Shown in pieces: positions 1-36,788 of a DNA stretch of 36,788 nucleotides (the first letter of the stretch is position 1; each line of letters starts with the position of its first letter). A program made the position numbers and the translations under genes. The notes under the pieces were generated by a model. It was given only the letters and a program-made list of their open reading frames with translations, was not told where the DNA came from and ran no database searches. Origin of the DNA: a virus; the IMG/VR virus record IMGVR_UViG_3300022929_000083, positions 1-36,788 of that record, one strand, 5' to 3'.

Positions 1-123
1 CTCCCAGGCGGTATTACGTTAAATGGTAGACAGCTCTTTGATGATGCCACAACTGAAATCCAAACTATTAGAGAACAAATGCAATTAAATTATGAAACTC
101 CAGTTGACTTCTATGTGGGGTAA
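1..123 (+). CDS. 13: Neck protein gp13, C-terminal fragment
   Basis: The last 40 codons of a gene that begins before the window; the reading frame is open from base 1 to a TAA at 121-123. The fragment ends in DFYVG and carries a GGITLNGRQ segment. I assign it to T4 gp13, the head-completion/neck protein, mainly because it lies directly upstream of gp14 in the canonical 13-14-15-16-17 order; the short tail fits but would not decide the matter alone. gp13 and gp14 together seal the filled head and form the site where the tail joins. The next gene starts 3 bases downstream, so they are translated from one late message. Confidence 0.75.
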   Translation, partial: LPGGITLNGRQLFDDATTEIQTIREQMQLNYETPVDFYVG

Positions 124-126
124 GTT

Positions 127-1047
127 ATGGCAACTAATGTCTACTTTTCACAAAAGGTAAGAGCAGAACAACACCTTTATGAAGATATAGTCATTGAGTC
201 TCTTAAGATGTATGGGCAAGACGTTTATTATCTTCCCAGAAATGTCGTAAGTATCGATACTATATTGAATGAAGATATCGAATCTAATTTTGATGCATCA
301 TATACGATTGAGATGTATATTGAAAATCAAGAGGGATTTGAAGGCGATGGCGATATCCTTTCTAAGTTCGGAGTAGAGATCCGAGACCAAGCTAACTTTA
401 TAGTTTCTAGACGTAGATGGGAACAACTAGTCGGTGTCTATAATAATGGTATCAGTTCGGATAGGCCGAATGAAGGTGATCTAATTTACCTTCCGCTATC
501 TAAGTCATTATTTGAAGTTCGTTTTGTTGAAGACGAAACTCCGTTCTATCAGTTATCAAATCTTCCGGTATACAAACTACAATGCGAAGTATTTGAATAT
601 TCTGGTGAAAGCATTAACACTGATAATACAGTACTAGACAACTTACTTAATCAGAGTATTGCTGGCGAGATTACGTTATCACTTGATCCGACAGATAACA
701 ATGGTATAGAATTTATACTCGGCGAAGCAGTCCAACAAGAAATCACAGCAGGTAGTGGCGAATATGTTACTGGTAGAGTTGCTAACTATGAACCGGCAAA
801 GAATTTAATCCATATCACTGATTGGGCAACAACTGATGGGAAATACCACGTTTTCAATGGTGGTCTTTCGTTAACTGGTCTAGAGTCTGGAGCAGTCCAT
901 GATGTAGTAGATGTGTATGATATGAATTCACCGAAGGTCAAAGATACAATGTACAATGATCCGTTAGCTCAGAATCAAGATTTTGAAAGAGCGGCAGATG
1001 ATATTATAGATTTCAGTGAAAACAATCCGTTTGGAGATATATTATAA
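127..1047 (+). CDS. 14: Neck protein gp14
   Basis: A 306-residue protein in the position of T4 gp14 (256 residues in T4), the neck protein that with gp13 completes the packaged head before tail joining. The N-terminus (YFSQKVRAEQHLYEDIVIES, then YGQDVYYLPR) is typical of the gp14 family, which opens with a conserved Tyr/Pro-rich segment. There are no membrane segments or signal peptide, and the C-terminal half is acidic. The extra length over T4 gp14 lies in the middle and C-terminal part. The ATG follows the gp13 stop by 3 bases and the stop codon shares one base with the ATG of gp15, which indicates translational coupling. Confidence 0.88.
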   Translation: MATNVYFSQKVRAEQHLYEDIVIESLKMYGQDVYYLPRNVVSIDTILNEDIESNFDASYTIEMYIENQEGFEGDGDILSKFGVEIRDQANFIVSRRRWEQLVGVYNNGISSDRPNEGDLIYLPLSKSLFEVRFVEDETPFYQLSNLPVYKLQCEVFEYSGESINTDNTVLDNLLNQSIAGEITLSLDPTDNNGIEFILGEAVQQEITAGSGEYVTGRVANYEPAKNLIHITDWATTDGKYHVFNGGLSLTGLESGAVHDVVDVYDMNSPKVKDTMYNDPLAQNQDFERAADDIIDFSENNPFGDIL

Positions 1048-1832
1048 TGTTGTCAGATCATTTTTATCATGCGACTATACGCAGAACTATTGCTGCATTC
1101 GGCTCTATCTTTAATGATATAAAGGTAGTAAGAAAAGATGGAGACGGCCAAGTTCGTCAAATCACGCGGGTACCATTAGCATATGGTCCTAAGCAAAAGT
1201 TTTTAGCGCGCGTTACTGGTGATAGCAAGTTATCGAATGAAGCAATCGTTGCAATCAAATTGCCGCGCATGTCATTTGAGATTACATCATTGGAGTATGA
1301 TCCACAATCCAAAATCGGAAAGATGAATAAACTTCGTCGAGGAAGTATTACCGATGGATCACAACAGATAGTCTATACTAATTCTCCATATAAGATCGGA
1401 ATCTCTCTGTCTATATTAGCAAAAAACCAAGATGATGCTTTGCAAGTAGTTGAGCAAATCTTACCGTACTTTCAACCAGAATATACAATTACGATTAATG
1501 AAATTCCTGAAATCGGCGTAAAGGGCGATATTCCAATCGTGCTTACAGGTGTCAATTTAACAGACGACTATGAAGGCGATTATTTAACTCGTAGAGCTAT
1601 CATATACACGTTAGACTTTTCGACTCGAGTGCGATTCTATGGTCCTATACAGGATAAGAATGTAATCTTAACTTCTTCTGTTGACATAAATAACTTAGAA
1701 ACGTTTGGATTTATTGAAGAGGCTACAGCTGAAGCTGCAGCAAATACTGATCTGACTAATCAAACCTTGGTTGATGCATATGATGATGTATCAGAAGGTA
1801 TAGACGAAACTGATGATAATGCGATTACGTGA
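1047..1832 (+). CDS. 15: Tail sheath stabilizer / tail completion protein gp15
   Basis: A 261-residue protein, close to the 272 residues of T4 gp15, placed between gp14 and the terminase genes as in T4. In T4, gp15 forms a hexameric ring that caps the finished tail, contacts the last sheath and gp3 rings, and makes the head-tail joint with gp13/gp14. The start HFYHATIRRTIAAFGSIFNDI matches the family pattern of an N-terminal helix followed by a beta-rich body; the C-terminal 30 residues are acidic and probably disordered. The start overlaps the gp14 stop by one base and the stop TGA overlaps the next ATG in a TGATG junction. Identity rests on order and family resemblance. Confidence 0.88.
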   Translation: MLSDHFYHATIRRTIAAFGSIFNDIKVVRKDGDGQVRQITRVPLAYGPKQKFLARVTGDSKLSNEAIVAIKLPRMSFEITSLEYDPQSKIGKMNKLRRGSITDGSQQIVYTNSPYKIGISLSILAKNQDDALQVVEQILPYFQPEYTITINEIPEIGVKGDIPIVLTGVNLTDDYEGDYLTRRAIIYTLDFSTRVRFYGPIQDKNVILTSSVDINNLETFGFIEEATAEAAANTDLTNQTLVDAYDDVSEGIDETDDNAIT

Positions 1833-2191
1833 TGAATAAAAATAAAGATGATATAGATGACGATTACGAATTTGCTAGATCTAAATATTATAATCTAGCA
1901 GAGAAAGGTGATGAAGCAATTGAGCTAATGATGGAACTAGCACGTGAATCTGAGCATCCGCGTGCCTTTGAAGTACTATCAAATATGATGAAACAAAATG
2001 CTGAAGTTGCTGATCGTCTAATGGAACTACAAAAGAAAAAGAAAGAAGTTCGAGCTGAATCAAAAACAGCAGCTTTACCGAACAGTAATCTAACCCAAAA
2101 TAATGTATTTGTCGGAAGCACTACTGATTTACAGAGAATGCTAGGCAAGAAATTTGAAGAGAAAGCAAATGTCATTGACGCTGAAGAATAG
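1832..2191 (+). CDS. 16: Small terminase subunit gp16
   Basis: A 119-residue acidic and helical protein just upstream of the large terminase. T4 gp16 (164 residues) forms rings that recognise DNA and modulate gp17 during packaging. The central helical stretch (EAIELMMELARESEHPRAFE, then VLSNMMKQNAEVADRLMELQ) is the conserved oligomerisation core of this family, followed by a Lys-rich run and a short polar tail. I place the start at the ATG at 1832, which overlaps the gp15 stop as TGATG; a GTG one codon earlier at 1829 is also in frame but less likely. The 3' end overlaps gp17 by 23 bases. It is shorter than T4 gp16 at the N-terminus. Confidence 0.85.
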   Translation: MNKNKDDIDDDYEFARSKYYNLAEKGDEAIELMMELARESEHPRAFEVLSNMMKQNAEVADRLMELQKKKKEVRAESKTAALPNSNLTQNNVFVGSTTDLQRMLGKKFEEKANVIDAEE

Positions 2192-3767
2192 TGATGCTGG
2201 ATATTTAGGCAATCCAAATATTAAGCGGGATGGCATCCAACAAAACTTTTCAGAAGATGAAGTACGAGAATATGTAAGATGTATGAAGGATCCTTCGTAC
2301 TTTGCTCGTAAATATATTAAAGTAATATCTCTTGATGAAGGTCTAGTACCATTTGACCTATACCCATATCAAGAAAAAATGTTTGATCATTTCAAGTCTA
2401 ATCGATTCTCTATTGTATTAGCATGTCGACAATCAGGTAAATCTATTTCTTCTGTTGCGTACCTATTGTGGTATGTTACATTTCATCCAGAAAAAACTGT
2501 TGCAATCCTGGCGAACAAAGGTGCTACTGCACGTGAGATGTTAGCAAGGATTACATTGATGTTAGAAAATCTGCCATTCTTTTTACAGCCAGGATGTAAA
2601 GCTGTAAACAAAGGATCTTTAGAATTCTCAAATAACTCGCGTATTATTGCAGCTGCAACATCTGGTTCCTCTATTCGTGGTATGTCAGTTAACCTACTCT
2701 TCCTAGACGAGTTTGCATTTGTTGAAAATGATGCACAATTTTATACTTCTACATATCCTGTAATTGCTGCAGGTAAAAATACTCAAGTAATTATTACATC
2801 TACTGCGAATGGCATTGGCAATGTGTATCATAAGCTATATGAGGGAGCAATACAAGGCACAAATGAATTTAAGCCATTCCGAGTAGATTGGTGGGATGTA
2901 CCTGGTAGAGACGAAGAATGGAAAAGACAAACAGTATCCAATACATCTCAACTACAGTTTGATCAAGAGTTCGGAAACAATTTCTTAGGTGTTGGTAATA
3001 CGCTTATCTCGCCAGACGCATTGCTTAATCTTAAATCCTATGACCCTATATCATATAATCACAATGTCAATGTATACGAAAATCCTATCCAAGGGCATGA
3101 GTATATGATGTTTGTGGATGTTGCAAAGGGAAGAGGACAGGACTATTCTACGTTTAATATTATAGACACTACTTCTAGGCCATTTAATCAAGTTGCTGTC
3201 TTTAGAGATAATAACATATCTCCGATATTATATCCTGATGTAATATACAAATATGCTAAAATGTATAATGAAGCATATGTAGTTATTGAGTCTAATGACC
3301 AAGGCGCTGTCGTTTGTAATGGATTATATTATGATCTAGAATATGAGCACGTATATGTTGAGTCTATGATTAAAGCAAACTCGATTGGTATTACGATGAC
3401 GCGTAAAGTAAAACGTATTGGTTGCTCTAATATAAAAGACTTAATCGAGCAGAACAAAATTAAAATTAATGATTCAAATACTATAATAGAACTATCTACG
3501 TTTGAATCAAGAGGAACGTCGTACGAAGCAGCAAGAGGTAATCATGACGACTTAGTAATGAATTTAGTGCTTTTTGCATACTTCACTACTACTGCATTTT
3601 TTAATGATCTTACTGATATTGACTTAAAGTCAATGCTATATCATGAAAAGACTAGGGCAATTGAAGATGATATTGTTCCAGTTGGCATAATGAGTGATGA
3701 ATTAGACTCAAATTCTAATTTTATCGTCGAAGACGGTTTAGTTTGGGAAGAAGTGAAGTTCACATAA
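2169..3767 (+). CDS. 17: Large terminase subunit gp17 (packaging ATPase/nuclease)
   Basis: The DNA-packaging motor, 532 residues from the ATG at 2169 (an upstream in-frame TTG at 2154 is less likely; a purine-rich GAAGAGAAAG precedes 2169). The N-terminal ATPase has a Walker A motif (RQSGKS, about residues 87-92) and a Walker B motif (LLFLDEF, about 176-182). The C-terminal nuclease domain has the RNase-H-like acidic residues expected in gp17: an Asp in FVDVAKGRGQD (about 317), a Glu in VVIESNDQG and an Asp pair in GNHDDLVM near the C-terminus. Length is below T4 gp17 (610). The start lies inside gp16, so translation is probably coupled. It is followed by a 109-base gap with two late promoters. 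Confidence 0.97.
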   Translation: MSLTLKNSDAGYLGNPNIKRDGIQQNFSEDEVREYVRCMKDPSYFARKYIKVISLDEGLVPFDLYPYQEKMFDHFKSNRFSIVLACRQSGKSISSVAYLLWYVTFHPEKTVAILANKGATAREMLARITLMLENLPFFLQPGCKAVNKGSLEFSNNSRIIAAATSGSSIRGMSVNLLFLDEFAFVENDAQFYTSTYPVIAAGKNTQVIITSTANGIGNVYHKLYEGAIQGTNEFKPFRVDWWDVPGRDEEWKRQTVSNTSQLQFDQEFGNNFLGVGNTLISPDALLNLKSYDPISYNHNVNVYENPIQGHEYMMFVDVAKGRGQDYSTFNIIDTTSRPFNQVAVFRDNNISPILYPDVIYKYAKMYNEAYVVIESNDQGAVVCNGLYYDLEYEHVYVESMIKANSIGITMTRKVKRIGCSNIKDLIEQNKIKINDSNTIIELSTFESRGTSYEAARGNHDDLVMNLVLFAYFTTTAFFNDLTDIDLKSMLYHEKTRAIEDDIVPVGIMSDELDSNSNFIVEDGLVWEEVKFT

Positions 3768-3788
3768 AAAGCTAGAAAACGTTTATAT

Positions 3789-3796
3789 TATAAATA
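3789..3796 (+). promoter_or_regulatory. T4-type late promoter upstream of gp18 (distal)
   Basis: An exact TATAAATA, the -10 element recognised by gp55-programmed RNA polymerase in T4 and relatives. It lies in the gp17-gp18 gap, 81 bases before the gp18 ATG, on the coding strand. A second identical box lies exactly 21 bases downstream. Confidence 0.8.
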
Positions 3797-3809
3797 ATGA
3801 TTAGATTGA

Positions 3810-3817
3810 TATAAATA
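3810..3817 (+). promoter_or_regulatory. T4-type late promoter upstream of gp18 (proximal)
   Basis: A second exact TATAAATA in the gp17-gp18 gap, 60 bases before the gp18 start and 21 bases (two helical turns) after the first. Late promoters of this class need only the -10 box plus the clamp and co-activator, so both can be functional. The arrangement would give high transcription of the sheath and tube genes. Confidence 0.8.
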
Positions 3818-3876
3818 CCTTATTATGTGTCATATAATAATATAGAGTTTTCATCTATTTTGGAAGAGGAATAAAC

Positions 3877-5583
3877 ATGGCTTTTCAAGTATCACCAGGT
3901 GTGCAGGTTCGAGAAATCGATCTGACTAACGTGGTTCCTGCAGTATCTACCTCTATTGGTGGTTTTGCAGGAGCTTTTAACTGGGGACCTGTTGAAGAGA
4001 TCGTTACAGTTGGTTCTGAAAAAGAACTCGCCTCGATCTTTGGCACTCCAGACTCAACTACTGCGACAGACTATTTAACTGCAGCATCGTTCTTACAGTA
4101 CGGCAATGCACTTAAAGTTGTTCGAGCAGCTACTACTAACCTCAATGCCGTAACTGGTGGAGGTACTGGTAGATTAATTAAAAATCAGGATGACTATGAC
4201 AATGCTGTAATTACAGAAAGCTTTGTCGCAAAATATCCTGGAATTTTAGGTAACTCATTAAAGATTTCAACATGTCCAGCAGGAAATTCTGCACTATTTA
4301 CTGGTTGGGCGTATGCTAGTCAGTTTGATGCAGCTCCTGGTACTTCTGACTACGCTTTAGCGCGCGGCGCAGCTAATGATGAAATTCACGTTGCAATTAT
4401 TGATGAAGATGGTGCATGGACTGGTACTGCTGGTACTGTTCTAGAAACATTTGCATTTCTTTCATTAGCATCAGATGCTAAAGCTTCAGATGGTACTGCA
4501 AACTATTACGTAACAGCATTAAATAATCGATCTAACTACGTATGGTTCGGTGCGCATTATAGCCTATATGGTGGATATGCTGGAATGACTGCTGCTGCGG
4601 TTGCTGCTGATGAAACTGCAGGTGGTGATTTCTTAGGTGGTGCAACTCCTGCGATCATCGATGATTCGTTTGCTGGCGGTACTGATGATAACGAACTAAC
4701 TACAGGTGAGCTCGCTATTGCACTTGATTTACTCGCAGATGCTGAGACTGTAGACGTTAACCTAATATTCGCTAATCCTGGTGTTGATGCAACTACTAAT
4801 GCACAAAAACTATTAGCTATTGCAACTGATCGTAAAGATTGCGTTGCGTTTGTTTCTCCTTCAATTTCAGATACAGTAGCTGCTTTAAATGCTGCTGCAG
4901 CTGTTACTGCTGTTAAAGACTTCGCAGATGGATTAACTTCTACATCATACGGTGTAATCGATTCAACTGCTCTGAAGGTATATGACAAATATAACGACAC
5001 ATACCGCTGGATTCCTGCGTGTGGTCACATTGCTGGTCTTTGTGCTAGCACTGATGATGCGGCTGATCCTTGGTTCTCTCCTGCTGGATTTACTCGTGGT
5101 CAACTCCTAGGAGTTACTAAGATTGCGTTGAATCCTAAGCAAGCTGACCGTGATACGCTTTATAAAGCACGTGTTAATCCAATCACCTCTTTCCCTGGAC
5201 AAGGTATTGTTCTGTATGGTGATAAGACTGCACAAGCTAAACCTTCTGCATTCGATCGTATCAACGTTCGTAGATTGTTTATTGTCCTTGAAAAGGCAAT
5301 TTCAACTGCAGCTAAATATCAACTATTCGAATTTAACGACGAGTTTACTCGTGCAATGTTCCGCAATATGGTAGAACCATTCCTTCGCGATGTTAAAGGT
5401 CGCCGTGGTATTACTGACTTTGCGGTTGTATGTGATGAAACGAATAACACTGGCAATATTATAGATACCAATCAGTTTGTTGCGGATATCTACATTAAGC
5501 CGGCACGTTCTATTAACTTCATTACATTGAACTTCATTGCTACGCGTACTGGTGTTGAATTCTCTGAAATCATCGGTCAATAA
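3877..5583 (+). CDS. 18: Contractile tail sheath protein gp18
   Basis: A 568-residue tail sheath subunit (T4 gp18 has 659). Sheath proteins form the contractile helix around the tail tube. The N-terminus AFQVSPGVQVREIDLTNVV is the classic sheath start (SPGVxxxExDLT). The C-terminal domain, from roughly residue 400, carries the conserved region that ends in NFIATRTGVEFSEIIGQ and makes inter-subunit contacts. The Ala/Gly/Asp-rich middle is the variable surface domain and accounts for the shorter length. RBS AGAGGA lies 7-12 bases before the ATG. Two tandem late promoters precede it and gp19 follows after 14 bases with its own AAGGAG. Confidence 0.96.
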   Translation: MAFQVSPGVQVREIDLTNVVPAVSTSIGGFAGAFNWGPVEEIVTVGSEKELASIFGTPDSTTATDYLTAASFLQYGNALKVVRAATTNLNAVTGGGTGRLIKNQDDYDNAVITESFVAKYPGILGNSLKISTCPAGNSALFTGWAYASQFDAAPGTSDYALARGAANDEIHVAIIDEDGAWTGTAGTVLETFAFLSLASDAKASDGTANYYVTALNNRSNYVWFGAHYSLYGGYAGMTAAAVAADETAGGDFLGGATPAIIDDSFAGGTDDNELTTGELAIALDLLADAETVDVNLIFANPGVDATTNAQKLLAIATDRKDCVAFVSPSISDTVAALNAAAAVTAVKDFADGLTSTSYGVIDSTALKVYDKYNDTYRWIPACGHIAGLCASTDDAADPWFSPAGFTRGQLLGVTKIALNPKQADRDTLYKARVNPITSFPGQGIVLYGDKTAQAKPSAFDRINVRRLFIVLEKAISTAAKYQLFEFNDEFTRAMFRNMVEPFLRDVKGRRGITDFAVVCDETNNTGNIIDTNQFVADIYIKPARSINFITLNFIATRTGVEFSEIIGQ

Positions 5584-5597
5584 GGAGAATATAAGAG

Positions 5598-6134
5598 ATG
5601 GCTATTTTAGGCGTAGATGACTTTAAGTCAAAATTAACCGGTGGTGGTACTCGAGCAAACTTATTTAAAGTTGAAATGGGTTGGCCTGCTGGTATTGCAG
5701 CTGGAGCTTCAGAATCAGAGGTTGGCGGATTCCTTATTAAAGGTGCTCAACTTCCTTCTTCTGTCATTGGTCCAATCATGGTTCCTTTCCGTGGACGTCA
5801 ACTCCAAATTGCTGGAGATCGTACATTCGAACCATGGAGTATTACTATAATTAACGATACAAACTTTGTATTACGTAATGCATTTGAGCAGTGGATGAAT
5901 CTCATCAACAATCATAATGCAAATACTGGTGCAACTGATCCAGCAGATTACTTTGCAGACGCAACAGTTCATCAGTTGGATAAAGATGGTACAAGTCTTA
6001 AGTCGTACTCTTTCCGTGGCCTATGGCCAACTAACGTTTCTGCTATCGATTTGAGTTATGATACTGCAGATACGATTGAAGAATTCACAGTAGAACTTCA
6101 GGTTCAATACTGGGAATCAGACACTACTTCTTAA
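5598..6134 (+). CDS. 19: Tail tube protein gp19
   Basis: A 178-residue tail tube subunit (T4 gp19, 163 residues). Hexameric rings of this protein stack to form the inner tube through which DNA passes. The beta-sandwich family signature is visible in a central block that includes GRQLQIAGDRTFEPWSITI and FEQWMNLINNH; the C-terminus ends with a conserved beta strand (EFTVELQVQYWES). It has a strong RBS, AAGGAG, shortly before the ATG and lies directly after the sheath gene, so both share the late promoters at 3.8 kb. A hairpin follows the stop codon at about 6152-6171. Confidence 0.95.
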   Translation: MAILGVDDFKSKLTGGGTRANLFKVEMGWPAGIAAGASESEVGGFLIKGAQLPSSVIGPIMVPFRGRQLQIAGDRTFEPWSITIINDTNFVLRNAFEQWMNLINNHNANTGATDPADYFADATVHQLDKDGTSLKSYSFRGLWPTNVSAIDLSYDTADTIEEFTVELQVQYWESDTTS

Positions 6135-6138
6135 GCGT

Positions 6139-6146
6139 AATAAATA
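6139..6146 (+). promoter_or_regulatory. Probable late promoter (variant) upstream of gp20
   Basis: AATAAATA, one base away from the TATAAATA late consensus, in the 58-base gap between gp19 and gp20 and 47 bases before the gp20 ATG. It sits just before the hairpin that follows gp19, so a transcript started here would have to read through that hairpin. This makes the site less certain than the exact boxes. Confidence 0.4.
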
Positions 6147-6151
6147 GTATG

Positions 6152-6177
6152 AGGGGAGGATTTTCTCCCCTTGTATT
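6152..6177 (+). terminator. Hairpin after gp19, possible intrinsic terminator
   Basis: AGGGGAG (6152-6158) pairs with CTCCCCT (6165-6171) around a 6-base GATTTT loop and is followed by a T-rich TTGTATTATT. The stem is GC-rich in an AT-rich region. The downstream T-tract is interrupted, so termination may be partial. This would lower gp20 (12 copies per virion) relative to gp18 and gp19. Confidence 0.6.
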
Positions 6178-6192
6178 ATTATAGGAAAAGAA

Positions 6193-7689
6193 ATGGCTGA
6201 AATATTTGGGTTTGAAATTAAGCGCAAGAGCGAAAAGGAAATTGCGAAAAAGCAAAAGTCCTTTGTTGTTCCTTTAGAAGATGATGGCTCTAGCTATATA
6301 CAAGCTAGCGGCGGACATTTTGGTCAATACGTAGATTTATCTGGAACTGAAAATGCTAAATCAGATGCTGATCTGATTAGGCGTTATCGCGATATTGCAC
6401 AACATCCAGAATGTGATGCTGCAATAGAAGACATCATTAATGAATCAATTGTGTCTGATAGCAATTCTGCACCAGTTGAACTGATTACTGATGACTTAGA
6501 TTATCCTGATAATATTAAAAAATCAATCAGGGAAGAATTCGAAAAAGTAGTTGAGCTTTTGCAGTTCAATCATTATGGACATGAAATATTTCGTCGATGG
6601 TATGTAGATGGTAGATTGTTCTATCATATAATTGTTGATGAATCAAGTCCAAAGCAAGGTATATTAGAGTTAAGGCCAATTGATCCTACTCGAATCCGTA
6701 AAGTAAAAGAAGTAGAAAAAGAAAAAGATCAAGCTACTGGCGCAGATGTAATTAAGTCAGTAAAAGAATTCTACATATATCAAGATTCAGAAATGTCTGG
6801 TGCTGGTGCTGGATTTAAGATTAGCCCAGACGCTATTCAATATATTACTTCTGGATTATTAGATCCATCACGCAAAAGAGTTCTATCTTATTTGCACAAA
6901 GCAATTAAGCCTGTTAACCAATTGCGCATGATGGAAGACTCATTGGTAATCTACAGATTATCAAGGGCACCAGAACGTCGCATATTCTATATTGATGTAG
7001 GTAACTTGCCAAAAGGTAAGTCAGAAGAATACCTCAAAAACATAATGAATCAGTATAGAAATAAAATGGTTTACGATGCGAATACCGGTGAGGTAAAAGA
7101 TGATCGTAAACATATGTCATTGCTTGAAGACTTTTGGCTTCCACGACGTGAAGGCGGCCGTGGTACAGAAATTACTACACTTCCAGGTGGAGAAAACCTA
7201 GGACAAATCGATGATATTATCTACTTCCAAAAGAAGTTATATAAGTCATTAAATGTTCCAGTAAATAGGTTAGAGCAAGAAGCACAGTTCTCACTTGGTC
7301 GTTCAACAGAAATATCACGCGATGAAGTAAAGTTTCAAAAGTTTATTAATCGCTTACGTAAAAAGTTTTCTTGGTTATTCCTCGATGTGCTTAAAACACA
7401 ACTCATACTCAAGGGTATTATTACAGAAAATGATTGGAAAGACATTCGCGAAAATATAGTAGTTGACTATATTAAAGATTCTCACTTTTCTGAGCTTAAA
7501 GATGCTGAAATTCTGAGAGAAAGAATGTCATTGCTGCAAGAGATTGATCAGTTTGTTGGTAATTATTATTCTATTGAATGGGTACGTAAAAATATTCTAA
7601 TGCAAAGCGATGAAGATATCGAAGACATGAAAAAGCAAATTGATGATGAAAGAAGCTCTGGTGAAATGGTGGACGAAGACGATTTGTAA
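6193..7689 (+). CDS. 20: Portal vertex protein gp20
   Basis: A 498-residue portal protein (T4 gp20 has 524). Twelve copies form the ring at the unique head vertex, the site of head assembly initiation, DNA entry and tail joining. Family features include the N-terminal ADLIRRYRDIAQHPECDAAI block, the LRPIDPTRIRKV strand and IYRLSRAPERRIFYIDVGNL, followed by the crown/tunnel helix region (FSLGRSTEISRDEVKFQKFI). The C-terminus is acidic. It lies in the T4 order 19-20-67. A variant late promoter and a hairpin sit just upstream. The start is the only ATG close to the RBS-like AGGAAAAGAA. Confidence 0.96.
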   Translation: MAEIFGFEIKRKSEKEIAKKQKSFVVPLEDDGSSYIQASGGHFGQYVDLSGTENAKSDADLIRRYRDIAQHPECDAAIEDIINESIVSDSNSAPVELITDDLDYPDNIKKSIREEFEKVVELLQFNHYGHEIFRRWYVDGRLFYHIIVDESSPKQGILELRPIDPTRIRKVKEVEKEKDQATGADVIKSVKEFYIYQDSEMSGAGAGFKISPDAIQYITSGLLDPSRKRVLSYLHKAIKPVNQLRMMEDSLVIYRLSRAPERRIFYIDVGNLPKGKSEEYLKNIMNQYRNKMVYDANTGEVKDDRKHMSLLEDFWLPRREGGRGTEITTLPGGENLGQIDDIIYFQKKLYKSLNVPVNRLEQEAQFSLGRSTEISRDEVKFQKFINRLRKKFSWLFLDVLKTQLILKGIITENDWKDIRENIVVDYIKDSHFSELKDAEILRERMSLLQEIDQFVGNYYSIEWVRKNILMQSDEDIEDMKKQIDDERSSGEMVDEDDL

Positions 7690-7706
7690 GTTAAAAATCG
7701 TTTTAT

Positions 7707-7714
7707 TATAAATA
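7707..7714 (+). promoter_or_regulatory. T4-type late promoter upstream of gp67
   Basis: An exact TATAAATA 20 bases before the gp67 start, in the short gap after gp20. Transcription would start close to 7720, just before the AGGA ribosome binding site at 7721-7724. It would drive the prohead core, protease, scaffold and possibly the major capsid protein. Confidence 0.75.
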
Positions 7715-7733
7715 TAGTATAGGAATTATAAAT

Positions 7734-7934
7734 ATGAATGATATTGAAGATTTAGTTAATAGTTTACAAAACGATAAAATAGCTGATGCTAATAACCTAT
7801 TTAATCAAGCCTTAGGCGCAAAGATAACTGATGCGCTTAACACCAAAAAGGTAGAGCTCGCTAATCAAGTTTATAACGGAATGGAATTAAATACTGATGC
7901 TAACACTGAAACAGATACAACAGAATCTGAATGA
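7734..7934 (+). CDS. 67: Prohead core protein gp67
   Basis: A 66-residue protein between the portal and the prohead protease, exactly where T4 places gp67 (80 residues), an abundant core protein that is cleaved to internal peptides during head maturation. The sequence pattern DLVNSLQNDKIADANNLFNQ followed by AKITDALNTKKVELANQVYN is a helical core resembling gp67, and the C-terminus is acidic (TEtdTTESE). RBS AGGA at 7721-7724 lies 9 bases before the ATG. The 3' end overlaps the next gene by 38 bases in another frame. Confidence 0.75.
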   Translation: MNDIEDLVNSLQNDKIADANNLFNQALGAKITDALNTKKVELANQVYNGMELNTDANTETDTTESE

Positions 7935-8109
7935 AGCTGCTACAGTAGTAAAGAAGCTTAAGGTTGGAAAGAAATCTCAAGCTGTTATTACTAAGAACGG
8001 TTCAAAGTTTGCAGTGACAATTGATGGCGAAGTGTTAGATTCTAACTACAAGTCTGCAGCCGAAGCAGAAAAATCAGCTAAAGAATTTGCTGATTTAATG
8101 GGAGCATAA
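7897..8109 (+). CDS. Small prohead-core-region protein (gp68 position)
   Basis: A 70-residue lysine- and alanine-rich protein encoded between gp67 and the protease gene, the place occupied by prohead core protein gp68 (141 residues) in T4. It has a helical start (LTLKQIQQNLNEAA), a basic segment (KKLKVGKKSQ) and a C-terminal beta-hairpin/helix ending in LMGA. It could be a short gp68 equivalent or an unrelated small core protein; I cannot recognise direct similarity to T4 gp68. The only good start is the ATG at 7897, giving a 38-base overlap with gp67, and the stop is immediately followed by the gp21 ATG, so all three are coupled. Confidence 0.7.
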   Translation: MLTLKQIQQNLNEAATVVKKLKVGKKSQAVITKNGSKFAVTIDGEVLDSNYKSAAEAEKSAKEFADLMGA

Positions 8110-8754
8110 ATGAAGCTTATAACAGAACATTTAGAATCTGAGCTTAACTACATAGTAGAAGCCAAAGACGGTAAAAAGAATACTGTCATTGAAGGCATCT
8201 TTATGCAGGCCGAATCAAAGAATCGTAATGGCAGAATTTATCCACGAGATGTCATGGAAAAAGCTGTCAATAAATACGTAACAGAACAAGTAGCTAAGGG
8301 TCGTGCTGTCGGTGAGTTAAATCATCCCGATGGTCCTACGATTAACTTAGATAAAGTTTCACATCGCATTACTGAACTCTCTTGGGACGGAAATAATGTA
8401 ATGGGAAAAGCACTCGTACTTGATACTCCTATGGGTCAAATTGTAAAAGGTTTGGTCGAAGGCGGTGTTCAACTGGGTGTTTCTAGTCGTGGTATGGGTA
8501 CACTTGTGCAAAGGCAAGGGGTAAACGTTGTAGGGAATGATTTTATTCTTTCGACGGTGGACATTGTCCAAGATCCCTCAGCTCCTGAAGCCTTCGTTAA
8601 TGGGATTATGGAAGGCGTTGAATGGATTTGGGATAATGGCATACTCAAAGCACAAGATATTGAAAAATATGAGACTGAAATCAAAAGAGCATCTTCATCC
8701 CAGTTGGCCGAAAGTCAGCTGAAGGTGTGGCAAGATTTCCTCTCAAAACTTTAA
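8110..8754 (+). CDS. 21: Prohead core protease gp21
   Basis: A 214-residue prohead maturation protease, almost the same length as T4 gp21 (212). It degrades the scaffold and trims capsid proteins before DNA packaging. Candidate catalytic residues are His72 in GELNHPDGP or His85 in KVSHRI, and a Ser in GVSSRGMGT (about 124-126), the conserved His/Ser blocks of this herpesvirus-assemblin-like serine protease clan. The start EGIFMQAESKNRNGRIYPRD is the family N-terminal domain. It begins right after the preceding stop and is followed by scaffold gene 22 after 26 bases, the usual 21-22-23 order. Confidence 0.95.
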   Translation: MKLITEHLESELNYIVEAKDGKKNTVIEGIFMQAESKNRNGRIYPRDVMEKAVNKYVTEQVAKGRAVGELNHPDGPTINLDKVSHRITELSWDGNNVMGKALVLDTPMGQIVKGLVEGGVQLGVSSRGMGTLVQRQGVNVVGNDFILSTVDIVQDPSAPEAFVNGIMEGVEWIWDNGILKAQDIEKYETEIKRASSSQLAESQLKVWQDFLSKL

Positions 8755-8780
8755 CTCTAGATTATTAAGGAGTGTAATAT

Positions 8781-9887
8781 ATGTCTGAAGAGACTAAAAC
8801 AGAAGAGTTAGATCTCATTGAGGACGTTACTGAAGTACAGCTCCAAGATGATGACCTCGTTGAAGACGTTGAAGTTGAGACCGAGGAAGCCATCGTGGAA
8901 GATGCAGATGTTTTAGAAGAAGCCAAAGATGAAGAAGATGCTTCTGTAGCAGCTACAAAGAAAGCTGCAGATGCAACTACTCAGGCTGAAGTACCTAAAA
9001 CAAAAGCTGGCTTAATTCAAGCTATGTACAAAGAAATGTCATCGATGAGCAAAGAAAAGCTCGTCGCAGCATATGAAAAGTTCAACGCTAAGGAAAGCGA
9101 TGACATGGATATGGATGACGAAGATGAAGACGAAAAAATGGTAGAGACTAAGGGTAAAGTAAAAGAGTCATATGACTTTACTGCTGACCTTGACGCTCTT
9201 GTTTCATCTGATGAAACGCTTGCTGAAGGATTCCAAGAAAAAGCAGCAACAATTTTCGAAGCGGCCGTTAAGACTAAGGTTAGTGCAGAAATTGATCGTC
9301 TAGAAGCTGAGTACACTCAGTCTTTAGAAGAAGAAACTGCTTCAATCAAATCTGATCTCGTTGAGAAGGTAGATGGTTACCTTAACTACGTAGTTGAGAA
9401 TTGGATGGAAGAAAACAAGGTTGCCATCGAAAGTGGTCTTCGTACTGAAATCGCCGAGTCATTTATGGCTTCGTTGAAAGGCGTATTTGTCGAGCATTAT
9501 ATTGATGTACCTGAATCCAAAGTTGATTTGGTAGATGATCTTGCAGCTCAAGTTGTAGAGCTAGAAGAGCATTTGGCAACATCTACGCAGGACAATATCC
9601 GTTTGAACGAGTCTGTTCAAGCATTCCAGCGATTAGAAATTATCGCAAATGCATCTAAAGATTTAGCTGATACTCAAGTTGAGAAACTTAAGTCATTGGC
9701 AGAAGATGTTGACTTTGATGATGCTGAAACTTTTGCTAAGAAAGTTGCAACATTGAAAGAGTCTTATTTTGCAAAACCAGTTGTTAATAACAATGAAGAA
9801 GTTGTTGTAGGCGATGATGAGCAAGCTGAGCTTTCTCCAATCATGGCACAATATACTGCCGCATTAACCAAAACTTTAAAAAAGTAA
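8781..9887 (+). CDS. 22: Prohead scaffold protein gp22
   Basis: A 368-residue, very acidic scaffolding protein (T4 gp22 has 269). The first ~110 residues are Glu/Asp-rich low-complexity sequence with a DMDMDDEDEDE run near residue 111-121; the rest is predicted to be largely helical coiled coil, consistent with a core that fills the prohead and is later digested by gp21. It lies between the protease and the major capsid gene, with RBS AAGGAG at 8766-8771. The extra length over T4 is mainly in the acidic N-terminal part. A long helix-rich C-terminus (LSPIMAQYTAALTKTLKK) resembles the gp23-interacting tail of other gp22 proteins. Confidence 0.9.
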   Translation: MSEETKTEELDLIEDVTEVQLQDDDLVEDVEVETEEAIVEDADVLEEAKDEEDASVAATKKAADATTQAEVPKTKAGLIQAMYKEMSSMSKEKLVAAYEKFNAKESDDMDMDDEDEDEKMVETKGKVKESYDFTADLDALVSSDETLAEGFQEKAATIFEAAVKTKVSAEIDRLEAEYTQSLEEETASIKSDLVEKVDGYLNYVVENWMEENKVAIESGLRTEIAESFMASLKGVFVEHYIDVPESKVDLVDDLAAQVVELEEHLATSTQDNIRLNESVQAFQRLEIIANASKDLADTQVEKLKSLAEDVDFDDAETFAKKVATLKESYFAKPVVNNNEEVVVGDDEQAELSPIMAQYTAALTKTLKK

Positions 9888-9901
9888 ATTAGGAGTAACT
9901 A

Positions 9902-11215
9902 ATGTTTAATTCAGAACAAATCCAGGAAAAATGGGCGCCGATCCTCGAGCACTCTGAGATTCCTTCAATTCAGGATAACTACAAGAAGAGCGTAACTGCA
10001 ATACTTCTTGAGAACCAAGAAAAAGCTCTCCGCGAAGAGCGTGGTGCAATGGGTTTCATGACTGAAACTGCTGCTAACGCTACTACTGGCGGTACTGGCA
10101 ACATGGCTAACTGGGATCCCGTCCTGATCAGCCTCGTTCGTCGTGCAATGCCTAACCTTATGGCTTATGACGTAGCTGGTGTTCAGCCTATGTCTGGTCC
10201 TACTGGTTTGATCTTCGCTATGAAGAGCAAGTACACTTCACAGGGTGGCACAGAAGCTTTGTTTGACGAAGCAAATGCTGGCTTCTCTGGTAACGGTACT
10301 GCAAACGGCGGTGATTCTTCATCTGTTGCTGGTACTACTGGTACTGATGCTAACACTGACGGCGTAGAAGATAGTTTTGCTGTTGGCGCTGGTCTTGCTA
10401 CAGCTGATGGTGAAGCTCTTGGTAACAGTGGCGATCCTTTCGCTCAGATGGCTTTCTCAATCGAGAAGACTAGCGTAACTGCTAAGACTCGTGCACTCAA
10501 AGCTGAGTACACTATGGAATTGGCACAGGACCTTAAAGCAATCCACGGTCTTGACGCTGAAAGCGAACTCGCTAACATTCTTTCAGCTGAGATCCTTGCT
10601 GAAATCAACCGTGAAGTTATCCGCACTATCAACGTTAAAGCGAAGCTTGGTGCACAGACTTCTAACGTTGCTGCTCCTGGTACTTTCGACGTTGAAACTG
10701 ATTCCGATGGTCGTTGGTCAGTTGAGAAGTTCAAAGGTCTCATGGTTCAGATCGAGCGTGAAGCTAACGCAATTGCTAAAGACACTCGTCGCGGCAAAGG
10801 TAACTTCATTATCTGTTCTTCAGACGTAGCTTCTGCATTGACTGCAGCTGGTATGCTTGATTACACTCCTGCTCTTGCAGCTAACCTGAACGTTGACGAT
10901 ACTGGTTCAACATTCGCTGGTGTATTGAACGGTCGCACTAAGGTCTATATCGATCCTTACGCAACTCGTGACTACGTAACTGTTGGTTACCGTGGTACTA
11001 ACCCATACGACGCAGGTCTCTTCTACGCTCCTTACGTTCCATTAACAATGGTTCGTGCGGTTGGCGAGGTTGACTTCCAGCCACGTATCGGGTTTAAGAC
11101 TCGCTACGGTATGGTTGCTAACCCATTTGCGGGTGGCGCCTCTTCTAGTGAAACTGGTACTAACCGTGCAAACCAGTACTACCGCATCTTTGCAGTAGAA
11201 AACATCCTCGTATAA
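9902..11215 (+). CDS. 23: Major capsid protein gp23
   Basis: A 437-residue HK97-fold major capsid protein (T4 gp23 has 521). The N-terminal block EKWAPILEHSEIPSIQDNYK followed by TAILLENQEKALREER is the gp23 propeptide region, where gp21 would cleave in T4 relatives. Other marks are WDPVLISLVRRAMPNLMAYD and the C-terminal FQPRIGFKTRYGMVANPFA and YYRIFAVENILV. The internal region rich in Gly/Thr/Asp (about residues 128-175) is the variable insertion. Codon use differs from its neighbours, with many C-ending AAC, GAC, TAC and ATC codons and CGT, as in very highly expressed genes. RBS TAGGAG precedes the ATG. A strong terminator follows. Confidence 0.98.
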   Translation: MFNSEQIQEKWAPILEHSEIPSIQDNYKKSVTAILLENQEKALREERGAMGFMTETAANATTGGTGNMANWDPVLISLVRRAMPNLMAYDVAGVQPMSGPTGLIFAMKSKYTSQGGTEALFDEANAGFSGNGTANGGDSSSVAGTTGTDANTDGVEDSFAVGAGLATADGEALGNSGDPFAQMAFSIEKTSVTAKTRALKAEYTMELAQDLKAIHGLDAESELANILSAEILAEINREVIRTINVKAKLGAQTSNVAAPGTFDVETDSDGRWSVEKFKGLMVQIEREANAIAKDTRRGKGNFIICSSDVASALTAAGMLDYTPALAANLNVDDTGSTFAGVLNGRTKVYIDPYATRDYVTVGYRGTNPYDAGLFYAPYVPLTMVRAVGEVDFQPRIGFKTRYGMVANPFAGGASSSETGTNRANQYYRIFAVENILV

Positions 11216-11231
11216 TGGATGAAAAAAAGAA

Positions 11232-11247
11232 GTAAGTTTTAACTTAC
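11232..11247 (+). terminator. First hairpin after gp23
   Basis: GTAAGTT (11232-11238) and AACTTAC (11241-11247) form a perfect inverted repeat, followed by CATTTTT. The loop is only 2 bases if fully paired, so 6 pairs with a TTTA loop is more likely. It is an AT-rich weak terminator or an mRNA 3'-end stabiliser directly before the strong terminator at 11255. Confidence 0.5.
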
Positions 11248-11254
11248 CATTTTT

Positions 11255-11282
11255 AAGGGGATCTTCGGATCCCCTTTTTTTA
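11255..11282 (+). terminator. Intrinsic terminator after gp23
   Basis: AAGGGGATC (11255-11263), a TTCG loop and GATCCCCTT (11268-11276) form a perfect 9-bp stem with the stable UUCG tetraloop, followed by a run of Ts through 11281. This is a textbook rho-independent terminator that ends the capsid operon. Confidence 0.92.
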
Positions 11283-11285
11283 TTG

Positions 11286-11293
11286 TATAAATA
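11286..11293 (+). promoter_or_regulatory. T4-type late promoter after the gp23 terminator
   Basis: An exact TATAAATA that begins 4 bases after the T-run of the terminator and 36 bases before the ATG of the structural gene at 11322. It restarts late transcription for that gene, which supports its being a virion protein. Confidence 0.8.
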
Positions 11294-11321
11294 TAGTTGT
11301 AACCTAATATGAGGTATTGCT

Positions 11322-11840
11322 ATGCCATACGAAAATAATATAAGCTTTTCAGCTGGAGGTCAACCTGCTTCTACAGTCGAAAACTTAAATTTTGTAAATC
11401 CTGGATCGTTCAGGTTAGTGATAGACACTCTTAAGTACCCTAATGCACAATTTATGGTACAAGCTGCTGCTATTCCTACAATATCTGCAACTGGTGCACA
11501 GTATAGTACTCCACAAAGAAATATATTTGCAAGTCCAGATAAAGTCGAATATGAATCTTTGACTGTAACATTCCTTATAGACGAATACTTAACTAACTAC
11601 ATGGAAATACATGATTGGTTGTTTGGTATGGTATCAGAGGTTGACGATAAGGCCACAAGGAAAACGCGGGATTTATCTTTATTAGTACTTGATTCAAACA
11701 ATAACTTAGTGAAGACAATTAAGTTTGTAGATGCATTTCCGACTAGCCTTGGATCGTTACCATTTGATATAACAATTACTGACGTTGAATACTTGTCTGC
11801 TGCAGTGACATTTGAATATAGTTATTTCAAAATAGAGTAA
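11322..11840 (+). CDS. Virion structural protein, tail-tube-like (candidate tail terminator gp3)
   Basis: A 172-residue protein of beta-rich character. The pattern FRLVIDTLKYPNAQFMVQAA followed by IPTIS, then KVEYESLTVTFLIDEYLTNY and EIHDWLFGM, is the layout of phage tail-tube-fold proteins (gp19, gp54 and relatives). Its own late promoter 29 bases upstream marks it as a late virion gene. The length is close to T4 gp3 (176 residues), the tail-tube terminator, and some T4-like cyanophages keep gene 3 near gene 23, so gp3 is a reasonable guess. A baseplate-tube junction protein is the alternative. I cannot decide from sequence alone. It lies where T4 has gp24, but shows no capsid-protein features. 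Confidence 0.6.
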   Translation: MPYENNISFSAGGQPASTVENLNFVNPGSFRLVIDTLKYPNAQFMVQAAAIPTISATGAQYSTPQRNIFASPDKVEYESLTVTFLIDEYLTNYMEIHDWLFGMVSEVDDKATRKTRDLSLLVLDSNNNLVKTIKFVDAFPTSLGSLPFDITITDVEYLSAAVTFEYSYFKIE

Positions 11841-11844
11841 ACTG

Positions 11845-11853
11845 TGATATAAT
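11845..11853 (+). promoter_or_regulatory. Possible extended -10 promoter before uvsY
   Basis: TGATATAAT: a perfect -10 hexamer at 11848-11853 with an upstream TG, 31 bases before the uvsY ATG. Unlike the ten other early/middle promoters in the window, it has no TGTACA 17 bases upstream (the place reads TTTCAA). It would separate the recombination genes from the late gene before them. Confidence 0.55.
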
Positions 11854-11883
11854 ATATAATTTTGAATTGATTTAGGAAATATT

Positions 11884-12327
11884 ATGACTTTAGATAAGAT
11901 ACTTGAAATGTGGGCAAAAGACGCAGTAATAGATGATATACGGTTGGATGAAGCATCTAAGAATGGTGCTGCACTTCATGCAAAATACCTAGAACTACTC
12001 TCAATGAATAAGCTCTCGCTAAAAAGGCGAGAAGCTGAATTCAAAGTCTTGCTCAAAAATAAATGGCTATGGTATAATGGTAAACTTGATAAGGCCAGGA
12101 TGGATGAACTTGGTTGGCCATATGATGCACTCAATGGGCTCAAGATTCTAAAAGGTGAGATGGATTATTATTATGACTCCGATCCGCATATCCAAGAAGC
12201 ACAAGCTAGAATTGATTACCTGAAAACTGTGATAGATACACTAGAAGAAATTATTAATAATATTAGATGGCGACACTCTACAATTAAAAACATTATTGAT
12301 TGGCGTCGGTTTGAATCAGGTAGTTAA
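11884..12327 (+). CDS. uvsY: Recombination mediator UvsY
   Basis: A 147-residue protein, near the 137 residues of T4 UvsY, which loads the UvsX recombinase onto gp32-coated single-stranded DNA. The block LSLKRREAEFKVLLKNKWLW, then YNGKLDKARMDELGWPYDAL, has the basic/aromatic DNA-binding character seen in this family (a KARKxxxKxxWxxY-like region), and the helical C-terminus (TLEEIINNIRWRHSTIKNII then DWRRFESG) matches the UvsY oligomerisation end. It directly precedes uvsW with a one-base overlap (TAATG), as expected for the recombination operon. The start is an ATG after GGAAAT, behind a probable extended -10 promoter. Confidence 0.93.
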   Translation: MTLDKILEMWAKDAVIDDIRLDEASKNGAALHAKYLELLSMNKLSLKRREAEFKVLLKNKWLWYNGKLDKARMDELGWPYDALNGLKILKGEMDYYYDSDPHIQEAQARIDYLKTVIDTLEEIINNIRWRHSTIKNIIDWRRFESGS

Positions 12328-13826
12328 TGGACATCATAAAGGTTCGTAACAAAAATCATGCCTTTCTATACGTAGAATGTGAACCATCTATAGCTAATGA
12401 GATTGTAGATTTTTTCACATTCTATGTTCCTGGCTATAAGTTTATGCCAGCCTATAAAAATAAAATATGGGATGGGAAGGTTAGACTTTATGATGTTCGA
12501 ACAAAAGAATTGCCTGCAGGATTATTTAAGTACCTACAAGAATTCGCAGCTACACCTGGTAGAGACTATAGCTTAGAAGTTATTCATGACAATTACTATG
12601 GTATGGCTGGTGCAATAGCAGAGTCAGATATATCATTCATAGATGATCTAACGCTATCGTCGCGTGGCGAACAGATCTTCCCAAAGGATTACCAACTAGA
12701 AGCAATTGATTATGCGCTTAGGAATAAGCGTGGACTATTAGTGTCACCTACAGCTTCTGGTAAATCACTTATCATATACTCACTAATTCGTGCGTATCTA
12801 CAAAGGAATGACAAGAAAGTAATTATTATTGTACCTACAACATCTCTCGTAGAACAGATGTACAAGGACTTTGGTGACTATTCTGAGTTCGATGAAGGCT
12901 TTGATGTAGAGGAAACCTGCCATAGAATATACTCTGGAAAAGAGAAAATATTCAAACAGCGTGTAGTCATCACAACATGGCAATCAATCTATAAGCTGCA
13001 TCAGCAATGGTTTTTAGATTATGGTATGGTTATTGGTGATGAAGCACACAACTTCAAAGCAAAGAGCTTAACGTCAATATTAAGTAAGTGCAAAGAAGCT
13101 GAGTATCGGTTTGGTACAACTGGTACATTAGATGGTACGCTTACACATAAGCTAGTGCTTGAGGGTTATTTCGGTCCTGCTTATTATGTGACTACTACTA
13201 AAGATCTTATGGATTCTGGATCTCTTGCTGAGTTGAGTATCGACGTGTTGCTTCTTAAATATAGCGAAGAATTCTGTAGGTTGATCAATAAGGCAAAGTA
13301 CCAGGATGAAATCGATTTTATTGTTAAGCATGAGCCGAGAAACAAACTGATTACAAACCTAGCATTAGATCAGGATGGTAATACTCTAGTTCTCTTTCAG
13401 TTAGTAGAGAAACATGGTAAACCTCTCCATACGATGATATCTGACAAAGCACATAAGAGAAGAAAAGTCTTTTTTGTTGCTGGTAGTACTGATGTGGATA
13501 CTAGAGAAAAAATAAGAGAGATCACTGAGAATGAAAAGAATGCAATCATTGTTGCTTCACTTGGTACATTTTCAACAGGGATAAATATACGTAACCTGCA
13601 TAACATTATATTTGCATCACCTTCTAAGAGCCAAGTGAAGGTTCTGCAAAGTATAGGTAGAGGACTAAGAAAGAGTGATGATGGTAGAATCACTAAGCTG
13701 TATGATATAGCTGATGATTTGCATTGGAAATCTAATAAGAACTATACGCTAAATCATGCGGCTGAAAGAATTAAGATATATACTAAAGAGAAATTCAATT
13801 ATAAGATTTATGAGATTGCATTATGA
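12327..13826 (+). CDS. uvsW: DNA/RNA helicase UvsW
   Basis: A 499-residue superfamily 2 helicase, about the length of T4 UvsW (503). UvsW unwinds R-loops and branched DNA and moves replication from origins to recombination-driven forks. Motif I is SPTASGKS (140-147), motif II DEAH (238-241), motif III GTTGT, and motif VI QSIGRGLRK near residue 447. The N-terminal ~100 residues (FVPGYKFMPAYKNKIWDGKV, minus small differences) form the small accessory domain typical of UvsW. The ATG overlaps the uvsY stop by one base and the stop overlaps the next ATG as ATGA, so three genes are coupled. Confidence 0.95.
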   Translation: MDIIKVRNKNHAFLYVECEPSIANEIVDFFTFYVPGYKFMPAYKNKIWDGKVRLYDVRTKELPAGLFKYLQEFAATPGRDYSLEVIHDNYYGMAGAIAESDISFIDDLTLSSRGEQIFPKDYQLEAIDYALRNKRGLLVSPTASGKSLIIYSLIRAYLQRNDKKVIIIVPTTSLVEQMYKDFGDYSEFDEGFDVEETCHRIYSGKEKIFKQRVVITTWQSIYKLHQQWFLDYGMVIGDEAHNFKAKSLTSILSKCKEAEYRFGTTGTLDGTLTHKLVLEGYFGPAYYVTTTKDLMDSGSLAELSIDVLLLKYSEEFCRLINKAKYQDEIDFIVKHEPRNKLITNLALDQDGNTLVLFQLVEKHGKPLHTMISDKAHKRRKVFFVAGSTDVDTREKIREITENEKNAIIVASLGTFSTGINIRNLHNIIFASPSKSQVKVLQSIGRGLRKSDDGRITKLYDIADDLHWKSNKNYTLNHAAERIKIYTKEKFNYKIYEIAL

Positions 13827-14203
13827 CAGAATTAGATGATATTAATATTAAGCACATAAAGCTTACAGATGGTACTGAAATTATTACTATGATTACCAGT
13901 ACCCTTGGAGAAAGTGTTCTTAATATTGAGAAGCCTTTGCTATTGAATTTCATGTACGAAGAAGATGATAGCATATCATATTACTTTACTCGATATTGTC
14001 CATTCTCCCGTGATGGTAAAGTAAAACTTAATGCTCAAAATGTTGTTGCTTATTCTGATGTAACTGCTGATTTGAAAGCAAGGTACATTCGCTCTGCTCT
14101 TAAAATGAGTAAGGGTATTCAAGTGCCATTCGAAGATGATACTGATTCAGAAGCACCAGAAACTGAAAGGCATGTAATGCTGTCTGATAAAATAGTTCAT
14201 TAG
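13823..14203 (+). CDS. Sm-like (LSm-fold) phage protein, copy 1
   Basis: A 126-residue protein with no signal or membrane segment. The start IKHIKLTDGTEIITMITSTL is a strand-turn-strand block with a (T/S)G-E-(I/V)I core, the look of Sm-fold proteins; a crystal structure of an Sm-like protein of putative cyanophage origin has been reported for relatives of this kind. It resembles the protein at 26994 (VKVIRLISGEEVIAYVKEVE) over the N-terminal strands and a later pyrimidine/aromatic strand. Sm proteins form RNA-binding rings, so a role in phage RNA regulation is possible but not shown. Its ATG overlaps the uvsW stop (ATGA). The C-terminus is acidic and longer than in copy 2. Confidence 0.65.
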   Translation: MTELDDINIKHIKLTDGTEIITMITSTLGESVLNIEKPLLLNFMYEEDDSISYYFTRYCPFSRDGKVKLNAQNVVAYSDVTADLKARYIRSALKMSKGIQVPFEDDTDSEAPETERHVMLSDKIVH

Positions 14204-14277
14204 TATACCTCTCTCCCCTCGGAGATACTCTATTATTATATCACACTTTCCTACTTTTGTACATCGTTTATTTTAGA

Positions 14278-14306
14278 TGTACATTTTATCAAAAATGGTT
14301 TATAAT
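14278..14306 (+). promoter_or_regulatory. TGTACA-17-TATAAT promoter before gp55
   Basis: TGTACA (14278-14283), a 17-base spacer that contains CAAAA, and TATAAT (14301-14306), 34 bases before the gp55 ATG. It should drive gp55, gp47, gp46 and peptide deformylase. A second TGTACA lies 20 bases upstream at 14258 without a matching -10. Confidence 0.85.
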
Positions 14307-14339
14307 ATACTATAAAGATAAATCCAGGAGCTAAAACGC

Positions 14340-14921
14340 ATGAAACCTAAAGACAAACCGCATTACGTAAACAACAAAGAGTTTTCTCTTTCAGTTGTTG
14401 AGTATGTGAAAAAAGTAGAAACTGCAAAAGAAAACTGTACAGCGATTCCTGTTGTAACTGACTACATCGCAACGTGTTTTCTTAAAATTGCAGAAGGACT
14501 GTCACATAAATCGAACTTTATCCGATATACGTATCGAGAAGAGATGGTGATGGATGCAGTTGAAAATTGTCTTAAGGCTATATTGAATTATAATATTGAA
14601 GCCGCTACTAGAACAGGAAACCCTAATGCCTTTGCATATTTTACACAGATATGTTACTATGCATTCTTACGAAGGATTGCAAAAGAAAAGAAGCAGCAGG
14701 ATATTAAATTCAAGTGGATTGAAAAGGCAGGAGTAGATGAGTTTATTTCTGCATTGAATGGTGATGACATTGATTCGTTTGATAACTTTGACTTTATTGA
14801 TGAGCTTCGTAGCAGGATCGATCGAGTAAAAGAAGCAGACCGTGAATTGAAAGAGTTTGCTAAGAAAGAAAAGGTTAAGGAAAAAGCTGGCATTGAATTG
14901 TTTATGGGTAATGCATTTTGA
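14340..14921 (+). CDS. 55: Late-transcription sigma factor gp55
   Basis: A 193-residue divergent sigma factor (T4 gp55 has 185). It binds host RNA polymerase core and directs it to TATAAATA late promoters, with the gp45 clamp as activator. The region-2-like segment includes YREEMVMDAVENCLKAILNY, then NAFAYFTQICYYAFLRRIAK, the aromatic-rich region 2.4-like block that reads the -10 element. The C-terminus ends in a hydrophobic peptide (IELFMGNAF), the place of the clamp-binding tail in T4 gp55. RBS AGGAG precedes the ATG. Four exact late promoters in this window fit its specificity. The stop overlaps the start of gp47 (TTGA). Confidence 0.94.
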   Translation: MKPKDKPHYVNNKEFSLSVVEYVKKVETAKENCTAIPVVTDYIATCFLKIAEGLSHKSNFIRYTYREEMVMDAVENCLKAILNYNIEAATRTGNPNAFAYFTQICYYAFLRRIAKEKKQQDIKFKWIEKAGVDEFISALNGDDIDSFDNFDFIDELRSRIDRVKEADRELKEFAKKEKVKEKAGIELFMGNAF

Positions 14922-15982
14922 AAATAGCTATACTGAATGATACTCACTGTGGTATACGAAACTCCTCAGAGATTTTTATTAACTATCAGGAAAAGTTTTA
15001 TTCTGAAGTATTCTTTCCATATTTGAAAGAACATGGTATTACGCAGATATTGCATTTAGGTGATTACTACGATCACAGAAAATTTATTAACTTCAAAGCA
15101 CAAAATGCAAATCGACAAATGTTCTTGAATGTCCTTAAGGAAGAAGGCATTCATATGGATATTATTCCAGGCAACCATGACGTATTCTATAAAAATACGA
15201 ATGATCTATGCTCTCTCAAAGAGCTACTTGGTTATTATACTTCTAACGTCAATATCATAATGAAGCCGAAGGTAGTAGATTATGATGGCATGAAGATGGC
15301 ACTAGTTCCTTGGATTAATTCAGAGAACTATGCAGAATCTATTCAGTTCATTAAAAGCTGCAATGCTTCTATTCTAGGTGCACACTTAGAACTCGTTGGA
15401 TTCGATATGATGAAAGGTATGCCAAACCCACATGGTATGACTACCGAAGTATTCGATCGATTCGAGATGGTTTTGTCTGGTCATTTTCATACTAAGTCAA
15501 GTAAGGATAATATTCATTACCTTGGTGGACAGATGGAATTCACTTGGGCAGATTGTGAAGATCCAAAATACTTTCATATATTAGATACTGACACACGTGA
15601 GCTCACGCCCGTACGTAACCCGTATACGATGTTTGAAAAAATTATGTACAATGACGCGAAAATAGATTATAATAGTAATTACACTTTACAAAATTTAGAT
15701 AACAAATTTGTGAAGGTGATTGTCGTGAAGAAGACAGATCCTTTCATGTTTGATAAATTTATTGATAAGGTGAATCAGTTTAATCTACATGAGTTGAAGA
15801 TCGCAGAAACCTTCGAAGAGTTTGTTGGCGAGAATGTAGATGACGACAACATATCAGTCGAAGATACTACACAGCTGCTTGATTCATACATTGAAGCAGT
15901 TGATACTGATTTAGATAAAGGTGTTATAAAAGGACTGATGCGAAACCTATACGTAGAAGCATCGACATTGGATATTGTATAG
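14918..15982 (+). CDS. 47: Recombination nuclease subunit gp47 (SbcD/Mre11-like)
   Basis: A 354-residue metallophosphoesterase (T4 gp47, 339). With gp46 it resects DNA ends for recombination-dependent replication and degrades host DNA. All Mre11-type motifs are present: LNDTHCG (7-12), HLGDYYDHR, GNHDVF, GAHLE and SGHFHT. The start codon is TTG at 14918, overlapping the gp55 stop; the protein MKIAILNDTH begins exactly like other gp47 proteins, so no better start exists. The stop overlaps the GTG of gp46 by one base. Both nuclease genes therefore use weak start codons and coupled translation. Confidence 0.95.
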   Translation: MKIAILNDTHCGIRNSSEIFINYQEKFYSEVFFPYLKEHGITQILHLGDYYDHRKFINFKAQNANRQMFLNVLKEEGIHMDIIPGNHDVFYKNTNDLCSLKELLGYYTSNVNIIMKPKVVDYDGMKMALVPWINSENYAESIQFIKSCNASILGAHLELVGFDMMKGMPNPHGMTTEVFDRFEMVLSGHFHTKSSKDNIHYLGGQMEFTWADCEDPKYFHILDTDTRELTPVRNPYTMFEKIMYNDAKIDYNSNYTLQNLDNKFVKVIVVKKTDPFMFDKFIDKVNQFNLHELKIAETFEEFVGENVDDDNISVEDTTQLLDSYIEAVDTDLDKGVIKGLMRNLYVEASTLDIV

Positions 15983-17709
15983 TGATAAAATTTAAGAAAG
16001 TACGGTGGCGTAACTTTTTATCTACAGGTAATGAATGGACAGAAATCTTTTTAGATAGAAGTCCAACCACATTAATTGTCGGTACTAATGGTTCAGGAAA
16101 GAGTACTCTGCTTGATGCTCTTTCCTTTTCGTTATTTGGTAAGCCACACAGAAATATCAACAAGCCTCAGCTGATCAATTCGATTAATAATAAGCAATGT
16201 GAAGTTGAAGTAGAGTTTGATATTGGTACCTACAGGTTTCATGTGAAGCGTGGTATTAAGCCAGCCAAATTTGAAATATGGCAAAATGATGTAATGATTA
16301 ATCAGGATGCATCTGCACGTGATTATCAAAAATTCTTAGAACAAAATATACTAAAGCTGAATCACAAGTCATTCCATCAGATCGTTGTTCTTGGATCTTC
16401 GTCATTCATTCCTTTTATGCAGTTGCCTGCTCAGCATCGTAGAGACGTAATCGAAGATCTACTTGATATACAGATTTTCTCTAAGATGAATCAGATACTA
16501 AAGGAAAAAGACTTAAAGCTAAAAGAGTCTTTGACTAATGCTACGTATCAAATAGAATTGACTAATGAAAAGATTACGCTTCAGCAAAAGTATATTCGTG
16601 ATATTACAGAGTTAAATGAAGGACAGATAAAGGATAAGCAAAAAGAGATTACTGACATTGAAACAGAAATCCAGCTGCTCGAGAAAGATAATACTGAATG
16701 GAAATCCTTTATTGATGATAATCTGACAGACATCAATACTGCAATTGATACTGCTAAAAAGAAAAAAAATGAGTATGTAAAATACGAAGCACAATTCCAG
16801 CAGAAGATAAAGGCTGTTGTGAAAGACGCTAAGTTCTATGAAGAGAATGAAGTATGTCCTACATGTACTCAAGACATTGAAAAGAGCACGCGTGAAACTA
16901 AGCTACTAGAAGCGAAAGCATCGGCTAAGCAATTGTCTGAAGCTTTAGATACTGCTTCATCTGAATCAGGTAAGCTAGATGTAGAAATCGAAACACTGAT
17001 GAATAAGATAGCGCATATTCAGAATTTGAATAACAATATATCTGGCAACAATAAAGCTATTGCATACAATCAGAACAGAATCAATACTATTCGAACAGAA
17101 ATCAATTCTTTATCTGAATCGCAAGGCGATCTAGGAGAAGCAAATAAAGAATTCAATGCACTAACAGAAGAAAAATCTCTGTTGAATGAACAGAAGGCCA
17201 ACATAACAAATGATCGTCTGTATAATTCAATAGCGTCTGAAATGCTTAAAGATACTGGCATTAAGACGAAAGTGATAAAGCAGTATCTTCCTGTTATGAA
17301 TACTCTAATTAATAAATACTTACAGGTATTAGATTTCTTTGTTTCATTCAATCTAGATGAAAGCTTTAATGAAACTATTAAGTCTAGACATCGTGATTCA
17401 TTTAACTATGCTTCTTTCTCAGAGGGTGAAAAGCAGAGAATCGATTTGGCTCTATTGTTCACTTGGAGACAAATAGCTAGGATGAAGAATTCAACATCAA
17501 CTAACTTATTGGTACTTGATGAGACATTTGATTCTTCCCTTGACCATGATGGTGTAGATAACTTAATGAAGATTCTACAGACATTAGATAGTAACACAAA
17601 CGTATTTGTTATATCGCATAAAGGTGATTTGCTCGATGGAAAATTCAGAAGCAAAATTACATTTAATAAAGAGCATAACTTTTCGAAAATTTCATTAGCG
17701 AGTGATTGA
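15982..17709 (+). CDS. 46: Recombination nuclease subunit gp46 (SbcC/Rad50-like)
   Basis: A 575-residue Rad50-like ATPase (T4 gp46, 560), partner of gp47. Walker A GTNGSGKST is at 34-42, followed by coiled coil, a zinc hook CPTC at 292-295, a second coiled coil, the ABC signature FSEGEKQRIDLAL near residue 478, and Walker B LLVLDETFD near 513. The zinc hook allows two complexes to link across DNA ends. The start is GTG, overlapping the gp47 stop (TAGTG). The frame ends 1 base before the ATG of the deformylase gene. Confidence 0.96.
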   Translation: MIKFKKVRWRNFLSTGNEWTEIFLDRSPTTLIVGTNGSGKSTLLDALSFSLFGKPHRNINKPQLINSINNKQCEVEVEFDIGTYRFHVKRGIKPAKFEIWQNDVMINQDASARDYQKFLEQNILKLNHKSFHQIVVLGSSSFIPFMQLPAQHRRDVIEDLLDIQIFSKMNQILKEKDLKLKESLTNATYQIELTNEKITLQQKYIRDITELNEGQIKDKQKEITDIETEIQLLEKDNTEWKSFIDDNLTDINTAIDTAKKKKNEYVKYEAQFQQKIKAVVKDAKFYEENEVCPTCTQDIEKSTRETKLLEAKASAKQLSEALDTASSESGKLDVEIETLMNKIAHIQNLNNNISGNNKAIAYNQNRINTIRTEINSLSESQGDLGEANKEFNALTEEKSLLNEQKANITNDRLYNSIASEMLKDTGIKTKVIKQYLPVMNTLINKYLQVLDFFVSFNLDESFNETIKSRHRDSFNYASFSEGEKQRIDLALLFTWRQIARMKNSTSTNLLVLDETFDSSLDHDGVDNLMKILQTLDSNTNVFVISHKGDLLDGKFRSKITFNKEHNFSKISLASD

Positions 17710-17710
17710 T

Positions 17711-18208
17711 ATGAAGCTTGTACCACCAACTGATCCTATATTAAGAAAAACGATGTCTGTTATGGAAAACTATAACATTGACGATCTGAAAAAAACCATT
17801 GATGAGATGTATGAATTCGTAGCAGCAAATGGCGGTGCAGGAGTTTCAGCAAATCAGCTAGGAATCGATGCACGGATCTTTGTTGTTGCATATGGAGATT
17901 ACAAGCATGCATTCATTAATCCTCAGATCACATGGACATCTAATGAAGACATTATGCTTGAAGAAGGATGCTTATCATATCCTGGCGTGTTTGCTAACGT
18001 AAAAAGGCCGGTGGCATGTAATGTATCATATACGGATTATGAGGGAAATAGTCATACTGATGTTCGATTTACTGGTATTACTAACCGAATCGTGCTACAT
18101 GAGTATGATCACATGGAAGGAAAACTGTTCTATGATCATCTTTCTCGCCTTCAGAAAGATAGATTTGCTACACGTGTACGAAAAAAGCTAGGAGTGTCAA
18201 TAGTTTAG
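17711..18208 (+). CDS. def: Peptide deformylase
   Basis: A 165-residue peptide deformylase, which removes the formyl group from nascent proteins. All three motifs are intact: motif 1 GAGVSANQ (42-49), motif 2 EGCLS (85-89) with metal ligand Cys87, and motif 3 HEYDH (130-134) with ligands His130 and His134 and catalytic Glu131. I start it at the ATG at 17711, since the protein then begins with the usual KLVPPTDPILR; a GTG at 17702 inside gp46 is also in frame. Deformylases are known from marine T4-like phages, where they may speed maturation of phage or host photosystem proteins. It ends the gp55-47-46 operon and is followed by the first repeat cassette. Confidence 0.95.
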   Translation: MKLVPPTDPILRKTMSVMENYNIDDLKKTIDEMYEFVAANGGAGVSANQLGIDARIFVVAYGDYKHAFINPQITWTSNEDIMLEEGCLSYPGVFANVKRPVACNVSYTDYEGNSHTDVRFTGITNRIVLHEYDHMEGKLFYDHLSRLQKDRFATRVRKKLGVSIV

Positions 18209-18210
18209 AT

Positions 18211-18333
18211 TGAAACAATTTATTACAAAATATTTTCTTTATATAAATCAATAGCTTATTGAAGGCAGTTCTCTAAGCTATTGATTCTATTAGTAAAAAT
18301 AAATTGTACATCTCCGGCTAGATGTCGTATAAT
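18211..18333 (+). repeat. Regulatory repeat cassette, copy 1 (upstream of the VWA protein)
   Basis: A 123-base intergenic element. It opens with TGAAACAATTTATTACAA, has an inverted repeat AATCAATAGCTTA (18246-18258) / TAAGCTATTGATT (18274-18286), then AAAATAAATTGTACATCTCC and the promoter TATAAT. It aligns with copies at 20514 and 32128; this one is the most divergent of the three, but the AATCAA-AGCTTA arm, the AAAATAAATTGTACATCT block and the promoter are retained. Confidence 0.85.
18305..18333 (+). promoter_or_regulatory. TGTACA-17-TATAAT promoter before the VWA protein, with inverted repeat in the spacer
   Basis: TGTACA (18305-18310), 17 bases, TATAAT (18328-18333), 23 bases before the ATG at 18357. 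The spacer region contains ACATCT and AGATGT as an inverted repeat 6 bases apart (18308-18325), an operator-like element shared with copy 3 of the cassette. Confidence 0.85.
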
Positions 18334-18356
18334 GGTTATTCATTTGGAGATAACAT

Positions 18357-20516
18357 ATGCAATCTAAGTCAATCCTAGCAAAGCTTCTTGCTAATGAGAA
18401 TATCACTATTCGTCATGGCAATTTTCCTACAGCGTACTTTGACGTGCAGGAACGTGTACTTGGTTTACCGGTTTATAAAGACTTTGGTTCAAAAGATACG
18501 TTAGATCTTTTTATCGGCCACGAAGTTGGTCACGCTCTCTATACTCCGTTTGAAGGATGGCACGATTCTCCTGCTGAGATTCAAGTACCTCGCTCGTTTC
18601 TTAATGTAGTTGAAGACATTCGAATCGAACGCAAGATACAATCTAAGTATCCTGGTTTAGTTTCTGTTTTTAAGCGTGGGTACAAGACTCTGGTTGATCA
18701 AAATTTCTTTCACACGAAAGGTCGTGATCTTCAAGAGTATCAGTTAATCGATCGAATCAATCTTAAAGCAAAAATGCGAGACTTGGTTGACATTGATTTC
18801 GCACAAGAAGAAATGCCATATGTTAAGCAAGCGTTCGCTGCAGAAACGTGGGATGAAGTCGTTGCCGCTGCAAAGGCAATCTACGAGTTCATGCGTGAGA
18901 ATGATGAAAACAAAGATGACGCACACGATGATAATTCTGATAATCAATTTCAAGAAGGAATGGAGTCTAGTGAGGATTCTAGTGAGGATTCTAGTGAGGA
19001 TTCTACTGAATTCACTGAGACTCATGATGCTGAAGAACCGCAAGTCGAGCCAAGTTCAGAATCAGAAAAAGACTCCGACGAAGAATTTACAGATGAAGAT
19101 GAATCGACTAATACTACTACCGACGACAAAGAGGGTGGCGAATTAGAGGGTGGCGAATTAGATTCGAAAGTAGATGATTTTACTTCTGAGACTGATGATG
19201 CACTACGCGAAAACGAAAAGCTGTTTGTTGAAGGTTCTGATTCTGATGAACTTGTAATGCATATTCGCGAGCTTACGTGGGAGCAATGTAAGAGTTGCAT
19301 CTATTCATATAGTGAAGTAAAAGAGTCACGTGATAAGCATCGCTCAGATCGATATTTCACGTATAACAAAGATCACACAGCTGACTTTGCTGAATTCCAA
19401 AGCGAGACGAATAAGATTACATCGATACTGGCTAAAGAGTTCGAAATGCGAAAAGCAGCGTATCGATATTCTAGAGCAAAGACTTCAAAGACTGGTGCTT
19501 TGAATGTCAATATGCTTCATAGCTATAAGTACAATGAGGACATCTTCAAAAAGGTAACACAGCTAGCTGATGCTAAATCTCATGGCATGGTTATGATGAT
19601 TGATTATTCTGGATCAATGCAACAGATCTTAGGTGATACTATCAAGCAGGTTCTCAACCTTGCATCGTTCTGTAAGAAAGTAAATATTCCATTCGAAGTT
19701 TATGGGTTTACAAGTAGAGACAAAGATCAATACGTTGCGAATACTGATTACAGCATCAATACGCTTCAACTATCTCACGTGCGCATTACTGAGCTTCTTA
19801 ATTCTTCTATGAAGAAGTCAGAATATAATGAAGCATATTTCGGGTTATACGAGACATCGGCTAAGACTGATCAGTATTCTAGATCAGAATTAGATAGGCT
19901 TGGTACTACTCCATTGAATGAAAGTTTATTGGTTATGAATAAAATACTTCAGCGCTTTAGGAATAAGAATGCAGTTCAGCGAGTCAACTTTGTTTTATTG
20001 TCTGATGGCTTCGGCGGAAAGATGGAAGTTTCTTATCCATGGGCTGATTACGCTGAGCGAAGAAGACTTTCTCGATACTCTATAGAGTTTAATGGTAAAA
20101 CCATTTTTACAGAAACAATTGATCCTTTAGATGTAACAGCATTTCTTTTAGACCAATTAAGGAAAAACGATATCTCAACTATTGGGTTCTTCTTAGCGGA
20201 AACTGGCAGAGACCTTTATTCAATCAACGATTTGGTACACAAAGATATTGAATCGTGGTACGACAGAAGTAAATATGCTGAAATAATGAAAACTAATGTT
20301 CGCAAAAACAAATTTCATTATGTAGACAATAAGATTGGTTATGATCGTTTGTTCATTCTAAAGGCAAGCAAAAGAGCTTTAAGTACAGACGTTGATGAGC
20401 TCTCGATCGACGAGAATGCATCAAAGGCAAAAATCATATCGTCATTTAAGAAGTATTCATCTTCAAAGAAGACGAACCGGATCCTTGCTACCAAATTCGC
20501 AGAGATTGTATCCTGA
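18357..20516 (+). CDS. CobT-like protein: HEXXH metallopeptidase-type domain plus VWA domain
   Basis: A 719-residue protein. The N-terminal domain has HEVGHALYTP with an HEXXH zinc motif at 55-59 and a later NVVEDIR (83-89) that can supply the third, acidic ligand, as in gluzincin-like peptidases. A long acidic Ser/Asp/Glu linker follows (about 190-290). The C-terminal von Willebrand A domain has a complete MIDAS: DYSGSM at 416-421, a Thr in LGTTPLNES and an Asp in LLSDGFGG. CobT of cobaltochelatase has a similar acidic-linker plus VWA layout, but here a zinc-peptidase motif precedes it. The partner ATPase lies directly downstream. Cobalt chelation is unlikely as no other cobalamin gene is near; a peptidase or remodelling role is an inference. 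RBS TTTGGAGATAAC precedes the ATG. Confidence 0.85.
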   Translation: MQSKSILAKLLANENITIRHGNFPTAYFDVQERVLGLPVYKDFGSKDTLDLFIGHEVGHALYTPFEGWHDSPAEIQVPRSFLNVVEDIRIERKIQSKYPGLVSVFKRGYKTLVDQNFFHTKGRDLQEYQLIDRINLKAKMRDLVDIDFAQEEMPYVKQAFAAETWDEVVAAAKAIYEFMRENDENKDDAHDDNSDNQFQEGMESSEDSSEDSSEDSTEFTETHDAEEPQVEPSSESEKDSDEEFTDEDESTNTTTDDKEGGELEGGELDSKVDDFTSETDDALRENEKLFVEGSDSDELVMHIRELTWEQCKSCIYSYSEVKESRDKHRSDRYFTYNKDHTADFAEFQSETNKITSILAKEFEMRKAAYRYSRAKTSKTGALNVNMLHSYKYNEDIFKKVTQLADAKSHGMVMMIDYSGSMQQILGDTIKQVLNLASFCKKVNIPFEVYGFTSRDKDQYVANTDYSINTLQLSHVRITELLNSSMKKSEYNEAYFGLYETSAKTDQYSRSELDRLGTTPLNESLLVMNKILQRFRNKNAVQRVNFVLLSDGFGGKMEVSYPWADYAERRRLSRYSIEFNGKTIFTETIDPLDVTAFLLDQLRKNDISTIGFFLAETGRDLYSINDLVHKDIESWYDRSKYAEIMKTNVRKNKFHYVDNKIGYDRLFILKASKRALSTDVDELSIDENASKAKIISSFKKYSSSKKTNRILATKFAEIVS
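18962..19003 (+). repeat. 12-base tandem repeat in the acidic linker
   Basis: The unit TCTAGTGAGGAT (encoding SSED) is repeated three times in near-perfect tandem and runs into a fourth, diverged TCTACTGAA unit. It encodes the SSEDSSEDSSEDST stretch of the linker. A second tandem repeat, GAGGGTGGCGAATTA twice, is at about 19131-19160 and encodes EGGELEGGEL. Such in-frame repeats point to slippage-driven length variation in a disordered linker. Confidence 0.8.
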
Positions 20517-20634
20517 TACAATTTGTTACAATTTAAATCTCTTTACAAATCAATAGCTTAGAAAACGTATGACATAAGTAATTGATTTGTAAAGAGAAAA
20601 TAAATTGTACATCTTCCTCCAGATAGAGTATAAT
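20514..20634 (+). repeat. Regulatory repeat cassette, copy 2 (upstream of the AAA+ ATPase)
   Basis: A 121-base element that begins at the stop codon of the VWA gene: TGATACAATTTGTTACAATT, then a 16-bp perfect inverted repeat CTCTTTACAAATCAAT (20539-20554) / ATTGATTTGTAAAGAG (20581-20596), AAAATAAATTGTACATCT and TATAAT. It aligns without gaps to copy 3 at 32128 over the same 121 bases. Differences concentrate in the hairpin loop, and one arm change is matched by its partner. Confidence 0.9.
20606..20634 (+). promoter_or_regulatory. TGTACA-17-TATAAT promoter before the AAA+ ATPase
   Basis: TGTACA (20606-20611), 17 bases, TATAAT (20629-20634). The predicted transcript starts near 20641, which favours the ATG at 20669 over the one at 20651. 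The ACATCT half-site of the operator-like repeat is kept but its partner is degenerate (AGATAG). Confidence 0.85.
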
Positions 20635-20668
20635 GGTATCTTAATTAGTAATGAGTGGGACTTATATT

Positions 20669-21802
20669 ATGATCGATCGTAAAATTGAAGAAGCTATTGC
20701 AACTATGTTTCCTGACCGTACTAGCGGTGAGTTTACTCCTAAAGAAATTGCTGCTGCTGCAGAAACCGTTGGAGTTTCTTCTAGCAAAGCGTATACATAT
20801 ACACTCGCACAAACAAAAATTCGTCGCGGCTTATACCGTCTTTCTTCGGTAGTCGTTCCTTTCAAAACGCAGGAAAAAACAATGTCGTCAATTACGTCAA
20901 TTACAAATGACGAAGTCTTCGTTCCACCTAGAGACTCATCGTTTGTGACTTGGGGACATTGCACTGATGTTTCTAAGATTATTCAGTCACGCAACTTTTA
21001 TCCAGTGTTCGTGACAGGTTTATCCGGCAACGGTAAAACCATGATGGTAGAACAAACTTGTGCAAAACTCAACCGCGAGTATGTACGAGTACAAGTTACT
21101 CCTGAGACAGATGAGGATGATCTGATCGGTGGCTTTCGTTTGGTAAATGGAGAAACAGTTTTCTGTAAAGGTCCAGTTATCAAAGCGATGGAAAAGGGTG
21201 CAATCCTTCTCATCGACGAAATAGATCGTGGTTCTAATAAACTCATGTGTCTTCAAGGAGTGCTCGAGGGTAAACCGGTCCTAGTTAAAAAAACCGGTGA
21301 AGTCATTACTCCACTAGATGGCTTTAATGTGATCGCTACGGCTAATACGAAAGGTAAAGGTTCAGATGACGGTCGATTCATTTCGGCTACTATCATCGAT
21401 GAAGCTTTCCTCGAGCGATTCACTATTACCCTCGAGCAACCATATCCTACTTCTGCAGTAGAGCGTAAGATCGTTGTAAAGCATATGGAAAAGTTTGAAT
21501 GTGTTGATGATGAATTTGCTGATGCTCTTGTGGTTTGGTCAGAAGCGATTCGTAAGACTTTTGAAGATGGTGGTGTAGACGAAGTAATCTCAACGCGTCG
21601 TCTATGTCATATCGTACAATCATTTTCGATCTTCAAAGATAAGACGAAAGCAATTGAGCTTTGCGTATCGCGTTTCGATAGTGATACAAAAGAGGCTTTC
21701 TTAGATTTGTATAGCAAAGTTGATATATCAGCTGATACAAGTGGAGATGCATCATGTATCGCCACATCATCACTTGATTCTATATTTGATAGCGAGGTGT
21801 AA
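20669..21802 (+). CDS. cobS: MoxR/CobS-like AAA+ ATPase
   Basis: A 377-residue AAA+ ATPase of the CobS/MoxR type, annotated cobS in several marine T4-like phages. Walker A is GLSGNGKT (about 117-124), Walker B ILLIDEID (about 169-176), followed by an Asn sensor-1 block (NVIATANTKGKG) and an arginine-rich region (EAFLERFTITL). The N-terminal 70 residues look like a small helical DNA-binding-type domain (FTPKEIAAAAETVGVSSSKA). I choose ATG 20669 because it has GAGTGG upstream and the promoter TSS lies near 20641; ATG 20651 would add six residues. MoxR-type ATPases act with VWA proteins, and the VWA partner is the preceding gene. The C-terminus is followed directly by the next ATG. Confidence 0.9.
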   Translation: MIDRKIEEAIATMFPDRTSGEFTPKEIAAAAETVGVSSSKAYTYTLAQTKIRRGLYRLSSVVVPFKTQEKTMSSITSITNDEVFVPPRDSSFVTWGHCTDVSKIIQSRNFYPVFVTGLSGNGKTMMVEQTCAKLNREYVRVQVTPETDEDDLIGGFRLVNGETVFCKGPVIKAMEKGAILLIDEIDRGSNKLMCLQGVLEGKPVLVKKTGEVITPLDGFNVIATANTKGKGSDDGRFISATIIDEAFLERFTITLEQPYPTSAVERKIVVKHMEKFECVDDEFADALVVWSEAIRKTFEDGGVDEVISTRRLCHIVQSFSIFKDKTKAIELCVSRFDSDTKEAFLDLYSKVDISADTSGDASCIATSSLDSIFDSEV

Positions 21803-22267
21803 ATGAAAGCAAATGCAAAAGGTGGTATTAAGTTTGACGGTGAAAAACCAGATTACTCATTAGTGCCATTCGGCGCAATGGATGAAGTCGTGAAGGTACT
21901 AACATATGGTGCTAAAAAATACGATCGGTTCAATTGGGAAAAGGTTGAAAACCGTAGATATGAGGCTGCGGCATTGCGACACATATCTGCATACATGCAA
22001 GGAGAAAAGATTGATCCTGAAAGTGGGATTAGCCACTTGGCTCATGCTGCATGTAGCATAATGTTCTTAATAGACTTTGACCTAAAGCAAGAAAAGACCG
22101 ATGAAGATGTTAGTGCAATAGTATCAACCGATGAATTAGGCACACCGTTTACAGTTGGTGAATACGAATCGATGTACTATTGGGACGATTCGTGTTATAA
22201 TATATCTTTAAATGATGAAACAATAACTATTAATATTGCGGATGATATAAATGATGAAACTAAGTAG
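21803..22267 (+). CDS. dATP/dGTP diphosphohydrolase-like protein (DUF5664 family)
   Basis: A 154-residue protein. The N-terminal segment GIKFDGEKPDYSLVPFGAMD, then VLTYGAKKYDRFNWEKVENR, and the following LRHISAYMQGE-GISHLAHAACSIMFLIDF is the signature of the family now named dATP/dGTP diphosphohydrolase, all-alpha pyrophosphatases that remove purine deoxynucleotides; the His/Glu/Asp residues bind metal. Similar enzymes adjust dNTP pools or help make modified genomes in some phages. The C-terminal 45 residues are variable. It starts right after the CobS-like stop with GAGGTG as RBS, overlaps gp45 by 17 bases, and carries the gp45 promoter inside its 3' part. Confidence 0.8.
   Translation: MKANAKGGIKFDGEKPDYSLVPFGAMDEVVKVLTYGAKKYDRFNWEKVENRRYEAAALRHISAYMQGEKIDPESGISHLAHAACSIMFLIDFDLKQEKTDEDVSAIVSTDELGTPFTVGEYESMYYWDDSCYNISLNDETITINIADDINDETK
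22173..22201 (+). promoter_or_regulatory. TGTACT-17-TATAAT promoter for gp45, inside the upstream gene
   Basis: TGTACT (22173-22178), 17 bases, TATAAT (22196-22201), inside the end of the diphosphohydrolase gene and 50 bases before the gp45 ATG. It has one change from TGTACA, shared with the gp44 promoter. Confidence 0.7.
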
Positions 22268-22931
22268 TGAAACCCTAAATACGCTAAAAAACTTTGCGGC
22301 GATTAATCCTAATATCGTGATTAAACCAGGCAGTGTAATTAAAACTATGTCTGAATCTAAGACGATTATGAGTGCAGCAACTGTAACGGAAAGCTTTCCA
22401 TACGAAACCGGAATTTATGACTTGCATGAATTCTTAGGTGTTGTTAATATGTTTGATGATCCTGATCTAGAATTCAGCGATGATCAAAAATCTGTGAAAG
22501 TTTCGCAAGGTGGAAGATCAGTAAAATACTTCTTCGCATCTCCTTCGATCTTGACATCTCCGTCTAAAGATATTACGATGCCTCCGTGTGAGGTTACCTT
22601 TTCTATTAGCATTGGTGATATGGCACAGATACGTAAAGCTGCTGCAGCTCTTACAGTTTCAGATGTTGTTGTCGAAGTAAAAGACGGTGTTGGTAAACTA
22701 ATGGTTACTGATACTGCAGATGCTACATCAAACTCCTATGAGATGGATCTTGCAAATCTATCTGCTGCAGGGGTAAATTGCAAACTAGTTTTTAATATTG
22801 CTAATTTCAAGTTTGTGAATGATGATTATGATGTATCAATTTCATCTAAGTTAATTTCTTCTTTCAAGTCTAAAAACTCACAGACTGAATATTGGGTTGC
22901 TTTAGAAAAGAATTCGTCGTTTGGAGGATAA
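22251..22931 (+). CDS. 45: Sliding clamp gp45
   Basis: A 226-residue DNA polymerase processivity clamp (T4 gp45, 228). The trimeric ring tethers gp43 to DNA and also activates late transcription by gp55 RNA polymerase. Family features are the N-terminal LSSETLNTLKNFAAINPNIV followed by KPGSVIKTMSESKTI, the interdomain FSISIGDMAQIRKAAAALTV block and the C-terminal strand SKNSQTEYWVALEKNSSF. Two ATGs are adjacent (22251, 22254). The start overlaps the preceding gene by 17 bases. A promoter of the TGTAC class lies 50 bases upstream. The next two small genes follow closely. Confidence 0.95.
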   Translation: MMKLSSETLNTLKNFAAINPNIVIKPGSVIKTMSESKTIMSAATVTESFPYETGIYDLHEFLGVVNMFDDPDLEFSDDQKSVKVSQGGRSVKYFFASPSILTSPSKDITMPPCEVTFSISIGDMAQIRKAAAALTVSDVVVEVKDGVGKLMVTDTADATSNSYEMDLANLSAAGVNCKLVFNIANFKFVNDDYDVSISSKLISSFKSKNSQTEYWVALEKNSSFGG

Positions 22932-22932
22932 T

Positions 22933-23151
22933 ATGAGCGAAGAGCTGGAAGGTCTTACGACCGATGATTTGTTAAACGTGTTGCGGGTTATTAATACTGC
23001 AACTGAAAGGAGTGCATTTAAAGCACATGAATTAAGTTTTGTAGGTACAGTATATGATAAATTCTCCGGAATCATTAAGCATGCAGAACGCATTGCAACA
23101 GAGTCTAGTGAAAAGGGAAGTGAAGAGGTTGATGCAAATGATAGTAAATAA
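22933..23151 (+). CDS. Small acidic protein of unknown function
   Basis: A 72-residue acidic helical protein. I start it at ATG 22933, which has a strong GGAGG (22923-22927) upstream at good spacing and overlaps the very end of nothing: the gp45 stop is at 22929-22931. The segment TTDDLLNVLRVINTATERSA, then FKAHELSFVGTVYDKFSGII, suggests two helices and a conserved hydrophobic core; the C-terminus is charged and probably disordered. I do not recognise the family. Its position between the clamp and the dsDNA-binding protein hints at replication or transcription, but this is only context. It overlaps the next gene by 14 bases. Confidence 0.75.
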   Translation: MSEELEGLTTDDLLNVLRVINTATERSAFKAHELSFVGTVYDKFSGIIKHAERIATESSEKGSEEVDANDSK

Positions 23152-23404
23152 TCCTAATGACCGTAAGGCTATTGTTGATGCTATGGATGAATGGTCAGCT
23201 TCAGCTACTCGCGTAGAAGCTGAAAAAGATTTGCAAAAAAACATTATCGAAGATCTAGCTGATAAAGTTGGTGTACAGAAAAAGCATTTGAACAAGCTTG
23301 CTTCTTTATATCATAAGCAAAATTTTCAGCAGGTACAGCAAGAGCGGGAAGAGATTGAAGAGTTGTACGAATCAATCACTGCTGCTACGATTGTTTCTCC
23401 CTAA
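23138..23404 (+). CDS. dsbA: dsDNA-binding protein DsbA-like
   Basis: An 88-residue protein resembling T4 DsbA (89 residues), a double-stranded DNA-binding protein that binds near late promoters and affects late transcription. The shared pattern is a helical start, ADKVGVQKKHLNKLASLYHK, then VQQEREEIEELYESI at the C-terminus; T4 DsbA has the same KxxNxLxxLYHKxN and EEVVELYD arrangement. I choose ATG 23138 because AAGAGG (23123-23128) lies 9 bases upstream; ATG 23132 is also possible and would add two residues. It overlaps the end of the preceding small gene. tRNA-Leu begins 8 bases after its stop. Confidence 0.75.
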   Translation: MIVNNPNDRKAIVDAMDEWSASATRVEAEKDLQKNIIEDLADKVGVQKKHLNKLASLYHKQNFQQVQQEREEIEELYESITAATIVSP

Positions 23405-23412
23405 TGAATGAT

Positions 23413-23499
23413 GCCTTGATGGTGAAATTGGTAGACACAAGGGACTTAAAATCCCTCGGCAGAAATGCTGTGCCGGTTCGACTCCGGCTCGAGGCACCA
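23413..23499 (+). tRNA. tRNA-Leu (anticodon UAA)
   Basis: An 87-base tRNA. The acceptor stem GCCTTGA pairs with TCGAGGC (one G-T pair), the discriminator is A, and CCA is encoded (23497-23499). The D-loop has TTGGTAGAC. The anticodon stem AGGGA/TCCCT encloses CTTAAAA, which gives anticodon TAA at 23447-23449. The long variable arm (CGGCAGAAATGCTG), as in a class II tRNA, and the T-arm with GGTTCGACTCC complete the cloverleaf. It reads UUA and UUG leucine codons, common in this AT-rich genome. It is the only tRNA seen in the window. Confidence 0.95.
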
Positions 23500-23503
23500 A
23501 TTT

Positions 23504-23638
23504 ATGTCTGATGATGAAGTAGAAGCCATATTGATCCGGCTCTTTGAGCGGTATCCCAATTGCCCAACGCCGGATCAACAACCAATGGTTTTCTATTACC
23601 ACTTGAAAATGTTCTTATATGGCGAGGGTTATATCTGA
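23504..23638 (+). CDS. Small hypothetical protein after the tRNA
   Basis: A 44-codon frame beginning with an ATG 4 bases after the tRNA: it starts MSDDEVEAILIRLFERYPNC and ends in MFLYGEGYI. The mix of amphipathic helix and an aromatic C-terminus (VFYYHLKMFLYG) looks like a real small protein rather than a random frame, and it fills the whole gap between tRNA and the gp44 promoter. There is no clear Shine-Dalgarno sequence, since the tRNA 3' end occupies that site. Function unknown. Confidence 0.5.
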   Translation: MSDDEVEAILIRLFERYPNCPTPDQQPMVFYYHLKMFLYGEGYI

Positions 23639-23642
23639 GTCA

Positions 23643-23671
23643 TGTACTTTTTACACGTTATGTGTTATAAT
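23643..23671 (+). promoter_or_regulatory. TGTACT-17-TATAAT promoter before gp44
   Basis: TGTACT (23643-23648), 17 bases, TATAAT (23666-23671), 27 bases before the gp44 ATG. The spacer contains ACAC and GTGT in inverted orientation. It drives the clamp loader and probably regA. Confidence 0.8.
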
Positions 23672-23697
23672 ATTACTTTTATTATGGAAACTTTGAT

Positions 23698-24633
23698 ATG
23701 TCAGAATTCTTGTGGGTCGAAAAATACCGTCCGAAAACAATTGAAGATACAATTCTTCCGAAAGAGCTGAAGGAAACCTTTTCTAAGATCATAGAATCTG
23801 GTGAAGTTCCTAACATGCTTTTTACTGGTACTGCTGGTCTTGGTAAGACTACTGTAGCACGTGCGCTATGCAATCAACTTGGCTTAGACTATATCCTAAT
23901 CAATGGATCAGAAGAAGGCAACATTGATACGCTGCGAAATAAAGTAAAGTCATTTGCTTCTACAGTATCGCTGCAAGGTGGATATAAAGTAATCATCCTT
24001 GACGAAGCAGATTATCTAAATCCACAATCAACTCAACCTGCCCTCCGCGGTTTTATCGAAGAGTTCTCTAACAACTGCAGATTTATTCTGACGTGTAACT
24101 TCAAAAACCGTATCATCGAGCCTCTGCATTCACGGTGTTCAACCTATGAGTTTAATACCTCTAAAAAGAATGTAGCAGTCCTCGCCTCGCAGTTCATGAA
24201 ACGAGTCGAAACAATTCTAGCTACAGAAGGAATTACGTTCAATCAAAAGGTAGTTGCTGAACTAATCATGAAGCATCTGCCAGATTGGCGTCGCGTGCTC
24301 AATGAACTTCAAAGATATTCTGTATCTGGAACGATTGATGCTGGTATCCTTGTTAATCTATCAGACGACAATGTCCAATCGCTTATTGGCTTTCTTAAGC
24401 AAAAAGACTTTAAGCAAATGCGACAGTGGGTAGTAAACAATATTGACACTGAGCCTCAAGCAATTTTCCGTAAGATATATGATAACATCCAATCGTCTGC
24501 TAAACCGCAATCGATTCCACAGGCAATTCTTATCCTTGCCGACTATCAGTACAAGAATGCTTTTGTTGCTGACCATGAACTGAACGTTGTAGCTTGTATG
24601 ATTGAGCTCATGGCTAATGTGGAGTGGAACTGA
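23698..24633 (+). CDS. 44: Clamp loader large subunit gp44
   Basis: A 311-residue AAA+ protein (T4 gp44, 319) that with gp62 loads the gp45 clamp at primer-template junctions using ATP. It has the RFC-type start WVEKYRPKTIEDTILP, Walker A GTAGLGKTT (44-52), Walker B ILDEAD (about 100-105) and the arginine finger motif SRC near residue 148. The C-terminal helical collar domain follows. It begins with ATG shortly after a TGTAC-class promoter and its stop overlaps a small membrane-peptide gene (TGATG), then gp62. Confidence 0.96.
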   Translation: MSEFLWVEKYRPKTIEDTILPKELKETFSKIIESGEVPNMLFTGTAGLGKTTVARALCNQLGLDYILINGSEEGNIDTLRNKVKSFASTVSLQGGYKVIILDEADYLNPQSTQPALRGFIEEFSNNCRFILTCNFKNRIIEPLHSRCSTYEFNTSKKNVAVLASQFMKRVETILATEGITFNQKVVAELIMKHLPDWRRVLNELQRYSVSGTIDAGILVNLSDDNVQSLIGFLKQKDFKQMRQWVVNNIDTEPQAIFRKIYDNIQSSAKPQSIPQAILILADYQYKNAFVADHELNVVACMIELMANVEWN

Positions 24634-24752
24634 TGGAAACTATCCTTGTATGGGGTATGTTAATAGCAATATTTGTAACTGGATTTGTGGTGAAAGAGAT
24701 TCAGATAGAAGCAGAAATCAGGGAGATCGAGAAGAAAGATGAATCCATTTGA
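24633..24752 (+). CDS. 39-residue single-span membrane peptide
   Basis: A 39-codon frame between gp44 and gp62. The protein starts METILVWGMLIAIFVTGFVV, a hydrophobic span of about 17 residues, followed by a highly charged helix (KEIQIEAEIREIEKKDE). The ATG overlaps the gp44 stop (TGATG) and the stop lies 14 bases inside gp62, an arrangement expected of a translated gene; it also fills the only gap between two clamp-loader genes. No family recognised. It could be a tail-anchored regulator or a translational relay for gp62. Confidence 0.65.
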   Translation: METILVWGMLIAIFVTGFVVKEIQIEAEIREIEKKDESI

Positions 24753-25113
24753 TTACTTAAATGCAATTAACTATACCAAAAAAGATATTATGGTAGACGA
24801 TCTAACTGAAAAATCGTATAGTGCATTTATGGTTAATCGTGGATTGTCATACTTTAATGATACCGTGCTATATGCTAATGAGATGAACATACATCATCAC
24901 CTAGATTCAAAGCTTCAATTTCATTTTTTAATAAATACTGTTAGGCCCAGAAAAAGATTCTCAAAATGGTTGAAGAATTCTGATCCTAACTCGCTGGATA
25001 TCGTGAAAGAATATTATGGCTATAGTAATGAAAAAGCTCGCCAAGTGCTTTCACTTTTATCTGATAATGAAATAAATGAATTGAAGTTGAGGTTGAATAA
25101 AGGTGGAAAATAA
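24739..25113 (+). CDS. 62: Clamp loader small subunit gp62
   Basis: A 124-residue protein in the place of T4 gp62 (187 residues), the non-ATPase clamp loader subunit. The N-terminal PFDYLNAINYTKKDIM is a gp62 mark, followed by VNRGLSYFNDTVLYANEMNI and the RPRKRFSKWLK basic segment shared with the family. It is about 60 residues shorter than the T4 form, the C-terminal domain being reduced, as in other marine T4-like phages. It overlaps the small membrane-peptide gene at its start by 14 bases and regA at its end by 11 bases. Confidence 0.9.
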   Translation: MNPFDYLNAINYTKKDIMVDDLTEKSYSAFMVNRGLSYFNDTVLYANEMNIHHHLDSKLQFHFLINTVRPRKRFSKWLKNSDPNSLDIVKEYYGYSNEKARQVLSLLSDNEINELKLRLNKGGK

Positions 25114-25525
25114 TAATAATGAGGATCAGGTTGTTGCTTGGGATCCAAGCGCAATGCTGGAAGTTACATTGAATGAGCCCGACGACTTTCTTAAGGTTCG
25201 TGAAACATTGACGCGCATTGGTGTTGCATCACGTAAAGATCGTAAACTATATCAATCTTGCCATATACTACATAAGCAGGGTAGATATTTTATAGTGCAC
25301 TTTAAAGAGCTCTTTTTACTTGACGCAAAGCCATCGAATCTAACGTTAAATGATGTTCAGCGAAGAAATACTATAGCCACTCTACTTTCGGATTGGGGGC
25401 TACTTACTATGGTTAATCCTGAAGCAGGAAGTGATTGCGCTCCGTTAAGGCAAATTAAAGTAATTTCCCATTCAGAAAAAAATAACTGGGAACTATCTCC
25501 CAAATACAATATCGGAAACAAATAA
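25103..25525 (+). CDS. regA: Translational repressor RegA
   Basis: A 140-residue RNA-binding translational repressor (T4 RegA, 122) that shuts off early and replication mRNAs by blocking their start sites. It keeps the family core nearly residue for residue: EVTLNEPDDFLKVRETLTRI, LYQSCHILHKQGRYFIVHFK, WELSPKYNIGN at the C-terminus. The start is GTG at 25103, which adds 17 residues (ENNNNEDQVVAWDPSA) before the segment where T4 RegA begins; an in-frame ATG at 25154 would give a protein starting exactly like T4 RegA. It overlaps gp62 by 11 bases. Confidence 0.95.
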   Translation: MENNNNEDQVVAWDPSAMLEVTLNEPDDFLKVRETLTRIGVASRKDRKLYQSCHILHKQGRYFIVHFKELFLLDAKPSNLTLNDVQRRNTIATLLSDWGLLTMVNPEAGSDCAPLRQIKVISHSEKNNWELSPKYNIGNK

Positions 25526-25535
25526 AGGATATCAT

Positions 25536-26432
25536 ATGTGCGTCGTCGCTGTTAAGTATTTTGATGGTGTCGGTTTTGTTGGATCTAAAAATAGAGATAG
25601 AAACTATCTTCCCTCTATCCAAATTGTCCAATCAAATAGGACTGGCGTTCAACGCCTATATATTGATGATCTAAAAAGTAGATATACTGAAGGACTAAAT
25701 GAATTTGGTCTATGCATATTATCAGCTTCTCTTTCAGTAAAAAGCGATGAAAAAGAAGCTGATAAAGTAGATGCGTACCAGAGAAAGAGAAATGATCCTG
25801 GGTTTATGTCTCCTGACGGTAAAACTATCAGAGACGCTTTGCTTCTTAAAAGCCCGATGAAAGCTATTAACTTATTGGTGCAGAAAGAACTTGCTGGTTG
25901 TACTATAGTTTTTAATTCTGATGAGTGTTACTTACTTGAAGGTGGATTTACTGTAAAAAAAGAAGATGCTACAAAAGAAAATCCTAGGGAATACATATAT
26001 AAAGTTGTAAAAGTAAAAGATATGATTGTAAGAACTAACCACGGTATACTTATACCGGAGTTAGGATACGATTCAAATGCAGAAGATCCGTATTTTAAGC
26101 ATTCACGTAAGTCTTCTGAAATGAGATTAAAATACGCTAAAGCTTCTGTTGCGAAAAACGAAAACCCATTAGATATGCTCGATGCTATATCTGTTTCGCC
26201 AGATAAAGATACCTTTATGAATCCTGTTAGAACTGGCGATCCAGCAAAAGGTGATATGGTTACAACTGGTCAATTAATGTTGGTACCTAAAGATCGTACT
26301 CTCCATTATAGGCCGCTATTTTCAGAAGTACAATTTAAGTATTCTAAATTGAATGGCCCAGAAGCAAAAACGTTTTTTGAGATAATATCATCTAAAAAAC
26401 TCTTGGGCTTTAAAGAATTACACAATATGTAA
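25536..26432 (+). CDS. Ntn-hydrolase fold protein (peptidase C45/choloylglycine-hydrolase-like)
   Basis: A 298-residue protein that starts MCVVAVKYF. Cys2 would become the N-terminal nucleophile after Met removal. A matching active-site block SKNRDRNY (17-24, with Asp21 and Arg20/22) and RTNHG (Asn168) are at the spacing seen in the Ntn-hydrolase superfamily that includes acyltransferases and amidases of the C45/C59 type. No signal peptide is present, so it acts in the cytoplasm. The likely reaction is amide-bond hydrolysis or acyl transfer; the substrate is unknown. RBS AAAGGATATC lies just before the ATG. It follows RegA by 10 bases and is followed by a hairpin and the Hsp20 gene. Confidence 0.7.
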   Translation: MCVVAVKYFDGVGFVGSKNRDRNYLPSIQIVQSNRTGVQRLYIDDLKSRYTEGLNEFGLCILSASLSVKSDEKEADKVDAYQRKRNDPGFMSPDGKTIRDALLLKSPMKAINLLVQKELAGCTIVFNSDECYLLEGGFTVKKEDATKENPREYIYKVVKVKDMIVRTNHGILIPELGYDSNAEDPYFKHSRKSSEMRLKYAKASVAKNENPLDMLDAISVSPDKDTFMNPVRTGDPAKGDMVTTGQLMLVPKDRTLHYRPLFSEVQFKYSKLNGPEAKTFFEIISSKKLLGFKELHNM

Positions 26433-26450
26433 ATATCGTGTATATATAGT

Positions 26451-26485
26451 AATGAGGTGCGGATAGGCCGGCCTCATTTATTTTA
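26451..26485 (+). terminator. Possible hairpin terminator before hsp20
   Basis: AATGAGG (26451-26457) and CCTCATT (26472-26478) are complementary, with GGCCGGCC in the intervening 14 bases, followed by TATTTTA. The long interior and imperfect T-run make termination uncertain. It could separate the Ntn-hydrolase from the Hsp20 gene. Confidence 0.45.
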
Positions 26486-26507
26486 CCTTGCTTAATAGGA
26501 GGTCATT

Positions 26508-26948
26508 ATGACACATCTTAATGCGTTTCGTGCGCACCCATCTTTTATCGGCTTTGATAGACTCTTTAGGGATCTGGAAACTTCGTCAGATAAAGCTGCG
26601 AATTATCCGCCATATAACATTGTCTATTTTGACGATAAAGACAAATTCAATATAGAAGTAGCAATTGCTGGATTCAGCATGGAAGACCTCGATATTGAAT
26701 TACGCGATCAGGTTCTAACTATTACTGGAAGTCCAGTACACGCAGAAGATCGTAACTATGTACATAAAGGAATTTCATCTCGCAAGTTCAAGCATTCATT
26801 TAACTTAGCACAGTACGTGGAAGTTAAGTCTGCAAATCTTGTGAATGGAATCCTTACAATCCATCTTGCACGTGAACTTCCAGATGAAAAGAAGCCTCGT
26901 AAGATTGCGATTGAAACAGAATCTCCTCAGCTCTTAATAGAGGATTAA
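26508..26948 (+). CDS. hsp20: Small heat shock protein Hsp20
   Basis: A 146-residue IbpA-type small heat shock protein. The alpha-crystallin domain runs from about residue 40 to 130: FNIEVAIAGFSMEDLDIELR, VLTITGSP, then an IxI-like C-terminal segment. The HKGISSRKFKHSFNL block is the usual IbpA position for the GIAxRxFxRxFxL motif. ATP-independent holdase chaperones of this kind are common in T4-like cyanophages and marine phages, where they may protect proteins during assembly. A strong AGGAGG RBS precedes the ATG, and an intrinsic terminator with a TTCG loop follows 8 bases after the stop. Confidence 0.95.
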   Translation: MTHLNAFRAHPSFIGFDRLFRDLETSSDKAANYPPYNIVYFDDKDKFNIEVAIAGFSMEDLDIELRDQVLTITGSPVHAEDRNYVHKGISSRKFKHSFNLAQYVEVKSANLVNGILTIHLARELPDEKKPRKIAIETESPQLLIED

Positions 26949-26955
26949 CTCTATG

Positions 26956-26983
26956 GCGCCTCTTCGGAGGCGCTTTCTTTTTT
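26956..26983 (+). terminator. Intrinsic terminator after hsp20
   Basis: GCGCCTC (26956-26962), a TTCG loop and GAGGCGC (26967-26973) form a perfect 7-bp stem, followed by TTTCTTTTTT. It has the same UUCG loop as the terminators after gp23 and at 33743. Confidence 0.92.
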
Positions 26984-26993
26984 AGGTAAATTT

Positions 26994-27278
26994 ATGAAAA
27001 CAGTGAAAGTTATACGATTGATTAGTGGTGAAGAAGTAATTGCATACGTAAAAGAAGTTGAAGAAGGATTTGAGCTTGAAACTCCTGGCATGATTGTACC
27101 AACCGAAAAGGGCGTAGGCATAATGAATATGATGCCATATACAACAATGCAAGATGAACCTACTTTGCTTAAGCATAGCATGGTGGGGTTTGTGACTAGT
27201 CCAGTTGAAGGTCTAGAACAGCAGTATCGATCAATCCATCAAAAGGTAATTGCTCCTGAAAAAAAGATCATTCTATAG
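26994..27278 (+). CDS. Sm-like (LSm-fold) phage protein, copy 2
   Basis: A 94-residue protein beginning VKVIRLISGEEVIAYVKEVE, an Sm-like strand-turn-strand with the conserved SGEE-I/V core, followed by GFELETPGMIVPT and a strand near GIMNMMPYT. It is paralogous in pattern to the protein at 13823. Reported relatives from cyanophages have the Sm fold, so RNA binding is a reasonable inference, not a demonstrated activity. It starts with ATG after TAGGTAAATTT directly behind the hsp20 terminator, and ends before the gp43 promoter. The C-terminal helix region (EQQYRSIHQKV) differs from copy 1. Confidence 0.7.
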   Translation: MKTVKVIRLISGEEVIAYVKEVEEGFELETPGMIVPTEKGVGIMNMMPYTTMQDEPTLLKHSMVGFVTSPVEGLEQQYRSIHQKVIAPEKKIIL

Positions 27279-27307
27279 TATACAACTCCGCAAAAGTGTG
27301 ATATAAT
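27279..27307 (+). promoter_or_regulatory. TATACA-17-TATAAT promoter before gp43
   Basis: TATACA (27279-27284), 17 bases with CAAAA in the fixed place, TATAAT (27302-27307), 29 bases before the TTG start of DNA polymerase. The -35 box differs by one base from TGTACA. It overlaps the stop of the preceding gene closely. Confidence 0.75.
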
Positions 27308-27336
27308 GTACTATATTATTGAGAAGGAGTTTTATT

Positions 27337-29829
27337 TTGAGTTTTTATACTAGTGTTGCTAGATATGGCAATCAATTACTTTATCGTGGATACAACAATT
27401 CTGGAAATAGAGTACAGAAAAAAGTAAAGTTCAAACCTAAGCTTTTCATTCCTTCTAATAAAGAAAATGTATGGAAGTCAATCGATGGTACTAGCGTATC
27501 ACCGATTGATTTTAGTACTATGCGTGAAGCAAAGGAATTTATAGAGCAATATAAAGGCGTACAAAATTTTAAGATATACGGTACGCAGAACTATATTCAT
27601 CAGTTTATTACTGAAACCTTCCCAGACGAAATCGAATTCAACCGTAACTTTATTAATGTAGCAGCTATCGATATCGAGGTTGCATCTGATGATGGGTTTC
27701 CGTTTCCTGAAGAAGCTGCACATCCTATAACAGCTATTTGTATCAAGAACAATATTGATAACATCTATCACGTGTGGGCAAGTGGAGATTACGATCCAGC
27801 AAAAACTGAACTTCCTCATCTAAAAATTGAATATACTCGATGCGAATCAGAAAAACATCTTCTCGCATCTTTTGTTCATTGGTGGGAAAAGGAAGAAAAT
27901 ACTCCAGACGTAATTACTGGCTGGAACTCTAGACTCTTCGATATTCCTTACATTGTAAATCGTATGAATCGATTGTTCGGTGAAGATTCAATTAAGTCGC
28001 TATCTCCATGGAAGTCTGTGCAATACCGACAAGTTGCTGTAAAAGGTAAGCAGATGGATACCTACGATATATCAGGTATTCAGCAAATGGACTATCTCGA
28101 CCTCTTTCAAAAGTTTGGCTATTCATATGGTCCACAAGAATCATACAAGCTTGACCATATAGCACACGTCGTACTCGGTGAAAATAAGATATCGTATGAC
28201 GACTACGGGAATCTACATACGCTTTATAAAAACAATCATCAAAAATTCATTGACTATAACATTAAAGACGTAGAGCTTATCGATCGCCTCGAAGAAAAGA
28301 TGGGTCTTATTACGCTAGCCATGACGATTGCTTATAAAGGTGGTGTGAACTATTCAGATACATTCGGTACTACAGCAATATGGGATTCGATCATTTATCG
28401 AGAACTCAATCGAAAGAAAGTAGTACCGCCTCCTTCAGAAGAGAAGTTCAAAGCAAAGTATCCAGGCGGTTATGTAAAAGAGCCTCAGGTAGGAATACAT
28501 GATTGGGTCGTATCGTTCGACTTAAACTCGCTGTATCCGAATCTGATTGTGCAATACAACATGTCACCTGAAACCTTGCAAGATGAAACTCATGCATCTG
28601 GTGTAGACTATTATCTTCGCACTACAGAAAAAGTCAAGTCAAAGCATTCCGTTGCAGCTAACGGTTCTACGTATACTCACGAGTTTCAAGGTGTACTTCC
28701 GAACATCATTGTCAAATATTATGATGAGCGTAAAGCTGTAAAGAAGCAAATGCTTCAAGCAATGCAGGAGAATGAAAAGAATCCATCTATTAAGCTTGAG
28801 CGTGAAATCAATCAGCTCGAAAACAGACAGATGGCTATTAAGATTCTACTTAACTCTCTTTATGGTGCGCTAGGCAATAAGTACTTCAGGTATTTTGACC
28901 TTCGCGTAGCTGAAGGTATTACGTTATCTGGTCAACTAGCAATTAGATCTGCAGAGCAAGCACTTAATATCGCAATGAATAAGTTGTTAGGTTCTGACAA
29001 TGTTGACTATGTAATTGCAATCGATACTGATTCGCTTTATGTTAACTTCGGACCATTAGTCAATAAGTTTAATCCGGTAAATCCAGTAAAATTCTTAGAT
29101 GACATTTGCCAGCAGCATTTCGAAAAGGTATTCAAAGAATCGTATTCAGCATTATCGGATAAGATGAATTGCTATGATAATCGAATGGTTATGGGTCGTG
29201 AGGTAATTGCAGATCGTGGCATATGGACAGCAAAGAAACGATACATTCTGAATGTGCATAACTCAGAAGGTGTTCAATATGCTGAACCAAAACTTAAGAT
29301 TATGGGCATTGAGGCAATTAAGTCTTCAACTCCTGCCGTGTGTCGTGATGCCCTTAAGAACTTATTCAAAGTTATTATTGCTGGATCTGAAAGTAAAACT
29401 CAAAAAGCAATACTCGACTTCAAAAACTATTTTAGGACTCTTCCGCCTGAAGATATATCATTCCCTCGTGGAGTAAACGATATCAATAAGTGGAAACGTA
29501 AGTCGACTATATACAGTAAAGGTACACCGATTCACGTGAGAGGTGCATTGTTATATAACTATCATATCAAAGACAAAAATCTGCAAAAGAAATATGAACT
29601 AATCCAGAATGGTGAGAAGATAAAATTCTGTTATCTAAAAATACCGAACAGCATTCGTGAAAATGTTATATCGTTTCCCGTCTATTTTCCTGAAGACTTG
29701 CACCTAAAAAAATATGTTGATTACGATCTACAATTTCAGAAAACGTTCATAGATCCTATCGAGCCGATTCTTACTGCAGTTGGATGGACAGTTGAAGAAC
29801 AGAATACACTTGAAAGCTTTTTCGAATAG
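27337..29829 (+). CDS. 43: Replicative DNA polymerase gp43 (family B)
   Basis: An 830-residue family B polymerase with proofreading (T4 gp43, 898). Exonuclease motif I is AAIDIEVAS with Asp112 and Glu114, the same numbers as in T4; Exo II is NSRLFDIPYI and Exo III YNIKDVELIDR. Polymerase motif A is DLNSLYPNL, motif B KILLNSLYGALGN and motif C IAIDTDSLY with Asp563/Asp565. I start it at the TTG at 27337, because AAGGAG lies 7 bases upstream and the numbering then matches T4; a TTG six codons earlier lacks a ribosome site. The C-terminus (LESFFE) resembles a clamp-binding tail. It follows a TGTAC-class promoter. Confidence 0.97.
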   Translation: MSFYTSVARYGNQLLYRGYNNSGNRVQKKVKFKPKLFIPSNKENVWKSIDGTSVSPIDFSTMREAKEFIEQYKGVQNFKIYGTQNYIHQFITETFPDEIEFNRNFINVAAIDIEVASDDGFPFPEEAAHPITAICIKNNIDNIYHVWASGDYDPAKTELPHLKIEYTRCESEKHLLASFVHWWEKEENTPDVITGWNSRLFDIPYIVNRMNRLFGEDSIKSLSPWKSVQYRQVAVKGKQMDTYDISGIQQMDYLDLFQKFGYSYGPQESYKLDHIAHVVLGENKISYDDYGNLHTLYKNNHQKFIDYNIKDVELIDRLEEKMGLITLAMTIAYKGGVNYSDTFGTTAIWDSIIYRELNRKKVVPPPSEEKFKAKYPGGYVKEPQVGIHDWVVSFDLNSLYPNLIVQYNMSPETLQDETHASGVDYYLRTTEKVKSKHSVAANGSTYTHEFQGVLPNIIVKYYDERKAVKKQMLQAMQENEKNPSIKLEREINQLENRQMAIKILLNSLYGALGNKYFRYFDLRVAEGITLSGQLAIRSAEQALNIAMNKLLGSDNVDYVIAIDTDSLYVNFGPLVNKFNPVNPVKFLDDICQQHFEKVFKESYSALSDKMNCYDNRMVMGREVIADRGIWTAKKRYILNVHNSEGVQYAEPKLKIMGIEAIKSSTPAVCRDALKNLFKVIIAGSESKTQKAILDFKNYFRTLPPEDISFPRGVNDINKWKRKSTIYSKGTPIHVRGALLYNYHIKDKNLQKKYELIQNGEKIKFCYLKIPNSIRENVISFPVYFPEDLHLKKYVDYDLQFQKTFIDPIEPILTAVGWTVEEQNTLESFFE

Positions 29830-29830
29830 G

Positions 29831-29859
29831 TGTACATTTTTGCAAAAGCGTGGTATAAT
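29831..29859 (+). promoter_or_regulatory. TGTACA-17-TATAAT promoter before the MazG-like gene
   Basis: TGTACA (29831-29836), 17 bases containing CAAAA, TATAAT (29854-29859), 30 bases before the ATG at 29889. The promoter starts 2 bases after the gp43 stop. Confidence 0.85.
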
Positions 29860-29888
29860 ATACTATAAACTAAAATACAGGAGTTGTT

Positions 29889-30311
29889 ATGAGTAAAGAT
29901 TGGGTGCAAGATATCAATGACATGCACAAAAAATACGGTGTGCATGAATGGGTATCAGAAAAAATTATCAATAGCGATGTCGAAAAGCTTCAGGCATTCC
30001 TTAAGTTTCGTCTTGCGTTCTTAGATGAAGAGCTAACTGAAACTATTAATGCAGCTGGTGTAAAAGATCCAGAAGAAATTGTAGACGGTCTTATTGATCT
30101 GTGCGTTGTTGCTATTGGTACACTTGATTCGTTTGGTATTGATGCATATCAAGCATGGGATCGTGTGCATGCTGCAAACATGGCTAAAGAGGTTGGTGTA
30201 AAAGAATCACGTCCAAATCCACTCGGACTACCGGATCTGATCAAACCAAAAGAATGGAAAGCACCGGATCATTCTGGCAATCATGGATTTTTACCACGAA
30301 CATTTAAGTAA
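29889..30311 (+). CDS. MazG-like nucleoside triphosphate pyrophosphohydrolase
   Basis: A 140-residue all-alpha NTP pyrophosphohydrolase (PRA-PH/MazG superfamily). The metal-binding motif is spread over LDEELTETINA (about residues 45-56, EEL-E) and EEIVDGLIDLCVVAIGTLDS (the E-x-x-D pair). Such enzymes hydrolyse NTPs or ppGpp-like nucleotides, and phage versions are proposed to adjust host nucleotide pools. RBS CAGGAG precedes the ATG and a strong TGTAC-class promoter lies 30 bases upstream. The stop shares one base with the ATG of the next gene (TAATG), so the two are translationally coupled. Confidence 0.85.
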   Translation: MSKDWVQDINDMHKKYGVHEWVSEKIINSDVEKLQAFLKFRLAFLDEELTETINAAGVKDPEEIVDGLIDLCVVAIGTLDSFGIDAYQAWDRVHAANMAKEVGVKESRPNPLGLPDLIKPKEWKAPDHSGNHGFLPRTFK

Positions 30312-31243
30312 TGTATTCACTTACGCTATTCAAATCACATTGGGATAATAAAACGAATCGTCGAATGGACTTCAATTCTTGGAGCGAGTTCGAGGATTTG
30401 CTGTATTCATTATCTAAAATCGACGTAAAAAATAAAAAAGATGCACAACTAATATCTCCAGCAGTATATCATGATGGCACTACACGCGCTAATAAGAATG
30501 TAGAGAAGTGGTGTGGTTGGGCAGCAGTTGATGTTGATGATTTAGATTGCACAATGGAGAATCTACGAGATGTACTTAATACTCGCATTAATAATTCTTG
30601 GAAGTATATTTGCTATTCTACGGCAAGTTCAAGTATTGATAAGCCGAAGTTCAGACTTGTCTTCAGTCTTAATAGGAGCATTGAATCGGACAAAATACAA
30701 CATTTCTGGTATGCCCTCAATACCGAACTTGACTCGATGGGAGATAAGCAAACTAAAGACGTTTCACGAATGTATTACATCCCTGCGAACTATGCTGATT
30801 CTAACAACTTTATTTTCAGTAATCCAGGCGATGATATTGATGTCAATGCTCTTCTTATAAAGCATCCGTATGCACAAAAGAAAACCGGCAATACGCTGTT
30901 TGATTCCTTACCGGAAGAAATGCAAAAGCAATTGATTGCACATCGTAAAGAGCAAATGGATAATACTAATATTAGATGGACTTCTTATACTAATTGTCCA
31001 TTCGTTAGTAAGAAGTTGGTTTTAGAATATAAGACAATATCTGAAACCGGTTGGTATCATAAGATGTATCAACTCATGGTATCAATCGCAGCAAATGCAG
31101 TAAAGCAAAAATATCCGATCACCACTCAAGAAATTGTAGATCTATGTAAAGAGCTAGATCTTGAAACTGGTAATTGGTATGAGAATAGACCACTTGATAC
31201 TGAAGCAAATCGAGCAATCGAATTTGTGTATACGAATCTATGA
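30311..31243 (+). CDS. Primase-like (AEP-type) protein of unknown activity
   Basis: A 310-residue protein. The block WCGWAAVDVDDLD (DxD, about 68-80), YSTASSSIDKPKFRLVFSLN and DVSRMYYIPA is laid out like the archaeo-eukaryotic primase/PrimPol-type domains of mobile elements, which carry DxD, a (T)HS-H motif and a conserved Arg-rich strand. Here the usual His of the second motif is Ala/Ser, so catalysis is doubtful. The C-terminal 130 residues are helical and could be a regulatory domain. It lies directly after DNA polymerase and the MazG gene, consistent with replication. The ATG shares one base with the upstream stop and the stop overlaps the next ATG (ATGA). Confidence 0.5.
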   Translation: MYSLTLFKSHWDNKTNRRMDFNSWSEFEDLLYSLSKIDVKNKKDAQLISPAVYHDGTTRANKNVEKWCGWAAVDVDDLDCTMENLRDVLNTRINNSWKYICYSTASSSIDKPKFRLVFSLNRSIESDKIQHFWYALNTELDSMGDKQTKDVSRMYYIPANYADSNNFIFSNPGDDIDVNALLIKHPYAQKKTGNTLFDSLPEEMQKQLIAHRKEQMDNTNIRWTSYTNCPFVSKKLVLEYKTISETGWYHKMYQLMVSIAANAVKQKYPITTQEIVDLCKELDLETGNWYENRPLDTEANRAIEFVYTNL

Positions 31244-31671
31244 AGTTTAATGCGATACATGATGTTGATTCTGAGATACTAAAAAATAGATCTCGTGAAG
31301 AATCGCAAAAGATCTTTGCTAAAGAAAGTACTCGTCGCGGAAGAACGCTTGAAGAAATAATGGCGACAAGTATGTATGGTCTAGCAGCTGAAGTATATCT
31401 TTTGCAACAAGGGTATATCGATGATGTTAGAGACTATAAAGATTTGTTCGAGCCGGTATCGATGGGTGGAGCGTCAATAGAAGTAAAGGTAACCGAAGGT
31501 GAGTATTACGTGCCATACGTAATAGAGCGATGCGAAAAAGCTGCTTCAGAAAGCTGGAGGAAATACGCCAAGAGAGTATACGTCTTTATCGGAGATAAGA
31601 AAACTTTAGATTACTATCTAGAAGGCATATATGATTATGACGGTGTACATTTCGTCAAAACTGTTGTATAA
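31240..31671 (+). CDS. Putative PD-(D/E)XK nuclease-like protein
   Basis: A 143-residue basic protein. After an N-terminal helix (LKNRSREESQKIFAKESTRR), it has MYGLAAEVYLLQQGY with Glu51, an Asp group (DDVRDYKD, about 61-67) and SIEVKV with Glu81-x-Lys83, the order and spacing of a restriction-endonuclease-fold active site. This is a motif-based inference; I do not recognise the specific family. Phages use such nucleases for DNA repair, junction resolution or host DNA breakdown. The ATG overlaps the preceding stop (ATGA). Its last codons and stop contain the promoter of the next gene. Confidence 0.5.
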   Translation: MKFNAIHDVDSEILKNRSREESQKIFAKESTRRGRTLEEIMATSMYGLAAEVYLLQQGYIDDVRDYKDLFEPVSMGGASIEVKVTEGEYYVPYVIERCEKAASESWRKYAKRVYVFIGDKKTLDYYLEGIYDYDGVHFVKTVV

Positions 31672-31672
31672 T
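31644..31672 (+). promoter_or_regulatory. TGTACA-17-TATAAT promoter overlapping the end of the upstream gene
   Basis: TGTACA (31644-31649), 17 bases with CAAAA, TATAAT (31667-31672). The TAA stop of the nuclease-like gene is part of the -10 box. It is 24 bases before ATG 31696. Confidence 0.85.
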
Positions 31673-31695
31673 ATATTATTAATATGGAGAACACT

Positions 31696-32061
31696 ATGCG
31701 TGAATCAATAAAAGTACTTCAAGAATGTGCTGAACTTCAAGACAGGAAATCTCGTGACTATCAGAATGAAAACTCACGAATCGTTCAAGCTGATTACTAT
31801 CCACGTGGTATTGCGTCATTGATGGATATTATTCATACTAAGACTCTACGATTATGGTCTGTACTAGAAGCTATGGAGAATGATCCTACCTATGAACCAA
31901 ACTTCGAATCTGTAGAAGACTCGTTCAAAGACCTAATCAATTATGCCTCATTCGGTGTGGCGTATGCCCGCGGCAAGATTCCAGGTCAGGATCCGAATAA
32001 AGACTTCCTTAATAGAACAAAGGCTCCTCACCAGGTAGCCCCAGTCGATCCGGAAGCATAG
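31696..32061 (+). CDS. DUF1599 / nucleotide-modification-associated domain 1 protein
   Basis: A 121-residue protein of the DUF1599 type, named nucleotide modification associated domain 1 because members occur in phage base-modification gene sets. The signature is LQDRKSRDYQNENS, YYPRGIASLMDIIHTKTLRL then SVEDSFKDLINYASFGVAYA. I start it at ATG 31696 because GGAGA (31686-31690) precedes it and the promoter predicts transcription from about 31679; ATG 31684 would leave almost no leader. The C-terminal 25 residues are Pro-rich and variable. Its exact reaction is not known; the fold relates to all-alpha pyrophosphohydrolases. Confidence 0.75.
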   Translation: MRESIKVLQECAELQDRKSRDYQNENSRIVQADYYPRGIASLMDIIHTKTLRLWSVLEAMENDPTYEPNFESVEDSFKDLINYASFGVAYARGKIPGQDPNKDFLNRTKAPHQVAPVDPEA

Positions 32062-32127
32062 CCCGAGTATCATATATCATGTCTAGTTAACAGCGAGCGG
32101 CCACGAGCGCCCACGGAAGAGGATTTC

Positions 32128-32248
32128 TGATACAATTTGTGACAATTTAAATCTCTTTATAAATCAACAGCTTACGGATCCGATTTCCTAAGTGATTGAT
32201 TTATAAGGAGAAAATAAATTGTACATCTCCGGCCAGATGTCGTATAAT
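32128..32248 (+). repeat. Regulatory repeat cassette, copy 3 (upstream of the GNAT-like gene)
   Basis: A 121-base element, gapless match in layout to copy 2: TGATACAATTTGTGACAATT, arms CTCTTTATAAATCAA (32153-32167) and TTGATTTATAAGGAG (32196-32210), AAAATAAATTGTACATCT and TATAAT. Relative to copy 2 the C-G pair in the stem becomes T-A on both arms, and a T-A pair becomes T-G. Confidence 0.9.
32220..32248 (+). promoter_or_regulatory. TGTACA-17-TATAAT promoter before the GNAT-like gene, with inverted repeat in the spacer
   Basis: TGTACA (32220-32225), 17 bases, TATAAT (32243-32248). The ACATCT-CCGGCC-AGATGT inverted repeat spans 32223-32240. Transcription would start near 32255 and favours the ATG at 32281. 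Confidence 0.85.
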
Positions 32249-32280
32249 TACCCTATACTGTGATTAAAGAGACATACATT

Positions 32281-32817
32281 ATGGAAAGAATTGAATATCC
32301 TCGAGTTAACCGACTTTATACATTTGACAACTACGGTGGAGAATTCCGCTTTGTCGGTAAGATTGGACGTACACTTGAAGTGTGGGTAGACGACGAAGGT
32401 TTAGCATATAAGAACTTTAAGGTCGTTATGCCTAGAGATCGTGGACCTGCTAAGGTTGCATGTGAAATCGAACTTTCTATGTCACGCGGAAGCAAAGGTG
32501 CTTCTTGGAGCGTTGACCTAACTAAAGTCGATTCTAAGTTTCAAGGTTTTGGTATTGCTGTGAAAGCATACGCTTTTATTATTAAGAAGATGGGTATCGT
32601 CTTGCAAGCAGGTTCAATGCAATCTCCTGGCGGACGTTCTATCTGGGCACAACTTGCTAAAGAGAATTCCGTAATGGTTTATGGCATGAAAGGTCGGAAT
32701 GGCGATCTGCAGATCATGGTTCCGAACGAAGATGGAACTGAAGTAGAGTGTGAAGACGAGAACGTTCAAGCTTATGACGTTCACGGATTTAATATGTTTG
32801 CTGTGAAAGTAGCTTAA
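32281..32817 (+). CDS. GNAT-like acetyltransferase-fold protein
   Basis: A 178-residue protein. The block SKFQGFGIAVKAYAFIIKKM (about residues 85-104, with the QGFGIA acetyl-CoA pyrophosphate-loop type motif) followed by LQAGSMQSPGGRSIWAQLAK is the pattern of GNAT-fold proteins found in phages. The first ~80 residues carry charged beta strands. The start is ATG 32281, with AAGAG upstream; a GTG at 32260 would overlap the predicted transcription start. The target is unknown. It is controlled by the third copy of the repeated promoter cassette, the same control as the VWA and AAA+ genes. The next ATG shares one base with its stop. Confidence 0.65.
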   Translation: MERIEYPRVNRLYTFDNYGGEFRFVGKIGRTLEVWVDDEGLAYKNFKVVMPRDRGPAKVACEIELSMSRGSKGASWSVDLTKVDSKFQGFGIAVKAYAFIIKKMGIVLQAGSMQSPGGRSIWAQLAKENSVMVYGMKGRNGDLQIMVPNEDGTEVECEDENVQAYDVHGFNMFAVKVA

Positions 32818-33092
32818 TGGTGATTGACTACGTCGATTATTTTTGCCAACTAGTAATCACTTGTACTGGATTTTTTTCGTTATATCTATTTGCATCACAA
32901 GATCCAAATGTAAGAATGAAAGCTGGGATTGTTGGATTAATCGGAGAACCGTTTTGGTTTGCTACAGCTTTTATAAACGAGCAATACGGAGTATTGATTC
33001 TCGTACTAGTGTATGGTATTAATTGGATTCGAATCATTCATTCCAATTATATCCAAATACAAAATGAAAAGTTAAATAGGATATCATTATGA
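32817..33092 (+). CDS. Small multi-span membrane protein
   Basis: A 91-residue protein with three hydrophobic segments (around residues 9-25, 36-52 and 57-72) including ITCTGFFSLYLFA, GLIGEPFWFATAF and GVLILVLVYGINW. This layout with a central G-x-x-GEPFWF block resembles a small membrane-protein family seen in many tailed phages; function unknown. It is not a typical holin, as no lysin gene is near. It starts with an ATG that shares its first base with the TAA stop of the upstream gene, and its stop overlaps the next ATG (ATGA). Confidence 0.75.
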   Translation: MVIDYVDYFCQLVITCTGFFSLYLFASQDPNVRMKAGIVGLIGEPFWFATAFINEQYGVLILVLVYGINWIRIIHSNYIQIQNEKLNRISL

Positions 33093-33334
33093 ATGAAGAT
33101 AATCGCGACTATGCGAAAGAGGCTAAAAGGCTTATTGGTCGAATCAATTTGAACCAGAAATACGAGATGTACGGAATTGTCACTGATAAACTGAAGTATC
33201 GTAATCAACTTGATGACGTTCGTATCAAGGAACTTGAAGCTGTAAAAGAAGCTATAGAAGATTTTCCTAATATCGATTATCCTCGTTTAATGAAAATTGC
33301 TAAAGGCTATGGTAAAATGGCGGATAGCAAATAA
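33089..33334 (+). CDS. Small hypothetical protein
   Basis: An 81-residue highly charged, helical protein (YAKEAKRLIGRINLNQKYEM, then IKELEAVKEAIEDFPN). No membrane segment and no recognised family. Its start overlaps the stop of the membrane-protein gene (ATGA), so they are co-translated. AAATAGGATATCATT supplies a weak RBS. It ends the operon before the next promoter at 33362. Confidence 0.75.
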   Translation: MNEDNRDYAKEAKRLIGRINLNQKYEMYGIVTDKLKYRNQLDDVRIKELEAVKEAIEDFPNIDYPRLMKIAKGYGKMADSK

Positions 33335-33361
33335 AAGAATTTTATCTGATGATAAAATGTT

Positions 33362-33390
33362 GTACATATCACACAAAACGTGATATAATA
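33362..33390 (+). promoter_or_regulatory. TGTACA-17-TATAAT promoter before the winged-helix gene, with inverted repeat
   Basis: TGTACA (33362-33367), 17 bases, TATAAT (33385-33390). ATATCAC (33367-33373) and GTGATAT (33381-33387) form a perfect 7-bp inverted repeat that runs into the -10 box, a possible operator site. The start codon of the gene is 64 bases downstream. Confidence 0.85.
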
Positions 33391-33397
33391 TTAAGTA

Positions 33398-33416
33398 TCT
33401 TATGACGTATAAGATG
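33398..33416 (+). other. Hairpin at the predicted 5' end of the winged-helix mRNA
   Basis: ATCTTAT (33398-33404), a 5-base GACGT loop and ATAAGAT (33410-33416) form a perfect 7-bp stem. The promoter predicts transcription from about 33397, so the hairpin would be at the very 5' end of the message, a place where hairpins protect mRNAs from decay. Confidence 0.6.
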
Positions 33417-33453
33417 AAACTTGTAATTAAAATTTTAAAAGGTGAATTAAAAT

Positions 33454-33729
33454 ATGACTAATGTAAATGTTGCTGTAACTAAAGAAGCTAAAGTAATCGC
33501 TGCTCTTCAGGCTGACTCAAAAGGCTTGACTGCTGCTCAGATGAAATCTCGCTTCGCTGTAGCAAATCCAACTGCGACTATAACAGCGCTTCGTCAGAAA
33601 GGCTTTGCAATTTATGCAAACCGCCGTACGAATAAGGGTGGCGAAACTCGCACATTCTATCGACTTGGTACTCCTACTCAGGCGATCGTTGCTGCTGGTT
33701 ACAAAGCTCGTGCAATGGGCATTGTATAA
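33454..33729 (+). CDS. Small winged-helix DNA-binding-type protein
   Basis: A 91-residue basic protein. The order is LTAAQMKSRFAVANPTATIT (helix-turn-helix), LRQKGFAIYANRRT (recognition helix and wing) and a Gly-rich wing end (NKGGETRTFYRLG). It looks like a compact winged-helix domain, so a transcription regulator or DNA-binding protein is likely; the operator is unknown. RBS AAAGGTGA is upstream. It has its own promoter and a 5' hairpin leader and is followed by a strong terminator, i.e. a single-gene transcription unit, which suggests high and separately controlled expression. Confidence 0.75.
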   Translation: MTNVNVAVTKEAKVIAALQADSKGLTAAQMKSRFAVANPTATITALRQKGFAIYANRRTNKGGETRTFYRLGTPTQAIVAAGYKARAMGIV

Positions 33730-33742
33730 GTTAAGCTACAAA

Positions 33743-33772
33743 CTTGGTCCCCTTCGGGGGACTAAGTCCTTT
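33743..33772 (+). terminator. Intrinsic terminator after the winged-helix gene
   Basis: CTTGGTCCCC (33743-33752), a TTCG loop and GGGGACTAAG (33757-33766) pair over 10 positions with one G-T, followed by TCCTTTTA. It is the third UUCG-loop terminator in the window. Confidence 0.85.
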
Positions 33773-33785
33773 TATCGGGTTAAGT

Positions 33786-33962
33786 ATGGATAACATCATT
33801 AAGCTTCAACCAAAAAAATCTAAAACTGATTTTACAAATACCAGTGCTTATGAAATCAAAAAGTTTACAATGACTTGGGAAGATACTGGTCTCTTTTATG
33901 AAGGCACAATTCAAATCAATACTATGTTAAAGGACATTGATAATGCATATGACAGTAAGTGA
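33786..33962 (+). CDS. Small hypothetical protein
   Basis: A 58-residue protein from the ATG at 33786. It has a basic N-terminus (IIKLQPKKSKTDF) and an acidic/aromatic second half (TMTWEDTGLFYEGTIQINTM). No family recognised. It is just downstream of the terminator, so it needs read-through or an unseen promoter. It overlaps the start of the thymidylate-synthase-like gene by 20 bases, consistent with translation coupling to it. Confidence 0.6.
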   Translation: MDNIIKLQPKKSKTDFTNTSAYEIKKFTMTWEDTGLFYEGTIQINTMLKDIDNAYDSK

Positions 33963-34599
33963 TATTCGTTCGTATTTTATTAACGAATTAAAAAATCAAT
34001 CCTTTACTGTAGATAAGAACGGACAAAACACTATCGAACTTATTGGTGCATCTTTTACTGCAGATGAACCTGCAATTTTCGGTACACCAAATGTTGATTA
34101 TATCAATAATGAAATTGCTTGGTATAAATCGCAATCAACCAATATTAATGACATCTATACAGATGGTAGAGAACCGCCTGCTGCTTGGAAATATTCAGCA
34201 AATAAGTATGGTGAAATTAATTCTAACTATGGACATCTCATTTGGTCCAAAAAGTATTTTTCTCAATACAATAATGCATTAAGAGAATTACGTAATAATC
34301 CAGATGGACGACGCGCTACTATAGTCTATACGCGTCCTTCTATGTGGCTTGAATTTGACGAACATGGTAAATCCGATTTTATATGCACTAATGCTGTCAC
34401 ATATTATGTGCGTACTCGATTGCATGCTGTAGTACAAATGCGATCTAATGATGCAGTGTATGGTTATAAGAATGATTATGCATGGCAACGTGAAGTATTA
34501 AATCAACTTGCCGCAGCAACTGGAGTTCGTCCAGGAACTATCACATGGCAAGTTCAAAACTTGCACGTATATGAACGTCATTTTGACTTAGTAAAATAA
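33943..34599 (+). CDS. Thymidylate synthase / dCMP hydroxymethylase family enzyme
   Basis: A 218-residue protein of the thymidylate synthase superfamily, shorter than TS (~264) and T4 dCMP hydroxymethylase gp42 (246). The catalytic Cys is Cys148 in DFICTNAV; MRSNDAVYG and NLHVYERHF are family blocks. At the place of TS Asn177, which reads the uracil base, the sequence has KNDYAW with Asp178; Asp at this point marks dCMP hydroxymethylases such as T4 gp42. So a hydroxymethylcytosine or related modified nucleotide is possible, by inference. I start it at ATG 33943 behind AAAGGA; an upstream TTG is also in frame. The following genes include dCMP deaminase and a PLP enzyme. Confidence 0.75.
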   Translation: MHMTVSDIRSYFINELKNQSFTVDKNGQNTIELIGASFTADEPAIFGTPNVDYINNEIAWYKSQSTNINDIYTDGREPPAAWKYSANKYGEINSNYGHLIWSKKYFSQYNNALRELRNNPDGRRATIVYTRPSMWLEFDEHGKSDFICTNAVTYYVRTRLHAVVQMRSNDAVYGYKNDYAWQREVLNQLAAATGVRPGTITWQVQNLHVYERHFDLVK

Positions 34600-34600
34600 T

Positions 34601-35347
34601 ATGAAAGTCTATATTGGTCCTTATAAAGATTGGTTTGGTCCTTATCAACTGGCTGAAAAGTTGATGTTTTGGGTACCAAAGGAAAAAGATGAGTATGGGT
34701 TTGAGCAGCCTGCTGATCGTGTACACCACTTTGGCGAGTGGCTTGCTCACGGTAGTATAGAGCCTGAACCAGAATTAGGTGAAATTCAAAAATGGGGAGA
34801 TCGTCCACACACTTGGCTATATAACTTTCTAAGTTGGATTGACAGCAAGAAGAAGCAAAAGATTGAAATACATATTGATCGCTGGGACACTTGGAGTATG
34901 GATAATACCCTTGCTCTTATTGCGCTTCCTATGCTCAAGCAGTTACGCGATAGTAAACATGGGTATTCTCATGTTGATATTGAAGATGTACCTGAAAATC
35001 TAAGACTTATTGATCACAACGATGACGAATATAGTTCACAGCTTAGTTTATTTAATAACAAAGTTTGTAATCCAGAAGATATTTCAATTGGTGAAGATCA
35101 ATGGAACTGGGTACTTAACGAAATGATCTTTGCGTTTGAATGCAAAGTTAATGATGAATGGGAAGATCAGTTTGAGTCTGGTGAATGGGATATGGCTTGG
35201 AAGAAACTGGAAGGTGGTAATAGTCAACTCATAGAAGGACCTAATCATACTAAAGTGTATGATTGGGAAGGGCGTAAAGCGTATGAAGCAAGAATTCAAA
35301 ATGGTTTTAGGCTCTTTGGAAAGTACTATCAAAATCTTTGGGATTAA
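34601..35347 (+). CDS. Conserved phage protein of unknown function
   Basis: A 248-residue acidic, Trp-rich protein starting MKVYIGPYKDWFGPYQLAEK. The IHIDRWDTWSMDNTLALIAL and PMLKQLRDSKHG blocks, then EDVPENLR and WNWVLNEMIFAFE, are a pattern I associate with conserved hypothetical proteins in many tailed phages. No catalytic motif is recognised; the His/Asp/Trp-rich segments could bind nucleotide or metal. It begins one base after the TS-like stop and ends 3 bases before dCMP deaminase, so it likely belongs to the same nucleotide-metabolism operon. No signal peptide or membrane span. Confidence 0.8.
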   Translation: MKVYIGPYKDWFGPYQLAEKLMFWVPKEKDEYGFEQPADRVHHFGEWLAHGSIEPEPELGEIQKWGDRPHTWLYNFLSWIDSKKKQKIEIHIDRWDTWSMDNTLALIALPMLKQLRDSKHGYSHVDIEDVPENLRLIDHNDDEYSSQLSLFNNKVCNPEDISIGEDQWNWVLNEMIFAFECKVNDEWEDQFESGEWDMAWKKLEGGNSQLIEGPNHTKVYDWEGRKAYEARIQNGFRLFGKYYQNLWD

Positions 35348-35350
35348 TAT

Positions 35351-35785
35351 ATGACGTGGGACAATCGATATCTAGACCTAGCTGAAAATGTTTCTTCTTG
35401 GTCAAAGGATCCATCTCGTAAAATCGGTGCTGTAGCTGTTGGAAGCAAAGGACAAATATTGTCTCAAGGTTACAATGGCTTTCCTCGAGGTATTGACGAT
35501 AGCAAAGAACGGTATAACGATAAGGAAACTAAGTATACCTATGTAGTGCATGCAGAAATGAATGTGATCTATAATGCTACATATAATGGAGTTTCACTTG
35601 ATGGTTCTACGTTATATGTTACAGGACTTCCTGTGTGTTCAGAATGTGCTAAAGGAATTATTCAGACTGGTATAAAGCGTGTAGTGATGCGTTGCGATGG
35701 TGTTCCAAAGAGATGGAATGCATCATTTGCGTTAACTATACAAATGTTTGAAGAAGCTGGAATTGAATGGGAATTGATAGAATAG
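35351..35785 (+). CDS. cd: dCMP deaminase
   Basis: A 144-residue zinc-dependent deoxycytidylate deaminase, shorter than T4 Cd (193). It makes dUMP from dCMP. The zinc site is His67 in HAEMNVI with catalytic Glu69, and Cys96 and Cys99 in PVCSEC. The N-terminal WSKDPSRKIGAVAVGSKGQI is the conserved substrate loop. It lies next to the TS-like gene and the PLP enzyme gene and starts 4 bases after the preceding stop; the following gene starts immediately after its stop codon. Confidence 0.95.
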   Translation: MTWDNRYLDLAENVSSWSKDPSRKIGAVAVGSKGQILSQGYNGFPRGIDDSKERYNDKETKYTYVVHAEMNVIYNATYNGVSLDGSTLYVTGLPVCSECAKGIIQTGIKRVVMRCDGVPKRWNASFALTIQMFEEAGIEWELIE

Positions 35786-36691
35786 ATGTCGCATAATAAA
35801 CACGTTATCGATAATATCAATAAGGATGTTGATGGCTTAATTATGGAAGGTGTCTTCGGCCGTGAAGATGCTCGTAAGTATTATCTTGACCTTGCAGGAG
35901 ATTGGACGGATCCAAATCCTGCACCTGTTATTGAAACTTATGAAGGTGTTCGTGTTGTTCGTGATGACTTAATTGTCGGTTCAAAGATTCGTGGTGGTGA
36001 TTGCTTAATTAGTAGTCTACCAGAGCATATCGATACAATCGTATATGTTCAGCCACGGTTTGGACTTGCCGGTGTATCTTTGCTTAACGTTGCAAAACGT
36101 CATAATAAGAAGGTACGTCTATTCATGCCTTCTTCTAAAAAGATCAGTGCGCATCAAGCTGCATGTATTGAACAGGGTGCAGAAGTAAGTTTCCATCGTA
36201 TTGCTGCGATGCCTAATCTAAACCTAATTGCTAAGAAGTGGGCAGATGAAAATCCTAACGCATTCTTTGTGCCATTAGGATTAAAGCATGAATTAGTCAC
36301 TGCAGGGTTTGTAAAGACTGCATCTCAAATTCCTGAACCAGAAGAAGTGTGGACAGTCTTATCAACTGGAGTATTACATCGGTCATTGCAGATCGCATGG
36401 CCGAATGCAAAGTTTTATGGCGTTGCGGTTGCTCGCAACATGAAGGCTGGTGAAGTTGGACATGATCGAATCATAAGCCATCCGCTAGCCTTCACCGCGC
36501 CGTTAAAACAGGAACAAATGCCTCCATTCCCGTGCATTGCACAATATGATGCAAAGGCGTGGCCATATATACCTAAGAACAGCGGAAGAGATATTTTATT
36601 TTGGAACGTTGGTTGTGAGCCACCAGTCCACGATGAAACAATTTATGAACGCATTGATAGCTACCGTGATTGGGATAAGAATCTGGAATGA
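35786..36691 (+). CDS. Fold-type-II PLP-dependent enzyme
   Basis: A 301-residue protein resembling the tryptophan synthase beta/ACC deaminase family. The segment RVVRDDLIVGSKIRGGDCLI has Lys67 in GSKIRGG, matching the RDDL-x-GGNK-R block where the PLP Schiff-base Lys sits. VRLFMPSSKKISAHQAACIE and a QGAEVSFH strand follow, the usual Rossmann-like order of this fold. The substrate is unknown. Its position after a dCMP hydroxymethylase/TS homologue and dCMP deaminase, and before a gene cut by the window edge, makes base modification a possible role, but amino-acid metabolism is the alternative. The start is directly after the deaminase stop; its stop overlaps the next ATG. Confidence 0.8.
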   Translation: MSHNKHVIDNINKDVDGLIMEGVFGREDARKYYLDLAGDWTDPNPAPVIETYEGVRVVRDDLIVGSKIRGGDCLISSLPEHIDTIVYVQPRFGLAGVSLLNVAKRHNKKVRLFMPSSKKISAHQAACIEQGAEVSFHRIAAMPNLNLIAKKWADENPNAFFVPLGLKHELVTAGFVKTASQIPEPEEVWTVLSTGVLHRSLQIAWPNAKFYGVAVARNMKAGEVGHDRIISHPLAFTAPLKQEQMPPFPCIAQYDAKAWPYIPKNSGRDILFWNVGCEPPVHDETIYERIDSYRDWDKNLE

Positions 36692-36788
36692 TAGTTGGAT
36701 CATTTACAAAAATAGCACAAAAGAAAAATAGCCACAGCTTTGGTTGGGCAAGAACTTGGTCAGAAAACCTTGGAGTAGAAATCGATTT
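36688..36788 (+). CDS. Gene cut by the window end, unknown
   Basis: An open frame from ATG 36688, overlapping the PLP-enzyme stop as ATGA, that runs off the window after 33 codons. The visible protein begins MIVGSFTKIAQKKNSHSFGW and continues with ARTWSENLGVEID. The basic start followed by a conserved-looking His/Trp region is compatible with an enzyme of the same operon, but the fragment is too short to name. Confidence 0.6.
   Translation, partial: MIVGSFTKIAQKKNSHSFGWARTWSENLGVEID

Follow-up and report, generated by a model that had tools for sequence, protein, structure and literature searches.

A pair of genes encoding a MoxR AAA+ ATPase and a metallopeptidase-vWA protein has been described in group 2.2 jumbo phages (Iyer et al. 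2021, PMC7824862). The combination of MoxR and peptidase-VWA read from the present DNA in the original prediction is thus not new, having been described by 2021. The pair is also already known as a core pair of cyanophages, where it is annotated as "peptidase" and "CobS". Among the auxiliary metabolic genes of cyanophages, cobS is commonly listed as one for vitamin B12, and a role in cobalamin supply has been proposed (PLoS Biol 2021, PMC8651126).

The locus and its two proteins

The window, which is the whole 36.8 kb stretch of DNA that was analysed, is a Kyanoviridae (T4-like) fragment from an incomplete record. The pair and its surroundings comprise the following features, all on the + strand.

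14340-17709, +: gp55 late sigma factor, gp47 and gp46 (upstream context)
17702-18208, +: peptide deformylase (Pfam 1e-38)
18357-20516, +: 719 aa protein with N-terminal zincin domain, acidic disordered linker and VWA domain (PHROG 459, "peptidase")
18519-18533, +: HEVGH, residues 55-59, zinc-binding/catalytic motif
18612-18617, +: E86-D87, proposed third zinc ligand and its neighbour, in the motif NVxEDxRI
18909-19172, +: acidic disordered linker, about residues 185-272 (pLDDT <50)
19377-19580, +: long helix and finger-like segment before the VWA domain, residues 341-408 (TG-x-LN...YK...DIF)
19602-19619, +: MIDAS motif DYSGSM, residues 416-421
19908-19910 and 20004-20006, +: MIDAS-completing residues T518 and D550
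20651-21802, +: 383 aa MoxR-type AAA+ ATPase, "CobS" (Pfam AAA_5 3e-21; PHROG 249 8e-110)
20651-20845, +: small N-terminal ATPase domain, possibly a winged helix
21017-21040, +: Walker A region GLSGNGKT
21203-21226, +: Walker B, ILLIDEID
21803-25113, +: dATP/dGTP pyrophosphohydrolase-like gene, gp45 clamp, tRNA-Leu, gp44 and gp62 clamp loader (downstream context)

The coordinates and reading frames of both genes are as originally given, and so are the HEXXH at residues 55-59, the acidic disordered linker and the VWA domain with an intact MIDAS. All five MIDAS residues are invariant in 24/24 homologues, and so are H55, E56, H59, N83, E86, D87 and R89; these homologues are 20-47% identical to the window VWA protein. 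The match to PHROG 459 (E 6e-180) covers residues 3-718. Pfam and NCBIfam searches over all homologues yield no usable family for this protein, and no PDB sequence is matched by its whole-length, N-terminal or VWA profile.

The predicted N-terminal domain (pLDDT 86) contains the HEXXH helix and a downstream helix, residues 79-97, that bears E86 and D87. The gluzincin signature, an HEXXH with a conserved downstream Glu ligand, is present in all 24 homologues as H55, E56, H59 and E86. The first ten PDB matches of a fold search with this domain are all zincins, including ArdC, selecase and BlaR1. The two helices and the kind of protein matched hint at the zinc fold that was anticipated here, but every match is weak (E at least 0.14). 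A fold search with the whole model detects only the VWA part, which matches the MDN1-MIDAS and NorD VWA structures. The linker coding DNA contains 12-nt repeats (18962-19009). A helix is predicted at residues 341-379, and G380, Y390 and D395-F397 are invariant among homologues. The segment aligns with the equivalent segment of other MGE proteins and of CobT, and by analogy with NorD (PMC13036017) it may act as a finger.

The AAA_5 and PHROG 249 matches agree with the initial assignment of the second gene as a MoxR/CobS-type AAA+ ATPase, which also matches AAA_3 and CbbQ_C in Pfam. In a PDB profile search its matches are CobS (1e-35), CbbQ/NirQ/NorQ (6e-22) and NorQ (2e-20), CobS being the closest solved single-subunit relative (midasin aside). 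G123, G126, G128 and K129 of Walker A are invariant in 20 homologues, as are D189, E190 and D192 of Walker B. The N-terminal domain is possibly DNA-binding, judging from weak helix-turn-helix matches of the Syn9 homologue only (best E 0.0017, below the cut-off); a PDB search with that homologue gave no match.

A MoxR-group ATPase with Walker A and B thus adjoins a VWA protein with a MIDAS, as expected of a MoxR/VWA co-chaperone pair. The ATPase gene is the next gene at every homologous locus with sufficient downstream DNA, usually after a gap of 80-140 bp. The order gp47-gp46-(PDF)-VWA-ATPase-(other)-gp45-gp44 is kept in Syn9, Mosig, S-PM2 and Ochrobactrum phage OC. Peptide deformylase is also near the pair in some relatives, with a comparable position at loci L058 and L060.

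Most members from phages and plasmids have an intact zinc site. Two phage sublineages lack it and retain the MIDAS. Genuine CobT N-domains have HADSIAL or GTADALA in place of the motif, and CbbO-like N-domains retain HxxxH (HMAAH) without the catalytic Glu. By profile comparison, the N-domain is homologous to those of plasmids (98%, 4e-14), of other phages (97%, 1e-11) and of CbbO-like proteins (96%, 1e-9). The VWA part is homologous to the VWA parts of other MGE proteins (97%), and these match CobT (99.96%). As far as sequences can tell, the remodelling core is constant across the family and the protease is dispensable. Protein degradation as the purpose of the system is not supported, because the two sublineages, genuine CobT and the CbbO-like proteins lost catalytic residues and kept the VWA domain. 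Of the original prediction, these comparisons favour a MoxR-VWA machine that is driven by ATP and bears a zinc peptidase, probably an active one.

Promoters and neighbouring genes

The same repeat cassette, a stem-loop with a promoter, precedes both pair genes and a third gene, as first noted.

18224-18333, +: cassette copy 1, promoter 18305-18333, before the gene at 18357
20513-20634, +: cassette copy 2, promoter 20606-20634, before the gene at 20651
32127-32248, +: cassette copy 3, promoter 32220-32248, before the open reading frame at 32260

The three copies fold far more strongly than shuffled sequences (z -3.8, -6.2 and -6.7). They show the defining feature of a PeSL (promoter early stem-loop), a stem-loop joined to a promoter and repeated at several genes, and resemble PeSLs as far as the description in PMC4503421 goes. 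Both pair genes carry an exact TGTACAT-N16-TATAAT, a replication-side promoter, and a T4-type late promoter was found before neither. The seven exact copies of the former in the window all lie within 14-34 kb. The five matches to the late promoter TATAAATA all lie at 3.8-11.3 kb and precede structural genes; their frequency is at chance level, and they are informative by placing alone.

The cassette promoter also precedes gp55, a MazG-like gene, gp44 and others, and relatives have replication-side promoters without the same cassette. This general use makes the small regulon originally proposed a weak reading. The third gene (32260-32817) has no match in Pfam or PHROGs at E 0.01, which leaves its "GNAT-like" label without support.

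In unrelated phages and plasmids, family members have genes for DNA polymerase, primase, ligase or Bet/Exo as neighbours, which is suggestive. The order is primase-ligase-cobT-cobS-dnaE in nickie, ssb-bet-exo-DUF3150-VWA in IncC plasmids, and RecT-exo-AAA-DUF3150-VWA in P. mandelii. The pair or its plasmid form adjoins replication or recombination genes in SSU5, B1VFA and ANB28, and PA34 and an IncHI1B plasmid also have such neighbours. In ICP2 and T5S1 the pair is near replication/recombination genes, and the virion genes form a separate block. A DNA-repair gene is the only relevant neighbour in Roseobacter CRP-810, and the neighbours in Gordonia, Tsukamurella and Listeria phages are uninformative. 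Random placement would give such closeness to replication genes 23-32% of the time per single phage and 71% of the time in this window, and it is not significant in any single genome. Because single-genome closeness fits random placement, it is the recurrence in several lineages, some of them of common ancestry, that carries the association.

Candidate functions

The sequence, promoters and neighbours are consistent with a machine that remodels proteins during viral DNA copying. The preferred explanation, held with about even confidence, is a single MoxR-VWA-zincin machine that remodels a protein of the phage or host apparatus at the time of replication and recombination, with optional cleavage. 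We infer that the two products form one complex, in which a MoxR-type AAA+ hexamer would turn its VWA partner much as in NorQ-NorD; the twisting and remodelling model is taken from PMC13036017 and PMC9976466. The MIDAS would grip an acidic site of the client, and the ATPase would twist and stretch the linker, whereby the client is remodelled. The partner's zincin, which is intact and sits across the linker from the VWA domain, could then cut the client or a loop exposed by the remodelling. The machine would be produced alongside replication and recombination genes. Its client, the most conjectural element, would most likely belong to the phage or host replication-recombination apparatus, and not to cobalamin synthesis or late virion assembly. 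Cobalt chelation and late virion assembly are less likely than this remodelling in view of the zinc-site pattern, promoters and neighbours.

A wider version of the machine is tentative. It would be a mobile-element-specific, ATP-driven protease-remodeller of replication/recombination complexes, from which CobST, and perhaps CbbO-type activators, derived by loss of the peptidase site. Such a protease-remodeller may, somewhat doubtfully, be common to T4-like phages, phage-plasmids, Zobellviridae and conjugative plasmids. If remodelling by a replication-time protease is true, a core gene in a very abundant group of ocean viruses has been misread as a B12 gene. The pairs are testable systems for the question of how MoxR-VWA machines act on clients, and the natural series of intact, half-lost and lost zinc sites allows the contribution of the N-terminal domain to be asked.

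A chaperone of virion assembly with peptidolytic processing of structural proteins is unlikely, although Iyer et al. 2021 (PMC7824862) proposed this role for the jumbo-phage pair by analogy with a MoxR-vWA system that an archaeal virus requires to assemble its tail. The replication-side promoter precedes both genes and a late-type promoter neither, the virion genes of Zobellviridae and nickie form a separate block 7-12 kb from the pair, and the VWA part occurs on conjugative plasmids (1,509 PLSDB records match), elements that form no virions. An early-expressed gene can still serve assembly, as does T4 gp31.

A low probability is also given to a metal-insertion chaperone for a phage or host metalloenzyme, in which the HEXXH would hold or hand over metal without cutting. 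Ribonucleotide reductase and the 2OG-Fe(II) oxygenases of these phages would be its candidate, if unlikely, clients. NorQD inserts iron (PMC13036017, PMC9976466), the HxxxH of CbbO-like N-domains persists without the catalytic Glu, and dioxygenase genes are near the pair in Mosig. However, Glu56 is invariant and would be unneeded for metal carriage alone, and no metalloenzyme gene was seen as a constant neighbour across lineages.

Cobaltochelatase subunits CobS/CobT, working with host CobN and raising cobalamin supply, are highly unlikely. This role has its published proposal (PMC8651126), the CobS likeness of the ATPase, and weak matches of 16/24 VWA proteins to TIGR02442, "putative cobaltochelatase". 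Genuine CobT lost the zinc motif, whereas the Kyanoviridae family keeps HEXXH without exception. The window VWA protein has no hit to PF06213, the Pfam family of the CobT N-terminus, and direct profile comparison of its N-domain with CobT gives no match, the link working through intermediates only. The early doubt over the cobaltochelatase label is thereby strengthened. In the tree, the ATPases of Kyanoviridae branch as a deep clade (100/100) apart from cellular CobS, though their grouping with CobS is not rejected (AU p 0.09; long branches). Phages that infect E. coli, Klebsiella and V. cholerae carry relatives, and these hosts are not known to make cobalamin through CobN. The window of this incomplete record has no CobN-family gene, in line with the first observation that no cobalamin gene is near.

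A protease for counter-defence or host takeover, similar to the antirestriction protein ArdC, is quite improbable, since the weak sole Pfam hint for the zincin domain (MPTase-PolyVal, 0.038) and the weak top fold match (ArdC of plasmid R388, E 0.14) stand against a core gene of fixed Kyanoviridae synteny, with little of the patchy distribution usual for counter-defence, and against nickie and ANB28 members that lost the zinc site yet keep the replication-gene context.

Comparison with known systems

The jumbo-phage pair consists, by description, of two equivalent proteins, a MoxR ATPase next to a protein that combines an N-terminal metallopeptidase with a vWA domain (PMC7824862). A virion-assembly role was proposed for it, whereas the promoter class, position and plasmid relatives of the window pair point to replication time.

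The cyanophage "peptidase" (T4-GC 146) and "CobS" (T4-GC 150), such as S-PM2p122/p123 and Syn9 gp150/gp153, form a homologous pair that likewise lies between gp46 and gp45. Identity to the window proteins is about 31% for the VWA protein and 46-53% for the ATPase, and stem-loop cassettes before both genes are a feature of the window. The text of the cyanophage P-HM2 transcriptome paper names neither pair gene.

NorQ/NorD and CbbQ/CbbO likewise combine a MoxR ATPase with a partner of N-domain, linker and VWA domain. The CbbO-like N-domain is homologous to that of the window by profile, and direct comparison of the VWA profiles is weak. Their clients are known metalloenzymes, their ATPases fall in another clade, and CbbO-like proteins differ in the absent catalytic Glu. 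Cobaltochelatase CobS/CobT has the VWA finger segment and MIDAS in common with the window protein. In contrast, the CobT N-domain is without the zinc motif, and its partner is CobN in cobalamin synthesis.

The AAA-DUF3150-VWA sets of IncC-type plasmids have an HEXXH N-domain and a VWA domain with MIDAS, as in the window, and in IncC ssb/bet/exo adjoin them. They differ in an additional DUF3150 gene, another gene order and a divergent ATPase. Publications on SXT/IncC elements and plasmid Rts1 are silent on these genes. What the analysis adds to these known systems is the distribution of intact, reduced and lost zinc sites, the replication-side promoters, and the replication/recombination neighbours across lineages.

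Genome layout and promoter classes

The virus record of 36.8 kb is organised like T4, with the following features:

0.1-11.8 kb: head and tail genes
11.9-17.7 kb: UvsY, UvsW, gp55, gp47, gp46
Interval gp46 to gp45: peptide deformylase, VWA protein (18357-20516, +), MoxR-type ATPase (20651-21802, +)
Downstream of the pair: gp45, gp44, gp62, polymerase, primase
14278, 18305, 20606, 29831, 31644, 32220, 33361 (replication half): exact TGTACAT-N16-TATAAT
3789, 3810, 7707, 7727, 11286 (+): TATAAATA, each just upstream of structural genes

A tRNA-Leu (TAA) at 23413-23499 separates gp45 from gp44. Homologues of the VWA protein occur in 463 phage records and those of the ATPase in 571, cyanophages being the majority, and homologues are also present in 56 viral contigs. 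Matches in bacterial genome bins (L062-L083) seem to be viral contigs that were sorted into MAGs. The VWA gene is followed by the ATPase gene at every locus with enough downstream DNA, usually after a gap of 80-140 bp. Syn9, Pelagibacter phage Mosig, S-PM2, and Ochrobactrum phage OC share the gene order, some with small inserted genes. One viral contig (L030:7222-8397) has the ATPase gene as two separate ORFs, through either a sequencing error or a real break.

The seven exact copies of TGTACAT-N16-TATAAT lie only at 14-34 kb and precede gp55, the VWA gene, the ATPase gene, a MazG-like gene, and others. With up to 2 mismatches, 14 copies were observed against 3.0 expected, and the motif seems to define a well-delimited class of middle or early promoters in this virus. 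The T4-type late -10, TATAAATA, has five matches, a count not above chance, and none in the replication half (12-36.8 kb). The presence of the first motif before the pair, and of the second before structural genes only, places the pair in the predicted replication-side class.

At three sites a strong stem-loop is joined to the TGTACAT-N16-TATAAT promoter. This cassette resembles the PeSL elements of T4-like phages, as these are described in PMC4503421. In relatives, TGTACAT-type promoters precede one or both genes, and the stem-loop is mostly absent. The original prediction of a small regulon of three cassette genes is not supported, since the same promoter also precedes gp55, the MazG-like gene, and others. 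The third ORF (32260-32817), formerly called GNAT-like, has no Pfam or PHROG family match and loses that name.

Neighbourhood in other phages and plasmids

Phage nickie has the order primase-ligase-cobT-cobS-dnaE, and a DNA polymerase lies near the pair in SSU5, B1VFA, phiK7B1, and ANB28. ICP2 and T5S1 carry the pair in the early block, next to primase, helicase, and polymerase genes, and their virion genes form a separate block. CRP-810, GTE7, TIN2, and Listeria LP-026 are exceptions or have uninformative neighbourhoods. Closeness to replication genes is a repeated hint and not proof, because random placement equals it in 23-32% of trials (three phages).

The VWA gene is matched by 1,509 plasmid records. 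On plasmids it is accompanied by genes for AAA and DUF3150 proteins, to which IncC adds ssb-bet-exo. Conjugative and other large plasmids (L108, L109, L121, L122) carry the AAA, DUF3150, and zincin-VWA genes by ssb/bet/exo or other DNA genes. The literature search found no functional study of these plasmid genes.

The zinc site and its fate in the family

Across 24 homologues with 20-47% identity to the VWA protein, the zinc-site region (H55, E56, H59, N83, E86, D87, R89) and the MIDAS (D416, S418, S420, T518, D550) are invariant, which bears out the predicted HEXXH site and intact MIDAS. The AlphaFold2 model is modest at full length (pLDDT 68) and good for the N-domain (pLDDT 86), in which three strands accompany the HEXXH helix (46-62) and a helix (79-97) bearing E86, the proposed third zinc ligand. 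The top ten PDB matches of the N-domain are zincins (ArdC, selecase, BlaR1), all non-significant (E 0.14 and above). By fold comparison, the VWA part groups with the MDN1-MIDAS and NorD VWA structures. The acidic linker contains 12-nt tandem repeats (18962-19009) encoding SSED, whose number likely varies through slippage.

Profile comparison of the N-domain gives matches to VWA proteins of plasmids (98%, 4e-14), CobT-like proteins of other phages (97%, 1e-11), and CbbO-like proteins (96%, 1e-9). The N-domain is linked to CobT only indirectly, via other phages (90%) or plasmids (74%). The CbbO-like proteins (L090-L099) have a homologous N-domain that keeps HxxxH and lacks the catalytic Glu.

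The zinc motif is kept in SSU5, B1VFA, ICP2, T5S1, CRP-810, GTE7, TIN2, and the plasmids examined. In ICP2, VD replaces ED, and the putative third ligand of Gordonia-type members is not clear-cut. In nickie, phiK7B1, and ANB28 the motif is gone and the MIDAS retained. Nickie-like and ANB28 phages (L118, L114, L117) have lost both zinc-binding His residues and kept the MIDAS and adjoining ATPase gene. This pattern indicates, at the sequence level, that the motor-VWA core is constant across the family and the peptidase site optional.

In the ATPase tree, Kyanoviridae form a single deep clade (100/100), and cellular CobS pairs with two Zobellviridae-like sequences (100/98). Given long branches and AU tests at p 0.06 and 0.09, the deeper order is tentative.

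Comparison with known systems

The gene cobS belongs to the cyanophage core (PMC3037559). In PLoS Biol 2021 the viral pair was named CobST and its peptidase label deemed a mistake (PMC8651126). The VWA part matches the VWA parts of other mobile elements (97%), which in turn match CobT (99.96%). Genuine CobT has HADSIAL or GTADALA at the zinc site, and phages keep intact a motif that true CobT has lost, which counts against calling the label mistaken. Among control genomes, Caulobacter vibrioides has a CobT-family match and no CobN-family match.

The best-studied relative is NorQ-NorD, in which the pore of the ATPase receives a finger of the VWA domain; as ATP is turned over, the VWA is twisted and the linker that joins it to the N-domain is stretched (PMC13036017). 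The NorD N-domain was termed unconserved in 2023 (PMC9976466). The present pair appears to share this layout, its N-domain being an active-looking zincin. This suggests that the MIDAS would grip a client, the MoxR-type motor would stretch the linker, and the zincin might optionally cleave the client. The best guess for the client is a replication or recombination protein. Jumbo phages were already reported to carry a MoxR and metallopeptidase-vWA pair, for which a part in assembly was proposed (PMC7824862). Judging by the searches, what is new is the pattern of members that keep or lose the zinc site, the relationship to CbbO, and the evidence from promoters and gene neighbourhoods.
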